From: a virus
IMG/VR virus record: IMGVR_UViG_3300047678_000169
Location: 16,239-80,238 of that record
Direction: 5' to 3' (one strand)
Length of the DNA stretch: 64,000 bases
Positions 1-64,000 of the stretch are shown here, in pieces (the first letter of the stretch is position 1; every line of letters starts with the position of its first letter). The position numbers and the translations under genes were made by a program. Under the pieces are notes generated by a model. The model made no database searches. It was not told where the DNA came from and saw only the letters and a list, made by a program, of their open reading frames with translations.

Positions 1-563
1 GCATCATGTCCACCAATGGCCAAGAAATCTTCCTTGCTAATCAGCCAAGGAGCAAAGATACCTCTGCTTGTAACATCCTTTGACTTGAGTTGTTCTTCAT
101 CTACAAATTTATCAAAATCTAATTGTTTAAATTCGTTGTATTCTTTACCAAACGGTTTCAATATCTTTTCCTTCCCAGGACCATAGATTCCTTCTGGCTC
201 AATACGTGTAGCACAGACGACTTTCTTTGGAGCCCAGTGTTTGATTAGGTTCTCCAAATAGTTTTTTCCACATATCATGTCTGAGTGAAAAATAGTCACC
301 AATGGGGTTGTAGCCAAATTTATTCCAATATCATATGTTATGGTATGGCCCATGATGTTTCCGCTATCATTCCTCCAACGACGAAGATTTGGGTCAGTAT
401 CATGTTTATCAGCAATCCATGTCCAACTTCCATCGGAACTACCATCATCGAGAATGACTATCTTTACGGATGGATAGTATTTTCTTAGGCTAGCATAGGC
501 GAGCTTCGTATATTCAATGGTGTTATACGAAGGAATAATAACTGTTACATCTTCTGTGGTCAT
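1..563 (-). CDS. GT-A fold glycosyltransferase (family 2-like), C-terminus cut by window edge
   Basis: The minus-strand frame opens at ATG 563 and runs off the left edge. The N-terminus reads VTVIIPSYN followed by VILDDGSSDGSW, the nucleotide-binding start of family 2 glycosyltransferases. A later IFHSDM supplies the DXD-like metal site. The same HSDM variant occurs in the glycosyltransferase at 1418-2299, so the two are probably related. It would transfer a sugar from a nucleotide-sugar donor in the cytoplasm. It is the most downstream visible gene of the glycan block. Acceptor and sugar cannot be told from sequence. Confidence 0.8.
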   Translation of the reverse strand, partial: MTTEDVTVIIPSYNTIEYTKLAYASLRKYYPSVKIVILDDGSSDGSWTWIADKHDTDPNLRRWRNDSGNIMGHTITYDIGINLATTPLVTIFHSDMICGKNYLENLIKHWAPKKVVCATRIEPEGIYGPGKEKILKPFGKEYNEFKQLDFDKFVDEEQLKSKDVTSRGIFAPWLISKEDFLAIGGHD

Positions 564-721
564 TTCTTTGGTGGATAAAATGCTAATTCTTGATTTGGTA
601 ATTGTGTATAACCTTTATCTAACATTTCTTGAATTCGTTCACCCGGTTTTCCACTGATTAGGCAATAAACGACTATTGAATCATTCATTAGGTCTATCAT
701 CTTTTGTCTTCTACCACACAT
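560..721 (-). CDS. small hypothetical protein (53 aa)
   Basis: I do not recognise this protein. ATG 721 overlaps the stop of the preceding gene (711-713) by a few bases, and its own stop overlaps the ATG of the downstream glycosyltransferase, as expected for a coupled phage operon. An upstream in-frame start at 757 would overlap the neighbour much more, so 721 is preferred. The protein starts MCGRRQKMIDLMND and ends in a basic tail. No domain is visible. Confidence 0.5.
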   Translation of the reverse strand: MCGRRQKMIDLMNDSIVVYCLISGKPGERIQEMLDKGYTQLPNQELAFYPPKK

Positions 722-1130
722 GAGGAATATTGATGTATTCGATTTCGGTTTCTCCATACTTGTTCTTTGTAACTTTCATTTGAACATTGACGAGATACTT
801 ACTTTCTCTTTCTTTTGAGCGCTTCCAAAATTCTTGATAGTGTTTAACATCTTCTTGGAGGTCATATGGGTATCCAAGAATCTTTCTACGAAATGCCTTC
901 ATAATGATTCCACTCATGTCATCGGCATGTTCAATACCAATGGAGTTGAACCACTGTTTTAATGGACTTCCTGACCACAAGCCCCATGAATTACGCATGT
1001 TCATACCTGTAGTGAAGTGAAACTGAGCCATGTCAGCAGTTTTGAGCTTTTCTCTATCCTCATTGGTCAAACGAGCCTCAAGGTAAGCTATAGCCTCATC
1101 TAAATTCTTTGGTATATTATCAGTTAACAT
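711..1130 (-). CDS. DUF6794-like conserved phage/bacterial protein
   Basis: A 139-residue protein when started at ATG 1130, which gives a short overlap with the upstream stop (an in-frame ATG at 1154 is also possible). It has the layout I associate with DUF6794: an N-terminal LDEAIAYLE helix, a central MRNSWGLWSGSPLKQWF segment and then a HADDMSGIIMKAF segment. The function of that family is not established. It sits in the middle of the glycan operon between small unknown genes and glycosyltransferases. The domain name is from memory and should be checked. Confidence 0.6.
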   Translation of the reverse strand: MLTDNIPKNLDEAIAYLEARLTNEDREKLKTADMAQFHFTTGMNMRNSWGLWSGSPLKQWFNSIGIEHADDMSGIIMKAFRRKILGYPYDLQEDVKHYQEFWKRSKERESKYLVNVQMKVTKNKYGETEIEYINIPHVW

Positions 1131-1431
1131 ATTGAATTCCCGGTTTTTTAGCATATCTGATTATCGGTCTTGGGTCATTGAATACACCGTCTTCCTCTAC
1201 CCAAGCTGGAATGAAAAATTCCCACACCACAATTTGATGTTTGTTGTTTTTAATAAAATTGACGGCAGCTTCTTCATGTTGAAAAACATGAGCCCTACAT
1301 ACAGCTGGAAGACCATTTATCGTATCAATTTTCATAGTTTCCCAATTAACCCTAGTTGCAGGATAGTTCGTGTATACGATTCCATCTATACCGTCTAACA
1401 AATGAAATAGCGTTCTCTTAGGGTGTTCCAT
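1120..1431 (-). CDS. hypothetical protein (103 aa)
   Basis: I do not recognise this soluble protein. It begins MEHPKRTLFHLLDGIDG and is predicted alpha/beta with no membrane segment or metal motif. It overlaps the stop of the glycosyltransferase upstream (1418) and the start of the DUF6794-like gene downstream, so it is translated within the same operon. Confidence 0.6.
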   Translation of the reverse strand: MEHPKRTLFHLLDGIDGIVYTNYPATRVNWETMKIDTINGLPAVCRAHVFQHEEAAVNFIKNNKHQIVVWEFFIPAWVEEDGVFNDPRPIIRYAKKPGIQYVN

Positions 1432-2299
1432 ATAGTTCTCTAAACCTCTGTTTGAGTGTTGGGGTTAGCTTCACAAAACCGACCTCATCTTCGGTAAACA
1501 TTTCTCCCCATTTCTTCATCCACTTAGTATGATTGTCAGCCTCAGCTTTAACTTGCCTTGGGTGTCTAGTAGTTAGGTCGTCACCCCTAAAAATGCTTCC
1601 TCTGGCTCCGAAATGATAGACAACAGCTTGATTGGTTGTGGCGAATTCATAGCCCATGCACATCATACGGATGGTAAGGTCGTGGTCTTCATACGAAGCA
1701 GGAGCGAACAGTGGGTCATTGCCGCCTGTTTTGAGAAAGTCTTCTGTCTTTCCGAAATAAGATACTCCCTCCAGTTTTCTGTGCATGTGCGGTTCGTTTG
1801 CTACAACAAAGTCGCTTGACCAGTTTCTAAACTCCAGCCAGTCGAAGTTGTGGTGGAACTCTCCAAAAGCCTCCTTCGGAACCACAATTGTTCCAGGTCG
1901 AGACGTTTGATATGGCCCAAAAATGTTTGGTTCGATTCTTGTAGCACTAACGAAATATGGAACGCCGTGATTGAGAAGGCACGTTTGATAACATTCAATT
2001 AACGCCTTGTCGTAGTTCCTACCAATATACATGTCTGAATGTATCAGATTGAAATATTCCGTCCTAACTTGCTTTATCGCTTCATTGACTCCACCGCCAA
2101 TTCCTTTTGGAACATCGTTGTATTCTATGAGAGAATGAATGTCAGACCTGCTCAACAACCAATCGGCAGTTTCTTTGTCATTTTCGACATACACGATAAT
2201 TGGAGCATTCTTGTTGAAAGCGTTTGAACGTATGGAATCGATTGCCAACTTTAGATAATCTAAGTTCCTGTGAGTGTTAATTATCCATGTATAATTCAT
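1418..2299 (-). CDS. glycosyltransferase, GT-A/family 2-like
   Basis: The 293-residue protein starts with NYTWIINTHRNLDYLKLAIDS, a Rossmann-like nucleotide-binding beginning typical of family 2 enzymes. It has a FNLIHSDMYIG segment at about residues 83-93 where the metal-binding DXD normally sits (variant HSDM). A later SYEDHDLTIRMMCMGYEF stretch resembles the catalytic-base (ED) region of GT2 enzymes. No membrane segment is seen. It overlaps both neighbours. Donor and acceptor are unknown. Confidence 0.8.
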   Translation of the reverse strand: MNYTWIINTHRNLDYLKLAIDSIRSNAFNKNAPIIVYVENDKETADWLLSRSDIHSLIEYNDVPKGIGGGVNEAIKQVRTEYFNLIHSDMYIGRNYDKALIECYQTCLLNHGVPYFVSATRIEPNIFGPYQTSRPGTIVVPKEAFGEFHHNFDWLEFRNWSSDFVVANEPHMHRKLEGVSYFGKTEDFLKTGGNDPLFAPASYEDHDLTIRMMCMGYEFATTNQAVVYHFGARGSIFRGDDLTTRHPRQVKAEADNHTKWMKKWGEMFTEDEVGFVKLTPTLKQRFRELYGTP

Positions 2300-3065
2300 G
2301 TTCGTATTCCTTCACTTTGTTAGAAGCCTCTATTGGAGATTGATAGTATCCAAGGCATTTTCTTTTTCTGTTTTCGTAAATATAAGCAAGAAATTTTTTT
2401 CTCTTTGTTATAAAATAAACCCCTCTATAACCTGAAATTCCAACCGGCTTCGCTAGAGACATTTTTCTTCTTGTTTGTTTACTAAAAATTCTTCCCATTA
2501 GAGATTTTGAAATATTCTTATTTTGTAAAATTGAGTGTTTTCTGTTTTTTTGAAATTCGGACATCCTTTTTCTTGTGATAATTGAGCAAATTCTGCCGGC
2601 AGCAGACCTTGACATTTTTTGTTTTGTTTTGTTCGTGTGGTTCTTTCCGAACATTGGATGATTTTTTCCGCTTAAGGCCATTGATAGTTTTTTCTTTGTA
2701 AAATCACTGACTTCGTAGTTATCACCTCCAGTTGTCAAATTATATCCAAATTCATTCTTACCGTGAAAGGTATTGAACATTTTGATATACTTTACCTCCA
2801 AACTATTCAACTCCTCCAAACAATCGGATGCATCAATGACATAACATTTGAAATTTTCTGGTCTTTTTCTCAATTTACTTTGAAAAAGAAATGCTTCATC
2901 ATAAATCAAATGGCCCTTGGTTCTGTAAAATATACGATTTCTTGTTTGTCCAATATAAACAGGAATATTGTTTTCCGTCCAAAGATATATTACATTTGAT
3001 AGATTACACCCAACACATTCGTTGTAAAATCCATCATAACAAATTGGGTATATATTATCAAACAT
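2277..3065 (-). CDS. GIY-YIG homing endonuclease with NUMOD3 repeats and AP2-like domain
   Basis: Started at ATG 3065 the protein has a degenerate GIY-YIG core (VIYLWTENNIPVYIGQTRN near the N-terminus), then basic NUMOD3-type repeats (KNHPMFGKNHTNKTKQKM, about residues 130-200). The C-terminal segment GYRGVYFITKRKKFLAYI resembles an AP2 DNA-binding domain. This modular build is typical of free-standing homing endonucleases of large phages, which nick cognate alleles to spread. An upstream in-frame ATG at 3092 exists but lengthens the overlap with the previous gene. Confidence 0.85.
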   Translation of the reverse strand: MFDNIYPICYDGFYNECVGCNLSNVIYLWTENNIPVYIGQTRNRIFYRTKGHLIYDEAFLFQSKLRKRPENFKCYVIDASDCLEELNSLEVKYIKMFNTFHGKNEFGYNLTTGGDNYEVSDFTKKKLSMALSGKNHPMFGKNHTNKTKQKMSRSAAGRICSIITRKRMSEFQKNRKHSILQNKNISKSLMGRIFSKQTRRKMSLAKPVGISGYRGVYFITKRKKFLAYIYENRKRKCLGYYQSPIEASNKVKEYEHELYMDN

Positions 3066-3366
3066 TTTTGTATTTCTTTGCTTTAGTATCAATGTGTGAA
3101 ATCAACTCATTGAAGAAAATGATGGCGCTTTCGTCTGCTGCTCCTTCAAATTTGAGGCATCCACTCTCCCACGATAGAGTTGCAATTTTTCCAGTTTTTG
3201 GGTCGTGGAATGAAATTATTGGAAAATTGCTCACAGTTAATAGCCACGGAGTTAACCCAATGGAGTTGACTTTAAATTCTCCAAACGGAGTTTCTTCTAT
3301 AAATTCTAATGGGAGTTCTAATTGTTCTCCGGACACCTCTAAAGGTAATTCAAATTGTTCTTTCAT
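3058..3366 (-). CDS. hypothetical protein (102 aa)
   Basis: I do not recognise this protein. The N-terminus has an imperfect internal repeat (QFELPLEVSGEQLELPLEF). The centre is beta-rich (PWLLTVSNFPIISF) and the C-terminus is basic. It overlaps the downstream endonuclease start by 8 bases. No domain or membrane segment is visible. Confidence 0.55.
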   Translation of the reverse strand: MKEQFELPLEVSGEQLELPLEFIEETPFGEFKVNSIGLTPWLLTVSNFPIISFHDPKTGKIATLSWESGCLKFEGAADESAIIFFNELISHIDTKAKKYKNV

Positions 3367-3367
3367 A

Positions 3368-3823
3368 TCATTTCAGTTGTTTAAGCCACTTGTTAAAATT
3401 CAAATCCCATTCACCGAGAGGTATTCTGGTTTCTGGTCTGTTTTGATATTCTTTCAGTTTTATTTTTACTTCCGGTCTATTTGCTGGATTATTTTTGCCT
3501 GTCAATCCGTAAAAATGATTGTTGGTGCCCATCTTTGAAATAGATACTTTCTTTCTCATTTCCTCCGACACATTTCTTATTCTACAACAACAAGAATTAC
3601 AGTTTTTTCCTTTAAGTGTTTTATATTGAGAAAGAAAGCATAATTTAATTTTTCCGCACGTTGGGCATCTTTTTACCCACTTTCTTATTTTTCCAATATC
3701 TATCCATTCGTTCCCCGTTGAGTCTATTTTTGTGTTTAGAATGATATCTCCTAGCTCTAGCACGTTGGAGTTCAAGCAATTCTTCTTTAGTTCTATGTAA
3801 TTTTCTTCTTCCCATACGTTCAT
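3368..3823 (-). CDS. zinc-ribbon protein with NUMOD3-like segment (homing-endonuclease related)
   Basis: The 151-residue protein has a CPTCG pair followed about 30 residues later by CNSCCC, together a likely zinc ribbon. A basic NUMOD3-like stretch follows (KVSISKMGTNNHFYGLTGK), which in other homing endonucleases binds DNA. No GIY-YIG or HNH catalytic core is visible, so it may be a remnant or a DNA-binding partner of a mobile endonuclease. An ATATTTATAG element lies just upstream of its ATG. Confidence 0.55.
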   Translation of the reverse strand: MNVWEEENYIELKKNCLNSNVLELGDIILNTKIDSTGNEWIDIGKIRKWVKRCPTCGKIKLCFLSQYKTLKGKNCNSCCCRIRNVSEEMRKKVSISKMGTNNHFYGLTGKNNPANRPEVKIKLKEYQNRPETRIPLGEWDLNFNKWLKQLK

Positions 3824-3845
3824 TTCCTATAAATATATCGTCACA

Positions 3846-4643
3846 TCATAAATCGTCACGGAATACATAACTTTCTGCTTTTTTTCGTAGTTCTAAATAA
3901 TCTTTTGTTCTTTTTATAACGGCGTGAAAAAATTCTGACTGACCGGCTTCTGCCTTTTGACAATATTCTTGAATGTTTATTCCAGCCACGCCTTTTTTCA
4001 CTGTCATTGAATTGTGATGAATAACACTTACGAGGTCACTCACTTTTATTTTCCAACCCCTGTCTTGGCATGTCAAAGCAAACAAAAAATCTATACCAAA
4101 TCCCATTATCAAACTTGGGTGTATTTCTTTTATCTCTTCAAGGAGTCTTTTCGAAATCAATGGGCATTGAAAATCTATGAACGGAACTTCTCTTGTCACC
4201 TTCCCATAACCATGCATAGTTTTCCAATGACATTGTTTGTTTGGTTCTACATTATAAAAGCTTGGAGATATGAGGTCGCATTGTGGATTTATTTGATAAT
4301 TTTCCGGGTCTTCTTTCCTATTAAATGTAAGACCAAACATCTCTGCTCTTAACACTCTGACAAAATTATATCCGTGAATTGTAAGGTCGTTGTTCAAAAA
4401 CAACATTGAATCGTATGTTGGGTCATCGATTACCATCTGCATCGCAGCATTGAATCCGCCGCCGAAGTAAACGTTCTTTTCAATTCGATGGGTTGTGTGC
4501 TTACTTGTTCCTTCGGAGGAAGAGCCATTATCAAATACCATCAAGTCATAATCATCTCGCTCATATGGCTTGAGCGACTCAAACAACATATCTGTGTAAT
4601 CAGGTAGGTTGTGATTCAGTATTATTGCGGCTGACTTTTTCAT
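3846..4643 (-). CDS. glycosyltransferase family 2 (rhamnosyltransferase-like)
   Basis: The 265-residue protein reads AAIILNHNLPDYTDML at the start, then LMVFDNGSSSEGTS, the standard GT2 nucleotide-binding pattern. SMLFLNNDLTIHG at about residues 79-91 carries NND in place of DXD, as in many rhamnosyltransferases. It overlaps the small membrane protein gene upstream. It probably adds a sugar to a surface glycan. Confidence 0.85.
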   Translation of the reverse strand: MKKSAAIILNHNLPDYTDMLFESLKPYERDDYDLMVFDNGSSSEGTSKHTTHRIEKNVYFGGGFNAAMQMVIDDPTYDSMLFLNNDLTIHGYNFVRVLRAEMFGLTFNRKEDPENYQINPQCDLISPSFYNVEPNKQCHWKTMHGYGKVTREVPFIDFQCPLISKRLLEEIKEIHPSLIMGFGIDFLFALTCQDRGWKIKVSDLVSVIHHNSMTVKKGVAGINIQEYCQKAEAGQSEFFHAVIKRTKDYLELRKKAESYVFRDDL

Positions 4644-5058
4644 GTAGTTCGCTATTTGATGGGATTAAAATTCCGAAGTCCTCGAATATAATATTCGATT
4701 CCACAAATATGTAGTGGTCTTCTGGATAAGTCAATTCAAAATATAACTCCAACTCATGTTCGGTGTCGGCTCTGACATGTTTTATATTACCTGTTCGTGT
4801 ATTCTTACACTCCCACAGCTGCTTCTTCTTGGCGACTATTTTATAGTCTCCGTTTTTATAAACTTCCGTTAGATGATACCAGAACAATGGAGCGAATGTA
4901 AAAGTGACATACCTAAATAACATGGTAAAATCATTGACAGCTCCGATTTGAGCCATTTTTAAAATACCATAAATGGATGTGGCACACACTAAGAGAGATA
5001 GATAGAACGCTAAAACTGAAAAGAAGTAAGCGGGTTTATTTCGTTTTGATATAATCAT
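4600..5058 (-). CDS. small membrane protein (152 aa)
   Basis: I do not recognise the family. Two hydrophobic helices are clear in the first half (PAYFFSVLAFYLSLLVCA and a YVTFTFAPLFWYHL region), followed by a soluble acidic C-terminal half. The arrangement suggests an inner-membrane protein with a cytoplasmic tail. It overlaps neighbours at both ends (phosphatase upstream, glycosyltransferase downstream), so it is part of the glycan operon and could anchor or partner a glycosyltransferase. That role is a guess. Confidence 0.6.
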   Translation of the reverse strand: MIISKRNKPAYFFSVLAFYLSLLVCATSIYGILKMAQIGAVNDFTMLFRYVTFTFAPLFWYHLTEVYKNGDYKIVAKKKQLWECKNTRTGNIKHVRADTEHELELYFELTYPEDHYIFVESNIIFEDFGILIPSNSELHEKVSRNNTESQPT

Positions 5059-5695
5059 TTGATTTAAGGGGCCAAGGTGTTACTAAGTCAAATTTATCCT
5101 CATCATTTAAATTCAATTCAACAATTTGACAATTTTTTGAGTTACCGAGATTGTGAAATTCATCAACTGTCCAATGCAACCATCGCATCAAAAGGACTCT
5201 CATAGCGTATCCATGTGTAACAATAAGAACGTTCTCAGGAAAATCTTCTTTCTTGAAGTCTCTATAAATTGTTTCTAAAAATCCAGTCATTCGGTCATAC
5301 ACATCAGCTCCAGATTCACCATCGGGAATTCTATAGAAGAAGTGTCCATATGCTTGTCTTTCCTTATCTATCGCAGAGTGCTCCTCCGCGACTCCCAAGT
5401 GACCCCACTCTTGTTCACGTAATCTTGGGTCTTCCTTGACAAAATCAACATTATCAGAATCGATATTGACCGACATGTTTCTCCATGTTTCCTTCGTTCT
5501 TAAAAATGGGGAAACATAAACTCCAAGCTTCTCCCAGCTAATTTGGTCGGAAATATACTTACCAGCCTTTAGAGATTGGTCAATGCCAAGCTCTGTCAAA
5601 GGAATCTTCCAATCTGGAATAACTGCGTGAACGTTTAGGTCGGCATTGGCAGTTGATTGCCCATGTCTGATGATAAAGATTCTCTTTGGCTTCAT
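5036..5695 (-). CDS. histidine phosphatase superfamily protein (phosphoglycerate mutase-like)
   Basis: The N-terminal FIIRHGQSTANAD contains the RHG motif with the phospho-accepting histidine. VLIVTHGYAMRVLL near residue 165 supplies the second catalytic histidine. At 219 residues it matches the usual length of this family, which removes phosphate from sugars, nucleotides or proteins. Within a glycan cluster a sugar-phosphate substrate is plausible. The ATG overlaps the stop of the helicase gene by 4 bases. Confidence 0.85.
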   Translation of the reverse strand: MKPKRIFIIRHGQSTANADLNVHAVIPDWKIPLTELGIDQSLKAGKYISDQISWEKLGVYVSPFLRTKETWRNMSVNIDSDNVDFVKEDPRLREQEWGHLGVAEEHSAIDKERQAYGHFFYRIPDGESGADVYDRMTGFLETIYRDFKKEDFPENVLIVTHGYAMRVLLMRWLHWTVDEFHNLGNSKNCQIVELNLNDEDKFDLVTPWPLKSNDYIKTK

Positions 5696-7041
5696 ACTTC
5701 GTCTTCGAAAAAGTCTACTTCTGGCTTTGGTTGGTGGTTATAGAAATCCAAACATTTTTGATTAACCATAATCTTGCTTGGATGAAATTTAGTCAATCGA
5801 AGAGAGCCGAGGTTGCGGACTCGACTTAGAGCTACATACACCTGCCCCGCGGCAAATGCTTCATTGATGTTGATTTCAGCGCGGTCGAGTGTCTGTCCCT
5901 GCGACTTGTGGACAGTCAATGCCCAAGCCAACTTGAGAGGAATTTGTTTACGTGAGGCAACAATGGTTGGCTTCATGTTGCCCAAACCATCGTCCTCAAT
6001 CTGTCGTAGTTCCCACTTTTGGGGTTCGATTGATTGAGTCAACCCATCGGCAAATTTTACTGTTACAAACTCAGGATACATTTCGGTGACAATACCAACG
6101 CTTCCATTGACCAATTTCAATTCAACGTCAAGATTCTTGAGAAGCATGACTTGAGCACCAACCTTCAACTCCAATGTAGAAGGTGCTCGGCAGTTCTTAT
6201 CGAAGAATTTTGTCCACTGTTCGCCACCTTCATCGGAACAGTAGTAATGTCGTGAAGCTCCTTCGATTTTATTGAGCTCTTTTTGGTTGAATTCATCTAC
6301 GTCAACGTTTTTACAAAACAATTTTACCGGCACAATACCATCTGTGGGGAAGTCACGGCCAATACAATCGTCGAGAATGTCGAAGTTTTTACACTCACCC
6401 TTTCTCACTTCGTTGAGAAATTCAGCAAATTCTGGTTCGTCATGCTGACGAACAATCTCTGTTAGATGAACAGTGGAAACTCGAGCGTCCTTCCACGCTT
6501 GAGATTCGAAAGCAAAAACTTCCCTTTCAAATCTTTCAAATACAGGAGGAAGCTGGAGAAAGTCTCCGACAAAAATTACTTGAATACCACCAAACGGCTT
6601 TCCGTTATTACGGATAAATTGGCAGACAATATCAAGCTTTTCTACCAAGTCAGCTTTAGCCATTGAAATTTCGTCAATGATTAGAACCTTGGAACTCTTG
6701 ATTCGATTGCTGGCCTTTCGATTGGACGACGCCTTCTCCAACAGAGCCATACCATTTTCATCCGCTAATCCCATTCCAGACCAAGAATGAATGGTGATTC
6801 CGCTGATGTTAATGGCCGCGACTCCTGTAGTAGCGGTCTTACCATAGAATATCTCCATTTCATCTAGGAACTTGATGAGCAACATCATACAGTATGTCTT
6901 GCCCGTTCCTGCAGGGCCTGTCAAGAAGATATTTTTCTTGTCAAAAAATCTGACGAAGAACTCTTTTTGTAGCTTGGTTAGTTCCTTCCATTCAGGCCTT
7001 TGCTTGAATATAGAAAGTAATGAACGATTTACAGACGCCAT
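5692..7041 (-). CDS. PIF1/Dda-like superfamily 1B DNA helicase
   Basis: The 449-residue protein has Walker A GPAGTGKTYCMMLL at about residues 40-53, a Walker B VLIIDEISMAKADL at about 119-132, and FVGDFLQLPPVF (motif III). The C-terminal LKLAWALTVHKSQGQTLDRA is the UvrD_C_2 / motif V-VI region. This is the build of PIF1 and T4 Dda helicases, which unwind DNA 5' to 3' at forks and recombination intermediates. It is a replication gene placed among glycan genes, with a 57-base gap to the gene upstream. Confidence 0.9.
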   Translation of the reverse strand: MASVNRSLLSIFKQRPEWKELTKLQKEFFVRFFDKKNIFLTGPAGTGKTYCMMLLIKFLDEMEIFYGKTATTGVAAINISGITIHSWSGMGLADENGMALLEKASSNRKASNRIKSSKVLIIDEISMAKADLVEKLDIVCQFIRNNGKPFGGIQVIFVGDFLQLPPVFERFEREVFAFESQAWKDARVSTVHLTEIVRQHDEPEFAEFLNEVRKGECKNFDILDDCIGRDFPTDGIVPVKLFCKNVDVDEFNQKELNKIEGASRHYYCSDEGGEQWTKFFDKNCRAPSTLELKVGAQVMLLKNLDVELKLVNGSVGIVTEMYPEFVTVKFADGLTQSIEPQKWELRQIEDDGLGNMKPTIVASRKQIPLKLAWALTVHKSQGQTLDRAEININEAFAAGQVYVALSRVRNLGSLRLTKFHPSKIMVNQKCLDFYNHQPKPEVDFFEDEV

Positions 7042-7098
7042 ATCATGAGACTACACAGCTCATCACCAAAGTCAATGATAGACTAATTAAAATAAGTC

Positions 7099-7413
7099 TC
7101 AATAATCCGTTCGTTTCAATCGGTCAATTTCGGCTGCTATCAAAGCGCCGGCCTTAGCCAATTCTTTAATTCTTTCATCCACCGTTGGTCTAGCGCCAGG
7201 CTTCCACCACGAAACATCCCAAGGCCAACGATAAGTTCTACCTACGGTTAGGTCATACCCCATTCCTTTAACATAAACGTTCGAGCAAGCAGCATAACAT
7301 GCCGCTGCTTCAGCCAATTGTCCGTCTGTATATTGGTCGTCTCTATTTGAATCAAAGCCTTCTTCGTTGACTTGTCTTTCTCTCTCTTGTGTGATAATTT
7401 CGATGCCTGTCAT
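7099..7413 (-). CDS. conserved phage protein of unknown function (104 aa)
   Basis: The protein starts EIITQERERQVNEEGFD, has a central ADQYTDGQ-like/AAACYAAC segment, a WPWDVSWWKP stretch and the C-terminal ELAKAGALIAAEIDRLKR. This combination recurs in many tailed-phage proteins of unknown function. No catalytic motif is evident. It lies 3 bases after a glycosyltransferase-like gene. Confidence 0.7.
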   Translation of the reverse strand: MTGIEIITQERERQVNEEGFDSNRDDQYTDGQLAEAAACYAACSNVYVKGMGYDLTVGRTYRWPWDVSWWKPGARPTVDERIKELAKAGALIAAEIDRLKRTDY

Positions 7414-7416
7414 AAA

Positions 7417-8226
7417 TTAATAGTGTAAAGGTGCTCCCCAATTACTCTGCATAACGATTCCGCTGAATACTTGGGCCAAATGCTCTTCTTTGTATCCGAG
7501 TCTCTTAAATTCTTCGTATTGAGGCTTGTAATGGAAGAATTTGAACATCGGTTCGATTGGGTGAATTGGAATTGCACCACTTACCAACAACCATTCTCCA
7601 TACCAAGAGAATTCAGATGGAACAGTCTTGATAAGGTCTTCAAACTTCAATCCATTTGGCTCAAGATAGTTTACTTCAAGAGATTTCCAAACGATACCAC
7701 TCCAAATGATAGGACCTGGTCCAAAATCATAGAATCGTCCTTTGCGGTCAAATACATCCATGACCTTTTGGCGACATTCCTTGAAACTTCCATACGGGTC
7801 GAATCCAAGAACCGAAGTTTTGTTACATGTCCAAGTGAACAAATCTTTTTGCTCATGCATCACTGTGTATGGAATATCACTGGTTCCTTCCACGATAAAA
7901 TCGCTGACGTAAAATGGTCGGATAAAATATGAGTCACTGTCAATCATGACGTAGTTGGCACACAGACCAAGCTTCCAAAAGCTGCTCTTGACAATCTGTT
8001 GGGTTGTCCATGATTCGGCTTGAGAGTGGTCGTAGATGGATTCATCTTCAACTAAAATGTAGCCAGTGGTTCCCAATGAATGCTTGAATATTTCTATATC
8101 TGCTTTTGGAACTGAAATGTAGAATGGAATATTATCGTTGTTGTATTTGAAGATAGAATCGAGCAACACTTTAGCTCTTGAAACGTCTCCACGATATGAC
8201 TTACAGTATAGAACAATATTTTTCAT
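7417..8226 (-). CDS. DUF6492-like glycosyltransferase
   Basis: The 269-residue protein begins NIVLYCKSYRGDVSRAKVL and contains YVMIDSDSYFIRPF at about residues 91-104, where DSDS is a DXD-type metal site. The layout matches DUF6492 proteins found in polysaccharide clusters. A charged C-terminus follows (FFHYKPQYEEFKRLGY). It is tightly coupled to the FkbM methyltransferase gene by a 4-base overlap. Confidence 0.75.
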   Translation of the reverse strand: MKNIVLYCKSYRGDVSRAKVLLDSIFKYNNDNIPFYISVPKADIEIFKHSLGTTGYILVEDESIYDHSQAESWTTQQIVKSSFWKLGLCANYVMIDSDSYFIRPFYVSDFIVEGTSDIPYTVMHEQKDLFTWTCNKTSVLGFDPYGSFKECRQKVMDVFDRKGRFYDFGPGPIIWSGIVWKSLEVNYLEPNGLKFEDLIKTVPSEFSWYGEWLLVSGAIPIHPIEPMFKFFHYKPQYEEFKRLGYKEEHLAQVFSGIVMQSNWGAPLHY

Positions 8227-8927
8227 GTGCGAGGGAGCCAGTAGGTGTGGGTAAAATTGGTATCTTCTTGTAACATATTAAGATATTCGAGCTGAGTCAA
8301 TTCTTTTTCGTCCAGACTGTATATTTTATAGTTTATAGAATCGGGATATTCCGCCAGTGAATTAACTTGAAAACCGTAGCCCGGCAGAAATTTATTATGT
8401 CCCTCAATGAATATTATTGGTCGGTATGCTTCTATAACTTGTAAGGCTCCATTCAACACGGAAATTTCATACCCCTCCACATCAATTTTTATTACATCAG
8501 GACAAATGTTGTTCATTCGACAAAAATCATCGATTTTCATCAAAACAATTTTATCATTTCCTGGCAAAGACAATGCATGAAAATCATCCGAATTAAAATT
8601 AGCAATTCCGGTCTTGTCACCAACCAACATTTTTTGAGGATATATTTTCTTATCCTTATTAGCTAAATATAACTGTGTATAATGTGGCTGTTGAATGTGG
8701 CTTGGTTCAATGGCATAGCTTTCTCTCTTGTCATCTGCAAATAACAGACTGAATATTCCTAGTGCGGAGCCAACGTCAATTAAACACTTACAATTAGCCG
8801 TTTCTCTTAAAAACGCTTTCATTTCTTTGTTTTCTACAGAACCTTTGCTCAAACATCCATTGATGTTGTCAACATACGCATAACCGTATGGAACTTCAAA
8901 TGATTTTCCTTCAAACGAAGTTTTCAC
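8223..8927 (-). CDS. FkbM-family methyltransferase
   Basis: The 234-residue protein contains CLIDVGSALGIFSLLFA (SAM-binding motif I), then SYAIEPSHIQ and DVIKIDVEGYEISVLNG, the hallmark IDVEG segment of FkbM enzymes. These O-methylate sugars or small molecules using SAM. It overlaps glycosyltransferase genes on both sides, so a sugar methylation role is likely. Confidence 0.85.
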   Translation of the reverse strand: MKTSFEGKSFEVPYGYAYVDNINGCLSKGSVENKEMKAFLRETANCKCLIDVGSALGIFSLLFADDKRESYAIEPSHIQQPHYTQLYLANKDKKIYPQKMLVGDKTGIANFNSDDFHALSLPGNDKIVLMKIDDFCRMNNICPDVIKIDVEGYEISVLNGALQVIEAYRPIIFIEGHNKFLPGYGFQVNSLAEYPDSINYKIYSLDEKELTQLEYLNMLQEDTNFTHTYWLPRT

Positions 8928-9706
8928 AAACCCAATTCCTCTTTAAAATTATCAAATAACCAAGCAGTAACATCATTTCTGAATTTTACATCGCCCGTGA
9001 TATGAACCACGTTGGTTATGTCTTTGAAGGAAGTTTTGGGGTCTAATTTGCGACCCAATGCGTCAATCTGGCCGTCAAATAGAGTCCTTAACGTGTAATC
9101 CATGACATTGAACGAACGCGGTAGCAATGTGACAGGAAACTTGTTGTCTCTTACTGTAAAATTGAGAATGGTTTGGTCATCGGTAAAATCAGGAGATTTA
9201 TTAACTTCACACCACTTTTTATATTCTCTATGAAAAAATTCATATACCTCGTCCAAAGCCTTCTTATGTTTTTTACTGTATATGACCATACCACCATTGA
9301 TGTAATTTTCCCAAGAAACATCGGTTACTGTTGGAAACCAGTTTTCTCTAACCATTCTTATTGAACGGTTGAGTGCCGGTGCATATCCTCCGTCTGGACA
9401 ACCCCCGAAGTTGCCATCAACCATCTTGAAAAAATCTGGCGCCCAAGGCATAATGAATGTATCCCAATCAACCGCACATACTTGTTCAAATTCAATCTTG
9501 TTTTTCTCAAGTGCGTCTATAATCTTCATTCGCTGAAAGATTCCTGGAACCTTAGCTTGGTCTTCAAATTCCGTTTCAAGAAATATGAATTGATAACCAT
9601 GTTTTTCACACCACGCGTGCCACGAATAAGCGCATCTTTGAACAAATGGTTGATGTGGGGGCGTGGTTGGGCCACGCATTGCAGTCATACACACTACGTT
9701 TTTCAT
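8924..9706 (-). CDS. glycosyltransferase-like protein (GT8/GT34-type DXD)
   Basis: Start chosen at ATG 9706 because AAGGAG lies 8 bases upstream; an ATG at 9748 is possible but lacks this. The protein reads VCMTAMRGPTTPPHQPFVQ and then VCAVDWDTFIMPWAPDFF, where DWD acts as the DXD metal site after a Rossmann-like half. NGGMVIYSKKHK and DDQTILNF segments further resemble galactosyl/xylosyltransferase-type enzymes. It overlaps the FkbM gene downstream. Confidence 0.7.
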   Translation of the reverse strand: MKNVVCMTAMRGPTTPPHQPFVQRCAYSWHAWCEKHGYQFIFLETEFEDQAKVPGIFQRMKIIDALEKNKIEFEQVCAVDWDTFIMPWAPDFFKMVDGNFGGCPDGGYAPALNRSIRMVRENWFPTVTDVSWENYINGGMVIYSKKHKKALDEVYEFFHREYKKWCEVNKSPDFTDDQTILNFTVRDNKFPVTLLPRSFNVMDYTLRTLFDGQIDALGRKLDPKTSFKDITNVVHITGDVKFRNDVTAWLFDNFKEELGL

Positions 9707-10347
9707 ATTGGCATCTCCTTGAAAGTTCTTATCCAAGCCCATCTCCACAACTGTGCAATACTTTTATTATGTTTATCTTCTTCTGTCAAAGTTCTTCCCT
9801 TAGAGAATGTATTTCCATTCATCCTCTGTGATTGTAATTTTTTATGTTCTTCCGTCCAAGTTTTACCAAGAGAATATTTGTTACCTATAGCGCTTTTACT
9901 AAGCTTTTGTTTGTGTTCATCGGAAAGTTTTTTTCCAAGAGTAGCGGTGTTTCCCATTTTTGCTATTGATAATTTCTTCCTATATTCATCAGATTTCATC
10001 ATTGTCTGGAATTTTTCACTGTTCTTCATTCCATTAGATATTTTCTTCAATGTCTCTTTACAGACATTTGATGGGCTGTCCCCAGCTCCATAACAATTAT
10101 ATCCATTATGAACCGAATCTTTTTTATTTATCCAAAAATTTTCTCTACCTTTCAACCCAATTAAATTTGGTCGCTGTTCAAGTATATGAAAAACAAAATT
10201 TTCTATTCCATGCTTCATAATGGCTCTATAAAGTTTCCACTGTTTTGAAAATTTCAATTTCTTATAGTCTCCCCACCGTTTATGTATGTTCTTGCTCCTT
10301 CCAACATACCATTTATCAGGCTTGATTTTATTTTGTATTCCATACAC
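9703..10347 (-). CDS. GIY-YIG homing endonuclease with NUMOD3 repeats
   Basis: The GIY-YIG core is VYGIQNKIKPDKWYVGRSKN, followed by catalytic-domain residues and then at least three NUMOD3-like basic repeats (KLSIAKMGNTATLGKKLSD and similar). The open frame extends to ATG 10476, but its first 43 codons overlap out of frame with a separate small basic ORF (10358-10495). I therefore place the start at GTG 10347, just after that ORF stops. Free-standing homing endonucleases of this type are common in large phages. Confidence 0.8.
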   Translation of the reverse strand: MYGIQNKIKPDKWYVGRSKNIHKRWGDYKKLKFSKQWKLYRAIMKHGIENFVFHILEQRPNLIGLKGRENFWINKKDSVHNGYNCYGAGDSPSNVCKETLKKISNGMKNSEKFQTMMKSDEYRKKLSIAKMGNTATLGKKLSDEHKQKLSKSAIGNKYSLGKTWTEEHKKLQSQRMNGNTFSKGRTLTEEDKHNKSIAQLWRWAWIRTFKEMPI

Positions 10348-10357
10348 ACCAATGATT

Positions 10358-10495
10358 TCAGTCTTTAGATGCCCAATATCGTTGCATTTGAATTTTTTTA
10401 TATCGTTCTTTATTTCGAGCGTAGTGTTCTCTTTTCCACCGTTTTTCAGCCTCTTGTTTTTCTTTAGTAGATTCATATATTTTTTTTCGTCCCAT
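10358..10495 (-). CDS. small basic GRK-type peptide preceding an endonuclease (45 aa)
   Basis: ATG 10495 opens MGRKKIYESTKEKQEAEKRW and ends after RYWASKD. An almost identical layout (MGRK..., then a basic helix with RYW or YYRKNR) occurs at 30113-30265, also directly upstream of an endonuclease. A TATACTTATA element lies 13 bases upstream of the ATG. It is probably a short DNA-binding helical protein, or the detached N-terminal module of the endonuclease. No family is assigned. Confidence 0.5.
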   Translation of the reverse strand: MGRKKIYESTKEKQEAEKRWKREHYARNKERYKKIQMQRYWASKD

Positions 10496-10507
10496 TGTGG
10501 CGTCCTC

Positions 10508-10516
10508 TATAAGTAT
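10508..10516 (-). promoter_or_regulatory. ATACTTATA element upstream of small GRK gene
   Basis: Minus-strand ATACTTATA sits 13 bases before ATG 10495. One of several copies of the same element in front of minus-strand genes; -10-like (TATACT). Confidence 0.45.
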
Positions 10517-10541
10517 ATAACTCTAAATAAAAAACTCTAAA

Positions 10542-11429
10542 TTATTGAACTATTTCTAACATTTCTTTTACAACGGATTTGGTTGTAAGATTCTTTCTCG
10601 TGTGGTCTAACAATTGATTGACGGTATCTTTATACCAATTCATATCTATTTTTGCGCTAGCAACTACCTCGTTGGATTTCAATATCAATTCCTTTGGAAA
10701 TTTCATCATTGTTTCTGGAGGACATTTTTCCAAGTCCGGAAAATATGGTATGCAGCCGTTCATAAGGATTTCTAGGTGTCTAAGCGTGTCCCACCCCCCC
10801 TTTTTGAAAGTCAAGCCAAAATATGATTTCTGATAGTCTTCGAAGTAAGGTTTCTCCTCATCGAAAATGTATGTTTCCAACTTTCCAGGTTGAACAGTTC
10901 CCCAATCTTGGGATTTCTCTGGAACAGAAGACAATACTTTTTCTTCTGGTATACAGAAATTAATAGGATGTAATCTATCAGTTGGAGAAGTATTCAATTC
11001 ACGTTTGAAAAGGTGACCGCCAACATCAATAAGACTATAATCAATTCCCTGATGGTCTTCTCCGTCGATGAAAATAATCTTACCCTTGTTGTAGACTTTC
11101 AATACTTCTTGTATGTAATCTTGACAACGAGTGATTGAGCCATAAACAACGTAATCAAAATACTTGGAACGAATTTTATCGACCAAATCTATTCTTAGAG
11201 AGTCGTCTATGTCTTCAAACGTTCCATACAACGTAAATCCTCTTCCATAGCTTCTACCTTGGTCTGGAACTCTCTCAGTCCAATACTGCTCCTTGTCTTT
11301 TTTATACATATGCCAAATTTTATTAGCATCAATTACATCAGCTCCAAAAAGAGAGCGCAGACCGTGAAACACCATGTCCGATTGAAAATCTGGTAAATCT
11401 CCCTTAGCTATGAATAGAATTTTCATCAT
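10542..11429 (-). CDS. glycosyltransferase-like protein (GT-B/exostosin-like)
   Basis: The 295-residue protein begins MMKILFIAKGDLPDFQSDMV. Its second half carries YFGLTFKKGGWDTLRHLEIL and MNGCIPYFPDL, the pattern by which GT-B glycosyltransferases (CgeB and exostosin-like) contact the donor. The first half is divergent. It starts one base before the stop of the preceding gene, in the glycan operon. Confidence 0.55.
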   Translation of the reverse strand: MMKILFIAKGDLPDFQSDMVFHGLRSLFGADVIDANKIWHMYKKDKEQYWTERVPDQGRSYGRGFTLYGTFEDIDDSLRIDLVDKIRSKYFDYVVYGSITRCQDYIQEVLKVYNKGKIIFIDGEDHQGIDYSLIDVGGHLFKRELNTSPTDRLHPINFCIPEEKVLSSVPEKSQDWGTVQPGKLETYIFDEEKPYFEDYQKSYFGLTFKKGGWDTLRHLEILMNGCIPYFPDLEKCPPETMMKFPKELILKSNEVVASAKIDMNWYKDTVNQLLDHTRKNLTTKSVVKEMLEIVQ

Positions 11430-12154
11430 TATATTATGGCTCTACCATGTGGTTTTGTCAATGAGAATTTAATATCATCTCTCACGGCCAAAGAAATTTG
11501 TCTAGCTGAAAAATAAGTGGCCAAGATATTCTCAGCGTTTTCAAAGTGGTGTGAATTTAGGTTGGTCACAAACCTTGGAACATATAGAAAACATTCACAA
11601 GCAGCAGTCATAACGTCCGGCCTTCCCCAAAATATTTGGTCAATGATTCCCATGTGGCCGGTTCTTACGATTAGATTTCCAATTTCAATGTCTTTGATAC
11701 TTGGTTCGACAATATCTTGAACAAGTTCCGTGTCGAATCGGAGCCTAACTACAGCATCATAGGTTGTTCCAGTTTCTGCTGAATAAACAATTCTCAGATG
11801 GTCAGCATCATATATCTTTCGAAACATCGAATTGTTTTGAGACAGTTGAGAACCATTTCTGGTTACTATACCCTTCCATTTGGTTTCTAATCTATTTACA
11901 GAACCATCGGTAGCTCTCTCGATGTGGAAATTTCCATGAACTGGCTTGTAGGTGGATAAAAGCCTATCGGTTACGTCGCTAAATTCAAGAGGCGTTGTTG
12001 CATGATGAACGAATTGGACGCCCACGCCACTCTCCACCCAACTGGATAAGAATACATCGCAATCATACTTATCCAACAAAAATTGTTTCAATGCTGGATA
12101 GGTTAATTTGTCCCCATCACGTAAATGACCAGATATACAGACAGCTATTTTCAT
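11429..12154 (-). CDS. ISGHLR-type putative glycosyltransferase
   Basis: The 241-residue protein begins KIAVCISGHLRDGDKLTYP and has a YDAVVRLRFDTELVQDI segment mid-protein. Both are typical of polysaccharide-cluster proteins annotated as glycosyltransferase-like with an SG.R start. IFWGRPDVMTAACE follows. It overlaps its neighbours by one to four bases. The activity is inferred only from family resemblance and context. Confidence 0.6.
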   Translation of the reverse strand: MKIAVCISGHLRDGDKLTYPALKQFLLDKYDCDVFLSSWVESGVGVQFVHHATTPLEFSDVTDRLLSTYKPVHGNFHIERATDGSVNRLETKWKGIVTRNGSQLSQNNSMFRKIYDADHLRIVYSAETGTTYDAVVRLRFDTELVQDIVEPSIKDIEIGNLIVRTGHMGIIDQIFWGRPDVMTAACECFLYVPRFVTNLNSHHFENAENILATYFSARQISLAVRDDIKFSLTKPHGRAII

Positions 12155-12648
12155 TGTAAATCTTTCTTGAGTTGTTCAACGTTTTTAGAGCATATTCCAT
12201 ATGCTTTCTTCATTTCTTCTCTAGACCACCCATTCTCCTCAGGCATTACTAATACACTTCTTGGTAAAGCAAATTTATAAGGATTGTTAACATGTGTCCA
12301 AACATAAGCTCGGCTGGTGATGGTATAGTCATCCTCTTGATGCCAAAAATAATGCATAGGATTGAATGTAGCCGTCAACCATCTTGGACACGATGAAAGG
12401 ACGCTCAAAGCATCAATGTTCTTACAATGGAGCCACAACCCATCCTTGAATATGAAATCACTTGGAACTTCATATTCAGGTTTGTCATGTCCTAAGAACC
12501 ACTTACCATCGATATATCGAATATCAACCTCGACATCATATCCGAGCATCAAAGCAAAGTTGACCCTTTCTGGATGATTTTCTAATCCAGAATTTGGCCC
12601 GGCTATCAATGCTCTGTGTGCGATTAATTTCAAGACTTGATTCCCCAT
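12151..12648 (-). CDS. GDPD/PI-PLC-like TIM-barrel protein, short
   Basis: LIAHRALIAGPNSGLENHPE at the start followed by GYDVEVDIRYIDGKWFLGHD matches the glycerophosphodiester phosphodiesterase pattern (HR, then E-x-D, then GHD). It has 165 residues, shorter than the usual ~250, so the second half of the barrel is reduced. It sits between the ISGHLR protein and the RuBisCO-like gene, with its first 19 bases inside the latter. A sugar-phosphate or phospholipid-type phosphodiester is a plausible substrate. Confidence 0.65.
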   Translation of the reverse strand: MGNQVLKLIAHRALIAGPNSGLENHPERVNFALMLGYDVEVDIRYIDGKWFLGHDKPEYEVPSDFIFKDGLWLHCKNIDALSVLSSCPRWLTATFNPMHYFWHQEDDYTITSRAYVWTHVNNPYKFALPRSVLVMPEENGWSREEMKKAYGICSKNVEQLKKDLQ

Positions 12649-13835
12649 TTGTTCACAGCAATACCATATTCCATTCCATATGCCTTATCGATAGATTGTC
12701 TGATGGCTCTTGCTCCGGCAACCGTTCCCATTGGGTGTCCGTGAATGGCTCCCCCAACGTTTGCCATATAATCTACTCCAAATCGTTTGTTGATACCTTC
12801 AATCAATCCGGCGTGCATACCACAGCTCAAAGCTGGGACTACGTTTCCATCACGAAGAACCTTTAAGGTCTTTTGCAAATCTTCTTCTGATTCGCTCATA
12901 TATCCACCCCACATTCCTGAATGGATTGTGTCAGCTCCCATCAAGGCAGCTAGCTGACAGATAATATCCCAAGCGATGCTGAAGCGGTGTGATTTGTCGG
13001 TGAATACTTTGTCGCCACTCTTTTGAAAGTGAAGATACAACGGGAGGTCCAATCTTCTAACTGAATTATATGCTCCAAGACCACACCAAACATTCAAGTG
13101 AATACCATTGCCACCAGCATCAGCAACAAATTTGGCTCTGTCCAAGATAGCGTGTGGGTCAGCATTGATGGCGGTGCAATAGACCACCTTGCGGCTTTGA
13201 TTGTTGAGCCAATTTGAAATCAATGGAACTCTTTCCTTTAAAGAACACACCGATGGGTTGGATAGAATTTCGTCTTCTTTGATAAAATCTACTCCACCAT
13301 CAACCAACTCCTTTACCATTTCCAATAGAATCTTTGGAGAAATTCCAGTTTTTGGTTTGATGATAGCTCCAAACAGAGGCTTGTCATATTGGCCTGTGTA
13401 GTTTCTCATTCCGGAGAAACCGTATTTTGGTCCTTTAAAATGCTTCTTGACGTTATCAGGAATATCTAAACCAATCAAACGACAGCCTTGAATTATGTCA
13501 ATATCCATTTGTCCTCCCATTAGTTGACACAATAGGTGAGAAATACCATCATCTTCCCAATCGGTGTTTGCTACTGGAAATCCAATTCTAATGTCTCCAT
13601 GTGTCTTCTTTCGTAGGTCATCTTCAGTAAATTCGGTTATAACAATACACGAATGATTTTCAAATAATTCATCTGTTTCGTGAATGCTACGCACGTTTGG
13701 ATTACCAACACTCTGACCAATGGCTAGGTTCCATGCTGCGTCTCTAAGATTTGAGTCGAGCGTAGAACGCAATTGATACGTGGCAATTACATAATCGTTC
13801 TGATTAACATCTGTCAGTGGTTTAAATAACTTCAT
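12630..13835 (-). CDS. RuBisCO-like protein (form IV-type, large-subunit fold)
   Basis: The 401-residue protein follows the RuBisCO large-subunit layout. FGAIIKPKTGIS has K160/K162 (equivalent to K175/K177). GGVDFIKEDEIL has K186, D188 and E189 (the carbamylated K201 and metal ligands D203/E204). H305 matches H327, S337 matches S379 and GG 361-362 matches G403/G404. In loop 6 (IHSGMWGGYMSES) Y312 replaces the catalytic K334, and Q271/K272 replace H294/R295, so CO2 fixation is unlikely. An enolase, isomerase or decarboxylase activity on a sugar or sugar phosphate, as in other RuBisCO-like proteins, fits better. Cupin, nucleotidyltransferase and SDR genes are adjacent, suggesting a nucleotide-sugar branch. 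Confidence 0.9.
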   Translation of the reverse strand: MKLFKPLTDVNQNDYVIATYQLRSTLDSNLRDAAWNLAIGQSVGNPNVRSIHETDELFENHSCIVITEFTEDDLRKKTHGDIRIGFPVANTDWEDDGISHLLCQLMGGQMDIDIIQGCRLIGLDIPDNVKKHFKGPKYGFSGMRNYTGQYDKPLFGAIIKPKTGISPKILLEMVKELVDGGVDFIKEDEILSNPSVCSLKERVPLISNWLNNQSRKVVYCTAINADPHAILDRAKFVADAGGNGIHLNVWCGLGAYNSVRRLDLPLYLHFQKSGDKVFTDKSHRFSIAWDIICQLAALMGADTIHSGMWGGYMSESEEDLQKTLKVLRDGNVVPALSCGMHAGLIEGINKRFGVDYMANVGGAIHGHPMGTVAGARAIRQSIDKAYGMEYGIAVNKWGIKS

Positions 13836-14145
13836 ATTTGTCGTTTGGTAGTGAGGGTGATTTGATGCACAAAACTTTACAGTCTTCGTGAAAAATTGGG
13901 TCGGCTACTTCACCAGCATCAATGGTGAATATGTCGCCTTTGGATAATAGCGTTCCACATATCGTCATACTTCCTTCTAAGAGGACGTTATGTTCAATAG
14001 CTACTTTGTGATAATGCTTGGGCCATTTTTCGTCCTTCTTATGGGTAAGAACACCAATTTCAACGTAGTCAGTCTTCCATATCGAAGGATTGAAATTTCC
14101 AACGAACCAACCACGATGCATATCACTTAATTTAAGAACTTTCAT
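13822..14145 (-). CDS. cupin-domain protein
   Basis: The 107-residue single-domain protein has KWPKHYHKVAIEHNVLLEGS followed by LLSKGDIFTIDAGE, the two halves of a small cupin barrel. The HYH and E residues could bind a metal. It overlaps the RuBisCO-like gene downstream by 14 bases and the nucleotidyltransferase upstream by 4. It may be an isomerase or epimerase, or a sensor, acting on the same sugar as its neighbours. Confidence 0.75.
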   Translation of the reverse strand: MKVLKLSDMHRGWFVGNFNPSIWKTDYVEIGVLTHKKDEKWPKHYHKVAIEHNVLLEGSMTICGTLLSKGDIFTIDAGEVADPIFHEDCKVLCIKSPSLPNDKYEVI

Positions 14146-14858
14146 TTTGAATTCTCAAGTTCTACAAACTTAGCTAAATCTTCGGGAGTTCCGACAGCGT
14201 GATGTTGTTCATTTGGGATGTGATATACACCAACGGAAACTCCTCTATTTATAAGATAGTTGTATGTTGGGCCAACGTAATACTCTCCATTTGGTGCGGT
14301 ATCTTTCAAACGAATCATTTCTTCGGCTGAAGACACAAAATCCCTTCCTTGTTTCCAATAATGAATTCCGTTGAGGGAGATGTTGCTAATAACCTTTTTC
14401 TCCTTTACCTCCACAACATATCCCGACCTATCCAACTTAGCATAACTGTTCTTTGGAGTTTCTGAAAAGTATGTGACGATTGTTCCTGAATTGTATCTAG
14501 CATTGTGTAGAAATAAATCAGAATTCCACCACATTACTTGGTCACAATTTGCCACTACTAACTCTTCATTGTTGTCGATTTTGTCCTTAAATAACAAAAC
14601 AGAAGACGCCGGGCCAGCGGTTACATAATCGATTTCAACAAACTCAGCATTTGGAAGTATTGAATGAACCACACTCTTGAGCTTGGAAGTGTATGCGTCC
14701 TTTCTGACAACGAAATGATACTTGCCAGGCAGATTCAATGACTTGATTGCCTTAACAATCATTGGTTCTCCATTAATGTCAATTAGTGGCTTTGGGATAG
14801 AATATCCTGCGTCAGCGAAACGTGAGCCGATTCCGGCCATTGGTATTACGATGTTCAT
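14142..14858 (-). CDS. sugar-1-phos­phate nucleotidyltransferase-like protein (NTP_transferase family)
   Basis: Start at ATG 14858 gives a 4-base overlap with the upstream gene. NIVIPMAGIGSRFADAGYS is the glycine-rich nucleotide-binding start, followed by IPKPLIDINGEPMI (the signature KP lysine). LVVANCDQVMWW supplies the metal-binding aspartate. With 238 residues it is close to RmlA/LicC-type enzymes, which activate a sugar or choline phosphate with NTP. It probably works with the RuBisCO-like and cupin proteins. Confidence 0.85.
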   Translation of the reverse strand: MNIVIPMAGIGSRFADAGYSIPKPLIDINGEPMIVKAIKSLNLPGKYHFVVRKDAYTSKLKSVVHSILPNAEFVEIDYVTAGPASSVLLFKDKIDNNEELVVANCDQVMWWNSDLFLHNARYNSGTIVTYFSETPKNSYAKLDRSGYVVEVKEKKVISNISLNGIHYWKQGRDFVSSAEEMIRLKDTAPNGEYYVGPTYNYLINRGVSVGVYHIPNEQHHAVGTPEDLAKFVELENSK

Positions 14859-15556
14859 ACTTGCTTTGGTGGGTATTTGTGCTTCACTTGATTCCAATAG
14901 TTAATCCAAGATGCTGCTGGTGGGTGGAGTTTGTGATAGAATAATTCATCATCTGGTAAATTGTTGTAGTCCATATACCATCCGTAGTGATGTGCCTGAT
15001 ACAAACCACCAGTTCTGATGGAATTGGTGGAATAGGCTCCGTGAAAATTTGGGCGATTGAGGGCGAATGTCGTGTCGATAGTGGCACGATAAACATCTGG
15101 CTTCAGTGGTTCTTTCCAAAAAGTTGATTCATGAACGAGGACTTGTTCTTTGAGGGGATAGTGGTCTGGCAAATCATCAAGCTTCAATCCAAAACCAACC
15201 TTGTCAGGATTGAATTCTTGCATGATGTTGTAGAAATGCTCTAAGAAATTCTCAGGACAGTCTTTTGCTGGAATTACATCATTGTCGGTTAAAACATTAT
15301 AACTTCCCGTAAACATGGCTCCAAGATAGGTTCTTTCAAACACCAAAGGTCCAGATTCTCCATGTTCAAATCGATGAACGGTGAACATCTTACCATCATA
15401 CGCCTTTAAAAAATCAAGAAGAGGTTGATAGGTAGAACCACAGTCAGCTATATGGAGATTCTTATACCCTCTACTTGTCAATGCTTCCAATTGTTGAACC
15501 ATACAGTTCAATCGATTGTGACAGACAATGATAATGGGAATTTCTTTGAAGTTCAT
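14855..15556 (-). CDS. GT-A-like glycosyltransferase
   Basis: Start at ATG 15556 (ATGA overlap). It begins FKEIPIIIVCHNRLNCMVQQ, continues LHIADCGSTYQPLLDFL, and has SYNVLTDNDVIPAKDCPENF with DND in the DXD position. These are the key features of GT-A enzymes. It has 233 residues and no membrane segment. It lies within the tightly overlapping glycan operon. Confidence 0.75.
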   Translation of the reverse strand: MNFKEIPIIIVCHNRLNCMVQQLEALTSRGYKNLHIADCGSTYQPLLDFLKAYDGKMFTVHRFEHGESGPLVFERTYLGAMFTGSYNVLTDNDVIPAKDCPENFLEHFYNIMQEFNPDKVGFGLKLDDLPDHYPLKEQVLVHESTFWKEPLKPDVYRATIDTTFALNRPNFHGAYSTNSIRTGGLYQAHHYGWYMDYNNLPDDELFYHKLHPPAASWINYWNQVKHKYPPKQV

Positions 15557-16362
15557 GTAAGAATATCGAAGTGTAATCCATTTTCTTTCTCCCATTCCTT
15601 TGTGGTGATATTCAAATCAACAGGAGAAAAATGGCTTACACCATGTTTGACATAAGGATATAAACCAAAACGGGAAGAAAGCCAAGGAAAAACTACTTCT
15701 CCATACCATCTATTTTTGATGCGTGTCTTAAAATAAGAATCTGGAGCTTTTTTTAGAAACCAAGACACAACGCTACCTTTGATAACATAAAAAGTCTCAA
15801 CGTAAGACCAATTAACATGAGTATATTTTAGTTCGTCAAAAGGTATGTTCTGAACGATTGGCATTTCTCCGTGGTCGAACTCTAAATGGTCAAGAGTCTT
15901 CCATTGAGTATGTCCGTCAGCCGATTGGCCAACCCCATAATGTCCATAGACACCGATGGAAGGATTTCTATCCAACAGTGCTTCAATTTCTGTTCTTTTG
16001 GATAGAAATTCATTGAGATAGTATTCGAATCTATCCTGACGGTCATTTACTCCACCTTTGGTATGGGCGAACCACACGTTCTTATATGGTTCCTTTGTCC
16101 TCATTCTCATTGCTTTTAAGGCAGCTTGAGTTCCAGATGCGTCTGACTCACAATATAATTCCCTCGGCACCACTGATACCACAAGATTTTGGTGTTTGGA
16201 GCTCAATATTTTGTTATAGACTTCATTGCAAGTGTCTGGATTGATTCCTACGAATACATCAGCATCGGCGAAAGTGGTTTCCAATACCTCTAACCACCTA
16301 TCAATCATCCAAGCTTTGGAAGAGTTGAAAATAGAAACGGAAAATACGACAGCAGATTTCAT
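15553..16362 (-). CDS. polysaccharide-cluster protein, putative glycosyltransferase (HTKGG type)
   Basis: The 269-residue protein carries NVWFAHTKGGVNDRQDR at about residues 97-113. The HTKG motif is seen in rhamnan-synthesis F-like and related transferases. The C-terminal YPWLSSRFGLYPY-like region is aromatic. It overlaps the SDR gene by 4 bases. Function is inferred from the motif and neighbourhood. Confidence 0.55.
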   Translation of the reverse strand: MKSAVVFSVSIFNSSKAWMIDRWLEVLETTFADADVFVGINPDTCNEVYNKILSSKHQNLVVSVVPRELYCESDASGTQAALKAMRMRTKEPYKNVWFAHTKGGVNDRQDRFEYYLNEFLSKRTEIEALLDRNPSIGVYGHYGVGQSADGHTQWKTLDHLEFDHGEMPIVQNIPFDELKYTHVNWSYVETFYVIKGSVVSWFLKKAPDSYFKTRIKNRWYGEVVFPWLSSRFGLYPYVKHGVSHFSPVDLNITTKEWEKENGLHFDILT

Positions 16363-17282
16363 TGAATGTGGTGTTTTAAGTCTTCAACCGAAGCAGCTAT
16401 TCCAGCATCCATTTCAAATATTGGGCTCCATCCGGTATCTATCCACAATTTGTAATTGCTGATGTGGGTGCTTTTAACGTCCCAATCTGGAGGTTTACAA
16501 TATTCGATTGTAATTTCCGTATTTGTTTCTTTGGATACTTGCCTAATAATATCGTTTATAGAGTAAGACCTTCCGCTACATACATTGTAGGTTCCGACCA
16601 AATCATCTTCAAGAATAGCCTCAATGGCTCGAATAAAATCTAAGTAATAGATAAAATCTTTGGTCGCCCTGCCATCTCCCCAGATTCTTAAAGTTTCATG
16701 TTTAATGGCTGCTTGTATAACCATTGGTATGATGCCCTGTATTTGATTTCTACCATTTGGAATGTATTTTCCATATGGATTGGTAATTCTCAAATTCAAA
16801 TGGTCCGGAGCTTGAGACACTATTCTTTCAGCAAATAGTTTTGCTTGAGCATACCAACCAATCGGATTCATATATGTCAGAGATTCATCTTTCTGGACAT
16901 ATAGTTCAGACCCATCGGGAAAAATTGTTCTAGCAATTGCTTCGCCATAAACGGCACCGGTGGAAAAGAATACAAGTTTGGTTCCACTTTCGGTGGCGTG
17001 TTGAGTTAACAATCTGACATTGTGATAATCCTCTGAGGTGTTCCAAGGACTTCTTTTCATTTCGGCTATCGATGGAACGGTGGTCCATGATAAATGAAAC
17101 ACATAATCAGATTTTTTTAGATAATCGGAGTTGAACAATAGTTTAACATCTTCATAACCTTTGCCGGGCGTCCTTGAAAAAAGAGTGACTTCATATTTCT
17201 GTGGGTCGAGATATGATTTGATTAGTGTTGCTAGGCGGCCACGGCCACCTGTAACAAATACTCTCTTCTTTCTTTCAGCCAT
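16359..17282 (-). CDS. NAD-dependent epimerase/dehydratase (extended SDR)
   Basis: KRVFVTGGRGRLATLIKSYL is the NAD(P)-binding TGxxGxxG start. NPIGWYAQAKLFAERIV holds the catalytic YxxxK (GWYAQAK). Later segments (LRITNPYGKYI, RATKDFIYYLDFIRAI) match UDP-sugar epimerase/dehydratases. It converts one nucleotide-sugar to another. The start is taken at ATG 17282; an in-frame ATG at 17297 would overlap the upstream stop. Confidence 0.9.
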   Translation of the reverse strand: MAERKKRVFVTGGRGRLATLIKSYLDPQKYEVTLFSRTPGKGYEDVKLLFNSDYLKKSDYVFHLSWTTVPSIAEMKRSPWNTSEDYHNVRLLTQHATESGTKLVFFSTGAVYGEAIARTIFPDGSELYVQKDESLTYMNPIGWYAQAKLFAERIVSQAPDHLNLRITNPYGKYIPNGRNQIQGIIPMVIQAAIKHETLRIWGDGRATKDFIYYLDFIRAIEAILEDDLVGTYNVCSGRSYSINDIIRQVSKETNTEITIEYCKPPDWDVKSTHISNYKLWIDTGWSPIFEMDAGIAASVEDLKHHIQ

Positions 17283-17283
17283 G

Positions 17284-17886
17284 TTAGTATTTAACAATCT
17301 TTACCAATTTGTCGTTGTTGAAGAATTCTACGCTCTTTATGTTTTCAGATACAAATTTATTCTCTTCGTAAGATAGATGTGGGCTAGCAAATGAATTGGT
17401 TGTTTCCCAATTTCTCAACAAGAAGTCGGTTCTCTCAGCAGCTGGATACAAGGGACAGGTGTGAAGGTCTTCGATGAAATAAATTCCTCCAGACTTCAAG
17501 GCCTTCAATAGAACAAAGAGGCTGACCTGTTGGTGTGGCATTTGGTGTGCTCCATCATCAACGATGAAATCAAGAGGTTCCATATCAGGAATCATACTAT
17601 TCAAGTGCTCTCTATTGGTTTGGTCTAGAATATAGACCTTTTCACAAATACTCTTGTCAAAGAATGAAGAACAATCATTAATATCCATTCCCCAGAGCTT
17701 CATTTCTGGATTATATTCTTTCCACATTCTCAAAGAATCTCCATGCCAAATCCCAATTTCAAGAAGTTTGACTGGGCCTTCACTTGGGACATATTTCTCA
17801 TACGTCAATGTATAGGAATGTTTTTCAAACCATTCCGTTCCTTTGTCTGCGTGGTGCTTGTTAGCAATTTCTGTTAAATTTCTCAT
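17284..17886 (-). CDS. class I SAM-dependent methyltransferase
   Basis: The 200-residue protein has VKLLEIGIWHGDSLRMW (motif I) and LDFIVDDGAHQMPHQQ, a pattern common in sugar O-methyltransferases of the TylF/MycF group, where the DD pair binds metal. GGIYFIEDLHTC follows. It probably methylates a hydroxyl on a glycan or nucleotide-sugar. It is coupled to the FkbM gene upstream. Confidence 0.8.
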   Translation of the reverse strand: MRNLTEIANKHHADKGTEWFEKHSYTLTYEKYVPSEGPVKLLEIGIWHGDSLRMWKEYNPEMKLWGMDINDCSSFFDKSICEKVYILDQTNREHLNSMIPDMEPLDFIVDDGAHQMPHQQVSLFVLLKALKSGGIYFIEDLHTCPLYPAAERTDFLLRNWETTNSFASPHLSYEENKFVSENIKSVEFFNNDKLVKIVKY

Positions 17887-18590
17887 GTTAGTAGTATTGT
17901 GTAGTAGTCTTGAGTTTTTCTCATATAGTCGTCAGTCACTTCTGAGCCTGTGGATGGACCAGAAACAATGAGTCCTCTTAAATAATGTGACCTTAATTCA
18001 ATCAAGTGTTCGATGTTTTCTTGAAAGTTTGGCATCATTGGTGGATGGATGGATAATAGAGTTGGAGGAATCTCATTCCTCAAGAATATAGATTTAGCTA
18101 CAGCATATTCCCCACCCTCAATATCAATCTTTACAAAGTTAATATTACCAGCTTCTTCAATTATAGAACTGACATAATCATCTAAGGTCATACACTCCGT
18201 TTCAAATGATAGCTCAGGCCTGAAATTTCCAACTCTTGTTACACTTTCTCCAAGTCTATTGTCGGAGCCCAACGTCATCTTTCCTTTGTAATCAGATAGA
18301 GCAAATTGATTCACTATGATGTTGGTGAATCCATTTAATGCTATGTTCTTGAACAGTTCTTCTTGAGCAACTGGGTCTGGTTCAAAGCAGTGAACTTTCT
18401 TGGCTAGTTGGGAGCCGTATAAGACGGTTGGACCTATCCACGCCCCAATGTCCAGATAACTTCTGTCTTTTACCAAGTGTTCATCAAAAATCTTATAAAT
18501 TTCCGATTCCCATCCGGAGTTTCCCCAAAATGGTCCGTTCGGAGTTCCTTCTGTAACATTAAATGTGAGATTGTTTCTTTTTACGTTCAT
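17883..18590 (-). CDS. FkbM-family methyltransferase (second copy)
   Basis: Start at ATG 18590 gives an ATGA overlap. RSYLDIGAWIGPTVLYGSQL is motif I and INFVKIDIEGGEYAVAKSI is the FkbM IDIEGGE segment. It is 235 residues long. It is not a close duplicate of the FkbM protein at 8223-8927, so the two probably modify different positions. Confidence 0.85.
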   Translation of the reverse strand: MNVKRNNLTFNVTEGTPNGPFWGNSGWESEIYKIFDEHLVKDRSYLDIGAWIGPTVLYGSQLAKKVHCFEPDPVAQEELFKNIALNGFTNIIVNQFALSDYKGKMTLGSDNRLGESVTRVGNFRPELSFETECMTLDDYVSSIIEEAGNINFVKIDIEGGEYAVAKSIFLRNEIPPTLLSIHPPMMPNFQENIEHLIELRSHYLRGLIVSGPSTGSEVTDDYMRKTQDYYTILLT

Positions 18591-19282
18591 AGGCCCATAT
18601 TTTCTTTTTGTGACCAATTCTTCAAATAGAATTCGTTTTGTTTTGTTTGTCTTTCGATGGTCTTATCGTGTATCAGAGAGAAATTAACATCAATTGGCAA
18701 TTCCGCAACAACCTTGGCTCCGGAGATTCTTTCATGTAGCTTTCTCTCCCACTTAATATCAGATGTATTTCTATAGATTCTGCCCTGTTTGTCTCCTGAG
18801 TTCCAGTTGATAATTGGTAGACCAGGAAACTCTTCCAAGAACGATACATGCCACCCCCATCTTTTAGCATCGGCCTCGGTCAAACCTCTGACAATATTAA
18901 CTCTTGGAACCCTATACAACTCTACAGATGGATTCGATTCCAATATCTCATGTATGTTCTCAATCAAAAAATCAGAAGGATATTCGTCAGCGTCTATTTG
19001 AAATACCCAACGATTTTTACAGTTGAGGGTTCCGAAGTTTTTATGTGCTCCAAAATCCCCATCTAAGTTGTGCTTGATTACTCTTCCCAATTTGGAAGAT
19101 GTGCTGAACAATGGGTGGAAAGCCAGTATCTTCTTAGTCTCTTCATTTGTTGAATTATCATCAACAATGATGATTTCATCGTCGGTGTTAGCAACGGTGT
19201 GATATAGTTTTTCAAGAAGCCGACTCAATTCGTCGGCTTCGTTGTGAACCGTTATCAAGTAAGAGATACTTGACTTAGCCAT
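18587..19282 (-). CDS. glycosyltransferase family 2
   Basis: ISYLITVHNEADELSRLLEK followed by EIIIVDDNSTNEETKKIL is the GT2 start. NRWVFQIDADEYPSDFLIEN contains DADE, the metal-binding DXD. SFLIHDKTIERQTKQNEFYLKN-type C-terminal residues are seen in cyclopropane/LPS GT2 enzymes. It is the gene directly downstream of groEL, 3 bases away, so it is co-transcribed with the chaperonin genes. Confidence 0.9.
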   Translation of the reverse strand: MAKSSISYLITVHNEADELSRLLEKLYHTVANTDDEIIIVDDNSTNEETKKILAFHPLFSTSSKLGRVIKHNLDGDFGAHKNFGTLNCKNRWVFQIDADEYPSDFLIENIHEILESNPSVELYRVPRVNIVRGLTEADAKRWGWHVSFLEEFPGLPIINWNSGDKQGRIYRNTSDIKWERKLHERISGAKVVAELPIDVNFSLIHDKTIERQTKQNEFYLKNWSQKENMGL

Positions 19283-19285
19283 GAA

Positions 19286-20902
19286 TTACATTCCTTCTTG
19301 TGGAATCTGCTGTTGAATTTGCTCGGCCTCATCTTCAATGTCAGCAATCATACATTCGGTGGTCAATAATAGACCAGCGATGGATGCAGCGTTTTGAAGA
19401 GCGGTGCGCGTGACCTTTGTTGGGTCAACAACTCCGGAAACAACCAAGTCTTGATAAACATCGGTTGCGACATTGTAACCGTAATTTCCCGTGTTCTTCA
19501 ACACTTCACTTACTACAACGTCTCCACTCTTTCCTGCATTTGAACACAGCATCTTGATTGGGTGTTCGATGGCTCTACGAACAATTTGAGCTCCAATTTG
19601 TTCATCGCCTTCTAACTTGAGAGCGTCAATAACCGAAGCACATCTCAATAGAGCAACTCCTCCACCCGGAACAATTCCCTCTTCAACTGCGGCACGTGTT
19701 GCGTGCAAGGCATCTTCAACACGGTCTTTCTTTTCTTTCATTTCGGATTCGGTGGCTGCGCCCGTGTGGACAACTGCAACTCCGCCAGTTAGTTTGGCAA
19801 GGCGTTCTTGAAGCTTCTCACGCTCGAAGTCAGAAGTCGATTTCTCAATTTCATTCTTAATGAGCTTAATACGAACTTCAATGGCAGCTGGTTTGCCCGT
19901 TCCGCCGATGATGGTGGTGCTATCCTTTGTTACAATAATCTTCTTAGCCTGACCCAAATCAGCAAAGGTTAATTTGTCAAGATTGAGCCCAAGCTCAGAG
20001 GTAATCAATTTTGCTCCAGTGATGGTCGCAATGTCCTCGAGGGTAGCACGGCGTCTATCACCAAATCCAGGTGCCTTAACAGCACATGAAACGAAAGCTC
20101 CACGAACTCTGTTTACAACCATAAAGGCGAGAGCATCACCCTCAACATCTTCAGCTATAACAAGGAGCTTCTTTCCCATCTTAGCAATTTCTGTAAAGAA
20201 TTTGGCCAATGGGGCTATGGTGGTGAGCTTCTTTTCGATAACCAGAACCAAAGCGTCATCAAGAACAGCTTGTTGGGTTTCTTGGTCTGCAAAATAAGCG
20301 GAAATGAATCCCTTATCGAACTGCATACCCTCAACGACCTCAAGAGTCGTATCCATTGAGCTAGCTTCTTCAACGGTGATTGTTCCATCCTTACCAACCT
20401 TATCCATGGCGTCGGCAATAATGTTACCAATTGAGGTATCCCAGTTGGCGGAGACGGTGGCGACCTGGCGAATCTCTTCGCTGCTGCTTACCTTTTTAGA
20501 GATTTTGGCTAATTCTGCTACAGCAGCTACTACAGCCTTGTCGATACCACGCTTCAAATACACCGGATTTGCGCCAGCGGCTACGGTCTTTAGACCTTCA
20601 CGATAGATTGCGGATGCAAGAACCGTTGCGGTGGTTGTTCCGTCTCCGGCCAAATCGTTGGTCTTGGAAGCAACTTCTTTTACCATTTGAGCACCCATGT
20701 TCTCAAACTTATCTTTGAGTTGAATAGACTTAGCAACCGTAACTCCGTCTTTGGTAATCAATGGAGAACCAAATCCACGTTCGATGGCGACATTGCGACC
20801 CTTGGGCCCCAATGTTACACTGACCGCATTTGATAGGGTTGTTACTCCAGCCAAGATTTTATTTCTGGCCTCTGCACTAAATAGGATTTCTTTTGATTTC
20901 AT
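19286..20902 (-). CDS. groEL: 60 kDa chaperonin GroEL
   Basis: The 538-residue protein has [33 protein letters not shown] (ATP site), [15 protein letters not shown] and [14 protein letters not shown], all classic GroEL signatures. The C-terminus ends QQQIPQEGM rather than in a GGM repeat tail. It forms the folding chamber for ATP-driven protein folding in the cytoplasm. It follows groES (20905-21198) with a 2-base gap, the normal groESL order. A phage copy would assist folding of virion or replication proteins. Confidence 0.98.
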
Positions 20903-20904
20903 AA

Positions 20905-21198
20905 TTATTTCTCGACTCCGAGGATTTCTTCGATGTGTAGAAGATAGTGTTTGGCACCATCAACCTTAAATTCATTTCTTAGGTTCTTAGGAACAATAGC
21001 GGTAGCCTCAGGAACAAGCTCTTCTGGAACTTGAACGTCCTTGGTTCCCTTACCGACAGCTATTACAACGGCTCTATTGAGTCCATCAACTGCTGTAGGT
21101 GGTATGTAAAGTTCAAAATCACCTGATTTTGTGGTTTCTTCGGCCTCAACAAGTCTTACTAAGACCATGTTGCCAAGTGGAATTATTGTTTTGCTCAT
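20905..21198 (-). CDS. groES: 10 kDa co-chaperonin GroES
   Basis: The 97-residue protein starts [20 protein letters not shown], matching the PLxDRVLV beginning of GroES, and has [20 protein letters not shown] in the mobile loop/roof region. It caps the GroEL chamber. The mobile loop is divergent from host types, so it may be tuned to the phage GroEL. It overlaps the glycosyltransferase stop upstream by 4 bases. Confidence 0.92.
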
Positions 21199-22484
21199 AG
21201 TTTTTCGATTTTCTTAAATTTAGGTAATACCAACTGAACTTTCTTTTCAAAGACTGGTAAATGTTTTTCTATAACTTCAATCAACAACTTGTTACCAGCC
21301 TCAAGGGTGAACTTTTCAGAATTCTCAAGTCGGAGTTTTTCCGCATTTGGGACGTAGTTGATGTAATTTTCAAATACATCATTCATCTTACCAGCTGCGA
21401 CACTGTAGTTTACGGTATACCAGTTTCCTTCTTTGACAATCCATTCATTGACTGCTGAATCGGGTATGTTGGTCAATGTTCCAGGCAACAATACCGCTAA
21501 GGTCTTTGGTAAAAAGTCCAATTGACCTGACCAACCAGAAGCAATTACTGGCTTGCCACTCAACGATGCTTCTAGTAGAGGGCGACCAAATCCTTCTCCG
21601 TGAGTAAAGCAAACGTGTGCTTTTACCTTTGGGTGATTGTATAGTCGATTCATTTCTTCAAGGCTTAGGTCGCCATGAACAAGATAGACGTTTGGTAAGT
21701 TTCCTTCCAATCCATGACGGGCACGATTAATCTTCTTCAAGATTTCATCCTTATCCATTTGAGAGAAATTGGCTCCAGAAGTCTTTAGAATCAATGCCGG
21801 TGCGTTCTTTTTATTCTTAAACACTTCACTGAACACCTTGACCAACATTCCAATATCCTTGCGGTCGGCTCCCAAGTCTCCTTGTAGCCAGTGACCAACC
21901 ATCAAGAAACCAAATGTCTCTGGAATACTATTCATCATTTGGTCAATCGCAGGATTTTCCTTTTGGGTCTTTTTAAAGATGGATGTGTTCACCCCTTCAA
22001 ATGCCACTTCGATTGGCTTGTTGAGAGCAACAGCCTCTTGGCGGCCGTCTGGATGGGTTCTTGTAAATGAAGCCTTAACAAATACATCCTTTGCAAATTT
22101 AGAAGGGACGATGTTAAGATTCATTCTGTTCAAACCATCAATCCATTCAGCCTTCGGTAAGGTTGTTTCAATACCGGCGGTGATACCAATGTTGAATTTA
22201 CCCATTGCTTGAAATTCATTTGGTATGGATACCTGAACGAATAGTTCTGGCTGAGTGGTGATAGGTGCTGTAGCAATTGCTGCTCTAATCAAAGCGCTGT
22301 TTGGGTCTTCGTCCGTGTCCAAAGCAGTGTTTGGACAAGCCCCCCAACGCATAGGAATGATTTTCAAATCAAACTTTCCCCAGTTGATGAGTGCGATGCA
22401 TATCTGCCTCATGTGGTCCCCATACCCGCTCCGAGATTGGACGGGTCCCTGTATTACACAAATTGGTTTTATTTCTTGATTCAT
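21195..22484 (-). CDS. glycosyltransferase family 4 (GT-B fold)
   Basis: The 429-residue protein has a Rossmann-like N-domain (PICVIQGPVQSRSGYGDHMR). The C-domain segment CFTHGEGFGRPLLEASLSGK is the E-x7-E donor-binding motif of GT4 enzymes. VYLVHGDLSLEEMNRLY precedes it. It is directly upstream of groES, with ATG/stop overlaps on both sides. Confidence 0.85.
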   Translation of the reverse strand: MNQEIKPICVIQGPVQSRSGYGDHMRQICIALINWGKFDLKIIPMRWGACPNTALDTDEDPNSALIRAAIATAPITTQPELFVQVSIPNEFQAMGKFNIGITAGIETTLPKAEWIDGLNRMNLNIVPSKFAKDVFVKASFTRTHPDGRQEAVALNKPIEVAFEGVNTSIFKKTQKENPAIDQMMNSIPETFGFLMVGHWLQGDLGADRKDIGMLVKVFSEVFKNKKNAPALILKTSGANFSQMDKDEILKKINRARHGLEGNLPNVYLVHGDLSLEEMNRLYNHPKVKAHVCFTHGEGFGRPLLEASLSGKPVIASGWSGQLDFLPKTLAVLLPGTLTNIPDSAVNEWIVKEGNWYTVNYSVAAGKMNDVFENYINYVPNAEKLRLENSEKFTLEAGNKLLIEVIEKHLPVFEKKVQLVLPKFKKIEKL

Positions 22485-23278
22485 AGGTCTAAATTGGTTT
22501 CTGTGATTATCTTGTAAGACATTTCATTTGTCAAACAATATTGTTGTGCGGCTTTTGTTTTTGCCATAATCTTTGGTTGTTTTAGTAAATTTGTAGGCTT
22601 GACTTCGTGTATCTCTGTTTGATTTATTAAGAAGTCTGGGACATAATATCTATTGACGTTCGTGGTTGGGTCAAAGTATTGAATGTGGACACCATGTTTC
22701 TTAGTCCATTTGATTCCGGAAAAGTCCATGATTTCCATGTATTTTTTCTCGTAGGAGCTTTCATAATACTCTTTGGTTCCGTCTGGCTTCTTGTGCCAAC
22801 CCTTAACGAAGCGATGTTGATTTTTGAGAGTTCCATTGGCTAATTTTCGGGAAATGGTTTCTGATACTTTTTGTCCAAGAGCTTTATAGTCGGTTTTTCT
22901 TTTTGATAAATCGATTTCTCCATTATCATACATCCTCTGTATTATTATGGAGTTTTTCTTTGATAGTTTTTGTAATCGTTTGTCTGTTTTCTTAGATTTT
23001 CCCGTTGCCCAAGGTTCTCCAAAATTATATCCATTGCCCGGTTTTGCTAATTGAGGATGTGTGTCCTTTGTCAGACCATTGTTCCAACTGCCTCCATGAT
23101 TTTTTGACCATTTACAAAATCCACGCTTAGCGTTTTCTCTCCTTTCTTCAAGCCGTCTGGGGTCTGAATTGGAACACTTCTTGCTACAGTATTTAGCAAT
23201 GTCTTTACGATAGGTTCCGACGTAAAATGTGGAGCTACATACCTCACAATGTTTTTGAATTGGTTCTTTTCTTTTCAT
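22481..23278 (-). CDS. PD-(D/E)XK-type homing endonuclease with N-terminal zinc finger
   Basis: An N-terminal CEVCSSTF...CSKKC motif forms a zinc finger. The C-terminal third has RYYVPDFLINQTEIHEVKPT, where PDF and EVKP are the catalytic PD-(D/E)XK residues of Vsr/EDxHD-like phage homing endonucleases. The middle is basic and repeat-like. It has 265 residues. It is inserted between a small gene and a GT4 gene, as expected for a free-standing homing endonuclease. A relative lies at 29625-30101. Confidence 0.75.
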   Translation of the reverse strand: MKRKEPIQKHCEVCSSTFYVGTYRKDIAKYCSKKCSNSDPRRLEERRENAKRGFCKWSKNHGGSWNNGLTKDTHPQLAKPGNGYNFGEPWATGKSKKTDKRLQKLSKKNSIIIQRMYDNGEIDLSKRKTDYKALGQKVSETISRKLANGTLKNQHRFVKGWHKKPDGTKEYYESSYEKKYMEIMDFSGIKWTKKHGVHIQYFDPTTNVNRYYVPDFLINQTEIHEVKPTNLLKQPKIMAKTKAAQQYCLTNEMSYKIITETNLDL

Positions 23279-23408
23279 TTTCTATTTCCTTTATGAGTAT
23301 GGTTTCGGCCCAACTGGATATCTTCAAACTATTGACCCTGCAATAGTTCTTGATAATCTCATATGATGGTGAGTTTATCGGAAGAGTCTTTTTTGGTGAT
23401 TTTGTCAT
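23244..23408 (-). CDS. small hypothetical protein (54 aa)
   Basis: ATG 23408 follows a TATACTTATGGG element by 4 bases. The protein starts MTKSPKKTLPINSPSYEI, has a short hydrophobic helix and ends in a basic tail. Its 3' end overlaps the first 35 bases of the downstream endonuclease gene. No family is recognised. Confidence 0.45.
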   Translation of the reverse strand: MTKSPKKTLPINSPSYEIIKNYCRVNSLKISSWAETILIKEIENEKKRTNSKTL

Positions 23409-23412
23409 ACCC

Positions 23413-23420
23413 ATAAGTAT
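23413..23420 (-). promoter_or_regulatory. ATACTTAT element upstream of 54-aa gene
   Basis: Same element, minus strand, 5 bases before ATG 23408, preceded by TATAT. Confidence 0.45.
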
Positions 23421-23433
23421 ATAGAAAGTGTAG

Positions 23434-23457
23434 AAAAGTGTATTTATTTACACTTTT
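23434..23457 (-). terminator. hairpin after small coiled-coil gene
   Basis: AAAAGTGTA and TACACTTTT pair as a 9-bp stem around a 6-nt loop, just downstream of the 23467-23658 gene. Likely an intrinsic terminator, with U-rich stem base. Confidence 0.55.
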
Positions 23458-23466
23458 CTTAAGATA

Positions 23467-23658
23467 TTAAGGTGCCGTTCCTGGAGTGTTCTGTGCTTCT
23501 TGTTCTTCAATGATTGCGTGAATTTCGTTCTCTACATCGTTGATACGGTCTTTGAAATCGACGTTAGCAGCTTTCTTCTCATTCTTGATTTCGGAGAGTT
23601 GCTTTGTCAATTCATATACCTTTGTCTTTGCTTCGTCTTTAGTTAGTGGCTTTGCCAT
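23467..23658 (-). CDS. small coiled-coil protein (63 aa)
   Basis: The protein is a single charged helix (KDEAKTKVYELTKQLSEIKN and DRINDVENEIHAIIEEQ), predicted coiled coil, ending TPGTAP. A hairpin (23434-23457) follows it as a likely terminator. It lies 17 bases after the GT4 gene. Function unknown. Confidence 0.6.
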   Translation of the reverse strand: MAKPLTKDEAKTKVYELTKQLSEIKNEKKAANVDFKDRINDVENEIHAIIEEQEAQNTPGTAP

Positions 23659-23675
23659 AGTTTTGTTGGGTTAGA

Positions 23676-25175
23676 TTATTTGTTAAATTTTGATAATACT
23701 TTGTCTTTGTCGATTGGAGGAATTATGAATCCAAGATTATTGTCTGGCATCTGATGACCTACGTATTCGTCATGGCGGTGAAGATTAAACTTCTCTCTTC
23801 CCTTCCAGTTGACCATCATTGAATCGAGTCCTTCAATCATTTTGTTACACATGTTTCCGGAGTTCAATCCTCCAATTCCATTAGCGTATTCACGACCAAG
23901 TGCTCCATATTCGGTTCTTTTCTCATGACCAACGCTATACCAATACATCAATGCTTCAGCAGCATCTTCCCAGCGAGCATAGTCTGCCAAGATGTAAGGA
24001 GTTGGAATTGAACCCTGTAAGAGTCTAGCGCCTGGATAAATTGGCGTTACCCACTTACCATGCTTTTGGTATCTACCATCGTGGTTACTTCCCCATGTAG
24101 TATCAAATTCAACGAGCTTTCCAGATTCGTCTTGGAAACCACATTGGTCTTGAAGACCTCCGGTAACAGTTACAATGATTGGAGTTCCTGCCATGAGACT
24201 TTCAGCTGTTCCCAATCCAAATCCTTCATTGTCAGAAAGATTGATGGTAACATCAGCCAAATTATACAAGATGTTCATTTCTGCTGGACCATACTTTCCA
24301 TTACTGAATAGAACATCATAGTTCGGACACAGCGCTTCCTTACATGCAATCAAATCGGTTCCAGCATCTTCGACTGGGTTAGTGTGAAGTAAAAATACAC
24401 ACTTAGCAGCTTCTTCCTTTGGAAGATTGTCACAGAAGGCTCGGTAAGCGAGCATAATGGACGATGTTTGTTTACGACGAATATTTCTACTGTTGTAAAG
24501 AACAACATATTTGTAATCCTTCTTAAAGAGGGATTTCTTCATTGCAGCCACCTTGGCCAAATCAGCTTCGGAAGTCAATGGACGAAATACGTCGGGATTG
24601 ATTCCGTGTGGGACATAAGTAACTGTGGTCGGCTTGTTATATGTGGTTCCCAAGATGCTCTTAACAATGTTTTCAGTTTGTTTGCTGATACATCCAATCC
24701 AATCACAGCTTTGATAGAATGGGCGATTATACATTGGGTATGGTAGGTCGTCCCAAATTGAATAGAATCCAATTGGAACCTTTTGACGAACTTCACGTTC
24801 AATTCCATATAGCCAAATCCAGAAACGTGGGTCAGTGAAGTGGAGAATAGCGTCTGGCTTTTCCAAGCCCATTACTTCATTCAAGATTTCAGGGCTTCCA
24901 TATCCATCGACTGGATAGAGTTGAACATATGGGTCAACGATGCCGGTTTCTACCTTTGTAGCATCATTGAGGTTCATGACCCTACCCTTTTCAGGATGTT
25001 GAACAGCTCCGGCGATTTGTGCCCAATTATATTTGTGAGCGGTTCCCATTACGAATTCTCTGGCCATCGTTGCGATGCCTGAGTGCATTCTTAGGTCGTC
25101 ACAGAGAAGCAAAATCTTTTTGCGTTGTTCCTTTGGTAAGTATCCTTCACGTTGTCCGATAATAGAGAATGACAT
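23676..25175 (-). CDS. glycosyltransferase family 4 (GT-B fold)
   Basis: A 499-residue GT-B protein. The N-domain begins KILLLCDDLRMHSGIATMAR. The C-domain has TINLSDNEGFGLGTAESLMA, the E-x7-E donor site, and TPIIVTVTGGLQDQCGF. TYVPHGINPDVFRPL is the usual interdomain linker of GT4 enzymes. It is first in transcription order of the large glycan operon and is preceded by a 42-base gap. Confidence 0.88.
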   Translation of the reverse strand: MSFSIIGQREGYLPKEQRKKILLLCDDLRMHSGIATMAREFVMGTAHKYNWAQIAGAVQHPEKGRVMNLNDATKVETGIVDPYVQLYPVDGYGSPEILNEVMGLEKPDAILHFTDPRFWIWLYGIEREVRQKVPIGFYSIWDDLPYPMYNRPFYQSCDWIGCISKQTENIVKSILGTTYNKPTTVTYVPHGINPDVFRPLTSEADLAKVAAMKKSLFKKDYKYVVLYNSRNIRRKQTSSIMLAYRAFCDNLPKEEAAKCVFLLHTNPVEDAGTDLIACKEALCPNYDVLFSNGKYGPAEMNILYNLADVTINLSDNEGFGLGTAESLMAGTPIIVTVTGGLQDQCGFQDESGKLVEFDTTWGSNHDGRYQKHGKWVTPIYPGARLLQGSIPTPYILADYARWEDAAEALMYWYSVGHEKRTEYGALGREYANGIGGLNSGNMCNKMIEGLDSMMVNWKGREKFNLHRHDEYVGHQMPDNNLGFIIPPIDKDKVLSKFNK

Positions 25176-25217
25176 AATGTAACTGTGTTAGTATGGAGTG
25201 TTTTAAGTGTTTGTCAA

Positions 25218-25427
25218 TTAGAATGATGAGCCGCTCGCTTGAAGGTCGGTTGTTTTATCGACCTGCGTGCGGAATGCTTCATTGTTGACATACAGATAAA
25301 CACAACGATTGACCAATTTCTGTAGAGACATTCCGTTTCCGACTGATAGATGCTTGAATGCATCATACTTGTCCTTGAATACGTGAACGCTCGTGAAAGA
25401 GGTTTGGTGGTTTCCTTTGAGTCTCAT
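25218..25427 (-). CDS. small hypothetical protein (69 aa)
   Basis: The protein contains VFKDKYDAFKHLSVGNGMSL and LQKLVNRCVYLYVN, a strand-helix-helix pattern reminiscent of ribbon-helix-helix regulators. No strict signature is present. The gene stands alone between spacers of 42 and 115 bases. It might be a small DNA-binding regulator. Confidence 0.5.
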   Translation of the reverse strand: MRLKGNHQTSFTSVHVFKDKYDAFKHLSVGNGMSLQKLVNRCVYLYVNNEAFRTQVDKTTDLQASGSSF

Positions 25428-25477
25428 AAATTTCCTTGGTTAGTTTACATTCATATATATGGATGTATAACGGAAAT

Positions 25478-25495
25478 AATCGCTCAAAAGCGATT
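25478..25495 (-). terminator. hairpin after 25543-26160 gene
   Basis: AATCGCT and AGCGATT form a 7-bp stem with a 4-nt loop downstream of the gene. No strong U-run follows. Confidence 0.4.
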
Positions 25496-25542
25496 TTCTA
25501 TCTTCTTATATACCACTCTAAAAATAAGGATATTTTAATCCG

Positions 25543-26160
25543 TTATTTATTTAATGAGGACTCAATCTTTTCTTTATATTTAGTCGGAAACCCAATCATG
25601 ACCTTGGTAAAGGTCTTTCCTTTGATTTCTCTCTTATAATGAAATTCATCAACAGGAATTATAGTTTTTCCAGGCAAAAATTGTGGGACCTCGGACACAG
25701 GAACCTTCTTCCACCCCATTCTATTCGCCATTGCTTCGGCAGCACCGGACACTTCAGCGTATGTTCTCTTCAATAACAAATCGTCTTTAATGATGCGTAT
25801 TAAGTCAATAAGACCTTGTGTTGGTTTCGAACCTTCTCGACCAGACGATGCTCCCATGACTCTTTTCAAACCAAATTCAGTTCTTTGAACAATAGCAATG
25901 GCTACAACATCTTTACCTCTCCTTGACATTTTCCAAAACATGTCTGGGTCATTGGCTAATTTAATCAATTCATCACGCATGCCTTGTTCAGTTTCAATTC
26001 CCTTGTATCCGCCGGCATAACGGTAAGATTTGACCATTAATGGAAGCACTTGGTCAACAAACTTGAGCTTCTCTTGAGTGGTTCTCGCGTTGAGAACATG
26101 CTCTTTCAAGACCTCTTGAACAGATTCTATAATAAGTTTTCTAATATCTGAGCGATTCAC
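25543..26160 (-). CDS. phage protein of unknown function, possibly GNAT-like (205 aa)
   Basis: The N-terminus MNRSDIRKLIIESVQEVLKE is the short helical tag often seen on T4-like virion and prohead-associated proteins. The body has beta strands and a VVAIAIVQRTEFGLKRVMGA stretch. I cannot assign an activity; an acetyltransferase-like fold is only a guess. An AAATAAATATAG element lies just upstream of its ATG. Confidence 0.5.
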   Translation of the reverse strand: MNRSDIRKLIIESVQEVLKEHVLNARTTQEKLKFVDQVLPLMVKSYRYAGGYKGIETEQGMRDELIKLANDPDMFWKMSRRGKDVVAIAIVQRTEFGLKRVMGASSGREGSKPTQGLIDLIRIIKDDLLLKRTYAEVSGAAEAMANRMGWKKVPVSEVPQFLPGKTIIPVDEFHYKREIKGKTFTKVMIGFPTKYKEKIESSLNK

Positions 26161-26184
26161 TTAAATAAATATAGAACAACTCTC

Positions 26185-27282
26185 TTATCCTTCCTTTCCG
26201 TCGCAATATTTTTCACCCGTCACTGTATTTACCATGTCCTTGAAAGAACAATATTTGCAGTTCTTTTTGGCTTTTCCGGGATTCTTACCAAATGGAGACT
26301 CCTTGTTGTATTCTCCGTGGGCATCAAAACACTCATTGATAAAGTCTAAGAAAGACTCTTCAACCATTTTCAAGCTCATTTTTCCATCGGGAGGAGCAAC
26401 ACGTTGAATTCTCTGTTGTGGGAATGCCAAATCTTCGTATAAGCGCCTCTTCAAGATAATGAATTCAACTTCAATGTCACTCAAAGGTGTCTTATAGACT
26501 TGATTGTAGAATCTCTTGTATAGCAAAAGTTGGTCGAGCTTTGTTCGGTCAGCCTTTTGATACTTGTTCCAACCAAACGTAGAAGTTTTGAAGTCCAAAA
26601 TGCGAATCTTTCCGGTGGATTTCTCTCTCAATACAATGTCAAGAAATCCCTTGTAAATGATAGTTCCGCCGCGGATGGGAATGTTGAGAGGAAGTTCGAT
26701 ACCAACAATTTCGTAAATTTTAGATGGAAAATGTTTACTTCTCACGGAATGAGATACAAAGTAATCGATGATATTTTTACCATCAACTCTAAATTCTTCA
26801 ATTTCAACATCAATGAATTCACTTGGGAGCTCTACGTGCTCTCTATTTTCAGAAAGAGCTTTCTTTTTCTCTTCCTCTCTTCCCTTAGTCTCTTTTTCTC
26901 GTATCGTCTTAATTTCTTTGTCATATTCTGTGTTGAACTGACCAACGCAATCAATAGCTTCAGCTTCGATTGCTCCTTTGGTGTAAAGGACATTTAAGAA
27001 ATTTTGTAAAACCGTATGTATAGCCTTACCAAAGGCTGTGTTGATGGAGTCGTCCCAGGTTGAGAGCTTGTCCATATATGACAATTTCCATTGAAACGGA
27101 CATTTTAGCCACATTGCATATTGACTAAAACTCACCGTTTTAGGCTTCTTCGCTGTTGGGTCTTTTTGTGGTGTGGTTGGAGGAACAACTGAAACGTCTA
27201 TTGCCTTTAGAGCCACTTCATCACCAACAATAAAAAAATCTTCCATTTCTACAATTACAACAGATTTTTTTACCACTGTCAA
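26185..27282 (-). CDS. PD-(D/E)XK nuclease, Cas4/RecB-like
   Basis: The 365-residue protein has FSQYAMWLKCPFQWKLSYMD (N-terminal cysteine plus QxxxWK). Mid-protein KIRILDFKTSTFGWNKYQKA carries the catalytic D-x-K (DFKTS). The C-terminal NCKYCSFKDMVN plus YCDGK supplies further cysteines, as in Fe-S Cas4/AddB-type nucleases. It is likely a recombination or DNA-processing exonuclease. It is divergent from the plus-strand operon, so promoters for both probably lie at 27283-27329. Confidence 0.8.
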   Translation of the reverse strand: MTVVKKSVVIVEMEDFFIVGDEVALKAIDVSVVPPTTPQKDPTAKKPKTVSFSQYAMWLKCPFQWKLSYMDKLSTWDDSINTAFGKAIHTVLQNFLNVLYTKGAIEAEAIDCVGQFNTEYDKEIKTIREKETKGREEEKKKALSENREHVELPSEFIDVEIEEFRVDGKNIIDYFVSHSVRSKHFPSKIYEIVGIELPLNIPIRGGTIIYKGFLDIVLREKSTGKIRILDFKTSTFGWNKYQKADRTKLDQLLLYKRFYNQVYKTPLSDIEVEFIILKRRLYEDLAFPQQRIQRVAPPDGKMSLKMVEESFLDFINECFDAHGEYNKESPFGKNPGKAKKNCKYCSFKDMVNTVTGEKYCDGKEG

Positions 27283-27329
27283 CAGATTTTGATTGGCGTT
27301 AACGCATTTTGGCCGATACTTATTCTAAT

Positions 27330-27701
27330 ATGCAAATCGAAGCAATCACTCTTATTATAGGAAGCCTCGCATCAATCCTTACTGCTCTGGTCAGCTATAT
27401 CGCCGGAAAAAAGAAGGCAACAAGCACAGACTTTGATGTTCTAATCAAGGCCAACGAACAATTTCGTTCTGAAATCAGAAATGAACTTGCCCAAGCTCGT
27501 CAAACAATCGAAGAATTGAGACAAGCCATGAAAGATAAAGACAAGGAAGTTTCGGATTTGCAGAACTCTGTTAACGATTTACAAACTGAAATCGTTGAAA
27601 AAGACAGAAGAATTAGTGACCTTAAAATTGATTTGATGAAAAAAGATATTAGGGTATCTGAGTTGGCAGCTAGACTCACGATGCTTGACAAGCAATCATA
27701 A
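27330..27701 (+). CDS. membrane-anchored coiled-coil protein
   Basis: First gene of the only plus-strand operon. ATG 27330 is chosen over an in-frame TTG at 27309. One N-terminal membrane helix (LIIGSLASILTALVSYIAG) is followed by a long charged coiled coil (about residues 35-120). It may tether or scaffold the PAS and response-regulator proteins that follow. Its stop overlaps the PAS gene start (TAATG). Function is inferred only from context. Confidence 0.7.
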   Translation: MQIEAITLIIGSLASILTALVSYIAGKKKATSTDFDVLIKANEQFRSEIRNELAQARQTIEELRQAMKDKDKEVSDLQNSVNDLQTEIVEKDRRISDLKIDLMKKDIRVSELAARLTMLDKQS

Positions 27702-28150
27702 TGAATGGGCTCCTACATTTTGGAGAAGACTTAAAGAAGTTTTATAGAGACAAAATAGCCTGTCATTGGCCGGCTAAGCCAGATTCATTGTCCACAGATA
27801 AGTCTATTCTCAGAGGACTGAAAAAGAGCGAAATTCCAGCCATCTTAGCTACACAGGTCAAAGATGAACTTCCGATTATTATATTTTCCAATGAAGCACA
27901 TGAAAAATTGACCGGCTATTCAATGGAAGAATTGATTGGAAAGTCCACCAATATATTCTATGGAAAAAATACCGATAAACATTCTCTCAAAGACCTTATT
28001 GAGAATCTAAAAGAGAATGGATTCTGGACCGGCAAGTTAGTCTGTTATGATAAGCGTGGTAAAGAATGTTTGATTTCTTTTAATATCATAACCATCCTTG
28101 TAAATAACAAACGATACCACATAGCTTACAAGAAGAGGTTGACGAAATGA
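27701..28150 (+). CDS. PAS-domain sensor protein
   Basis: The 149-residue protein contains a single PAS domain at about residues 55-145. IIFSNEAHEKLTGYSMEELI and GKSTNIFYG are the classic PAS helix pattern and FWTGKLVCYDKRGKE the beta-sheet half. No LOV cysteine (NCRFL) is present and no kinase domain follows. It may bind a small ligand or cofactor and act through protein contact, most likely with the response regulator gene overlapping its end by 4 bases. Confidence 0.85.
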   Translation: MNGLLHFGEDLKKFYRDKIACHWPAKPDSLSTDKSILRGLKKSEIPAILATQVKDELPIIIFSNEAHEKLTGYSMEELIGKSTNIFYGKNTDKHSLKDLIENLKENGFWTGKLVCYDKRGKECLISFNIITILVNNKRYHIAYKKRLTK

Positions 28151-28521
28151 ACATATTGTATGTTGAAGATGATAGGTTAATATCTGAACTAGCCAAATAT
28201 ATTTTCGTTGAGCTAGACCACACGGTTATTTTTTGTCAAACTATCCAATCTGCCAAGAGCGTCATAGAAAACGAAGGCTCTAAAATTGATTTGATATTTT
28301 TGGATTTGTTATTGCCAGACGGAAGCGGCATAGATATTTTAGATTTTATGGAATCCTCTCATTCAGAGATTCCGGTTATTGTTATTTCTGGTAAGATTGA
28401 TAGTTATAGGGAAAGATTAAATGAACATCTCAGTAAAAAGACTGTGATGGGTGTTTATTCAAAACCTCCGTGTTATGATTCCATAGTATCGGACATGAAC
28501 ACATTATTTTGCAAGAAATGA
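28147..28521 (+). CDS. single-domain response regulator (CheY-like receiver)
   Basis: All receiver residues are present in 124 aa: the acidic pair in MNILYVEDDR (E7/D8/D9), the phospho-acceptor D53 in LIFLDLLLPDGSG, S81 in IVISGK and K106 in YSKPP. There is no output domain, as in CheY. It would be phosphorylated by a histidine kinase, either from the host or encoded outside this window. It forms a tight operon with the PAS protein, which is unusual in a phage. Confidence 0.92.
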   Translation: MNILYVEDDRLISELAKYIFVELDHTVIFCQTIQSAKSVIENEGSKIDLIFLDLLLPDGSGIDILDFMESSHSEIPVIVISGKIDSYRERLNEHLSKKTVMGVYSKPPCYDSIVSDMNTLFCKK

Positions 28522-28979
28522 ATAAACCAACTCCCTTCTCACATCTTCTACAGAAAAAAGGCATTCTAAAAAATTTTTCTATTGCGAAAACCGTTCCTCA
28601 CAAGGAAATAGAAGCTCTCAAGGAAAAAGTCAGAGCATCAACCAAATCTGAGGAAGAATATAACAAGGTATTTGAGCAAGAAATGATTCGTGTTGGGAAC
28701 ATGCACGATGTATCCAATCCGATTCCTGGCATCATCTATGATGAGCAGAAGAAGGGGCGCTCCGCTAAACTTCTGAAACACATGCTTGAAGTTTCTAAGA
28801 AACTAAAGGCTCAAAACTTTACCAAAGCTGAGATGTGCTTCTTTATAGTATCATTGATAAGTGCTCTGGGACTCACCAAAGAAGATTTCTCTGGAACGGA
28901 TTTTACTGACTTTGGCTTGAAGCCAAGGAAAAAGCCTCCAGAAGACGAACAATACGACGATGGATATAGTAAGGATTAA
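28518..28979 (+). CDS. hypothetical protein, last gene of PAS/REC operon
   Basis: ATG 28518 overlaps the response-regulator stop (ATGA). The protein is helical, with charged segments (KEIEALKEKVRASTKSEEEY), a short hydrophobic MCFFIVSLISALGL stretch and a C-terminal acidic tail. No family is recognised. Its last codons overlap the convergent dNMP kinase gene by 4 bases. Confidence 0.6.
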   Translation: MNKPTPFSHLLQKKGILKNFSIAKTVPHKEIEALKEKVRASTKSEEEYNKVFEQEMIRVGNMHDVSNPIPGIIYDEQKKGRSAKLLKHMLEVSKKLKAQNFTKAEMCFFIVSLISALGLTKEDFSGTDFTDFGLKPRKKPPEDEQYDDGYSKD

Positions 28980-29650
28980 GCAAGCTTCATCTCTTCGATG
29001 AACTTGCTTACGTGTCTGTTCAATTCGGTATCATTTACCAAATCATCAGACTTAACATGTTCCCACTCTACTCTATAAGAAGCTAGAGCCTTTATTTTTG
29101 GGTCGTTGAGAGCTTCATGGTCATTTGCTGGTTGAACAAACTTAAATTCGTTCGCTCCAACAACATCAACGTCTCCTCGTGAGGTTCTCTGTGTATATGG
29201 AAATGGAACAATCTCATAGCGACTGACATGAACCACTACACCGTGCCAGTCTTCCGTTACCCAATGAATTTCATCCTTGGGATAGTGAGCATAACGAATG
29301 TCGGTGATGATGGCGTAATCAGCATCAATCTTTTCTAAATTTGATTGGACAATGTTAATCCAATATTTTCCACCGGTTCTTTTTCGTTGAGCATCACCAT
29401 ACCAAACTAAGAACGGACGAATCAAGTTCTTTTCTTCGGTAATTTGGGTAAAGGCGGAGAATCCAAAATTCTTCTTACAGAATTCATCACAATCAGCCTT
29501 CAAAGCGTCTGCCAATGCAAACTTGATAACCGACTTATTTTTTGCAATAAGCTGGTTCATTAAAATGAGAGCGAAGGTGTCTTTTCCGCTACGGGCAACT
29601 CCCGCTATTCCTATAATAAGTGGTTTATGTGATGCCTGCATATTTTTCAA
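28976..29650 (-). CDS. deoxynucleoside monophosphate kinase-like protein
   Basis: LIIGIAGVARSGKDTFALIL is a P-loop (GxxxSGKD/T) at the start. IITDIRYAHYPKDEIHW and WHGVVVHVSRYE match phage dNMP kinases of the T4 gp1 type, which phosphorylate dNMPs for DNA synthesis. It is 224 residues (or 221 if started at the second ATG). It sits beside an endonuclease gene. Confidence 0.75.
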   Translation of the reverse strand: MKNMQASHKPLIIGIAGVARSGKDTFALILMNQLIAKNKSVIKFALADALKADCDEFCKKNFGFSAFTQITEEKNLIRPFLVWYGDAQRKRTGGKYWINIVQSNLEKIDADYAIITDIRYAHYPKDEIHWVTEDWHGVVVHVSRYEIVPFPYTQRTSRGDVDVVGANEFKFVQPANDHEALNDPKIKALASYRVEWEHVKSDDLVNDTELNRHVSKFIEEMKLA

Positions 29651-30101
29651 ATTTATCTTTGTATTTTTCTACAAATCGGATTTCTCCGTTTAGATATTTA
29701 TCCTTTAGGATAGATGAGTTTGGCTCAATGTCAATCAGTTTATACTCTAAACCATTTTCTATACAGAATTTTTCGCCCACTTCTTTTTTTAGTTTTACCA
29801 ACAGAGTTTCCCATAACTTCTTGGGCTTTACTTCTATCAACGAATTCCCAACTAAGAAATCGGGCTGATATGTTCTGTCTGTTCCATCATAACTTTTGTA
29901 TGGTATTCTATACTTTTGGGCGCTTTCGCATGATAGACCTTTTCCCTCTACTTCTGTTATAAAGTATTGCAATTCTCTAAGGCTTCTAAAGTGATGACCT
30001 TTATACCAATTGGCCCACCCGTTGCCAGAACCATTTGGAGAAGGTTTTCCATACATCGGATTTTTCTTTCCCACTCTTCCAAAATGACTTCGCCAAATCA
30101 A
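29625..30101 (-). CDS. PD-(D/E)XK-type homing endonuclease, possibly truncated
   Basis: The frame opens right after an in-frame TAG, with TTG 30101 as the only near start. Residues 14-30 (NPMYGKPSPNGSGNGWA) resemble a NUMOD3 element. TYQPDFLVGNSLIEVKPKK carries the PD and E-x-K catalytic residues as in the protein at 22481-23278. It lacks that protein's zinc finger, so it may be a truncated or start-decayed copy. Its stop overlaps the dNMP kinase start region. Confidence 0.6.
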   Translation of the reverse strand: MIWRSHFGRVGKKNPMYGKPSPNGSGNGWANWYKGHHFRSLRELQYFITEVEGKGLSCESAQKYRIPYKSYDGTDRTYQPDFLVGNSLIEVKPKKLWETLLVKLKKEVGEKFCIENGLEYKLIDIEPNSSILKDKYLNGEIRFVEKYKDKFEKYAGIT

Positions 30102-30112
30102 CTAACTTTACA

Positions 30113-30265
30113 TCAGTTATTTTCTGCTTCTTTCTTGAGTTTTTCATATGCGGTTCTCCGTTTTTTGTTTACCGCATCACGATTTTTTCGGTAATACTCA
30201 ATCGCACGAATGCGTTTTTCCTCAAGTATTTGCTTGTATGTTTTGTTGTGTGATTTGCGGCCCAT
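30113..30265 (-). CDS. small basic GRK-type peptide preceding an endonuclease (50 aa)
   Basis: ATG 30265 opens MGRKSHNKTYKQILEEKRIR and runs to NN at the stop (30113). It is the counterpart of 10358-10495. Both begin MGRK, contain a basic amphipathic helix and lie directly upstream of an endonuclease gene. A plausible role is DNA binding or an accessory of the mobile element. An ATATTTAT element lies just upstream. Confidence 0.45.
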   Translation of the reverse strand: MGRKSHNKTYKQILEEKRIRAIEYYRKNRDAVNKKRRTAYEKLKKEAENN

Positions 30266-30323
30266 ATGAATAAATATAAACTATAAACGAAAAGCGACGA
30301 TTTATTACTTATTATATAATATT

Positions 30324-30797
30324 CTATTCATGCCCAATCAACTTTTCCATTTCTTTTTCGGTATAACCAAACAAAGAAACAATTTGCTTTATCTGTTCTT
30401 CGGTCATTAAAGAAAGATACTCTGTTACGTTTCTTTCACTCTCCATGAAGTATCCTTTCATTAGTCCAATCAATTCTTTAGTATGCTCCTTTGACTTGGA
30501 ATTCTTAATATAAGGATAGTAGGCTCGACCTTTGGGAACAATGGCGATGCAGCACTGATAAAATAGTTCTGGGTCAAGAGTCTGATATTTTTGAATCTCA
30601 TTGACCAATTCTATTAGATTTGGCTGCATACTCAAGAATCGACAAATCATATAATTACTCCAACTCTTTCTGTCAGCATCAGTCAAGTTTTTGAAATAAG
30701 CAGGGTCTTGCTTTTCTCTAATGTGATTGATGTGGTCAAACAAGCCCTTGGCTTTGACTCCAACCGTTCCGGTGACTGTAGATTTCTTTTTAGGCAT
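30324..30797 (-). CDS. clamp-loader small subunit, T4 gp62-like
   Basis: The 157-residue protein reads NYMICRFLSMQPNLIELVNE and QCCIAIVPKGRAYYPYIKNS, the hallmarks of T4 gp62-type subunits. In these, VPKGR-Y corresponds to the conserved VPRGKRY segment of T4 gp62. These proteins pair with gp44 ATPases to load the sliding clamp. The ATPase partner is not in this window. Sequence identity to gp62 is low by eye. Confidence 0.65.
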   Translation of the reverse strand: MPKKKSTVTGTVGVKAKGLFDHINHIREKQDPAYFKNLTDADRKSWSNYMICRFLSMQPNLIELVNEIQKYQTLDPELFYQCCIAIVPKGRAYYPYIKNSKSKEHTKELIGLMKGYFMESERNVTEYLSLMTEEQIKQIVSLFGYTEKEMEKLIGHE

Positions 30798-31587
30798 TTA
30801 ATTTTCTCTTTTTACATACCAATCCAATATAACCATCATTTCTGCCGTTTGTCGATTCAATTAGATATTTTTCCTGAACAATTCCAATTATTTCTTCGTA
30901 GGTCGGTATTTCGATAAATTGTCCGTATAGAGTCATATACCTTCTTTCAATCGGCAGTTTAACATCAGTTTGTATATTGAACATCAACATTCCTTCTTCT
31001 GAAAGAAGGGTGTAAGCATCATCGAAAAACTTCAATCGTTGTTTGGGAGATAGATGTTGAAGAACATTGGAGCTAAATACTATGTTGAACTTGCCAGCAT
31101 TCTCTGAAACATATTCGGGAGGAATGTGTCCCTCAGAGGTGCATTTTTTAACATCTGGTGTTTTTGGAACAACGTCAAATCCTACATAATTGAACATAGT
31201 GGTTGCTTCAACATAATTTCGAAGAGAACCATAGCCAGGCCCAAGCTCCAACAGCGATAGATTGTAGTGTCGGAACTCGTCTATCCAATTTATAAGACCC
31301 ACACTACGAGCAATTCTCAAATTCATACGATTTCCACTCATATGATTGTAAGCAACTGTAGTTCCGTTATCGACGGCATTTGCTACACAATCGGTGCTAA
31401 ACAAATCCTCACACACTTTCCAAAAATCTTCCGAATTGATTACGTCTGGATGAAGAAGCTTCAAATCCTCTTCTGTTGGAATCCATGTTTTGGCTCTCCA
31501 AGCAGCAAGCCAGTCCTTATAAACTTCCAATGAGGTAATTTTGAAGTGTTCGGTGATTATCTTTTTTATTTCGTCGTAGGTTTTCAT
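30790..31587 (-). CDS. class I SAM-dependent methyltransferase (putative sugar O-methyltransferase)
   Basis: The 265-residue protein has LSLLELGPGYGSLRNYVEAT (motif I) and FNIVFSSNVLQHLSPKQRLK (motif IV), with the class I Rossmann order. It is likely an O- or N-methyltransferase. Its stop overlaps the clamp-loader gene start and its start overlaps the 82-aa protein gene. Substrate unknown; the glycan gene load suggests a sugar. Confidence 0.75.
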   Translation of the reverse strand: MKTYDEIKKIITEHFKITSLEVYKDWLAAWRAKTWIPTEEDLKLLHPDVINSEDFWKVCEDLFSTDCVANAVDNGTTVAYNHMSGNRMNLRIARSVGLINWIDEFRHYNLSLLELGPGYGSLRNYVEATTMFNYVGFDVVPKTPDVKKCTSEGHIPPEYVSENAGKFNIVFSSNVLQHLSPKQRLKFFDDAYTLLSEEGMLMFNIQTDVKLPIERRYMTLYGQFIEIPTYEEIIGIVQEKYLIESTNGRNDGYIGLVCKKRKLNA

Positions 31588-31832
31588 TTTTGCAATACTA
31601 AAACTTTTTTGTCATACGGAATGAACGCTTCATAACCAAGTTTTGAACGAGCGTTTATCCAATTACCTTTTGAATTCTTTACACTCGCAATCTTTTTCAA
31701 AGGTTCGGTGTCGTCTATACCACTAGAAGTAAGTCTTGGGCGACGATTGAAAAATTCTTGTCCAATTGGTAAAGAGGAAAATTCAATATTTTTGAACTCT
31801 CTATCATCATATGCGTTTAAGTCATAGGTCAT
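31584..31832 (-). CDS. hypothetical protein (82 aa)
   Basis: A small, beta-rich protein: starts MTYDLNAYDDREFKNIEF and ends KKVLVLQK. The hydrophobic pattern FSSLPIGQEFFNRRPRLT resembles the short phage proteins with LPxGxxF motifs of unknown role. It overlaps the methyltransferase gene. Confidence 0.55.
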   Translation of the reverse strand: MTYDLNAYDDREFKNIEFSSLPIGQEFFNRRPRLTSSGIDDTEPLKKIASVKNSKGNWINARSKLGYEAFIPYDKKVLVLQK

Positions 31833-31835
31833 AAA

Positions 31836-32267
31836 TTAAGCTTTTTCTTTAGCGGTATCTTCTTTTTGAGATTTCTTTTCAACTACAGGCCTCTTTACTT
31901 TAAATTCTGGTTCATTCCACGCAGTCTGTGTATATTTTCTCTCAGGCCTCGATGAAGTTTGTTGACGGACAATCTTTTGCCCATGAATTGAAACGGTGTC
32001 CTTTAAAGCCGTGATGGTCTTTGTCATTCTTTTCATTTCATCATTGTGCTCTTTATGAGCCCCCACCAATCTCTTTGTTGTCTCTTCGTTTCTTTTTAAA
32101 TCAATTTCAAGTTGAACAATTTGAGCTTGTCTGTTTACATCTTGATTTCTAAAATAAACAACAATAACCGTTAAGCCAATATAGACAACCCAAAAGTTGT
32201 CTCTCCAATAAGCCATTGCCAAAGGAACTAAAAAAACCGTCGCTAGCCAAGTCAGATTTATACGCAT
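31836..32267 (-). CDS. membrane protein with C-terminal coiled coil
   Basis: ATG 32267 is chosen because the ORF 5' extension runs through an intrinsic terminator (32268-32300). Two hydrophobic segments (WLATVFLVPLAMAYW and FWVVYIGLTVIVVYF) are followed by a charged helix with Q-rich and basic patches. It is a likely inner-membrane protein of unknown function. Confidence 0.6.
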   Translation of the reverse strand: MRINLTWLATVFLVPLAMAYWRDNFWVVYIGLTVIVVYFRNQDVNRQAQIVQLEIDLKRNEETTKRLVGAHKEHNDEMKRMTKTITALKDTVSIHGQKIVRQQTSSRPERKYTQTAWNEPEFKVKRPVVEKKSQKEDTAKEKA

Positions 32268-32300
32268 AAAAAAAGGATACCCAAACATATCGGGTATCCT
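32268..32300 (-). terminator. intrinsic terminator after HNH gene
   Basis: On the minus strand GGATACCC and GGGTATCC form an 8-bp stem followed by seven T residues, right after the HNH gene stop (32318). Confidence 0.85.
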
Positions 32301-32317
32301 TGTGATGGTCAAGTCAA

Positions 32318-32983
32318 TTAAACTCTAGCCTTGTGCTCTCTAATTTCCCTCACGTTGGTCATGAAGGGAACCCAAGAGGGGTGATGTGCAACGTCAATGG
32401 TAGAACTTAACGGAACACTCTTTGGAGAAACTGGCTTACGGATTAACTTTAAGCCAGCCTGGTCAGGAGTCTTGTCAGCCTTTTTAGAGTTGACGTTCTT
32501 CTCAGCCCAAACCATGTTTTCAAAGGTGTTCTTTCCACCCTGAGCACGAGGAATAACGTGGTCGATGTTACCTTCGCTCTTACCAATTAACTTTCCGGTG
32601 TATTGACACACTCCACCGTCACGGCGCCGAATAGCATCCTTGGTAGGGCGCGGAGTAATCAAAGGCATCTTAGAGAAATTGGTTTGAACAATGACACGAG
32701 GAGCACGGATTTCCATGTGGCCAGTGTGGATAACCAAATCGTAGGAACGAATCGGAAGCTTGACCCACTCATCCCAAGTAACAGGGTTGGCGTAAATCAT
32801 GTTGCTGTAATCAACTTCGCCGGTGGCGGCATCGACCTCAAACTCTTGGTCAATAGCCATCGCTGGCGGATTCTCACCGTCCTTTCCACCAAGCATTGCG
32901 ACAAGGGCTTCCTTGACGTTCTTGGGTGAAATAGGTTGCCATAGTGCGTTTAACACTAAGACTGGTTGATTTAATACGTTCAT
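32318..32983 (-). CDS. HNH endonuclease (bacterial-type stand-alone family)
   Basis: The 221-residue protein begins NVLNQPVLVLNALWQPISPK and carries CQYTGKLIGK... NIDHVIPRAQGGKNTFENMV, the HNH core (C/D-H-N). This family is widespread in bacteria and phages as a stand-alone HNH nuclease. An intrinsic terminator follows it directly. Precise function (packaging, repair or mobile) is unknown. Confidence 0.85.
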   Translation of the reverse strand: MNVLNQPVLVLNALWQPISPKNVKEALVAMLGGKDGENPPAMAIDQEFEVDAATGEVDYSNMIYANPVTWDEWVKLPIRSYDLVIHTGHMEIRAPRVIVQTNFSKMPLITPRPTKDAIRRRDGGVCQYTGKLIGKSEGNIDHVIPRAQGGKNTFENMVWAEKNVNSKKADKTPDQAGLKLIRKPVSPKSVPLSSTIDVAHHPSWVPFMTNVREIREHKARV

Positions 32984-33122
32984 AGATGTAACATTAGGTT
33001 GTTTTTATAAAAAGTCAAGGTTTAGTTTGTCTTTTATAAGTTGTTGATTTGCAACCACCTGTAAACTGGCTGAGTTTTAAATCGTCTGTCTAATACGCTT
33101 AAATGACTGACAATAAATATCA

Positions 33123-33638
33123 TCAGATATGCGGATTCTTCTCGACGATGTATTTTTCTGTTTTTCTTAGCAGATTGATAATGTCGGGAAGATTTGGTAA
33201 CACTATCATTTCAATTCCCTTTGTATAAGAAAGCATAAGCTCGTAGATTTTAGCTTCGCTATCATCTTGCATAACCGCTTTGTTTCCGTCTGTAGTGACA
33301 ATTCTTTTTACTCCCTTTTGGAGTATCATTCTCAAACACCTGTGACATGGGCGGCCGGTGACATACATTGTGGAACCAACAATGTCTTGGAAACTACCAT
33401 TGTATGCCAGCAGGCAATTTTCTTCTGCGTGAAGTAGGTGGGCATATTTGGCTGGTCGTTCCAATGGAATCAAAGAGTCATCAGAGCCTTTGATTGGACC
33501 GTTGTAGCCAGTAGATAACACCTTGTTTTCGGAACTGACAAGAACCGCTCCACATTTGGTGGATGGGTCTGGACTACGTTGTGCCACTAAGAAGCACATC
33601 GTCAAAAAATAATCATCATACTCAATCTTATCACTCAT
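33123..33638 (-). CDS. dCMP/cytidine deaminase family protein
   Basis: Start at ATG 33638 overlaps the upstream gene. HAEENCLLAY and PCHRCLRMILQKGVKRI are the zinc-binding H-A-E and P-C-x2-C motifs of deoxycytidylate deaminases. The enzyme converts dCMP to dUMP for dTTP synthesis. It is 171 aa, normal size. It forms a pair with a short zinc-ribbon protein upstream. Confidence 0.9.
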   Translation of the reverse strand: MSDKIEYDDYFLTMCFLVAQRSPDPSTKCGAVLVSSENKVLSTGYNGPIKGSDDSLIPLERPAKYAHLLHAEENCLLAYNGSFQDIVGSTMYVTGRPCHRCLRMILQKGVKRIVTTDGNKAVMQDDSEAKIYELMLSYTKGIEMIVLPNLPDIINLLRKTEKYIVEKNPHI

Positions 33639-33873
33639 ACTGTTGTTTTTCTGTAATTGGAAGTTGGGAAAATGGAATAACAAATCTGGACTCACAGTGC
33701 CTACATGTTGCTAGGCCTGATTGATATACTCTAACCACCGAATCATTTTTGTTACATGAATCGCAATGCCATTTCTCTTTATCTCGCACCAAGTATAAGA
33801 AAGATGGGGTCGGCTTTTGGTGTGGGTATATTCCCACACACCAAAATGACGCTAGAGAGCAAATTACGTTCAT
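33631..33873 (-). CDS. zinc-ribbon protein (about 80 aa; start uncertain)
   Basis: The C-terminal half has WHCDSCNKND and CRHCESRF, a CxxC...CxxC zinc ribbon. The N-terminal part overlaps a strong hairpin (33815-33846), so the true start may be downstream (a TTG/GTG near codon 29). Small zinc-ribbon proteins may act as DNA or RNA adaptors. It overlaps the deaminase start by 8 bases. Confidence 0.5.
   Translation of the reverse strand: MNVICSLASFWCVGIYPHQKPTPSFLYLVRDKEKWHCDSCNKNDSVVRVYQSGLATCRHCESRFVIPFSQLPITEKQQYE
33815..33846. other. long hairpin at the start of the zinc-ribbon gene
   Basis: TTTTGGTGTGGG and CCCACACACCAAAA are nearly perfect inverted repeats around a 6-nt loop. It has no U tail, so a regulatory or processing role is more likely than termination. 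Confidence 0.6.
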
Positions 33874-33877
33874 TAAC

Positions 33878-33904
33878 AAAAAACCTCCGATTTTAAGCCG
33901 GAGG
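33878..33904 (-). terminator. intrinsic terminator after 68-aa gene
   Basis: On the minus strand CCTCCG and CGGAGG pair and are followed by six T residues. Confidence 0.85.
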
Positions 33905-33935
33905 TCTTCGGTGTTTAACCAAAAATTCGAGCTTA

Positions 33936-34142
33936 TTAGGCGAGAACCTTACGAAGTGTTGCAACTTGGCGTCCATCAAGACGAATCTTGGTGAATTCAT
34001 TCGTCTCAGGATTTACTCCAGAGAGAGTGAGATAGGTTGCTTCGCTCTTCGTGTTTGCCTTCGATAGATAGGCAACGAAGTTTTCTTGATTAACGTAAAC
34101 GGAAGTCTTGCGTCCGTTGTGGGTAGTGCGGGTCTTTGTCAT
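33936..34142 (-). CDS. small hypothetical protein (68 aa)
   Basis: The protein MTKTRTTHNGRKTSVYVNQE... is strand-rich (KTSVYVN, YLTLSG, TKIRLDG). An AAGGA ribosome-binding site lies about 12 bases upstream of ATG. A strong intrinsic terminator (33878-33904) follows it, so it may be the last gene of its transcript. No family recognised. Confidence 0.65.
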   Translation of the reverse strand: MTKTRTTHNGRKTSVYVNQENFVAYLSKANTKSEATYLTLSGVNPETNEFTKIRLDGRQVATLRKVLA

Positions 34143-34170
34143 AGTATTTTTATTCCTTATATTAGGAGTA

Positions 34171-35136
34171 TTAAGATGCCATTTTGTAACCGATAAGGCT
34201 GTTTGTCAACGTTTTTTCGTGTATAATAATCGCTTTCTCTTTACCTTTGAACTCAAACTCTAAGTGAAGCTTCTTTTTATACAGTCGATATTCCCAAGAA
34301 TCTCTCCAAGGAGAAATGGCATGGGCGCGGGAAACTTTGTCCTTCTCATGGTCAGAATAATGAAATAAAGGAGTAATTTTTTTAGGCCAAGTAGAAACAC
34401 AAACTTTAAGAGCGGTCATTGCATCGTATCCATCAGGATTTAAAGCATGATGGAGATTGTCATAGGTGATAGGAATTTTTCTCTTGGAAAAAATGTAATT
34501 TTGAAGAGCCTTAACTGACCAACTATTTTTCTTGTCTTCATTTTCAAGAACCAAACGAAGTCTGACTGAATCTGGCAATGAATCGTATTCGTGAATGAAT
34601 CTATCAGCAATTTTTTGAAGTGTTTCGTGTCCGCCACCCAAGAAGCAATTCAAATGAATGTTGATAGGAGCTTGGTAAGACCTTGGAAGTTCGAGTAAAT
34701 CCATAATGAACCCATGTTGAATTAATTCACGGCGAGCCGACTCACGAACATGGTCTTTTTCGGAAGCTAAGACAACAAATTGGTCAGGATGCATACTACA
34801 ACGCATATCGCTACCAATCATGAAATAACCAATAGATGCAGCAGCCTTCTTAATTTTATCAGCATCTTTCAAGTCCTCAAGTTGGTATTGAACTTGAGGA
34901 TGGGTCATCAACGGAAACACGTTACTTCCAATTCTATAATTCCAACCGTGGTTAGAACAAGTCAAGATGTGCTGTTTGATAGCCTTCATGTTGGCTAGAG
35001 CTCGTTCTGACAATGCTTCCATTGCTTTTGCTTTGCCAAGTTTGACGTATTGTGAATACGTCATGGTTTTAAACTTACACCCCTTATCTTGAAGGCCGGT
35101 GTGGATGCAGCAAAGAGACGGTTTATGTTGAATCAT
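34171..35136 (-). CDS. uvdE: UV damage endonuclease UvdE/Uve1-like
   Basis: The 321-residue protein has RCSMHPDQFVVL, PINIHLNCFLGGG, LVLENEDKKNSW and ITYDNLHHALN. These are the metal-site motifs (H, E, D/H) of the UvdE TIM-barrel, which nicks DNA 5' to UV photoproducts. It is the expected length for the family. Start at 35136 is the first ATG. It adds a photolyase-independent repair route for the phage. Confidence 0.85.
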   Translation of the reverse strand: MIQHKPSLCCIHTGLQDKGCKFKTMTYSQYVKLGKAKAMEALSERALANMKAIKQHILTCSNHGWNYRIGSNVFPLMTHPQVQYQLEDLKDADKIKKAAASIGYFMIGSDMRCSMHPDQFVVLASEKDHVRESARRELIQHGFIMDLLELPRSYQAPINIHLNCFLGGGHETLQKIADRFIHEYDSLPDSVRLRLVLENEDKKNSWSVKALQNYIFSKRKIPITYDNLHHALNPDGYDAMTALKVCVSTWPKKITPLFHYSDHEKDKVSRAHAISPWRDSWEYRLYKKKLHLEFEFKGKEKAIIIHEKTLTNSLIGYKMAS

Positions 35137-35166
35137 TGTTACATATTATAGTAACAATCATTCGTG

Positions 35167-36219
35167 TCAACGCATTTTTCTTCTTATAAAAACAAACCCA
35201 ATGGACACGGCTATAAAAATAGCTCCATAGGTTGAAGGTTCTGGCACCGGACGAGAAACTTGTGCTCCAAATCCCATAAAATCCATGTTTCCATACCCAG
35301 CAGAATCGGTATTTGTTGGATAGTAGGTGGCATTGTTCCAATTGACCAATTGTGTTCCCGTTGTAGCAGTAACATCACCAGCCATCAGTGAATATCCGTA
35401 AATAGTTTGTCCAGGACTCAATCCTAAATCTGCCATACGAATCAAAATACCCACAAGATATAAATCGTTTGCTCCCAAGGTTCCTGAATTCGTATCCACT
35501 GTTGCTACTGTTTGATTTGTATTGTTTGTGGGGCTTGTGTAAAGATTGTCTCCAAACGTTGTGGTTGAACGAAGATATGTTCCATTGGTTCCGTCAGGCG
35601 TTCCCACAGGCCCACCAAATGAATCGGATGCAACTAACAATCCACTGTTGGCATATGCAGTTGGTGTTCCTGCTCCATCAACTGATGTATAAGCTGCGAT
35701 GCGGAAGCCGTCGCCGAAGTTATTTTGGTTTTCCAAATCAAAAAATACCAATGCATCGTTGGCTTGAACAGTATATCCCCCACTAAAATAAAAATCCATT
35801 CTTTCAATGTTGGTGTTCTGTGCGCTGGTTCCGTTTGCAAATGGATTTCTGATTCCTTGGCTTAAATCACCACTCAACATAACTTCTGAAAGAGTTGGAG
35901 TTGTATCTCCAGCTCCTATAACTTGATTGGGGGAACCGAGAGAGTTGTATTGATAAAATACCGTAGAGTTATTTGGGCTTGTTGTTCCCGTGTTTCTTCT
36001 GAAAAATACATTGTCGGCGACCGGACCAGTAAATTGATAATCTCCTAGTGTCGTATTGATTGTCGATACTACTGAAGTCTGATTCAAGTATCTAATTTCA
36101 TCGACGTTTCTGTTGGCTCCATTTGATGAAACGCCATACGTCACACTGTTGACTGCCACTTGTCCGAAGCAAGATGACACCAATAATAGGAGAAAAATGA
36201 GTTTTTTGTAGGGGTTCAT
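35167..36219 (-). CDS. secreted PEP-CTERM protein
   Basis: The 350-residue protein has a signal peptide (YKKLIFLLLLVSSCFGQ) and a C-terminal PEP-CTERM sorting signal: VPEPSTYGAIFIAVSIGFVF plus IRRK (about residues 325-349). The body is a beta-rich Ser/Thr/Asn domain. PEP-CTERM tags anchor proteins for exosortase processing and occur in hosts with EPS export (Verrucomicrobia, Planctomycetes and others). A TATAAGTAT element (minus-strand ATACTTATA) sits just upstream. In a phage this is highly unusual. Confidence 0.85.
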   Translation of the reverse strand: MNPYKKLIFLLLLVSSCFGQVAVNSVTYGVSSNGANRNVDEIRYLNQTSVVSTINTTLGDYQFTGPVADNVFFRRNTGTTSPNNSTVFYQYNSLGSPNQVIGAGDTTPTLSEVMLSGDLSQGIRNPFANGTSAQNTNIERMDFYFSGGYTVQANDALVFFDLENQNNFGDGFRIAAYTSVDGAGTPTAYANSGLLVASDSFGGPVGTPDGTNGTYLRSTTTFGDNLYTSPTNNTNQTVATVDTNSGTLGANDLYLVGILIRMADLGLSPGQTIYGYSLMAGDVTATTGTQLVNWNNATYYPTNTDSAGYGNMDFMGFGAQVSRPVPEPSTYGAIFIAVSIGFVFIRRKMR

Positions 36220-36222
36220 ACC

Positions 36223-36231
36223 TATAAGTAT
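36223..36231 (-). promoter_or_regulatory. ATACTTATA element upstream of PEP-CTERM gene
   Basis: Same element, minus strand, just before ATG 36219. Confidence 0.45.
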
Positions 36232-36234
36232 TGT

Positions 36235-37053
36235 TTAGGGTATAATAAATCCACTTGGGTCGTATTTACAAGGAGCTTTTATCCATTTTTCACAATACAC
36301 ATCCTTTGGGTCAGCGTGGACCAGTAATTCTGGCCCAAACCAAACTTCTGGAGCTATTACAACCTTATTTGGATTGTCTGATAGCCACGCTCCCCACCAA
36401 GTAAATGTAGAATTAGATATAGCAAAATGATGACACAAAGATAACAGCCACAAAGCCTCATGTCGAATGTAATCCACATAAACTACGTTAGAAAAATGTA
36501 AATTTTGTTTACACCATTCAACATCGTCACTCACAATAAAAATGAAATCACTCTGAGGCAACATTTCTTTGACCATGTAAAGGTAATCCTTTGATACAAC
36601 AGGATGCCTGTTTGGAAATGTTAAGAAATCTCCTCTTCTGACAACGATGGCGGATGTGATTCCTTGTTTTAGTTGGGGATATTCTTGATACACTTTGGTT
36701 AAAAACTCTTCCGTAGGACCGTAGAGAGATTTTATCTCATTGGCATACTCTTTGAAAAATTTTTCGCTTTCAAAGTATCCCCTAAATACCGTGGGTTTTG
36801 TATCGTGTGGAGTCAACAACGTATAATGATGTGGGCTTTGAATGTAATGATATGAGTCGTCATTTTCTGGAGACCTATCAATGGTAAATTCAAGTTTCCT
36901 AAACACTGTAGAGTAATAATCGCTTACAGATGTATCATGTTTTGGTAAAATCAACTGTCGATTGTGACGAATTGATTGGGCATAGACATTTGCAATTTGA
37001 AACATCTGGTTTCCAAGTCTTCCTGTCATTCTACATGTTACAAAGTTGTTCAC
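36235..37053 (-). CDS. alpha-1,2-fucosyltransferase-like glycosyltransferase (GT11)
   Basis: VTCRMTGRLGNQMFQIANVY is the GT11 start. SAIVVRRGDFL is the H/R-R-G-D motif II and FAISNSTFTWWGAWLSDN is motif III/IV. At 272 residues it is the family's usual length. The enzyme would transfer fucose or a related sugar from a GDP-sugar. It overlaps the GT25 gene stop upstream. Confidence 0.9.
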   Translation of the reverse strand: MNNFVTCRMTGRLGNQMFQIANVYAQSIRHNRQLILPKHDTSVSDYYSTVFRKLEFTIDRSPENDDSYHYIQSPHHYTLLTPHDTKPTVFRGYFESEKFFKEYANEIKSLYGPTEEFLTKVYQEYPQLKQGITSAIVVRRGDFLTFPNRHPVVSKDYLYMVKEMLPQSDFIFIVSDDVEWCKQNLHFSNVVYVDYIRHEALWLLSLCHHFAISNSTFTWWGAWLSDNPNKVVIAPEVWFGPELLVHADPKDVYCEKWIKAPCKYDPSGFIIP

Positions 37054-37715
37054 ACTATTCTAAATTTGTTATAAGAGCCATTCCATATATCGTGGGTAAT
37101 AGCGTTTCCCGTTATATCAATATCAGATTCTCCTTCACGTTGAATTACTGACATAGGATGGACAAAGTATTTATTGAAATAGGTTCTATCACCAATCCAT
37201 CCATCATAGATACAATCAGTGTATGGTCTAAAAGTCAATAATTCATCGATACATTTACTGTTTATTCCTACAGCATGGAACGTTAAAACAATGTTCGGCT
37301 TCAAAAGATTTTCAGACACTCTTTTTACTTCTCCGTCTATTATCAATCCTCCAAAATAAAGAAAATCCCAATCTGGAAATTCTGAAATTTGGTCTAATGC
37401 TTTTTCTACATTTTCAAGACCATTTTCACAAAACATCATGTCATCTTCACAGACCAACACTCTGTCATAGCCTTCTTCTTTTATCTTTAAAAATGTGTTG
37501 TGAAAGGCTTTGCTACAGCAATCTCCTTTCCAAACTGTTTCATTTTCGCTTGGCTTGTTTTCTTTCGCTGTTTCTATATCATCTACACCTGGAATTCTTT
37601 CAAAGAAAGAAGAGAGGCCAATTCTTGAAACTTCATTTTCAAATAGCTTCTTTCTTTCTGGTCTCTTATCAAGATTTATGTAATATCCCTTTTGAAAAAA
37701 CTCGTCAATCTTCAC
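37050..37715 (-). CDS. glycosyltransferase family 25 (LPS-type)
   Basis: GYYINLDKRPERKKLFENEV is the GT25 start. VLVCEDDMMFCENGLENVEK contains the conserved ED-D of GT25 galactosyltransferases, which act in LOS/LPS synthesis. It has 221 residues. It is the first gene of a two-gene glycosyltransferase operon, only 8 bases from the tmRNA 3' end. Confidence 0.85.
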   Translation of the reverse strand: MKIDEFFQKGYYINLDKRPERKKLFENEVSRIGLSSFFERIPGVDDIETAKENKPSENETVWKGDCCSKAFHNTFLKIKEEGYDRVLVCEDDMMFCENGLENVEKALDQISEFPDWDFLYFGGLIIDGEVKRVSENLLKPNIVLTFHAVGINSKCIDELLTFRPYTDCIYDGWIGDRTYFNKYFVHPMSVIQREGESDIDITGNAITHDIWNGSYNKFRIV

Positions 37716-37722
37716 TGTAAAT

Positions 37723-38127
37723 TGGTGGACCTGCGGGGAGTTGAACCCCGGTGTTTCATAAATTGCTCATCAGACATATACAAGCGTTAACACGGTGGAT
37801 ATGATTGTGGTTAGTAGTGTGCTCCACAAAAATTAGAGTCAGTAGTTTCTTCGTTGTTACAGTCTCACTTTCTCACAACGAACATATCAGCAGAGGTTGA
37901 CGTATTGACCCACTTATCTGCGTGGTGGAATACGGACTGCTCAGTTTATTAAGCAGCGACAGCCATAGCGGCTCCAACGTTCTTCGCCTTGCGGAGAAGT
38001 GTTAGAACATTTAGCTTAGCAAGATTTCTCTTAGCATTTAGTTTTTGTAATCAGGATTATGCAGGATGTTTACCACCTGCGCTTGCGTTCCGAGCTCAAC
38101 CCATAAAGTCGAATCCTGGACAGGCCC
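37723..38127 (-). ncRNA. ssrA: tmRNA (transfer-messenger RNA)
   Basis: The 5' end reads GGGCCTGTCCAGGATTCGAC, close to the conserved tmRNA start. The 3' end has T-arm CGGGG-TTCAACT-CCCCG and then CAGGTCC-A-CCA, which pairs with 5' GGGCCTG as the acceptor stem. At nt 93 (38035) a reading frame opens with GCT and ends at TAATAA (37946-37951), encoding a 28-residue tag that ends MAVAA, in line with protease-degron tags. The tag is longer than the 10-residue E. coli type. It would rescue stalled ribosomes during infection. Confidence 0.92.
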
Positions 38128-38280
38128 AAAAATAAACAGACGGTAGATGTGTGTGGCTTTCCAGTTCGGCGGAGGCTTCCTATTCCGTGACTTCGGGTTT
38201 TGTTCAAAAAGAACTTTCCTACTATTGTGTCGTTGGAAAACGCTACGTATAACATAAGTGGCAGTGTAATCTCTACTCAT
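38038..38280 (-). CDS. small ORF overlapping the tmRNA 5' part (80 aa; doubtful)
   Basis: ATG 38280 has a GGAG site 8 bases upstream, within a small CTCC-TAAC-GGAG hairpin. The first ~50 residues (RSVFQRHNSRKVLFEQNPKS) look protein-like, but the last third lies in the tmRNA 5' region. It may be a real small gene ending inside the tmRNA or a chance ORF. Confidence 0.3.
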   Translation of the reverse strand: MSRDYTATYVIRSVFQRHNSRKVLFEQNPKSRNRKPPPNWKATHIYRLFIFGPVQDSTLWVELGTQAQVVNILHNPDYKN

Positions 38281-38379
38281 ATCTGCTCCGTTAGGAGTTT
38301 ATCCGTCTGCTATAAAATTGTTTAGTATCAAAGAACTGTCTATAAATATAGTCCGTTTTATTGATAAGTCAACTATATT

Positions 38380-39753
38380 TTATCTATCCGATTCAATATA
38401 AATTCTATTAACATCTATCCCAACGGTTCCGACGGTCGTATTTGTAGCGCCGTTTCCTATTACTACCTGAGGACCAAGAAATACCGTGGATGTTGGGAGA
38501 TTGTTTGTTATACTCGAATTTATCAACGTTGTCGCAAGAGAACCAGAACCATTGTCTTGCATATCTACTCTGAAATAAACTGTTGAATCATTTGGTTTTG
38601 CATACATATAAACGTCAAAGACACTTCCTCCGTTGATGACCGAGCCACTTATTGCTGTCGAATAAGTTCCTACGGTATCTCTCGAAATAAATGATAGAGA
38701 ACTTCCCGAATCAAATGAAGCTTTCCACAATCCGATTGTGTTATTTTGCATTGTATCTGACGATACTACTTCTGCAGTTCCGGGAGTCATACCACAAAAA
38801 ATTCTAGAACCGGATGCCCAAGCAGCAATTCCAAATCTAGCGAAGAAAAACCAGCCACCCAAACCAGAAGAATTTCCTCTCCAAAATTGAGGGCTTCCGG
38901 CGGCCGTGCAAATTATTCCCATTGATTGATTTTGTGTCGTGGCCGCATTGACATGCCTTGTTCTTTTTAGAGAATTCAATAAAACAGGAACAGTAGATGT
39001 TGGCGTCGGTGTAGATACTGTTCCTGCGCTTCCGCCTTTTGCCCATGTTGTTCCAAAACCAAGAGTGACGGTAGTTCCACTTGAGGGTGTATAAAATATT
39101 TGTGTGTTTCCAAATAATGCTGGTTGAAATGGAGTGTCGATTCCTGATGGACCGACCCATTTTGGCAACATTCTTCCTGAAACATTTTTTGAATATATTC
39201 TTAAGTTATTAGAAGATGAACCTGCCGGCTCATTTGTTATTCCATTCAATATTATACTTGTGTCAGTTCCATTTAATCCGAATTCATTGGCACTTTTATC
39301 CCAAGTGATATTAGAATCTCCACCGATTATATTTCCTCCGTCATTAAATTGAATGGATTTATCTGTTCCCGATGCAATTAATCCCATTCCTGTCAAAACA
39401 TTTCCATTTGAATCAAGAACATTCCATCCAGAATCCCATACAAATTGCATTGTATATCCACCCAAAAGATTTATTTTAATTAATTCTACCGATGTAGTTC
39501 CGTCAAAATGTTGAGCTGTAATCACGTTTGGACCGGTTGATGTATTTCTAATACTGATAAATTTGGCCTGTCTTTGCGTCGACCCGGCTGGCGACCCGAT
39601 TATAGTTGTTGTGGTTGCTGACGAAACAATAGTATTTGTTCTTCCGGGAGTGAACGTTGATGTAGTTTGGTCGGCCCAGCTTGCTTGGATATTAATACTA
39701 GCCGTGGTTGTGGTGACTATTCTGATAATGTCTGATGTGGATGTTAGTAACAT
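38380..39753 (-). CDS. tail/fibre structural protein (457 aa)
   Basis: The protein is rich in Ser, Thr, Gly and Asn with beta-strand content, and repeats such as GTTSVELIKINLLGG and SIQFNDGGNIIGG. Long low-complexity segments precede a more ordered C-terminal domain (FRVDMQDNGSGSL). These features are typical of tail-fibre or appendage proteins. It is the most distal of three adjacent structural genes read in the same direction. Confidence 0.7.
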   Translation of the reverse strand: MLLTSTSDIIRIVTTTTASINIQASWADQTTSTFTPGRTNTIVSSATTTTIIGSPAGSTQRQAKFISIRNTSTGPNVITAQHFDGTTSVELIKINLLGGYTMQFVWDSGWNVLDSNGNVLTGMGLIASGTDKSIQFNDGGNIIGGDSNITWDKSANEFGLNGTDTSIILNGITNEPAGSSSNNLRIYSKNVSGRMLPKWVGPSGIDTPFQPALFGNTQIFYTPSSGTTVTLGFGTTWAKGGSAGTVSTPTPTSTVPVLLNSLKRTRHVNAATTQNQSMGIICTAAGSPQFWRGNSSGLGGWFFFARFGIAAWASGSRIFCGMTPGTAEVVSSDTMQNNTIGLWKASFDSGSSLSFISRDTVGTYSTAISGSVINGGSVFDVYMYAKPNDSTVYFRVDMQDNGSGSLATTLINSSITNNLPTSTVFLGPQVVIGNGATNTTVGTVGIDVNRIYIESDR

Positions 39754-39765
39754 ATGTTAATCTTT

Positions 39766-40980
39766 TTAAAAACCTATTGATGTGATTGAAAATACTTGTG
39801 CCTGACTTAGGCCGCTTCCCACCGCAGCGGGAGCCCACGATGCAGATACCGCGAATGACGCGGTGGCTTGAATACTGGAACTTAAAGACAAATTTATCGT
39901 AGCATTGGTAGTAGGATTAGTTACGCTGGCTATAATTCCACTGGCCGATACAATTGATATAGAAGATACTCCACCACCTACACCACCAGGTGCCCAAGAC
40001 GCACTGACAGCAAACTGAGACCACGATGCAGTTCCAAACAGTGAGCCGGTGATTTGTGGACTGTTAACAATTGAAGAAGTTATCTGCGTGCTGTTAAACG
40101 AACTTGATAGAGCTACGAGCCTGTTTGAAAATGAAGCAGAGGTTGTTGCTACTGCTATATTTGTTACTGTGAAAGATGAACTTAATGGTGCTATCGAAGC
40201 ACTCAAAGCCTGCAATGAACCGGATACAATTATTAGGCTTGAGCTTACTGGTATAACTGAGGAGCTGTTCGTGTTTACGACTGTGGTTAGAGCCACGACA
40301 GTTGTAGTAAACGATGAACTTGTTGCCGTGGCGCTTGTAGAAAATGAACTTGATAGCGTTCCAAGTCTCGTTGAGAAGGATGCTGATGAAACGACGAAAG
40401 AAGATGATACGGCAGTTAGCGACGTATTGGTTGCGACATTTGTAACAGTCAACGAAGAGCTTAATGGTGCAATCGATGCGCTTAGAGCTTGCAATGAACC
40501 AGAAAAAATAATCAAACTGGAACTGACAGGAATTAACGACGAACTGTTTGTGTTGACAGTAGAAGTCAAGGCTACAATAGTCGTCGTCAAAGATGAACTT
40601 AGTGGAGCAATTGATGCACTTAGAGACTGAAGCGAGCTTGAGATTACAATCAAACTCGAGCTAACAGGAATCAACGAAGAGCTATTCGTGCTGACCGTTG
40701 ATGTGAGGGATACAATTGTCGTAGTAAATGAAGAGCTGTTCGTGGTATCCGATGTTGCGAATGATGAAGAATATGTCAGTGCGTTTAAGGCGAACGATGC
40801 CGTTGTTGCCATAGACGATGTTCCAAAGCCAGGAGTTATTCCCGCTGCCGATTCCGCCTGCACTCTTAATTGATTGTTTGCATCTAAAAATAAGCTAGAC
40901 GTTGTTACGCCATCTGCGTTCATCAACGAGAGAACCGGGCCGTTTTTTTGGTCAAATAGAATTTCTGAAATATTGCTCAT
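39766..40980 (-). CDS. repetitive tail-fibre protein (404 aa)
   Basis: It is built of Ser/Thr-rich repeats (SSSLIPVSSSLIVISSSLQS-type, at least three copies) and ends with GTASW...SASWAP segments shared with the neighbouring 1,251-aa protein. It probably forms a trimeric fibre stalk. A TATAAGTAT element precedes its ATG. The repeats make it prone to length variation. Confidence 0.75.
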   Translation of the reverse strand: MSNISEILFDQKNGPVLSLMNADGVTTSSLFLDANNQLRVQAESAAGITPGFGTSSMATTASFALNALTYSSSFATSDTTNSSSFTTTIVSLTSTVSTNSSSLIPVSSSLIVISSSLQSLSASIAPLSSSLTTTIVALTSTVNTNSSSLIPVSSSLIIFSGSLQALSASIAPLSSSLTVTNVATNTSLTAVSSSFVVSSASFSTRLGTLSSSFSTSATATSSSFTTTVVALTTVVNTNSSSVIPVSSSLIIVSGSLQALSASIAPLSSSFTVTNIAVATTSASFSNRLVALSSSFNSTQITSSIVNSPQITGSLFGTASWSQFAVSASWAPGGVGGGVSSISIVSASGIIASVTNPTTNATINLSLSSSIQATASFAVSASWAPAAVGSGLSQAQVFSITSIGF

Positions 40981-43900
40981 AGCTTACTTATAAGTATTGA
41001 AACCGATGGTTTTGAGTGTGAAGTTGCAATAGAAGGTGGCGGTATAACCTGCATGGAACCACTATTTCCAGCGAATTCAGCTCTGAGAGCGGAGCCTGAT
41101 AGAACAGGAATTATCACCTTTGAAACTAATGGCTGAGGAACGTTGTTGGCCGTGAATGAGAAAGCAGAATAACTTCCTGATATTTCAAGATTATCAAGAA
41201 CCAATCTTGTTGCTCCGACCAAAGTTCCGCTGCCTGTCTTTTGCATGTAGGTAGTTAAAGTAACTTCATATAATCCACCCAAAGAACATGTGAATTGTCC
41301 AGATGATGTTGAATGTGTCCATGCCGGAGAAGGAGTTAAAATATTGCTGAAATTAATTTCGTTAAACGTATTGACAGACAGAACAGACTGTGAGCCAGTT
41401 CCAATTGCTGTGTAAAATCCGGATGCTGTTGCGTTTGCTGCCCATGAGGCTGTTCCAAACAAAGAACCTGTTATTTGTGAACTGTTGATGAATGAACTTG
41501 TAACTTGTGTGCTATTGAATGAGCCAGAGAGTGCAACGAGTCTACTTGAGAAAGAGGCTGAAGAATTTACAAAAGAACTTGATACAGTAAGTAAGCTTCC
41601 ACTGTCAGCCAATTCCCTTGCTGTAAATGATGCAGAAGTGGCCTGGTAAGATGAGGATAACGCTAATAGACTTCCTGAGTCAGCCAATTCTTTTGCAGTG
41701 AAGGATGCGGATGTTGTCTGATAGGATGACGACAGTGCCAACAAACTTCCGCTATTTGTAAATATCCTTGTGCTAAATGATGCAGAAGATGCAACAAAAG
41801 ATGCCGATACTGACAGTAGACTTGAACTATTCGTAGTGACATTTGAAGTCAAATTACTTATAGTAGAAGTTAAAGATGAACTATAAGATAAAGCATTTGA
41901 AGAGAAAGATGCTGTTCCATCCAAGCTACCACTGAAGGAACTTGTAACGTCAGTTGGAGTTATTCTACCCAAAGTAAGTGTTATCGATGGAGTAGTAGTT
42001 GCGTTTTGAACCGTTCCACTTACGCCGTTTGCCGTAGCAACGGACACCGATGTTACTGAGCCTGTTGCAGACGTTCCTGCTGTTGGTGCCCAAGACGCAG
42101 AAATTGCATTTACCGACCACGACGCAGTTCCAAATAAAGAACCGGTAATATTTCCTGAAAATGATGATGTTACGTCCGTTGGAACTATTCTACCAAGGGT
42201 TACTGTTATAGCGGGCGTTGTTGTTGCATTTTGAACGGTTCCACTAACTCCGTTTGATGTATTAACAGATACATTGGTTACTGAGCCGGTAGCCGATGTT
42301 CCCGATGTTGGTGCCCACGATGCCGAAATTGAATTTTGTGCCCAAGAGGATGTCCCGAATACTGAACCAGTTATTTGAGTGATTAGAGCAGATGATGCTG
42401 TTATTGATGTTGATACAGACAGTGAACCACTCAAAATTGTTATGTAGGAACTACTGAATGTTGCGATTGCTGACAAAGTATTTTGTGCTGTTCCGGTTGG
42501 CCCAACAGGAGCAATTTTGATTATAACACTTCCTCCGCCACCAAGTCCAGTTCCTCTACTTCCAGCCAACACAAAGTCTCTTCCCTGCGTATCGGATGTT
42601 CCGGCAACAACGCTTTGCATAGACATTGTTTGCGGAACAGCGGCCGCTGCATCAGCATTTCCGAACTGTAGATTTCCCGCTCCTGGACTTGTGATTACAG
42701 TGTCGGCGCTTGCATTTGCGTCAGCCAATCCTGTAATAAATCCATATCCATAATTTCCTCTTTGAATTACAAAACCTTTGCTATTAGAAATTCCGATGAC
42801 TCCATTACTTGCTCCAGCGGAACAACCAATTATCAATAATCCGTTTAAATCTTGTCCACCGAGATATATTACAGCGTTTCCTCCGGCACTCGTTCTTTCA
42901 ACTCTAAATATTCCTGTCGGGTCCGCTTTTGATGAAATTGCAGCTTCTGCCGAATATGAAGATGTTCCAAATACGCTTCCTGTTATTTGAGAGCCTGAAA
43001 TTATTGAACCAGTAATTTGTGAACTATTAAACGAAGATGATAGTGCCACTAACCTACTTGAGAACGAAGCGCTCGATACAACTAAGGAAGATGATACCAA
43101 TAATAAACTTCCTGAATCTGCTAATTCTTTTTCTGTGAAAGACGCGGAAGTTGTTTGGTAAGACGAGGAAAGTGATAATAGAGAGGCAGAGGTCGTTAGT
43201 AAACTTCCACTGTCTGTAAAGATTCTTGTGCTGAATGAAGCAGATGAAGCGACATAAGATGAAGACAGTGCCAACAAACTTCCAGAATCAGCCAGTTCTT
43301 TAGCTGTGAATGATGCAGAAGATGCCAAATAAGAAGCCGAAAGAGCTAATAAACTACCACTATCTTTAAACACCCTTGTGCTAAACGAAGCTGAAGAAAC
43401 AACGTAAGATGAAGAAAGCGTCAACAAACTTCCAGAATCAGCCAACTCTTTTGAGGTAAATGAAGCAGATGTTGTTTGATACGAAGAAGACAGAGCCAAC
43501 AAACTCGAACTATTCGTAGTAACGTTTGCGGTCAAACTACTGATGGTCGTTGTAAACGAAGCACTGTTGGTTGTATCGCTAGTGCTAAATGATGAAGAAT
43601 ATGTTTGGGCGTTTTGAGAGAATGATGCGGTTCCAAACAACGAACCTGTAAATTGTGAGCCGGAAATTATTGAACCCGTAATTTGTCCGGTTGAAATTGA
43701 TGTTGGAGTTATTGCTCCTAACGTTATAGAAATCGCCGGGGCCGTTGTCGAATTAGCAACAGTTCCACTTACTCCAGCGTTTGTGGTTACGCTTACGCTT
43801 GTTACAGAGCCTGTGGTTGTTGTTCCTGATGTAGGAGCCCACGATGCCGATACTGAATTTTGTGCCCATGACGCAGTTCCAAACAATGAACCGGTTATTT

Positions 43901-44732
43901 GTGGACTGTTAACAACAGAAGCGGTTATTTGAACTGTGGACAATGAGGTATTCAACGCTCCAATTATATTGGAGAATGATGCCGATGCCACTACAAGATT
44001 GGTCAGTCCCGTTCCAGCTGATGCGCTTAGTGAATTAACAGTGGAATTGAAAGATGCACTATTCCCTGTTATTTGAACAGATAAAGAACTTGATAAAGGA
44101 GCTATTGAAGCACTAACAGATTGAACTGAGCCTGATACAATGACTAAGCTTGAACTTATTGGTATTAACGAAGAACTGTTTGTATTGACAGTTGATGTCA
44201 GTGTTACAATCGTTGTAGAAAAAGATGAACTGATGGTCGTATCAGTTGCGCTAAGCGACGATGAATAAGACTGTGCGTTTAAAGCAAAAGAAGAGGTAAC
44301 TGAATTCTGTGACCAGGATGATGTTCCAAATAAAGAACTTGTTGGTGAAAGACCGGCACTTGGGGCCCACGACGCTGATATAGAATTTCTCGACCAAGAA
44401 GCTGTATCAATATAAGAAGCCGTTTGAGCCTGTAGGCTGTTTAAAGAAAGTCCAGCTATTACAGCGTAGGACGCAGTATCACTGACACTTGCTATTACCG
44501 AATATGAGGCACTTACAGCCAATTGTGCTTTGATAGCATAAGAGGCTGTTGAGACAGACATTGAGCTTGTCTGGGAACTAGCCAGAAGCGAACTTGATGG
44601 TGTATAACTGAACACCATGTTTCCAACTCCGTCCAAAACATAAGAATTAGAGCCAGTGTCTAATCTCTGTAGGATATTTTGGTAACTTTCAGAGACATGT
44701 TGGAGAGTTAAGTCTTTATCAGGAAAATTCAT
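40977..44732 (-). CDS. giant repetitive tail-fibre protein (1,251 aa)
   Basis: Two repeat classes dominate. One is a 27-30 residue unit around KELADSGSLLALSSSY, at least six copies. The other is a longer unit containing GSLFGTASW, SASWAPTSGT, GVSGTVQNATTTPAI and PTDVTSSF, at least three copies. Between them lies a globular insert (about residues 600-700, GGNAVIYLGGQDLNGLLIIG) and a C-terminal receptor-like domain after GSQSVLSVNTFNEI. It is a long homotrimeric fibre or appendage protein likely to touch the host surface. Confidence 0.8.
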   Translation of the reverse strand: MNFPDKDLTLQHVSESYQNILQRLDTGSNSYVLDGVGNMVFSYTPSSSLLASSQTSSMSVSTASYAIKAQLAVSASYSVIASVSDTASYAVIAGLSLNSLQAQTASYIDTASWSRNSISASWAPSAGLSPTSSLFGTSSWSQNSVTSSFALNAQSYSSSLSATDTTISSSFSTTIVTLTSTVNTNSSSLIPISSSLVIVSGSVQSVSASIAPLSSSLSVQITGNSASFNSTVNSLSASAGTGLTNLVVASASFSNIIGALNTSLSTVQITASVVNSPQITGSLFGTASWAQNSVSASWAPTSGTTTTGSVTSVSVTTNAGVSGTVANSTTAPAISITLGAITPTSISTGQITGSIISGSQFTGSLFGTASFSQNAQTYSSSFSTSDTTNSASFTTTISSLTANVTTNSSSLLALSSSYQTTSASFTSKELADSGSLLTLSSSYVVSSASFSTRVFKDSGSLLALSASYLASSASFTAKELADSGSLLALSSSYVASSASFSTRIFTDSGSLLTTSASLLSLSSSYQTTSASFTEKELADSGSLLLVSSSLVVSSASFSSRLVALSSSFNSSQITGSIISGSQITGSVFGTSSYSAEAAISSKADPTGIFRVERTSAGGNAVIYLGGQDLNGLLIIGCSAGASNGVIGISNSKGFVIQRGNYGYGFITGLADANASADTVITSPGAGNLQFGNADAAAAVPQTMSMQSVVAGTSDTQGRDFVLAGSRGTGLGGGGSVIIKIAPVGPTGTAQNTLSAIATFSSSYITILSGSLSVSTSITASSALITQITGSVFGTSSWAQNSISASWAPTSGTSATGSVTNVSVNTSNGVSGTVQNATTTPAITVTLGRIVPTDVTSSFSGNITGSLFGTASWSVNAISASWAPTAGTSATGSVTSVSVATANGVSGTVQNATTTPSITLTLGRITPTDVTSSFSGSLDGTASFSSNALSYSSSLTSTISNLTSNVTTNSSSLLSVSASFVASSASFSTRIFTNSGSLLALSSSYQTTSASFTAKELADSGSLLALSSSYQATSASFTARELADSGSLLTVSSSFVNSSASFSSRLVALSGSFNSTQVTSSFINSSQITGSLFGTASWAANATASGFYTAIGTGSQSVLSVNTFNEINFSNILTPSPAWTHSTSSGQFTCSLGGLYEVTLTTYMQKTGSGTLVGATRLVLDNLEISGSYSAFSFTANNVPQPLVSKVIIPVLSGSALRAEFAGNSGSMQVIPPPSIATSHSKPSVSILISKL
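40989..40997 (-). promoter_or_regulatory. ATACTTATA element upstream of fibre gene 39766-40980
   Basis: Same element, minus strand, 9 bases before ATG 40980, inside the end of the upstream gene. Confidence 0.4.
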
Positions 44733-44785
44733 TTGGGACGGCTATATATATGAATTGAATCAGTGATTTGACACCGATTCATCCA

Positions 44786-45400
44786 TCACTTGATTTTTTT
44801 AAGGAATTGACGAGAAATAGCTTCTCTTTTTCCAATCAATTCACCGTTAACCTTAAAGTATTCTCCCAAAAGCTCTTTTAATACTTCTTTCGTCAATGTC
44901 TTTTTTGTGATACCAACACGTTCACATATAGAAACTAATTCATCAGAAGGAGATTGCTTTTGATTTGAAATTTTAACAACGTGTTTTTCCTTCAATGGTT
45001 TCGTTTCTTTTGATAAATCCGTTTTTTCGATGGTTTGTGCAGGACCTTTTGCCACCACCACTTCAACCAATGGCTTTTTGTCTTCTTTCTTCTGTTCTTG
45101 AACTACAACTTTCATGGATGTGTGTTCTTCAACTATGAAATCGGATTCCCAAGGTTTAAAATAAACATCTTCCACAATAATTTCAAGATGCATTTTTCCT
45201 GTTGTATTTTCTTCCATGATTCCCTTCAATTTTTTGATTGGGATTATGCACTTATCACCTTCAATGGTTCCTTTGAAAACTAAGTTGAGCCCCTCAGATT
45301 CTACAATCAAACGAGCAATTGAATTTTTCAACGAGGCGTTCTTAACTGAAACATCAGCTGAGAAATTTTCGTTTTTGTCTGTGTATAAAGTGTAGGACAT
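44786..45400 (-). CDS. conserved phage virion-associated protein (204 aa)
   Basis: The N-terminal domain SVKNASLKNSIARLIVESEG, with KGTIEGDKCIIPIKKLKGIM and FKPWESDF, is a beta-rich module I have seen in structural regions of large marine phages. A charged linker (KKEDKKPLVEVVVAKG) and a C-terminal helical part follow. It lies directly upstream of the fibre genes, so it is probably part of the tail or neck. The exact role is unknown. Confidence 0.6.
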   Translation of the reverse strand: MSYTLYTDKNENFSADVSVKNASLKNSIARLIVESEGLNLVFKGTIEGDKCIIPIKKLKGIMEENTTGKMHLEIIVEDVYFKPWESDFIVEEHTSMKVVVQEQKKEDKKPLVEVVVAKGPAQTIEKTDLSKETKPLKEKHVVKISNQKQSPSDELVSICERVGITKKTLTKEVLKELLGEYFKVNGELIGKREAISRQFLKKIK

Positions 45401-45404
45401 GGGC

Positions 45405-45830
45405 TTATGTGGTTACGCTGAGCTTTGCTTCTGTGAGTCGATTGATTTCAAATTTTATTTTCTTAACATTGAAGAAAATATTATTTTCTTCTCTGGTTTC
45501 TTTTTTTTGGGAAAAATGTTCGGTTCCAACAATGCAAATCAGTTCAATAGTCTTTTTCTTTTTTACTTTTCTCAATTGAACTGGCTCAACTGATGGAATA
45601 ACTTCGGGAATATTTCCCATTGCCAAGTTCCAACCATCTTCTGTAGAAGGAACTGATGGGGTTGGTGGAATCGGTTGTTGAGTTCCCCAGGTGTCTTGAA
45701 AACAAACCCAAGTTTCGCTGATTTGGCTCCATATGTCGGAGTTGGTTGCTCTTTTGCCGACCTCGCTCCATGTGGCCTTAACAGAAGACCACGTATCGCT
45801 AAAATTACTCCATGTGAGGTTGCATGACAT
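45405..45830 (-). CDS. phage structural-region protein with Trp repeats (141 aa)
   Basis: Start at ATG 45830 (MSCNLTWSNFSDTWSSVK). It contains a 10-11 residue Trp repeat (TWSNFSD, TWSSVKA, TWSEVGK, IWSQISE, TWVCFQD), then a Pro-rich linker and a short beta tail. It is located between the virion-associated gene and a noncoding region. Possibly a tail-adaptor or fibre-assembly protein. Confidence 0.55.
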   Translation of the reverse strand: MSCNLTWSNFSDTWSSVKATWSEVGKRATNSDIWSQISETWVCFQDTWGTQQPIPPTPSVPSTEDGWNLAMGNIPEVIPSVEPVQLRKVKKKKTIELICIVGTEHFSQKKETREENNIFFNVKKIKFEINRLTEAKLSVTT

Positions 45831-45898
45831 ATTGACTATAAATATAGGTTTTTTCCTCAATTAAACCTTGGGAGACAGATTTATTTGGCGATGGGCAC

Positions 45899-45928
45899 AA
45901 AAAAAGAGCGGAGAAAAAATCTCCGCTC
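45899..45928 (-). terminator. intrinsic terminator after 36-aa gene
   Basis: GAGCGGAGA and TCTCCGCTC form a 9-bp stem with an A5 loop. On the minus strand a T7 run follows. Confidence 0.85.
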
Positions 45929-45946
45929 CTTTCAAGGGGTCGCTAC

Positions 45947-46057
45947 TTAGACTTCACGGTAAGTAAGCCTTTGGCGAGTCTGGTCTTTGACCGTAATCAC
46001 CACAAGGCCTATTACGGCGAACCAAGCAACAGCCATTGCTAATGTATCAGCTATCAT
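45947..46057 (-). CDS. small membrane peptide (36 aa)
   Basis: ATG 46057 encodes MIADTLAMAVAWFAVIGLVV followed by a basic tail. One membrane helix is clear. A strong terminator (45899-45928) follows. It may be a small regulator or lysis-related peptide. The start has no strong ribosome-binding site. Confidence 0.45.
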   Translation of the reverse strand: MIADTLAMAVAWFAVIGLVVITVKDQTRQRLTYREV

Positions 46058-46224
46058 TTGTTTTCTTATGGTTAAGGCGTCCACCTTTTTCAAGGCTTCC
46101 GCAGTTTATATTAAAGTGTATCATTCGATTGTGTCTCTTAAATACACCGTAAAGTTGTAAAAGTTGCTAGTAAAATACTAACTACTTGATGTTACGCTAC
46201 TTACGTAGGAAATATCATTCCTTT

Positions 46225-46485
46225 TTAACGGGCATCATACGTAGGACCAGGCGGACAGTCCTTTTCCATCTGAATCTTGAAGCAATGAACCAAGGCGTCC
46301 AAATTAGACAGGTCTAGGACGCGAATTGCATGTTCAATATCTTTGTAACTTACTAAGGAATAGTAAGAACCGAAATCACCGTCATCGACGTAGATTTGCA
46401 CAAGTTCCTTCTGTTCATTGATTTGAATCCGTCCACCAAGTATAGTGCCGGCCTCTTCAATATCGAGTGAGTCTAAGGTTATCAT
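46225..46485 (-). CDS. small paralogous protein A (86 aa)
   Basis: The core DDGDFGSYYSLVSYKDIEHA and the C-terminal ALVHCFKIQMEKDCPPGP are matched in the protein at 46619-46861. The two genes are head to tail with a terminator-like hairpin between them, so they look like a local duplication. No family is recognised. Confidence 0.65.
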   Translation of the reverse strand: MITLDSLDIEEAGTILGGRIQINEQKELVQIYVDDGDFGSYYSLVSYKDIEHAIRVLDLSNLDALVHCFKIQMEKDCPPGPTYDAR

Positions 46486-46524
46486 TTGACCGCTACGCTA
46501 CTCAATTCTATAAAATTAGTCAAC

Positions 46525-46555
46525 AAAAAAGACGACTCTTTTGGAATCGTCTTTT
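46525..46555 (-). terminator. terminator-like hairpin between the two paralogous genes
   Basis: AAAAGACGA and TCGTCTTTT pair with a T-run on the minus strand, downstream of protein B. Confidence 0.75.
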
Positions 46556-46618
46556 AAGGCAATGGAGGGCCAACTATACGTTACGAAATCGTAACTATAA
46601 TTGTAAAAATTGTATATA

Positions 46619-46861
46619 TTACCTCGGACCGGGAGGAGAATTGAGTCTCATAGCCTCTTTTACACAATATAATAAGGCTCCGAAATCGTCAGTTTTTCTA
46701 TCAACCATCGCTTTTTTAACTTGGTCGTAGGTGACGGTTGCCAAGTAACTTCCAAAGTCACCATCTTCATACCGTAGATTGAATCTGCTACGTTCTTTGT
46801 CGTCGGCTATATCAATGTGAAGCTGTGTTGAGATTGTTACTATGTGGGTTGGATTTAACAT
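46619..46861 (-). CDS. small paralogous protein B (80 aa)
   Basis: Shares YEDGDFGSYLATVTYDQVKK and ALLYCVKEAMRLNSPPGP with protein A (46225-46485), in the same order and spacing. The N-terminus is different. It may have arisen by tandem duplication and divergence. Function unknown. Confidence 0.65.
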   Translation of the reverse strand: MLNPTHIVTISTQLHIDIADDKERSRFNLRYEDGDFGSYLATVTYDQVKKAMVDRKTDDFGALLYCVKEAMRLNSPPGPR

Positions 46862-46924
46862 TCCACCATCCTACAGGAGTTAATAATACTGTCAATCTCA
46901 ATAATTTCGTTCAAATCCTATGGT

Positions 46925-47575
46925 TTGAACCTATTTAATTTACAAGATAACTAACAAGCTAAATAACAAAATTTACGTTGGAAAGCATAAGACCGTTGAT
47001 ATCAACGACGACTATTTTGGTTCAGGTTTACTATTGAGTAGAGCGATTGAAAAACATGGAAAAGAAAACTTCACAAAAGAAATTCTCTTTGAGTGCAAAT
47101 CAGAAAAAGAAATGAATCAAAAAGAGGCCGATATTGTTAATGAAGATTTTGTTGCTCGGGACGATACTTACAATTTAGTATTAGGAGGAACCGGTGGATG
47201 GAACTGTGTTATGGAAAACAAGTTATTTCTAACGGACAAGTTTTATCTATCTTCTGCGTCAAATTGGGAAATTGGAAGAAAAAATTAGAGGAATTTATGT
47301 TAGACAAAGAATTTCGAGAAAAGTTTTCAAAGAAAATTTCAAATGGACTAAAAAAATTGTATGAGGGTTCTATTCATCCGTGGATAGGAAGAACTCACAA
47401 TACATCTTCGAAAAAGAAAATGAGTGAGGCCAAGAAAGGAAAATACAACGGAAACAAAAATCCGTCGTTCGGAACAATTTGGATAAATAATGGTTCTCAA
47501 TCTATGAAAATCAAAAAGACAGAACAAATTCCTCAAGGCTACAAAAAAGGTCGGCTCACTAAAATGTTATCTTAA
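46925..47575 (+). pseudogene. decayed GIY-YIG homing endonuclease
   Basis: This plus-strand region encodes in pieces a protein homologous to the intact GIY-YIG endonuclease at 61483-62127 (YKITNKLNNKIYVGKHK, then RAIEKHGKENFTKEILFECK and KNPSFGTIWINNGS). The start is lost (ATG GTT TGA) and a frameshift near 47210-47290 splits it into two frames. It is a dead copy in the opposite orientation to its surroundings. Confidence 0.85.
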
Positions 47576-47582
47576 TGAGCCG

Positions 47583-47655
47583 GGGTGCAGGTCCGGCGTC
47601 TGAATCCGTTGTTCTTGGTTATGAGCCAAACGAGTTACCACATACTCTACCCTGC
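47583..47655 (-). tRNA. tRNA-like, anticodon CAT (Met/Ile?), possibly degenerate
   Basis: D-stem GAG/CTC with a GG-containing loop and an anticodon arm TTTGG-CTCATAA-CCAAG are clear. The T-arm (TTCAGAC loop) pairs poorly and the acceptor matches only in 5 bases (GCAGG/CCTGC). CCA is not cleanly encoded. Confidence 0.4.
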
Positions 47656-47664
47656 AAAATAAAA

Positions 47665-47737
47665 TGGAGCGGCGTTCTTGGAACGACCAGAACCTTCGAC
47701 CTGGAAGGCCGACGTGCGAACAATACACCAACACCGC
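47665..47737 (-). tRNA. tRNA-Gly(TCC)
   Basis: Acceptor GCGGTGT/ACGCCGC pairs in all 7 positions, discriminator T, CCA encoded. Anticodon arm TCGGC-CTTCCAG-GTCGA gives TCC. The T-arm is atypical (stem TTCTGG/CCAAGAA). Confidence 0.7.
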
Positions 47738-48120
47738 ATAATTTGTGGACATGTTTATTACCTTTTACGGCGTATTCAATGACCACAATCAAAAATCGAT
47801 TTAACCTTTTACGTAAGGGGTTGTCTTCTCACCTAATGTTTTGGAGCTATTGAGACTCCGAACTTGGCGCTCCCTAAACTACTCGCCAGAGCAACTTTCA
47901 ATAATCCTACTGGCTTTCGCGGTGAGTTGAACTAAACCGACTTTCAAACTTTTAAAGAACTGTCTATAACTATGTCACAATGATACGAATTGTCAACATA
48001 TAATTAGTTTTAGAATTGGGGAATTTTTGTGATATCGGGAGTCCACTCCGACACTTATTCTTCGCCAGCCGTTCCACGCACAGTGGACAACCAGACTTGA
48101 AGACTTCGCTGAATCACAAA
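47738..48120. other. gene-free stretch between tRNAs
   Basis: No convincing protein gene. A possible tRNA-like remnant (CCA near 47840, T-loop TTCGGAG) lacks pairing arms. The sequence 48020-48110 holds a GTCCACT/AGTGGAC inverted repeat. Confidence 0.5.
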
Positions 48121-48211
48121 TGGCGGAAGACTGAGTATTCGAAACTCAACGGCTTTTAAACCGTCAGCCGACTTTCCAGGTCGGTGTTGCCCCCTGGCAA
48201 CTTTACTCTCC
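48121..48211 (-). tRNA. tRNA-Ser(GGA)
   Basis: Class II. Anticodon arm CCGAC-CTGGAAA-GTCGG, T-arm TGAGT-TTCGAAT-ACTCA, CCA encoded, discriminator G. The acceptor has one mismatch and wobbles. A better-paired Ser(GGA) copy is at 58413-58504. Confidence 0.75.
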
Positions 48212-48354
48212 AAATTGGCGGAAATGATTGGATTTACCAACATGCGCACCAAACGTCTTTGGTGTTTAAACAGTATTCTCTTTGGATATTCCTGTCACAT
48301 CCACATCAACCGGATATAGCCTGACTCTTGCGAATCGTTGCTCACATTTCCATA

Positions 48355-48445
48355 TGGCGGAAGGTAGAGGTCCTGACCCTCAACGCTTTTAAGTTCGTCC
48401 AACAGTTTTCGAAACTGTGTCAATGCCCTGATTGATTTATCTTCC
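48355..48445 (-). tRNA. tRNA-Ser(CGA)
   Basis: Class II. Anticodon arm ACAGT-TTCGAAA-ACTGT, acceptor GGAAGAT/ACCTTCC, discriminator G, CCA encoded. Its 5' end overlaps the stop of the M23-like gene. Confidence 0.85.
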
Positions 48446-49078
48446 ATGTTCTATCTCTAAAATTTTCAAAGGATTTGGATAGTTGACTTCGTTTAAGTCA
48501 GACTTCTCTCCATATCCATCTATTCCGTTCATTTGTGCTAAATCTTTGATTCCTTGTAGGTGTAAGTGTGTAAACCACCCACCATTCTCATGTGGAGAGG
48601 CTAAAACACCAACAGGCGACCCTTTAAGATACTTCTGTCCAATAACAAGCTTTTCAGCTTTCAAATGAGCAAAAATTACAAGGCCATTTTCGGTTTCAAC
48701 AAGGACTCTATCTCCCCAACCTCCGTTTTGGTCTGTATCATGAAATATCTCTTTAACAATGAAATTCAAAGGACAATAAATTGATTTACCGGGCTTCAAG
48801 AAATTAACATCAACTCCGAGATGAATCGATTTCTTTGGGTTAAGATAACTTCCTCTCCAAAGGAAAGAGCGGTCTTCCATGTAGCCGCCATAACTGAAAT
48901 CTATTCTATTTAGGAACGATAGTTTGGCTAGCCACTCTTCACACCTATATGGATTGAGCAGTGGGTTTGGTTCAATGTTCTTGAACTCGACTCTTGCACA
49001 TTCATTTAAATCCAATTCTCCACATTCAACATGTGTGTCGTAATGTAACAATCCATTCATCGTGATATAATTCATCAC
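48437..49078 (-). CDS. M23 (lysostaphin-type) peptidase-like protein
   Basis: The C-terminal half has SIHLGVDVNFLKPGKSIYCP, GDRVLVETENGLVIFAHL and GGWFTHLHLQGIKDL, the H-x(n)-D and H-x-H zinc ligands of M23 endopeptidases. It would cut peptidoglycan cross-bridges as an endolysin or tail-associated lysin. No signal peptide is visible. Its stop codon lies within the 5' acceptor stem of the adjacent tRNA-Ser(CGA). Confidence 0.75.
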   Translation of the reverse strand: MMNYITMNGLLHYDTHVECGELDLNECARVEFKNIEPNPLLNPYRCEEWLAKLSFLNRIDFSYGGYMEDRSFLWRGSYLNPKKSIHLGVDVNFLKPGKSIYCPLNFIVKEIFHDTDQNGGWGDRVLVETENGLVIFAHLKAEKLVIGQKYLKGSPVGVLASPHENGGWFTHLHLQGIKDLAQMNGIDGYGEKSDLNEVNYPNPLKILEIEHGR

Positions 49079-49104
49079 TTATTAAGTATTGTCAATCACT
49101 AAAA

Positions 49105-49180
49105 TGGTAGGCCTGGAGGGAATCGAACCCCCATCCAAACGTTCGAAGCGTCTGTTTCTAATCCGTTGAATTACAAGCCC
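49105..49180 (-). tRNA. tRNA-Arg(TCG)
   Basis: Anticodon arm CAGACG-CTTCGAA-CGTTTG, T-arm GGGGG-TTCGATT-CCCTC, acceptor GGGCTTG/CAGGCCT, CCA encoded. Confidence 0.85.
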
Positions 49181-49299
49181 ACTAAAAGTTTTCTCAAATA
49201 ATACATAACATACAGAAGATGGCAGTTGCTTAGGCTGATTTAGTTCTGCTACCATGTATCTTTTCAGGGAGTCCCTCAATCCATAAGCGGTGGATAATA

Positions 49300-49400
49300 T
49301 AGCTCCAAGAGGCGCGGTCTAGTTGGCCGTGTTTGAGAAAAGGGCCCTCGCCCACGGGGACGGAGGGGGCCTAGCCGCGGGTGTGTATGTCCGAGTCTAG
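49300..49400. other. GC-rich island in an AT-rich genome
   Basis: Runs such as GGGCCCTCGCCCACGGGGAC and GGAGGGGGCCTAGCCGCGGG are strikingly GC-rich compared with neighbouring DNA. No gene or RNA is recognised. It directly follows tRNA-Val(TAC) at 49409 in transcription order. Confidence 0.5.
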
Positions 49401-49408
49401 GGGATGAT

Positions 49409-49484
49409 TGGTGGGAAACCTCGGGCTCGAACCGAGAACCTTCGCTGTGTAAAAGCGCTGCGCTAACCATTGCGCCAGTCTCCC
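49409..49484 (-). tRNA. tRNA-Val(TAC)
   Basis: Anticodon arm CGCT-TTTACAC-AGCG, T-arm CTCGG-TTCGAGC-CCGAG, acceptor GGGAGAC/GTTTCCC, CCA encoded. Confidence 0.88.
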
Positions 49485-49492
49485 AAATGCCG

Positions 49493-49933
49493 TTAGGCCA
49501 AAATTTTTCTTAGTTTCATACATTCAATACCATGATAGGATTTTTTCTCACCTGTGGGTTTAAAACCTTCCTTAACAAGATTAGCGTATGAATAAACGTT
49601 CTTCAATCCAACCCAAACATTGACCCTCGAAGCGTTCTTGGCTTCTTTCTTTACATGTTCAATTCTCTGTTTGATTAAAAGTCTTTGTAGTCCATTTCCT
49701 CTGTGCTTTTTCGTGACCACACAGAGTCTCAGTCCCCAAAATCCGTGATAACAGGTGATTCCACCAAATCCGACGATTTCATCATTGAACTTAGCAACAA
49801 ATATACGATGTAAAGACTTTTTAATCTCAGCCGCAGATAAGTGAGTGTATTCACTTTCGTTTGCTATTTTCTCAAGTGTAGGAAGAACTTCTTCCCATTT
49901 GCTTTTTTCTAATTTTTCAATGATGTATTTCAT
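49493..49933 (-). CDS. GNAT-family acetyltransferase
   Basis: VTKKHRGNGLQRLLIKQRIE is the acetyl-CoA binding motif A (R-x-x-G-x-G/A). IVGFGGITCYHGFWGLRLCV forms the preceding strands and NVYSYANLVKEGFKPTG the C-terminal motif B. It is 146 residues. Substrate unknown; it could modify a host or phage protein. It lies between two tRNA genes. Confidence 0.85.
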   Translation of the reverse strand: MKYIIEKLEKSKWEEVLPTLEKIANESEYTHLSAAEIKKSLHRIFVAKFNDEIVGFGGITCYHGFWGLRLCVVTKKHRGNGLQRLLIKQRIEHVKKEAKNASRVNVWVGLKNVYSYANLVKEGFKPTGEKKSYHGIECMKLRKILA

Positions 49934-49938
49934 AAATT

Positions 49939-50021
49939 GGTAGCGAGGGTGGGAGTCGAACCCACATTCCTTTCGGAGACTGATTTTGAGTCAGTTGTGT
50001 CTGCCATTCCACCACCCCGCC
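49939..50021 (-). tRNA. tRNA-Leu(CAA)
   Basis: Class II. Anticodon arm ACTGA-CTCAAAA-TCAGT, T-arm GTGGG-TTCGACT-CCCAC, CCA encoded. Confidence 0.88.
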
Positions 50022-50025
50022 ATAA

Positions 50026-50208
50026 TTACTGTTTAAATTCCTTATTCCAGCGACTCAACATTTCAGTTGTAGCATCAGAAGCTTTCTTCTGAGTCCATTT
50101 GTCAACTTCTTTGTCGATTAGTTCTTTAGGATACATTCTACCACGCTGCTTCGCAGTATAGTGTTGGAATTTTCCTTTGACTACTGGTAATTTGTTTTCT
50201 TCTGTCAT
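50026..50208 (-). CDS. small hypothetical protein (60 aa)
   Basis: Charged, helical: MTEENKLPVVKGKFQHYTAK, with a basic middle (KQRGRMYPKELIDKEVDKW). No family recognised. It lies between tRNA-Leu genes. Confidence 0.5.
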   Translation of the reverse strand: MTEENKLPVVKGKFQHYTAKQRGRMYPKELIDKEVDKWTQKKASDATTEMLSRWNKEFKQ

Positions 50209-50292
50209 AAATTGGTGCTGTCTTTCTCGCCGTCACCGGTCTGAGGAACGGCGTTTCAATGCCTGCTCAGTGTCGTATTCGGTTTACGCTAG

Positions 50293-50378
50293 TGGTAGCC
50301 AAGGTGGGATTCGGACCCACAAGGACATCGCATTCTAAGTGCGGCGGTTCTTCCAATTTCCCTTTCGTCCACTTGGCC
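50293..50378 (-). tRNA. tRNA-Leu(TAG)
   Basis: Class II. Anticodon arm CCGCA-CTTAGAA-TGCGA, T-arm GTGGG-TCCGAAT-CCCAC (T-loop starts TCC), acceptor GGCCAAG/CTTGGCT, CCA encoded. Confidence 0.85.
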
Positions 50379-50386
50379 ATAAATTC

Positions 50387-50797
50387 TTAAAAAAGAGGCT
50401 TCTTTTTTTCTTCTTTGCCTTTTTTGATTTGTTCTTTTGTTGGTTTTGGAGCTTCTTTAGTTTTCCAAGCTAAATGTTGGTAAGCATATGCCAAATTGCA
50501 AATTGGGCAATCTTCCGAATCTTTTTCTCCATGTCTTGCTGGCTTTAAATCTTTTGTAACAGAGCCAAATCCAGCATTGCAACAATTGTTTCCACAACAA
50601 GGACAACGAACAAACATACATTGGCACAAACCACAATAGTCCCATGTGAACATGAAAACTCTTTTTTCTTTCCAGTCTTTGTGCCATCCATTTTTCTTAG
50701 AGCCAATTTCTTGCTCTCCACCTTTCATATAGGTTGGGTCAAAAATTTGCTTAAATGGTTTATATTTAAATTTTCGCATATAGCACATTGACTTCAA
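50387..50797 (-). CDS. Cys-rich zinc-binding-like protein (136 aa)
   Basis: CGLCQCMFVRCPCCGNNCC and a later CPICNLAYAYQH provide many cysteines, consistent with zinc binding. The N-terminus is basic and the C-terminus Lys/Pro-rich. It may bind nucleic acid. Not assigned to a family. Confidence 0.6.
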   Translation of the reverse strand: MKSMCYMRKFKYKPFKQIFDPTYMKGGEQEIGSKKNGWHKDWKEKRVFMFTWDYCGLCQCMFVRCPCCGNNCCNAGFGSVTKDLKPARHGEKDSEDCPICNLAYAYQHLAWKTKEAPKPTKEQIKKGKEEKKKPLF

Positions 50798-50837
50798 TAC
50801 TGATTTTAGTCAAGATATAAAATAGACCCACTTTTTA

Positions 50838-50924
50838 TTAATGTTGGTGGGAATCATTATTATCATTACCGTCTGTTACGACAAGTAGTGTTAACAATAA
50901 CAACACGATTGTCGCTTGTATCAT
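50838..50924 (-). CDS. short hydrophobic peptide (28 aa; tentative)
   Basis: ATG 50924 encodes MIQATIVLLLLTLLVVTDGN followed by an Asp/Asn/His-rich end, like a membrane or signal peptide. No clear ribosome-binding site. Could be chance. Confidence 0.3.
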   Translation of the reverse strand: MIQATIVLLLLTLLVVTDGNDNNDSHQH

Positions 50925-51057
50925 AAAATTTTGAATCAGGCCCGTCTCAGTTGTGAACGCTCAAGAAGAGCGAACCTTTAACCTGTGGTCAGACTGAATC
51001 GCGTTTTTCAGCCCAAATATACGAATCTACACGTAAGCTGGTTCGGTCTAATTCAAA

Positions 51058-51136
51058 TGGTGGGAAGTCAGCGAATCGAACGCTGTTATTTCGCTCTTCA
51101 GGCGAACGCTGAAATGACCACACTAGCTCACTTCCC
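51058..51136 (-). tRNA. tRNA-Phe(GAA)
   Basis: Anticodon arm TTCGC-CTGAAGA-GCGAA, T-arm CAGCG-TTCGATT-CGCTG, acceptor GGGAAGT/ACTTCCC, CCA encoded. Its 5' end overlaps the stop of the Mom-like gene. Confidence 0.88.
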
Positions 51137-51660
51137 AATATCACGCCACATTGTTTCCAACGTGTTCAAGCATTCATTCACTGTTTTCCAGTCGATGTTG
51201 CTCTTTAAATTGTTTATTACCCAATTCTTTTGGCTTTTCGAACCAATTGGATAAACCCATCTCTTCTTTCCAGCAGATTCCCCTTGATAAACTGCGTTGG
51301 TTGCCTTGTAGATGGCTCCCGTGTGATGGCTTGAATCTGAATATGTTAAAATCACTTTTATTTCTGGAAATTTTGTTCCCACATAATCATTACACTTGGA
51401 TATTGAATACCAGCTAAATTTTTCTTGGAATCCTTTGGAAGAATAGCTTCATCATCAACCAAGAACAATCTTTTCAATTCAAGAATGTCTCTATTGGAAA
51501 CTTCAACACCATTTTTGAAAATTGCCTTGTAAGCCGTGAAGGCTATTGGAGAACCATAAATAACAGTTCCTACCATCACACCATTATAGAAGATACCCAT
51601 GTAAATCTTTGCCGCACTTGGGTAATCTCCAAGATAATGCTTCGTAACAAAGTCTTTCAC
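51128..51660 (-). pseudogene. Mom-like (GNAT-related) DNA-modification protein, frame-interrupted
   Basis: Two overlapping frames together encode a Mom/GNAT-like protein. The first (51358-51660) has MGIFYNGVMVGTVIYGSP and ILELKRLFLVDDEAILPKDS. The second (51128-51382) continues SWYSISKCNDYVGTKFPEIK and SDSSHHTGAIYKATNAVY. They join across a classic -1 slippery heptamer A AAT TTA (51415-51421). A likely N-terminal extension upstream of 51660 is in yet another frame, so this is either a decayed gene, a sequence error or a recoded gene. Confidence 0.6.
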
Positions 51661-51750
51661 AGAGTTTCTATCAACTTCCTTGAAAGAAACAGCCTGGGGT
51701 CTAAAAACTCATTAATCATGAGTATAAATATAACGAAATCGTATATAAAA

Positions 51751-51836
51751 TGGTAGCCGTGGTGGGATTCGAACCCACAGAGGATAAGACGTTTTAAGTG
51801 TCTCGGTTGTAGCCAATTTCCCTAATCCACACGGCC
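51751..51836 (-). tRNA. tRNA-Leu(TAA)
   Basis: Class II. Loop CTTAAAA between AGACA and CGTCT, T-arm GTGGG-TTCGAAT-CCCAC, acceptor GGCCGTG/CACGGCT, CCA encoded. Confidence 0.85.
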
Positions 51837-51901
51837 AAAAATTATATTCTTCTTTTCTTCCATCCAGTTTCGATAGAAAGGGTTTTTGAAACTATTTTAA
51901 G

Positions 51902-51987
51902 TGGTGGGCATAAGAAGATTCGAACTTCCAAGGACTACGCATTTTGAATACGTCGCTTCTACCAATTTCGCTCTCGTCCACATGCCC
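51902..51987 (-). tRNA. tRNA-Leu(CAA), second copy
   Basis: Class II. Anticodon arm ACGTA-TTCAAAA-TGCGT, T-arm GGAAG-TTCGAAT-CTTCT, acceptor GGGCATG/TATGCCC, CCA encoded. Confidence 0.85.
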
Positions 51988-51992
51988 AAAAA

Positions 51993-52646
51993 TCAAAGAT
52001 GTTCCAATTTGGATTGAACTTTCTTAATGTCCATCTTATGAAGCTTGAAAAATGCTATCATCGAAGCTGGAGCCAAAAATGTCATGTATTGGTCAGGAAC
52101 AATTGATGTCAACTGAACCAATGCGTTCTTTAGAGCTTCATTCTGAATGAAGTTCGGTAAATTTTTGAGAAGAATGATTAGAACCATCAACACAATCGGC
52201 CAAATTCCTTTGGACATTAATGGATTGTAGCTCTTCACAATGGAACTGAATCTAGCATTGTGTATCTTCATCAATTTAACTGGAATTGATGGGTGTAAAA
52301 TCAAAATTTGCTTGAATACTTCTTGATTGAAAATTGCGACCTTCATTGGAGTTATCGAAACGATAGAAGCACTTCTTGGTGTTCCTGACAATAGCGACCC
52401 TTCTCCAATCAAATCATGAGGCTTGAGGATAATCTTGGCCGGTTTTCCAGCTTTCAATACTTGAGCCTTTCCCTCTAAAACGAGATACATTGAGTCTCCG
52501 GTGTCTCCTTCAACAATGAAGGTGACGCCAGTGGAATATTCTTTGATTTCACACAATGCCGCAACCTTTTTTAAGGTGGGATGTGGAACGTCTGAGAAAA
52601 GAAATCCTTTACTCAATTCGTCTGGAGTAGTGGTCAATTTTGGCAT
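51993..52646 (-). CDS. cyclic-nucleotide-binding domain membrane protein
   Basis: Residues 15-130 form a cNMP-binding domain with LIGEGSLLSGTPRSASIVSI, the phosphate-binding cassette including the ligand arginine. A membrane helix (GIWPIVLMVLIILLKNL) follows and then a helical C-terminus. The combination suggests a membrane protein that responds to a cyclic nucleotide. A phage might use it as a sensor or a sponge. A TATACTTAT element lies just upstream of the ATG. Confidence 0.8.
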   Translation of the reverse strand: MPKLTTTPDELSKGFLFSDVPHPTLKKVAALCEIKEYSTGVTFIVEGDTGDSMYLVLEGKAQVLKAGKPAKIILKPHDLIGEGSLLSGTPRSASIVSITPMKVAIFNQEVFKQILILHPSIPVKLMKIHNARFSSIVKSYNPLMSKGIWPIVLMVLIILLKNLPNFIQNEALKNALVQLTSIVPDQYMTFLAPASMIAFFKLHKMDIKKVQSKLEHL

Positions 52647-52651
52647 ATGAC

Positions 52652-52659
52652 ATAAGTAT
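52652..52659 (-). promoter_or_regulatory. ATACTTAT element upstream of cNMP-binding gene
   Basis: Same element, minus strand, with TATTATACT forming a good -10 match, just before ATG 52646. Confidence 0.45.
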
Positions 52660-52697
52660 AATATATGCTATTGTAACTTCAATCCATTTTAAAAAAT

Positions 52698-52844
52698 TGG
52701 TGAGAACGCTGGAATCGAACCAGTTTTTCAGCACGTTTCAAGACTTACAATGAGTTTCTTCAAGCCTGTTCGAATTATGAGTCCGAGGATTTCGAAGCGT
52801 TTCAAATTGCTATCGCTGATGTATTACCAACCTACTCCATTCTC
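52698..52844 (-). tRNA. oversized tRNA-like gene (147 nt), CAT-type arm inside
   Basis: Acceptor GAGAATG/CGTTCTC, T-arm CTGG-TTCGATT-CCAG, encoded CCA and D-arm GTA-GGTTGGTAA-TAC are present, but about 95 nt separate D-arm and T-arm. Either TCAGC pairs with GCTGA (intron-like loop between), or an internal TCGGA-CTCATAA-TTCGA anticodon arm is flanked by insertions. Confidence 0.55.
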
Positions 52845-52848
52845 AAAT

Positions 52849-52933
52849 TGGTGCGGATAGAGGGACTCGAACCCCCAAGCCTTTCGGCACATGCACCTCA
52901 AGCATGCGTGTCTACCAATTCCACCATATCCGC
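52849..52933 (-). tRNA. tRNA-Leu(GAG)
   Basis: Class II. Anticodon arm CATGC-TTGAGGT-GCATG, T-arm GGGGG-TTCGAGT-CCCTC, acceptor GCGGATA/TATCCGC, CCA encoded. Confidence 0.88.
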
Positions 52934-52945
52934 AAAGAGAAACCG

Positions 52946-53167
52946 TTAGGCTTCCCAGTTAAACCTCATATCACCATAGCTTGATGGACAGTAGCAATAC
53001 TCGTCTCCATGCCCGCCATGACAACCGATGTAATCGTGGTCATACTTAACCTTGGAAAAATCAGTGACTCCTTGTTCAAGCAATTGCTTCAACACATCTG
53101 CCAAAGTCTGTCCTTCGGTCAAGTAAATTGCTCCACGCTTAATTTCCTTGATGTTTTTCTTTTTCAT
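52946..53167 (-). CDS. hypothetical protein (73 aa)
   Basis: Begins MKKKNIKEIKRGAIYLTEGQ and has a C-terminal Cys/His segment (CHGGHGDEYCYC) that could bind metal. No family recognised. Confidence 0.5.
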   Translation of the reverse strand: MKKKNIKEIKRGAIYLTEGQTLADVLKQLLEQGVTDFSKVKYDHDYIGCHGGHGDEYCYCPSSYGDMRFNWEA

Positions 53168-53211
53168 AGTTGTTTGTCTCCTTCTCTTACAATATTAGAG
53201 CGAGCATTCAA

Positions 53212-53391
53212 CTAATCAAATTCTTCTACAGTTGGAGCGTGTTTTTTAAATTTACGTCTCCTTCCGTTTATATGTCCACACACTTCACATTTAACTCCTG
53301 GAACTACCCAGTTTCCATCGCAGCCGTGACAGTATCCTCTACTACGTTTTGGTATCTGTGATTTTCTACGATTGATATGTGATGTTTTCAT
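53212..53391 (-). CDS. small zinc-ribbon protein (59 aa)
   Basis: Start at ATG 53391 (MKTSHINRRKSQIPKRSRG) avoids overlap with the upstream tRNA. CHGCDGNWVVPGVKCEVCGH is a CxxC...CxxC zinc ribbon. A basic N-terminus suggests nucleic-acid binding. Confidence 0.6.
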   Translation of the reverse strand: MKTSHINRRKSQIPKRSRGYCHGCDGNWVVPGVKCEVCGHINGRRRKFKKHAPTVEEFD

Positions 53392-53394
53392 AAA

Positions 53395-53470
53395 TGGAGC
53401 TCCTAATTGGAATCGAACCAATTTCCCCATCATTACCAATGACGAATTCACCCATATGAACTTTAGGAGC
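53395..53470 (-). tRNA. tRNA-Thr(GGT)
   Basis: Anticodon arm CGTCA-TTGGTAA-TGATG, T-arm ATTGG-TTCGATT-CCAAT, acceptor GCTCCTA/TAGGAGC, discriminator T, CCA encoded. Confidence 0.88.
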
Positions 53471-53598
53471 AAAAATTTTGTAATAATGATAATCCCCTTC
53501 ACCAAATTTCTCTGGTTGAGGCCAAGACACACCTGTTATCATCCCTCTTGGTCGTTAACTGCAAATCGAACTAGTATAATCCACAGTTCTATTACAAA

Positions 53599-53684
53599 TG
53601 GTGCAAAGGACTGGATTCGAACCAGCGAAGCCTTACGGCGAAAGCTTATGAAACTCCCTGTTTTAGCCACTTACCTACCCTTGC
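53599..53684 (-). tRNA. tRNA with anticodon CAT (Met/Ile), class II-like variable arm
   Basis: Acceptor GCAAGGG/CCTTTGC, T-arm CTGG-TTCGAAT-CCAG, CCA encoded. The anticodon loop TTCATAA gives CAT. A variable arm GCC-GTAA-GGC is present, which is unusual for a Met or Ile tRNA. Confidence 0.65.
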
Positions 53685-53694
53685 GTTAAATTAA

Positions 53695-54029
53695 TCAGAG
53701 AAGCTATAGCCGATGTTCTGTCCAGAACCGAAGTCCCTGACCTTACATTTCTCTATGAGACGTAAATTTTGCCTCATTCCAAGCTTTTCGCCGGGATGCC
53801 CCTACCTTAGTATGCAAACGAGCGACTCACGCTCTCTACAATTTTTGGGTTACTGCGGATGATGTGGTATTAACGAACCGCTTGTGTCCGAGAACCATAG
53901 ACCCTCCTGATTTGGACTCAGGCACTATGGCGGTTGGATGATACAGCATTGTTCTCCCAGCTACGAGTCGAGCAGCATCGAACTTCCTCTATGGTTTTCT
54001 TTCCCACAGCGTAAGGTCGCTTACTCTGA
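53695..54029 (-). ncRNA. rnpB: RNase P RNA
   Basis: In RNA sense it contains AGAGGAAGTTCGATGCTGC and GACAGAACATCGGCTATAGC. These align with the universal P4 strands of RNase P RNA (GAGGAAAGUCCGGGC and ACAGAACCCGGCUUA), and their CGATG and CATCG pair. The 5' TCAGAG and 3' CTCTGA close helix P1. The length of about 335 nt fits. It lies inside the tRNA array and would trim 5' leaders of the phage tRNAs together with host RnpA protein. Confidence 0.88.
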
Positions 54030-54032
54030 AAA

Positions 54033-54124
54033 TGGTAGGCGTAGCTGGACTTGAACCAGCACTCGGCACCTATCAGGTGCGCCAGGTTTATAAAACCTGC
54101 GGTGCTACATTACACAATACGCCC
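54033..54124 (-). tRNA. tRNA with anticodon TAT (Ile), class II-like
   Basis: Anticodon arm CAGGT-TTTATAA-ACCTG, a 6-bp variable arm GCACCT-GAT-AGGTGC, T-arm GCTGG-TTCAAGT-CCAGC, acceptor GGGCGTA/TACGCCT, CCA encoded, A73. The D-loop lacks GG. A class II Ile(TAT) tRNA is unusual. Confidence 0.7.
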
Positions 54125-54129
54125 ACAAA

Positions 54130-54203
54130 TGGCTGGGATAGAAGGAATCGAACCTCCACTAAAGCTTTCAGAGAGCCCTGCGCTACCACTACGCCATATC
54201 CCA
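54130..54203 (-). tRNA. tRNA-Gln(CTG)
   Basis: Anticodon arm GGGCT-CTCTGAA-AGCTT, T-arm GGAGG-TTCGATT-CCTTC, acceptor TGGGATA/TATCCCA, discriminator G, CCA encoded. Confidence 0.88.
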
Positions 54204-54214
54204 ATAAATTCAAT

Positions 54215-54290
54215 GTGGCTGCCCCCCAGCGAATCGAACGCTGATAAACCGAGTCAAAGTCGGCGATAATAACCGTTATATGAGAGAGCA
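54215..54290 (-). tRNA. tRNA-Gln(TTG)
   Basis: Anticodon arm GCCGA-CTTTGAC-TCGGT, T-arm CAGCG-TTCGATT-CGCTG, acceptor TGCTCTC/GGGGGCA with wobbles, discriminator G, CCA. Its 5' part overlaps the stop of the HNH gene. Confidence 0.85.
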
Positions 54291-55088
54291 ATGTTTCTTA
54301 ATCTTCGGAACAACGATATGGTGTTCACGGCAAATTTCTTTTAAACGATTTGCACTTACACCATACAATTTTCCCAATTTTCGTAGAGAAGTTTTTGTTA
54401 CTTCGTCGGAAAGTTTTTTGAGGGAGTCGTCGTTCCATTTAATTTTTTGATTCCGTTTTTGTAGAGGAATGTTGACAACAAGTAACCCACAGATTTTTCT
54501 CAACTGGTGTTGGGTTATTCCGTGTTTTTTCTTAATGTCACTACAAGTTAACGTTAAACAATCTTGTCTAAATTCATCGGAGTCAAACCTATCTATGTAG
54601 ACTTTGTTCAACTTTAGATTAGAAGACTTCCCAGCGTATGTCGCTGTTTGTGAATGGCAATTTGGACACAAAAAACACAAATTTTCTATACGATTGTCTC
54701 TGTGGTTTCCGTTTTTATGTTCTAGCTGTAAAACTATAAGCTTGTTTCTCCATTCCGTTGTCAGTCCACATTCACATTTATACGGAACCAAATTAAACCT
54801 CAATATTAAGTTCTTTACTGTATTTGTGTTGGTATTACTATTCTCAACAAATACACTCTTACTCGCTTCATACAACGACCATTGACGATGTGTAAACTTT
54901 TTTCCCTTGTTTGATTTCAAATGCTCGGAATTTATTTTTAAAAATTCAATTCTTCTTTTAAGCGTCTTGTTATTAGCTCCCCTCGGTGGGAGGCCACATT
55001 TAATCAATACATCGGAATAAGATTTAGATTCCAGAACTATCTTTGTAAATTCTATATCACTTGTTTCGTAAATTCTACTGGTTTTCAT
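54276..55088 (-). CDS. HNH homing endonuclease
   Basis: Start at ATG 55088; an in-frame ATG at 55118 is less likely because a TATAAGTAT element lies between. The HNH core is CECGLTTEWRNKL ... VLQLEHKNGNHRDNRIENLC ... CPNCHSQTATYAGK. A C-terminal helix-turn-helix (SLRKLGKLYGVSANRLKEIC) may bind DNA. The stop is inside the tRNA-Gln(TTG) acceptor/D region, and the gene splits the array like a mobile element. Confidence 0.85.
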   Translation of the reverse strand: MKTSRIYETSDIEFTKIVLESKSYSDVLIKCGLPPRGANNKTLKRRIEFLKINSEHLKSNKGKKFTHRQWSLYEASKSVFVENSNTNTNTVKNLILRFNLVPYKCECGLTTEWRNKLIVLQLEHKNGNHRDNRIENLCFLCPNCHSQTATYAGKSSNLKLNKVYIDRFDSDEFRQDCLTLTCSDIKKKHGITQHQLRKICGLLVVNIPLQKRNQKIKWNDDSLKKLSDEVTKTSLRKLGKLYGVSANRLKEICREHHIVVPKIKKHCSLI

Positions 55089-55094
55089 ACGCTT

Positions 55095-55103
55095 ATAAGT
55101 ATG
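55095..55103 (-). promoter_or_regulatory. ATACTTATA element upstream of HNH gene
   Basis: Same element, minus strand, 7 bases before ATG 55088, which supports that start. Confidence 0.45.
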
Positions 55104-55162
55104 TAACGGAAGAACCAAAACGTAAATTATTTTACGCTTCCATTACACAATCGGGGAGCGTA

Positions 55163-55795
55163 TCAATTCAATTCTCTTGGGTCAATTGGCTGGCCTGGTC
55201 GTTTGTCTCCAAACAACTTGCAAAATGTGAAGTAAGCCTTCACTGCAACTGGCCACCAGAACCATGTAACTACTTGAGTATTCTCAACAATAAGTTTACG
55301 GTCTGTATCAAACCCTCTAACAAAAATTGGACCACCATTTGGGTTCTTACAGTTGATGAACTTAAATCTTCTGGTTGGTGGGCGACCTGTGTGAATAGCG
55401 TAGTCTCCCATGAGAACATCGTTGATTTCACAATTTTCAAAAGTAACATCACGAACACCAGCTTTCATGCCAATGTCACAAGTTTTGTTCATTGTAAATC
55501 CCTTGGTCTTCTTTCTAGTTCCATCATTCAAAAACTTACAGTCTTTGAAATAAATGTCTCCTCCACGAACCATATCGAAGGCTCGTTCTGCACCATTCTT
55601 GAATATGCAATTTTCAAAACGAAGATTGAATTTGAAGGAGGCTTTGAATCCCCATTCACCTGTCTTACCGTCAAATGTGCAGTTGGTATAAAGTGTATCG
55701 TCTGATACAGCTCCGTATGCTAAGGAATCCTTACCGAAGGTCTGTGGTTGGTCAAAAATTTGTCCGTCAATAGTTGTTGTAAAGCTCATAACCAT
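55163..55795 (-). CDS. right-handed parallel beta-helix protein
   Basis: Repeated FENCIFK, FKDCKFLNDG, FENCEINDV and FINCKNPN units mark a parallel beta-helix of about 20-residue coils (residues 35-170). A C-terminal hydrophobic VVTWFWWPVAVKAYF segment follows. Such folds occur in tailspikes and pectate-lyase-like domains. It may be a tail-associated polysaccharide-binding protein. Confidence 0.75.
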   Translation of the reverse strand: MVMSFTTTIDGQIFDQPQTFGKDSLAYGAVSDDTLYTNCTFDGKTGEWGFKASFKFNLRFENCIFKNGAERAFDMVRGGDIYFKDCKFLNDGTRKKTKGFTMNKTCDIGMKAGVRDVTFENCEINDVLMGDYAIHTGRPPTRRFKFINCKNPNGGPIFVRGFDTDRKLIVENTQVVTWFWWPVAVKAYFTFCKLFGDKRPGQPIDPRELN

Positions 55796-55819
55796 AATTA
55801 TGAGTTATAACAAGTAAAA

Positions 55820-55895
55820 TGGAGCCCTCTGCTGGATTCGAACCAGCCTTTCAAGTTTACGAAACTTGCACATTCGCCATATATGTTTAGAGGGC
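55820..55895 (-). tRNA. tRNA-Thr(CGT)
   Basis: Anticodon arm CAAGT-TTCGTAA-ACTTG, T-arm GCTGG-TTCGAAT-CCAGC, acceptor GCCCTCT/AGAGGGC, discriminator T, CCA. Confidence 0.88.
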
Positions 55896-55901
55896 GTAAA
55901 T

Positions 55902-55976
55902 TGGTGGTTCCGATGGGACTCGAACCCATAACCTGTCGCTTAAGAGGCGAAAGCTCTACCATTGAGCTACAAAACC
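55902..55976 (-). tRNA. tRNA-Lys(CTT)
   Basis: Anticodon arm TTCGC-CTCTTAA-GCGAC, T-arm ATGGG-TTCGAGT-CCCAT, acceptor GGTTTTG/CGGAACC, CCA encoded. Confidence 0.88.
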
Positions 55977-56044
55977 ATATTTTGAACAAGAGGCATCAGA
56001 CTTGCGCTATGGACTTATTTACTGAAATTGTGCATTATTCAAAT

Positions 56045-56119
56045 TGGTGGACTAGTCGGTTATCACCCGAACACGCGATTTAGCTGGATTGCATTACTGG
56101 TTAATCGCCATCGTAGCCC
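56045..56119 (-). tRNA. tRNA-like remnant
   Basis: Acceptor GGGCTA/TAGTCC, A73 and CCA are present, with a D-stem TGG/CCA. The T-loop is GTGATAA, not TTCRANY, and no anticodon arm pairs. Confidence 0.35.
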
Positions 56120-56127
56120 GTAAATAG

Positions 56128-56229
56128 TGGACGTTCGGGACTCGAACCCGTATCTCTCTCCTCATCTGTCTTCACATCGGAAAGCGTGTTGCCATATCTT
56201 GGCGGAAGTTGCCTCTACACCAGACGCCC
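56128..56229 (-). tRNA. oversized tRNA-like gene (about 102 nt)
   Basis: Acceptor GGGCGTC/AACGTCC (6 of 7 pairs) and a clean T-arm CGGG-TTCGAGT-CCCG are seen; CCA is not encoded. The intervening 60 nt does not fold into one clear anticodon arm. Confidence 0.45.
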
Positions 56230-56238
56230 ATAAATTAG

Positions 56239-56358
56239 TGACAAATCAGGCAGAATCGAACTGCCGCCCTATTTGATTCTGCACCAGCAGAAATAGCGGA
56301 ATCGAACCGCCCGAATCCTCATCGAGAGGATGTGCTACCATTACACCATGTTTTGTCA
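56239..56358 (-). tRNA. oversized tRNA-like locus with two T-arm-like elements (120 nt)
   Basis: A long acceptor stem TGACAAAACA/TGATTTGTCA (one mismatch) encloses D-like and anticodon-like arms (ATCCT-CTCGATG-AGGAT) and two T-arm-like hairpins, GCGG-TTCGATT-CCGC and GGCAG-TTCGATT-CTGCC, separated by a CTATTT...AAATAG hairpin. The 3' end is CACTA, not CCA. Confidence 0.5.
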
Positions 56359-56361
56359 AAG

Positions 56362-56444
56362 TGGTGCGTTCGGAAGGAATCGAACCTTCGCCTGCTTACG
56401 CTGGTTACGCGTCGCCCTTCCAACATGGGCCTTGATACAAGTGC
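56362..56444 (-). tRNA. tRNA-like gene, anticodon not assigned
   Basis: T-arm GAAGG-TTCGATT-CCTTC, discriminator A and CCA are clear, plus a D-arm GCCC-ATGTTGGAA-GGGC. Anticodon loop GTAACCA in ACGC/GCGT is possible. The 5' acceptor pairs only partly. Confidence 0.45.
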
Positions 56445-56499
56445 TTACCGCCTTCGAAGAGCAGAGTCACGTTCAACCATTTCCGCCACAAACGCAAAT

Positions 56500-56607
56500 T
56501 GGTGAGTTACAGGAGGATTTGGCACCTCCACGAAGTTATTCCGCCGCTAACGGCAATGCTATTACCTTCGACCCCTTAAAGGCTGCGTCTTCTTCCGCCA
56601 TACACTC
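56500..56607 (-). tRNA. oversized Leu(TAA)-like tRNA (108 nt)
   Basis: Leu-type D-arm region (TGGCGGAAGAAGACGC) and loop TTTAAGG (anticodon TAA) with CCA encoded. The variable region is very long, the T-loop is TGCCAAAT and the acceptor pairs in only four positions. Confidence 0.4.
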
Positions 56608-56679
56608 ATAAATTAGCTCCGAAATTTTTATCATCATGCGTCGGATTTACAGACATTACAGCCTGAGCGCTCTCTAAAA

Positions 56680-56755
56680 TGGTGGACCATAGGGGGTTCG
56701 AACCCCTGACCTCTTCACTGCCAGCGAAACGCTCTACCAACTGAGCTAACAGCCC
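56680..56755 (-). tRNA. tRNA-Ala(GGC)
   Basis: Anticodon arm TTTCG-CTGGCAG-TGAAG, T-arm AGGGG-TTCGAAC-CCCCT, acceptor GGGCTGT/ATGGTCC, CCA encoded. Confidence 0.85.
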
Positions 56756-56766
56756 ACAAAATGATT

Positions 56767-56842
56767 TGGTGTTCGTGGTCGAATTCGAATCGACAATACA
56801 ACCTTCGGAGGGTCGTGTGATATCCATTTCACTACACAAACA
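56767..56842 (-). tRNA. tRNA-Arg(CCG)
   Basis: Anticodon arm CGACC-CTCCGAA-GGTTG, T-arm GTCGA-TTCGAAT-TCGAC, acceptor GTTTGTG/CACGAAC, CCA encoded. Confidence 0.85.
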
Positions 56843-56966
56843 AAAGAGACGCTTCCGTTGTGCCGAAGCGTTAGCCATCTATTCCATAAGGTATAGAAGT
56901 TTCCGGGGATTTTTACGACGGTTTCCTCCTTGTCGGTTAATCGTGAACTCCATGTTCACAACTAAT

Positions 56967-57042
56967 TGGTGGTCACACTGGGACTCGAACCCAGAACTTC
57001 GCCTTCGCGGGACGGTATGATAATCCATTTCACTATGCAACC
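56967..57042 (-). tRNA. tRNA-Arg(GCG), provisional anticodon
   Basis: T-arm CTGGG-TTCGAGT-CCCAG, acceptor GGTTGCA/TGTGACC, CCA encoded. Loop CCGCGAA gives GCG with C at position 33. Body resembles the Arg(CCG) gene nearby. Confidence 0.7.
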
Positions 57043-57046
57043 AAAA

Positions 57047-57136
57047 TGGCGGAAAGGGTGGGAATCGAACCCACGAACCCGTTTAAGGATTAGAAATTTT
57101 CAAGATTTCCGCAATAGACCGCTCTGCCACCTTTCC
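57047..57136 (-). tRNA. tRNA-Ser(TGA)
   Basis: Class II. Anticodon arm GAAAT-CTTGAAA-ATTTC, T-arm GTGGG-TTCGATT-CCCAC, acceptor GGAAAGG/CCTTTCC, discriminator G, CCA. Confidence 0.88.
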
Positions 57137-57320
57137 ATCTTCATATAACCTAACAAAATCTTTTCCATACTTTGTTTCCGTGTATTCTATATATGGTTTT
57201 ATCTCATTCCCGGAACGCTTTCAGCTGCCGCCTACTAACGGACTCATCCCCTGTGTATAGAGGACAATGATGTGCTCCGACCTTTTTTGATGTATAGCTG
57301 CCACAGACAGCGATAAATAA

Positions 57321-57408
57321 TGGCGGAAAATGAGGGATTCGAACCCCCGGAGCCTTTCGACTCGGTTCTTTAGCAAAGAACTGCCATAAACCACTCGACC
57401 AATTTTCC
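57321..57408 (-). tRNA. tRNA-Ser(GCT)
   Basis: Class II. Anticodon arm GTTCT-TTGCTAA-AGAAC, T-loop TTCGAAT, acceptor GGAAAAT/ATTTTCC, discriminator G, CCA. Confidence 0.88.
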
Positions 57409-57631
57409 GTAAATTAATTCGTAGTCAAGTTGCCCCACAACTACCCACCTTTAGCGCTTCAGAATAGGTTAAGTCTGAATCTGCGCCAAACTACTGAACC
57501 AGCAGCAACGCTGGACTTCGTTTAACACCCGCAAAGGGTGCCGGCCTCATTTGTCACTACGAAATAGTTTTGCCTTGCGATTGACCACTTATATGAAGCG
57601 TCCTTCAAAGGATACCAATGCACCGGAAAAG

Positions 57632-57722
57632 TGGCGGAAGATTGAGTATTCGAAACTCACCCGACTTTCATCGAGCAATCTGTTTAGCAAACAGTTCCAG
57701 CACCCTGACTGGTTAATCTTCC
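57632..57722 (-). tRNA. tRNA-Ser(GCT), second copy
   Basis: Class II. Anticodon arm ACTGT-TTGCTAA-ACAGA, T-arm TGAGT-TTCGAAT-ACTCA, acceptor GGAAGAT/ATCTTCC, discriminator G, CCA. Confidence 0.82.
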
Positions 57723-57727
57723 ATAAA

Positions 57728-57792
57728 TGGTGGTCAAAATAGGAGTCGAACCTAAAGGATTTCTCTTATACAAAGATTTCCGCCACTTGACC
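57728..57792 (-). tRNA. short tRNA-like gene lacking a normal D-arm (65 nt)
   Basis: Acceptor GGTCAAG/TTTGACC, T-loop TTCGACT in a partly paired stem and CCA are present, but only 11 nt separate the acceptor from the anticodon-arm region. Loop reads near TGTATAA. Anticodon not secure (GTA or TAT). Confidence 0.45.
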
Positions 57793-57796
57793 AAAA

Positions 57797-57871
57797 TGGT
57801 GGCCCGAGTGGGATTTGAACCCACAACCGTTCGACTATCAATCGAGTGCTCTAACATTGAGCTATCAGGCC
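57797..57871 (-). tRNA. tRNA-Ile(GAT)
   Basis: Anticodon loop TTGATAG in TCGA/TCGA, T-arm GTGGG-TTCAAAT-CCCAC, acceptor GGCCTGA/TCGGGCC, CCA encoded. Confidence 0.85.
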
Positions 57872-57881
57872 GTAAATTATT

Positions 57882-57996
57882 TGGTGGACTAGGTGGGAAT
57901 CGAACCCACGTTTTCCGCTAGCGGAAGGACATTCCCACATCCCGTAATGGTGGAATGTATCGGAATCGAACCGATTATTTCTCCATAGACTAGCCC
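57882..57996 (-). tRNA. composite tRNA-like locus with a nested 3' end (115 nt)
   Basis: Outer acceptor GGGCTAG/CTAGTCC, T-arm GTGGG-TTCGATT-CCCAC and CCA enclose a second complete 3' end (ATCGG-TTCGATT-CCGAT, ACATTCC-A-CCA, with CCA at 57948-57950). The complementary GGAATGT lies downstream instead of upstream, giving a permuted look. A TTCCGC-TA-GCGGAA hairpin follows. Confidence 0.55.
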
Positions 57997-58001
57997 ACAA
58001 A

Positions 58002-58151
58002 TGGAGCCGATGATGGGAGTCTAACCTAGCAGATGAATTAGCTAACTTTGTCCAACTAATCAACATGTATTTTCATTGGGAGCTACCATTCCTTTCTACG
58101 ACATTTTCTTCAACTTAGAAAGTTGATGCTCTATCCTTGAGCTACACCGGC
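58002..58151 (-). tRNA. tRNA-Arg(TCT) with about 80-nt insert in the variable region
   Basis: Acceptor GCCGGTG/CATCGGC (7 pairs), D-arm GCTC-AAGGATA-GAGC, anticodon arm TCAAC-TTTCTAA-GTTGA (TCT), discriminator T and CCA. An insert of about 80 nt separates the anticodon arm from a weaker T-arm (CTAGG-TTAGACT-CCCAT). Confidence 0.65.
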
Positions 58152-58229
58152 ATAAATTATTTGGTCTGACTTGAGGGAAACACCAGACAGCACCCGATTT
58201 TTTCAACTCTCCTATTGTAGTGGCAAAAA

Positions 58230-58305
58230 TTGGTGGACCCAGAGGGAATCGAACCCTCACTTAATCGTTGCGAACGATATGTGCTACCATTATCACTATG
58301 AGCCC
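58230..58305 (-). tRNA. tRNA-Ala(CGC)
   Basis: Anticodon arm ATCG-TTCGCAA-CGAT, T-arm GAGGG-TTCGATT-CCCTC, acceptor GGGCTCA/TGGGTCC, CCA encoded. Confidence 0.85.
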
Positions 58306-58412
58306 GAACCTGAGATTCATCACCGTTAACCGGCGCTAGGAATTGCCTCAGGCATGTTATCATCCGAAGGCCATCACTAAATTTTCATTAGGAGAGGACG
58401 TTTTTCGGAGAG

Positions 58413-58504
58413 TGGCGGAAGACTGAGTATTCGAAACTCAAGCGGGTTTAACACCGCTCTCACGACTTTCCAAGTCGGTCTAGAACCTATCTAGTTAATC
58501 TTCC
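58413..58504 (-). tRNA. tRNA-Ser(GGA), well-paired copy
   Basis: Class II. Anticodon arm CCGAC-TTGGAAA-GTCGT, T-arm TGAGT-TTCGAAT-ACTCA, acceptor GGAAGAT/GTCTTCC, discriminator G, CCA. Confidence 0.85.
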
Positions 58505-58509
58505 AAAAG

Positions 58510-58587
58510 TGGCGGGATGTAAGAGGTTTGAACTCTCGACCTTCGCAGTGACAGTGCGACGCTCTAAACCAACTGAGCTAACACCCC
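58510..58587 (-). tRNA. tRNA-Asp(GTC)
   Basis: Anticodon arm TCGCA-CTGTCAC-TGCGA, T-arm GAGAG-TTCAAAC-CTCTT, acceptor GGGGTGT/ACATCCC, discriminator G, CCA. Confidence 0.88.
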
Positions 58588-58675
58588 AAAATAGTTTAAC
58601 GTTCCGAAGTTTTAGTTCAGACGGCGTGATTTCTACACGCTTGATACAGCTCCGTTAATTGTCTGTATGGAAAGG

Positions 58676-58749
58676 AGTCCGTTGAGGGAATCGAACCCAC
58701 ATAACTGCCTTTTGCAGAGGCTGCCATAACCATTCTGGCCCACACGGAC
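58676..58749 (-). tRNA. tRNA-Cys(GCA)
   Basis: Anticodon arm AGCCT-CTGCAAA-AGGCA, T-loop TTCGATT, acceptor GTCCGTG/AACGGAC (six pairs), discriminator T. The 3' end is followed by CCT, so CCA is not encoded, unlike most of the array. Confidence 0.82.
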
Positions 58750-58753
58750 GAAA

Positions 58754-59044
58754 TTATTTATCTACGTAGTTCATTTTGAACTCGTATTTCTTTTCAATCT
58801 TGGTTTCAGTCTTATCTGATTTGATTGATTCGATTTTATTTGATTGAATCATATCAACTCCTCCTTGAACACCAGTATAAATTCCAACTAAAAATAAAAT
58901 TGCGGTCATCATTTGTAGAACCACTTGAGTTTCTACTGTTTTGAAAGCCGCCAACATGAAGATGACATTTAAATTCAATAGAGCTACCCCAATGACCAAT
59001 GCTTTCTTACTATGACGAAGTTTTTGTCCGTGAGAAGGTGTCAT
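58754..59044 (-). CDS. small membrane protein, holin-like (96 aa)
   Basis: Two hydrophobic helices (ALVIGVALLNLNVIFMLAA and VVLQMMTAILFLVGIYTG) are followed by a charged Lys/Glu tail. Size and shape resemble holins. It starts in the stop of a small lipoprotein and next to a cysteine-peptidase-like gene, so the three look like a lysis cassette. The role is inferred. Confidence 0.55.
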   Translation of the reverse strand: MTPSHGQKLRHSKKALVIGVALLNLNVIFMLAAFKTVETQVVLQMMTAILFLVGIYTGVQGGVDMIQSNKIESIKSDKTETKIEKKYEFKMNYVDK

Positions 59045-59163
59045 TTTACATCCTCCACATATTGAGGGACTGGAAATTCCTTACTCTTCTCAACAGGAAC
59101 CGTTTGGCATCCAACGGAGAACAATAAAGTCAAAAATAATAGTGTGTATAGTATCTTTTTCAT
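59041..59163 (-). CDS. small lipoprotein, o-spanin-like (40 aa)
   Basis: ATG 59163 encodes MKKILYTLLFLTLLFSVGC followed by QTVPVEKSKEFPVPQ, a lipoprotein signal (lipobox FSVGC) with a short Pro-containing mature part. This is the size of outer-membrane spanins. Its stop overlaps the holin-like gene start (ATGA). Confidence 0.65.
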   Translation of the reverse strand: MKKILYTLLFLTLLFSVGCQTVPVEKSKEFPVPQYVEDVK

Positions 59164-59164
59164 A

Positions 59165-59584
59165 TTAGAATCTAATCATCCAACAGCTCAATTTTTCTGA
59201 GCTTGAAAGTTTTGTTTCTTGTCCGTTTTGAGGTTCGATTGTCATTAATCCTTTTTCGGTCACTGCCATATTGATAGCATGACCACTTTTCATGGACTCA
59301 TTGTAATAGAAAAGTTCGCCTATAGCAATTCCTTCTTCTTTTCTTCCACTCTTAACGTGACACATTTGAGAAAAAACATAATAAGTTGATGCAAAGTTAT
59401 CACAATCCCATTTAGCTCTCCACTCACTTAGTTGATGTTCTTTCAACCAACCTTGATAAAATTCATAAAACTGACCTGTCAAATAACTCGTCGTAGGTCT
59501 AGCATAAGAACCATCACTGATAAACAGTTTTGCGTTCTTAAAGCCGGCCTCAATTATGAGTTTTTGAATGTCGTCTGTATTCAT
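59165..59584 (-). CDS. cysteine-peptidase-like protein (NlpC/transglutaminase-like pattern)
   Basis: The 139-residue protein has WDCDNFASTYYVFSQ, GHAINMAVTEKG and IEPQNGQET, the C-H-N/Q catalytic order of papain-like folds. It could be an endolysin-like peptidase. It is 1 base upstream of the lipoprotein gene. A TATAAATAT element precedes it. Confidence 0.6.
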   Translation of the reverse strand: MNTDDIQKLIIEAGFKNAKLFISDGSYARPTTSYLTGQFYEFYQGWLKEHQLSEWRAKWDCDNFASTYYVFSQMCHVKSGRKEEGIAIGELFYYNESMKSGHAINMAVTEKGLMTIEPQNGQETKLSSSEKLSCWMIRF

Positions 59585-59615
59585 TTGTTATAAATATAAT
59601 ACATACGAACGAAAA

Positions 59616-59691
59616 TGGTGCACAGTGAGGGACTCGAACCCCCGATGAACAGTATGTAACACTGCCGATTTAGCCGCTAATCTAACTATGC
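59616..59691 (-). tRNA. tRNA-Val(TAC), second copy
   Basis: Anticodon arm GCAGT-GTTACAT-ACTGT, D-arm GATT-AGCGGCTA-AATC, T-loop TTCGAGT, acceptor GCATAGT/ACTGTGC, CCA encoded. Confidence 0.8.
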
Positions 59692-59742
59692 GTAACTCCC
59701 CTTGTGAAAGACAAAGGGAGGTTGGTTTCTAACTTGTATTCG

Positions 59743-60099
59743 TTAAGCCTTGTCGGTTACATAAACCGGAAGGACAACCTTGACTGAGACAGCCTTTCCG
59801 TCACGAATTGCTGGAGTAAATCTCCACTGAGCAATCGCTTCGGACAGAACTGCCACGAGCTTTGGGTCAGCCTTAGAATCGGTCTTGAGACTTTCTACTA
59901 AGCCTGACGAATTTACCACGAACTCAAATGTCAATTTCGTATTTGCGAATTCGCTGTCAACAATTGGTGAAACTACTTTCACAACGGTTGGAACGGTTTC
60001 GCTTTTAGAAGCGAGTTTGATATAAGCCTCTTCACCAGTTGAAGCGTAAGCTGCAACAGCGGTGAGTAGACCAATGACTAGGATTTTTACTATTTTCAT
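59743..60099 (-). CDS. periplasmic TonB C-terminal domain protein
   Basis: A signal peptide (MKIVKILVIGLLTAVAAYA) leads a 95-residue TonB_C-type domain (VNSSGLVESLKTDSKADPK, IAQWRFTPAIRDGKAVSVKV). There is no N-terminal anchor/Pro linker as in full TonB. Such domains contact TonB-dependent receptors. It is a surprising cargo gene for a phage and may interfere with or imitate host outer-membrane transport. Confidence 0.75.
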   Translation of the reverse strand: MKIVKILVIGLLTAVAAYASTGEEAYIKLASKSETVPTVVKVVSPIVDSEFANTKLTFEFVVNSSGLVESLKTDSKADPKLVAVLSEAIAQWRFTPAIRDGKAVSVKVVLPVYVTDKA

Positions 60100-60182
60100 A
60101 TGTTAGTTTCTGATTTATGGTTAATTCCATGTCTTTTGAACATGAACACATTCCTAATCATCGAGCCTCATAACTAACAAAA

Positions 60183-60256
60183 TGGCCGGGCCAGAGGGAT
60201 TCACACCCCCATCTTCACCGTAAATGGTGGAGTTCTAAATGTTAAACTACAGCCCG
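60183..60256 (-). tRNA. tRNA-like gene with unusual T-loop
   Basis: Acceptor CGGGCTG/TGGCCCG, discriminator G and CCA are present. T-loop is TGTGAAT and the anticodon stem CACC/GGTG leaves a 6-nt loop ATTTAC, so the anticodon cannot be read with confidence. Confidence 0.5.
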
Positions 60257-60260
60257 AAAA

Positions 60261-60336
60261 TGGTCAGTATGATAGGACTCGAACCTACATGTTCTCCTGT
60301 CCGAGAGGAGTCGCCAGCCTTTGGCACCACATACTG
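60261..60336 (-). tRNA. tRNA-Pro(CGG)
   Basis: Anticodon arm CTCCT-CTCGGAC-AGGAG, T-arm GTAGG-TTCGAGT-CCTAT, acceptor CAGTATG/CATACTG, CCA encoded. Confidence 0.88.
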
Positions 60337-60772
60337 ATAAACTAAGAAATAGGCTTTCGCTGTGGTTATCGACTTCCACTTCTGAGGCTTCAAATGCGAT
60401 GTGCGGGTTGCCTCCGTGTTACCAAGTAAGTCTACTTCCCCTATCCTTTATGATATTATGTCGTGTTCAACTCTTGTTGTCTGTTCGGCCCTGTCTTTCG
60501 ACTCCCCGACTCACGGTTTTTATGGTTGCCCATCGCATTGTTACGCGAAGAACCTACTAACGACCTTTACATATATTCTCAGTTACCTTGACTTACCATC
60601 ATACACTAAACGAAATGGGTGTAAGTAGAGGTCGTTAACTCTCTTGGTGAGGGGAATGACCCGTTCACAACACTTGTCAACTTACAAATTGTCAGAGACT
60701 TTTAAGTAATTAGGAGAGTCACTGTATCAACTCCAGTTCTTGTTTTTAATCGCACTGAACCACGGCGCCTTA
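60337..60772. other. gene-free stretch with a long inverted repeat
   Basis: No protein or tRNA gene is seen. AACGACCT (60559-60566) and AGGTCGTT (60629-60636) form an inverted repeat about 60 nt apart, with nearby TTAC/GTAA. It may be a structured RNA or part of a tRNA precursor spacer. Confidence 0.45.
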
Positions 60773-60848
60773 TGGCTGCCTCGGCACGGTTCGAACGTGC
60801 GACCCGAAAATTAACAGTTTTCTGCTCTACCAACTGAGCTACGAGGCA
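60773..60848 (-). tRNA. tRNA-Asn(GTT)
   Basis: Anticodon arm GAAAA-CTGTTAA-TTTTC, T-loop TTCGAAC, acceptor TGCCTCG/CGAGGCA, discriminator G, CCA. Confidence 0.9.
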
Positions 60849-60874
60849 ATACTTAAACTCTTTCTTTGATAAAT

Positions 60875-60951
60875 TGGAGGGAAGGGGTGGATTTGAACCA
60901 CCGAATCTTTCGATTAACAATCGAGCGCTTTAACCGCTTAGCTACCGACCC
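60875..60951 (-). tRNA. tRNA-Asn(GTT), second copy with imperfect acceptor
   Basis: Anticodon loop TTGTTAA in TCGA/TCGA, T-arm GGTGG-TTCAAAT-CCACC, discriminator T, CCA. Two acceptor mismatches (GGGTCGG/CCTTCCC). Confidence 0.7.
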
Positions 60952-61308
60952 ACGAAAATTTATGCAACGTGTATTGTTCTGCGCCAGTGTTAAGGTGCAC
61001 CTGACCTGGTCGGAGACGTTTTACATTTTGCGGGAAAAACCGCTGCTACAGTCCTGTCGAACTGGGTCGTCACAAAGGTCAGCCGCTAAGCCAACCAAAT
61101 TAAATTGGTAGAAACGATGGGAATCTCACCCTAGCCATGTTGTTGTCCGTATCAGACTTTAGTGCACTTATTTTCTGACGTAATCAACTCATTTGCGACA
61201 TATCGGCAGCGTAAGATGCTGCTGTTCTTTACTTAAACTACATTTCTATAAAGTGGGCCAGATTTGTGTCGTCTTTCAGACAGGCTTGGCTGGCGGAGCC
61301 TCTCTTAG
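60952..61308. other. gene-free stretch between tRNAs
   Basis: No protein gene. A possible decayed tRNA near 61106-61190 has CCA and a GGG-TGAGATT-CCC arm but no anticodon arm. Confidence 0.45.
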
Positions 61309-61385
61309 TGGTGGAACAGGTGGGACTCGAACCCACAACCTTGTCTTTAGGAAAGACCTGCGCTGTCCAGTTGCGCCACAATTCC
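61309..61385 (-). tRNA. tRNA-Arg(CCT)
   Basis: Anticodon arm GTCT-TTCCTAA-AGAC, T-arm GTGGG-TTCGAGT-CCCAC, acceptor GGAATTG/CTGTTCC (one mismatch), CCA encoded. Confidence 0.82.
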
Positions 61386-61391
61386 ATAAAC

Positions 61392-61476
61392 TGGCAGGAG
61401 AGGAGCGACTCGAACGCTCAATGTCTTACGACGGCAGTTTTGGAGACTGCTGCAATACCAATTATGCGACTCACCT
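61392..61476 (-). tRNA. tRNA-Trp(CCA) with a class II-like variable arm
   Basis: Anticodon arm GCAGT-CTCCAAA-ACTGC, T-arm GAGCG-TTCGAGT-CGCTC, discriminator G and CCA. The variable region carries GTC-GTAA-GAC, unlike ordinary tRNA-Trp. Confidence 0.78.
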
Positions 61477-61482
61477 ATAAAA

Positions 61483-62127
61483 TTATACTCTTCCTTTTCT
61501 GAATCCTCTTGGGAGCGAATCGGTTTTTAGAACTAACTTGCTAACAAGTCCGTTGGTAATCCAATGTTTTCCAAACGACGGATTTTTCTTACCGTCAAAC
61601 ATTCCTTGTTTTGCATCGCTCATTTTCTTTTTTGTTTCTTCTGAATGTTCTTTTCCTTGGAATGGATTTCCGTTTATAGACTGATATAACAGACTTCTAT
61701 TTGATAGTTTTTGAGTAAATTCTATTCTAAATTGTTCGTCGGTTTTATATTTATCCCACAATTTATTCGCCGCTGCCTTACCCATTTTTGTGTAGTGTTC
61801 TTTGGAACGATTTACTTTGTTTCCATTTTTTCCAGTTGAATTGATGTAATCATACCCACCATTTCCTCCTAATTTGATGTTGTATGTGTCATCTCTGGCA
61901 ATAAATTCTTCATCAACTATGTCGGTTTCTTTTTGGTTCATTTCTTCTTCCGTATTACACTCAAAAAGCAACTCTTTGACAAAGTGTTCTTTTCCATGTT
62001 TCTCTACTGCCCGACCAAGCAAAACTCCAGAGCCAAAATACTCATCGTCTTTGTTTTCAGTTTTGTGTTTTCCGACGTAAATTTTATTGTTCAGTTTATT
62101 GGTAATTTTGTAAATCAAGTAGTGCAT
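61483..62127 (-). CDS. GIY-YIG homing endonuclease with NUMOD3 repeats
   Basis: YLIYKITNKLNNKIYVGKHK is the GIY-YIG core, AVEKHGKEHFVKELLFE the following helix, and KKMSDAKQGMFDGKKNPSFG the NUMOD3 DNA-binding repeat. It has 214 residues. Pseudogene 46925-47575 is its decayed relative. An ATACTTAT element lies just upstream of the ATG. It sits inside the tRNA array, a favoured site for such mobile genes. Confidence 0.88.
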   Translation of the reverse strand: MHYLIYKITNKLNNKIYVGKHKTENKDDEYFGSGVLLGRAVEKHGKEHFVKELLFECNTEEEMNQKETDIVDEEFIARDDTYNIKLGGNGGYDYINSTGKNGNKVNRSKEHYTKMGKAAANKLWDKYKTDEQFRIEFTQKLSNRSLLYQSINGNPFQGKEHSEETKKKMSDAKQGMFDGKKNPSFGKHWITNGLVSKLVLKTDSLPRGFRKGRV

Positions 62128-62131
62128 ACCA

Positions 62132-62139
62132 ATAAGTAT
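62132..62139 (-). promoter_or_regulatory. ATACTTAT element upstream of GIY-YIG gene
   Basis: Same element, minus strand, 5 bases before ATG 62127. Confidence 0.45.
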
Positions 62140-62181
62140 TAGTTCAATACTTCAAATCGAACCAACTTGGACTTATTATAA

Positions 62182-62268
62182 TGGGGTGATTAACGGGATT
62201 TGAACCCGCACGGATTTCTCCGCTAGATTCACAGTCTAGCGCGTCTAGCCAATTTCGCCATAACCACC
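62182..62268 (-). tRNA. tRNA-His(GTG) on a class II (Leu-like) scaffold
   Basis: Anticodon arm CTAGA-CTGTGAA-TCTAG (GTG), acceptor GTGGTTA/TAATCAC with an extra G-1 opposite C73, the His identity pair. The D-arm (GCG-AAATTGGCTAGA-CGC) and a variable arm CGGA-GAAA-TCCG are of Leu type. CCA encoded. Confidence 0.82.
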
Positions 62269-62273
62269 ATAAA

Positions 62274-62352
62274 TGGTCGGCCCGGTCAGATTTGAACTGA
62301 CATTATTCTTCGCCCCAAACGAAGCGCCATGACCAGATTAGGCGACGGACCG
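62274..62352 (-). tRNA. tRNA-Pro(TGG)
   Basis: Anticodon arm CTTCG-TTTGGGG-CGAAG, T-arm GTCAG-TTCAAAT-CTGAC, acceptor CGGTCCG/CGGGCCG, CCA encoded. Confidence 0.87.
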
Positions 62353-62467
62353 ATAAACTGTTCTAACACTACATACATATCATGAAGTGTCAATAAAATT
62401 GCGACGTGATAAGGTATTTCGTCACCACCAAGGGGCCACCCTCATTTCACCTTGTCAGGAATGGTAA

Positions 62468-63013
62468 TCAAAGTTGTTCTTTGAGTTTCGTAAATCTTTT
62501 ATAATTTCCGCCTTTTGGCGTTAATCCCACTTTGATGAGAGCCTGTCTTATTGACGACGAATTTTTTAGAGCTTCAATCGCTTCATTGTCAGTAACTCTT
62601 TTACAAGAACGTTTATTTCGACCTCTCCAAGTCGGAGTAATGCTATGACAGTTTGGACAAATTGCTATGTAATTTTCTCTCGTGTAGTTGTCGTGATTTC
62701 CGTCAACGTGGTCAAGTTCTAAAGCCAATCTGTGACCCAGCCACTCAGTCAATTTACACTTTCCACATGCTCCACCTTGTTCTTCTATACATCTATCTCT
62801 CTTCTTCCACAAAGTCAGAGAATCAAAGTCAGCTGACAATAACTTTTGTTTCCAAGTATCTTTTACTTTTTCTATTCTCTTGGTTTCGGTTTTTTGTCTT
62901 GACGATGCTATCTTTGTTTTGTATTCCAAATATTTCTTTGGGTCAGATTTTAGATTATCTAGCCAAGTATAATAACCACTTCTTATTTTATCTTTTGTTT
63001 CTTGAGTGTGCAT
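62468..63013 (-). CDS. HNH homing endonuclease
   Basis: The core is CGKCKLTEWLGHRLALELDH...NHDNYTRENYIAICPNCHSI, an HNH with two Cys pairs for zinc, preceded by a basic helix. The C-terminal EALKNSSSIRQALIKVGLTP resembles the helix-turn-helix found in NUMOD/HNH enzymes. 181 residues. It lies within the tRNA array and has an ATATTTATATG element upstream. Confidence 0.87.
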   Translation of the reverse strand: MHTQETKDKIRSGYYTWLDNLKSDPKKYLEYKTKIASSRQKTETKRIEKVKDTWKQKLLSADFDSLTLWKKRDRCIEEQGGACGKCKLTEWLGHRLALELDHVDGNHDNYTRENYIAICPNCHSITPTWRGRNKRSCKRVTDNEAIEALKNSSSIRQALIKVGLTPKGGNYKRFTKLKEQL

Positions 63014-63077
63014 GTTAAACTATCATTTTCAGTTTCATATAAATATATGACAGTTAGATGAAAACACAAGAAAATAT

Positions 63078-63160
63078 GGTGGTGTCGGTGGGACTCGAAC
63101 CCACGATGTTTGTATTTCGGCTTAAAAGGCCGAACCAATCGCCGCTATGGGGACGACACC
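63078..63160 (-). tRNA. tRNA-Lys(TTT)
   Basis: Anticodon arm TCGGC-CTTTTAA-GCCGA, T-arm GTGGG-TTCGAGT-CCCAC, acceptor GGTGTCG/CGACACC, CCA encoded. D-arm and variable region are longer than usual. Confidence 0.85.
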
Positions 63161-63286
63161 ATATAAAATGGGCTCGTATCGCAGAGCACCGATGCCGTCA
63201 TCAGTAAGCGTCCGTCTTTCACGGAAGGAGAATCAGTTGGATTCTCCGGATTGGATTGTTCATTTGAACCCAACCTCAGTTGTAAT

Positions 63287-63373
63287 TGGTGCTCCGGGAG
63301 CGACTCGAACCCCCGTTGGTTATTACACATCGGCTTAAAAGGCTAAACTATTCGCCGCTATAGGAACCGAAGC
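63287..63373 (-). tRNA. tRNA-Lys(TTT), second copy
   Basis: Anticodon loop CTTTTAA in TTAGC/GCCGA (one mismatch), T-loop TTCGAGT, acceptor GCTTCGG/CCGGAGC, CCA encoded. Shares the CATAGCGGCG-like D-region with the previous Lys gene. Confidence 0.78.
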
Positions 63374-63384
63374 AAAATCTAAAA

Positions 63385-63459
63385 TGGTGGACCTGAAGGG
63401 AATCGAACCCTTACCTGTTGAATGCAAATCAACTGTGCTGCCATTATCACTACAAGCCC
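63385..63459 (-). tRNA. tRNA-Ala(TGC)
   Basis: Anticodon arm GTTGA-TTTGCAT-TCAAC, T-arm AAGGG-TTCGATT-CCCTT, acceptor GGGCTTG/CAGGTCC, CCA encoded. Confidence 0.87.
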
Positions 63460-63469
63460 AAATATTTTT

Positions 63470-63727
63470 TATCCCATTCTTCAATCTTATAAAAGAAACA
63501 AACTTCTCAGCCATCTTGGCGGTAAGTGTGAAATTTGAGAATATTCTAAAAACGCATCCGCTTTAAACTTTCACCATCAAGACCCAAAAGAAAAAGAATA
63601 TAAATTGGATATTCGTAGTTGTTCTAATTTATCTTGGAAAACTCTACTATCAGAAGTTTCAAAATGTAGATTACTTTGTGCAAATTGTCATATAGAAATT
63701 CATCATCCAAACGGATATGAATCTTAA
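63470..63727 (+). pseudogene. HNH endonuclease fragment with in-frame TGA
   Basis: Plus-strand reading gives LLSHLGGKCEI, then TGA (63536-63538), then EYSKNASALNFHHQDPKEKE and KCRLLCANCHIEIHHPNG to TAA at 63725-63727. The TGA falls where the second cysteine of the usual CxxC is expected. The 5' end is lost at tRNA-Ala(TGC). It is a decayed mobile HNH gene. Confidence 0.75.
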
Positions 63728-63956
63728 AAAATGTTTTGTCCTTCGACGTTATCCGACTTCATCGGAGCAGATATTTTCAAGTTACTGCGAGTTTTAAACC
63801 TTCTTGAATAAGGCGCTAACGGTTACTGAACAAATTGAAAAATTGGGATTATTTTGGTCGGCCCACGAAGGAATATTACTCTTCGCTTGTTGCCTGATTG
63901 TTTTCCCGAAGAATCGCACGTGTTGGACTCCTTTCGGGCGTCTGGCGATTACTATT

Positions 63957-64000
63957 TGGTGGTTGTGGTGGGACTCGAACCCACCTGAGCTTGCATGTCG
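63957..64000 (-). tRNA. partial tRNA, 3' half only (window edge)
   Basis: T-arm GTGGG-TTCGAGT-CCCAC, acceptor strand CACAACC, discriminator A, CCA. The anticodon lies outside the window. Confidence 0.8.

Follow-up and report, generated by a model that had tools for sequence, protein, structure and literature searches.

Long variable arms in bacteria mark, by a textbook rule, the tRNAs for leucine, serine, tyrosine and selenocysteine, known as class II. In nematodes, nev-tRNAs are class II tRNAs that bear non-leucine anticodons and are charged with leucine. Allo-tRNAs and the selC-type tRNA-Cys are, likewise, bacterial long-arm tRNAs outside the Leu, Ser and Tyr isotypes (PMC7609411). The virus DNA analysed here carries a tRNA-His(GTG) and a tRNA-Trp(CCA) that both have a long variable arm. 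A literature search, with most subscription journals outside its reach, found no paper describing such phage tRNAs.

The window, meaning the whole 64,000-nucleotide stretch analysed, comprises the final 64 kb of an 80,238-base IMG/VR virus record, which lacks end repeats and is therefore probably a fragment. It encodes GroEL, UvdE, a Pif1/Dda-type helicase, a homologue of the RuBisCO large chain, glycosyltransferases, homing endonucleases and a tmRNA, together with a large array of minus-strand tRNA genes, of which ARAGORN called 33 and Rfam found others (Table 1). The earlier note on this DNA, made from the letters alone, reported long arms on His and Trp, which understates the case, as tRNA-Met(CAT) and tRNA-Ile(TAT) of the same array are also long-armed. 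The class II label, used here for variable regions of at least 10 nt that fold into a hairpin, was dropped for both tRNA-Lys(TTT) genes, whose variable regions fold into no stable hairpin.

Table 1. Features of the tRNA array in the window (positions in the window; VR, variable region).
Feature	Positions	Strand	Called by	Remarks
tRNA-Leu(TAG)	50293..50378	-	missed by ARAGORN	short VR, TGTCCTT
tRNA-Leu(TAA)	51751..51836	-	Rfam, 40.3 bits, above gathering score	short VR, TATCCTCT
tRNA-Leu(CAA)	51902..51987	-	missed by ARAGORN	short VR, AGTCCTT
tRNA-Met(CAT)	53599..53684	-		long hairpin arm C-GCC-GTAA-GGC-TTC; common to sister phage
tRNA-Ile(TAT)	54033..54124	-	ARAGORN	22-nt variable arm, 6-bp stem
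tRNA-Arg(CCT)	61309..61385	-	ARAGORN	syntenic marker past Trp; sister phage has same
tRNA-Trp(CCA)	61392..61476	-	ARAGORN, Rfam	class II; 14-nt VR, C-GTC-GTAA-GAC-ATT
GIY-YIG/NUMOD3 homing-endonuclease-like gene	61483..62127	-		between His and Trp
tRNA-His(GTG)	62182..62268	-	ARAGORN, Rfam	class II; 13-nt VR, CGGA-GAAA-TCCG + T
tRNA-Pro(TGG)	62274..62352	-	ARAGORN	syntenic marker for Pro-His-Trp block
tRNA-Lys(TTT)	63077..63160	-		12-nt VR without hairpin; near-identical in relative L150
tRNA-Lys(TTT)	63287..63373	-		degenerate looking; 15-nt VR without stable hairpin

Several other elements of the window are recorded as observations in their own right. The tmRNA lies at 37723-38127 (-), and that of the sister phage introduced below at L131:5562-5953. 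The RuBisCO-large-chain homologue at 12630-13835 (-) (Pfam E = 2e-39; closest PDB entry 4nas) has K175-like and carbamylation-site motifs, and is probably a RuBisCO-like protein, as its K334 region is not conserved. Between tRNA-Ile(TAT) and tRNA-Met(CAT), at 53702-54024 (-), lies a candidate class B RNase P RNA (42.7 bits, E = 5.7e-9, below the gathering score of 97), and a weak RNase P match occurs at the corresponding place in the sister phage (L138:6236-6400). Two Rfam tRNA matches above the cut-off contain inserts: that at 58002-58151 (-), of 150 nt, is a probable Arg(TCT) with a very large insert after the anticodon stem, and that at 56362-56495 (-), of 134 nt, has a very large insert and may be an Arg(TCG). 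At 57882-58092 (-) there are overlapping tRNA-like pieces, their acceptor halves seemingly interleaved with halves of adjoining tRNAs, while a 116-nt element in a relative (L150:2236-2351) looks like a Leu(CAA) with a self-complementary insert of ~30 nt within the anticodon loop. Inspection by eye pointed to two further genes, probably tRNA-Ser(GGA), that ARAGORN had left uncalled, at 58401-58490 and about 48110-48210 (-), the latter with an odd D arm.

tRNA-His and tRNA-Trp were each found independently by ARAGORN and by Rfam RF00005 (53.0 and 46.6 bits, respectively, against a gathering score of 29). Both form a complete ARAGORN cloverleaf, with the standard 7-bp acceptor stem and 5-bp T stem, an encoded CCA and intact loops. 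The variable region of tRNA-His, CGGAGAAATCCGT, forms a 4-bp stem closed by a GAAA (GNRA) loop, and its stability is matched by 0.25% of shuffled arms; that of tRNA-Trp, CGTCGTAAGACATT, forms a 3-bp stem with a GTAA (GNRA) loop, matched by 0.8%. The single-sequence minimum-energy folds of the window Trp and Met are cloverleaves, and that of His is not.

The identity elements of the pair are, for the most part, those of the amino acids that their anticodons specify. tRNA-His has a genomically encoded G-1 (position 62268) and C at position 73 which, with the GTG anticodon, make up the bacterial tRNA-His set (PMC9976931), and it departs from bacterial tRNA-His in the size of its variable region (13 nt vs 4-5 nt), a property that is no identity element in the published set (PMC9976931). 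Its D and T arms are Leu-like. tRNA-Trp has the CCA anticodon, G73, A1-U72, G2-C71, G3-C70 and G5-C68 of the bacterial Trp set (PMC9976931), lacking G4-C69 and A9, in place of which there are a U4:U69 mismatch and C9. The earlier note had described several of these traits (the long hairpin, G-1:C73 and Leu-like D arm of tRNA-His, and the GTC-GTAA-GAC arm and G73 of tRNA-Trp), and the present analysis agrees with it on each. Despite its Leu-like body, the window His falls outside tRNA-Leu, having C73 and GTG against A73 and a Leu anticodon, and outside tRNA-Ser by C73 and by its arm geometry of (0,1), counted as the unpaired bases that flank the arm stem 5' and 3'. The window Trp is excluded from tRNA-Ser by U72, which is not C72, and by a geometry of (1,3), shared with the window Met. 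With a 7-bp acceptor and a 5-bp T stem, neither tRNA has the elongated, tRNA-Sec-like acceptor of allo-tRNAs and selC-type tRNAs.

Related phages allow the history of the two genes to be followed. A sister phage, represented by three near-identical records (G001, G004 and G005) fetched with a pattern for the Met arm, carries a tmRNA and upwards of about 40 tRNAs, and repeats the window's order Pro(TGG)-His-Trp-Arg(CCT). Its Met is class II with the same arm as the window's, its Ile(TAT) is class I, against the long-arm Ile(TAT) of the window, and its His is class I. The sister Trp is class II, with an arm (GTTT-TAAA-AAAC) that differs from the window's but keeps the hairpin, and with an intact acceptor stem, free of the mismatch seen in the window. 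A third lineage (L150, G006) retains the Pro-His-Trp order and a class I His orthologous to that of the sister phage; its Trp is class I, with the 6-nt CACCCT in place of CGTCGTAAGACATT, and is nearly identical to the window Trp over the first 43 nt. By these comparisons, Trp is a single lineage whose arm changes, and the window His is a different tRNA occupying the same slot. In the supported Trp clade, five of six members are class II, which is compatible with arm gain or loss; given that proportion, L150 may represent a loss.

The earlier note had offered, as one possibility, that the phage evolved both tRNAs from a Leu scaffold, and this survives for His alone. In a nearest-neighbour test among about 2,400 distinct tRNAs from fetched loci, 19 of the 20 closest to the window His, with the anticodon masked, are long-arm Leu (17/20 with the arm also removed), and in a BLAST search of 50,697 phage records the matches spanning about 80% of the molecule are tRNA-Leu. 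A change from Leu(GAG) to GTG takes a single anticodon base, and G-1 and C73 then complete the bacterial His set; by these likenesses, tRNA-His looks to have been built on a Leu scaffold. The nearest relative of the window Trp is, in contrast, the short-arm Trp of L150 at the same position. Two candidates were set aside, as the tRNA-His of Cellulophaga phage phi19:1, matching the window His, proved to be class I, and a Pseudomonas jumbo-phage match to the Trp arm proved to be a tRNA-Leu. The His-Trp gap is 128 nt in the sister phage, and in the window it carries the GIY-YIG homing-endonuclease-like gene; that this gene drove the replacement of His is a guess.

Long-arm tRNAs of unexpected isotype extend well beyond this array. 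A class II Trp pattern scan of IMG/VR returned at least 120 stretches, in which ARAGORN confirmed at least 112 class II tRNA-Trp, and which also held class II Asn, Lys, Met, Cys, Thr, Arg and Ile. Scanning for class I Trp also gave at least 120 stretches, so the two scans yield no relative abundance. The patterns demand particular loop and end sequences, so that variants can be missed. The impression from the selected scan that class II Trp is very common did not hold up: in a sample of 774 distinct tRNAs retrieved through Asn tRNAs, whether long- or short-armed, long arms were present in 11/98 Asn, 8/32 Ile, 4/56 Met, 2/40 Lys and only 1/24 Trp, with 0/18 in His. The same sample gave no long arm in Phe, Val, Glu, Asp or Arg. 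Neither this sample nor those behind the other counts are uniform; arm boundaries throughout are those of ARAGORN, and loci of related phages are not independent. Long-arm Trp and His are thus uncommon in it, and most lineages therefore do not keep them. Two 'class II His' calls (L001 and L002) were not used, their acceptor stems being mismatched, and some long-arm calls may therefore represent decaying genes.

Cultured phages also provide an example. Caulobacter phage CcrColossus (JX100810) has class II Trp and Lys tRNAs, with arms CGGCGCAAGCCTTC and TGGACGAAAGTCCCACC, which its record annotates as plain tRNA-Trp and tRNA-Lys; in its relative, Brevundimonas phage Kabachok, the Trp beside the same two Gly tRNAs has a region of 8 nt. 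In a second near-identical Trp pair the chief difference is the hairpin, with GATTAGAAATAATCA in L105, L118 and L010 against GATTA in L165. Two contigs (L034 and L042) each have two tRNA-Trp genes, of which one belongs to class I and the other to class II. On a tree of 189 Trp cores (57 columns, arm and anticodon left out), the class label needs 24 changes, a count that error inflates, with at least nine on supported branches. Derivation of all class II Trp from Ser or Leu through an anticodon change was rejected, since 67/79 are nearest to class I Trp, a result that shared identity bases favour.

Bacterial genomes gave a different picture. Across 296 and 299 genomes of two bacterial phyla, none of the class-II-spaced matches inspected among those listed was a tRNA-Trp, and a pattern covering both spacings had a match in 290/296 genomes of the first phylum. 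A class II His pattern produced seven matches in the genome_contigs of 84,980 species, none of them called tRNA-His by ARAGORN. The restriction of long arms to Leu, Ser, Tyr and Sec, on which the earlier note relied, thus stands in the bacteria scanned (for Trp among the matches listed, and for His in genome_contigs, with patterns that can miss variants), but breaks down in phages.

What limits the arm can be read from the acceptor end and from arm geometry. U72 occurs in 69/79 class II Trp (among the matches listed) and in 7/123 class II Ser (Fisher p = 1e-34), the latter having G1-C72 and G2-C71, while G73 is found in 78/79 class II Trp but was demanded by the search pattern. By isotype, the arm geometry is (1,1) in Ser (117/166), (0,1) in Leu (77/112) and (1,3) in Tyr (26/58). 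The Ser type is rare elsewhere: 1/61 Trp, 1/18 Asn, 0/13 Lys, 0/10 Met, 0/18 Ile and 0/3 Cys. These figures agree with the established rule that SerRS depends on the long arm and that, given G73, no enzyme is likelier to mischarge a long-arm tRNA (PMC7609411, PMC9976931). The arm is absent in 69/192 distinct phage tRNA-Leu, with A73 in 65/65, and in 2/169 Ser, both without CCA and doubtful; in the Asn-fetched sample, which was not selected on Leu or Ser, the figures are 24/60 Leu vs 0/49 Ser (p = 5e-8). That class II Trp keeps U72, that long-armed Trp, Asn, Lys and Met avoid (1,1), and that Leu often loses the arm and Ser essentially never does, all point to synthetases as the limit on the arm. 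Together, the data show that the phage long arm comes and goes rather freely, except where SerRS must read it.

The loss of the Leu arm also affects annotation, as ARAGORN misses the three short-arm Leu genes of the window. In short-arm Leu tRNAs (these three, L138:8924-9008 and L104), GTCC or ATCC of the variable region can pair with GGAC or GGAT in the 5' part of the D region, and across four sequences one pair changes in a compensatory manner. If a helix joining these two regions replaced the arm hairpin, the tRNA would have an unusual fold.

The reading we favour, with a probability of about 0.72, is that the two genes are tRNAs of standard meaning and that HisRS and TrpRS, by ignoring the arm, allow it to be there; the structures, the synteny, the identity elements and the geometry statistics are what the data show, and charging, expression and near-neutrality of the arm are what we infer. 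Both would work as elongator tRNAs in a large tailed phage that brings most of its tRNA set with it, reading CAY and UGG with their standard meaning. HisRS and TrpRS would recognise them through the anticodon and acceptor end, leaving the variable region free to change, so that the long arm may be structural freight, unread by the host enzymes, whose presence and absence are both possible. A Leu-type tRNA that gained GTG and G-1:C73 would have displaced the class I tRNA-His from its slot in the array, and the Trp arm would have been gained or lost in place within the L150-related lineage. SerRS and LeuRS may be excluded through position 73, position 72 and arm geometry. SerRS, which needs the arm, could be the main limit across phages: Ser retains it, and long-armed Trp, Asn, Lys and Met avoid the Ser-type geometry, Trp also avoiding the Ser 1-72 pair. 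Counting against this reading are the U4:U69 mismatch and missing A9 of tRNA-Trp, the minimum-energy fold of tRNA-His, which is not a cloverleaf, the mismatched 'His' calls of L001 and L002, and the scarcity of long-arm Trp and His in the Asn-fetched sample. Neutral hairpins, moreover, should decay with time, but good pairing persists in many, a hint of some selection.

An adaptive role is the most serious competitor, although we consider it unlikely. The arm, or its loss in Leu, would be kept to block host defences that cleave or modify tRNAs and read the normal tRNA shape, candidates being anticodon nucleases, VapC toxins, PARIS and retron effectors. Phage tRNAs are reported to evade anticodon nucleases via loop changes (PMC10264068) and to counter a retron and PrrC (PMC11555353), and VapC52 is able to cleave tRNA-Ser in the variable loop, a part of the molecule that toxins thus do reach (PMC13273310). 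The class change is recurrent on the Trp tree and the arms are folded hairpins. Most of the cited toxins, however, cut the anticodon loop, which is unchanged in the window tRNAs, and the isotype pattern tracks synthetase need, with Ser keeping and Leu losing the arm, as tolerance alone predicts. Moreover, the sister phage retains a class I His, and L150 a class I Trp. A wider form of the idea, also doubtful, holds that the class I/II split fails both ways in phages, that Trp, Asn, Lys, Met and His gained their arms under positive selection, a changed tRNA shape letting them escape host defences that target tRNAs, and that the SerRS geometry is avoided against mischarging.

Altered or ambiguous decoding, in which partial charging by LeuRS or SerRS would place Leu or Ser at some His and Trp codons, is very improbable. 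tRNA-His is indeed Leu-like outside its identity elements, and the G73 and G2-C71 of tRNA-Trp are also Ser elements, to which the long arm is added (PMC9976931). Against this, C73 and G-1 belong to the His set, whereas the Leu determinant is A73 (PMC9976931), and tRNA-Trp has neither C72 nor the Ser arm geometry. In an alignment of UvdE, CAY and TGG codons fall at conserved His and Trp positions, and ordinary His and Trp tRNAs occupy the same slots in related phages; the earlier note's suggestion of non-standard decoding is therefore not upheld. That the genes are decaying, non-functional debris of recombination in the array would account for the U4:U69 mismatch, the homing-endonuclease gene adjoining both and the wealth of degenerate tRNA-like pieces, but is equally hard to credit for tRNAs with complete cloverleaves, encoded CCA, correct identity elements and intact loops, when the Trp arm differs in sequence from the sister's with the hairpin kept and class II Trp recurs in many lineages with conserved U72 and G73.

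Tolerance of the arm by HisRS and TrpRS thus remains the preferred account, and phages appear to break the textbook class I/II rule repeatedly and in both directions. This provides a natural experiment in synthetase recognition of the variable region, with a pattern that predicts testable charging outcomes, and offers ready-made tRNA scaffolds for genetic code engineering. It also suggests that studies of tRNA evasion by phages look past the anticodon loop.

Compared with known systems, the window pair shares with ordinary bacterial class I tRNA-His and tRNA-Trp the anticodon, discriminator base, G-1 (His), A1-U72 (Trp), 7-bp acceptor and 5-bp T stem, but has a hairpin arm of 13-14 nt instead of 4-5 nt, and a His body that is tRNA-Leu-like. 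The class II tRNA-Leu of phages and bacteria has the D arm, T arm and (0,1) geometry of the window His, which carries GTG, C73 and G-1 in place of a Leu anticodon and A73. Nematode nev-tRNAs likewise combine a long arm with the anticodon of a class I isotype; whereas these are charged with Leu, the window acceptors carry the identity elements for the amino acid that their anticodon specifies. Allo-tRNAs and selC-type tRNA-Cys have elongated, tRNA-Sec-like acceptors (PMC7609411), unlike the standard 7/5 arrangement of the window pair. The class II Trp and Lys of CcrColossus display the same trait in a cultured phage, on tRNA bodies unrelated to those of the window.
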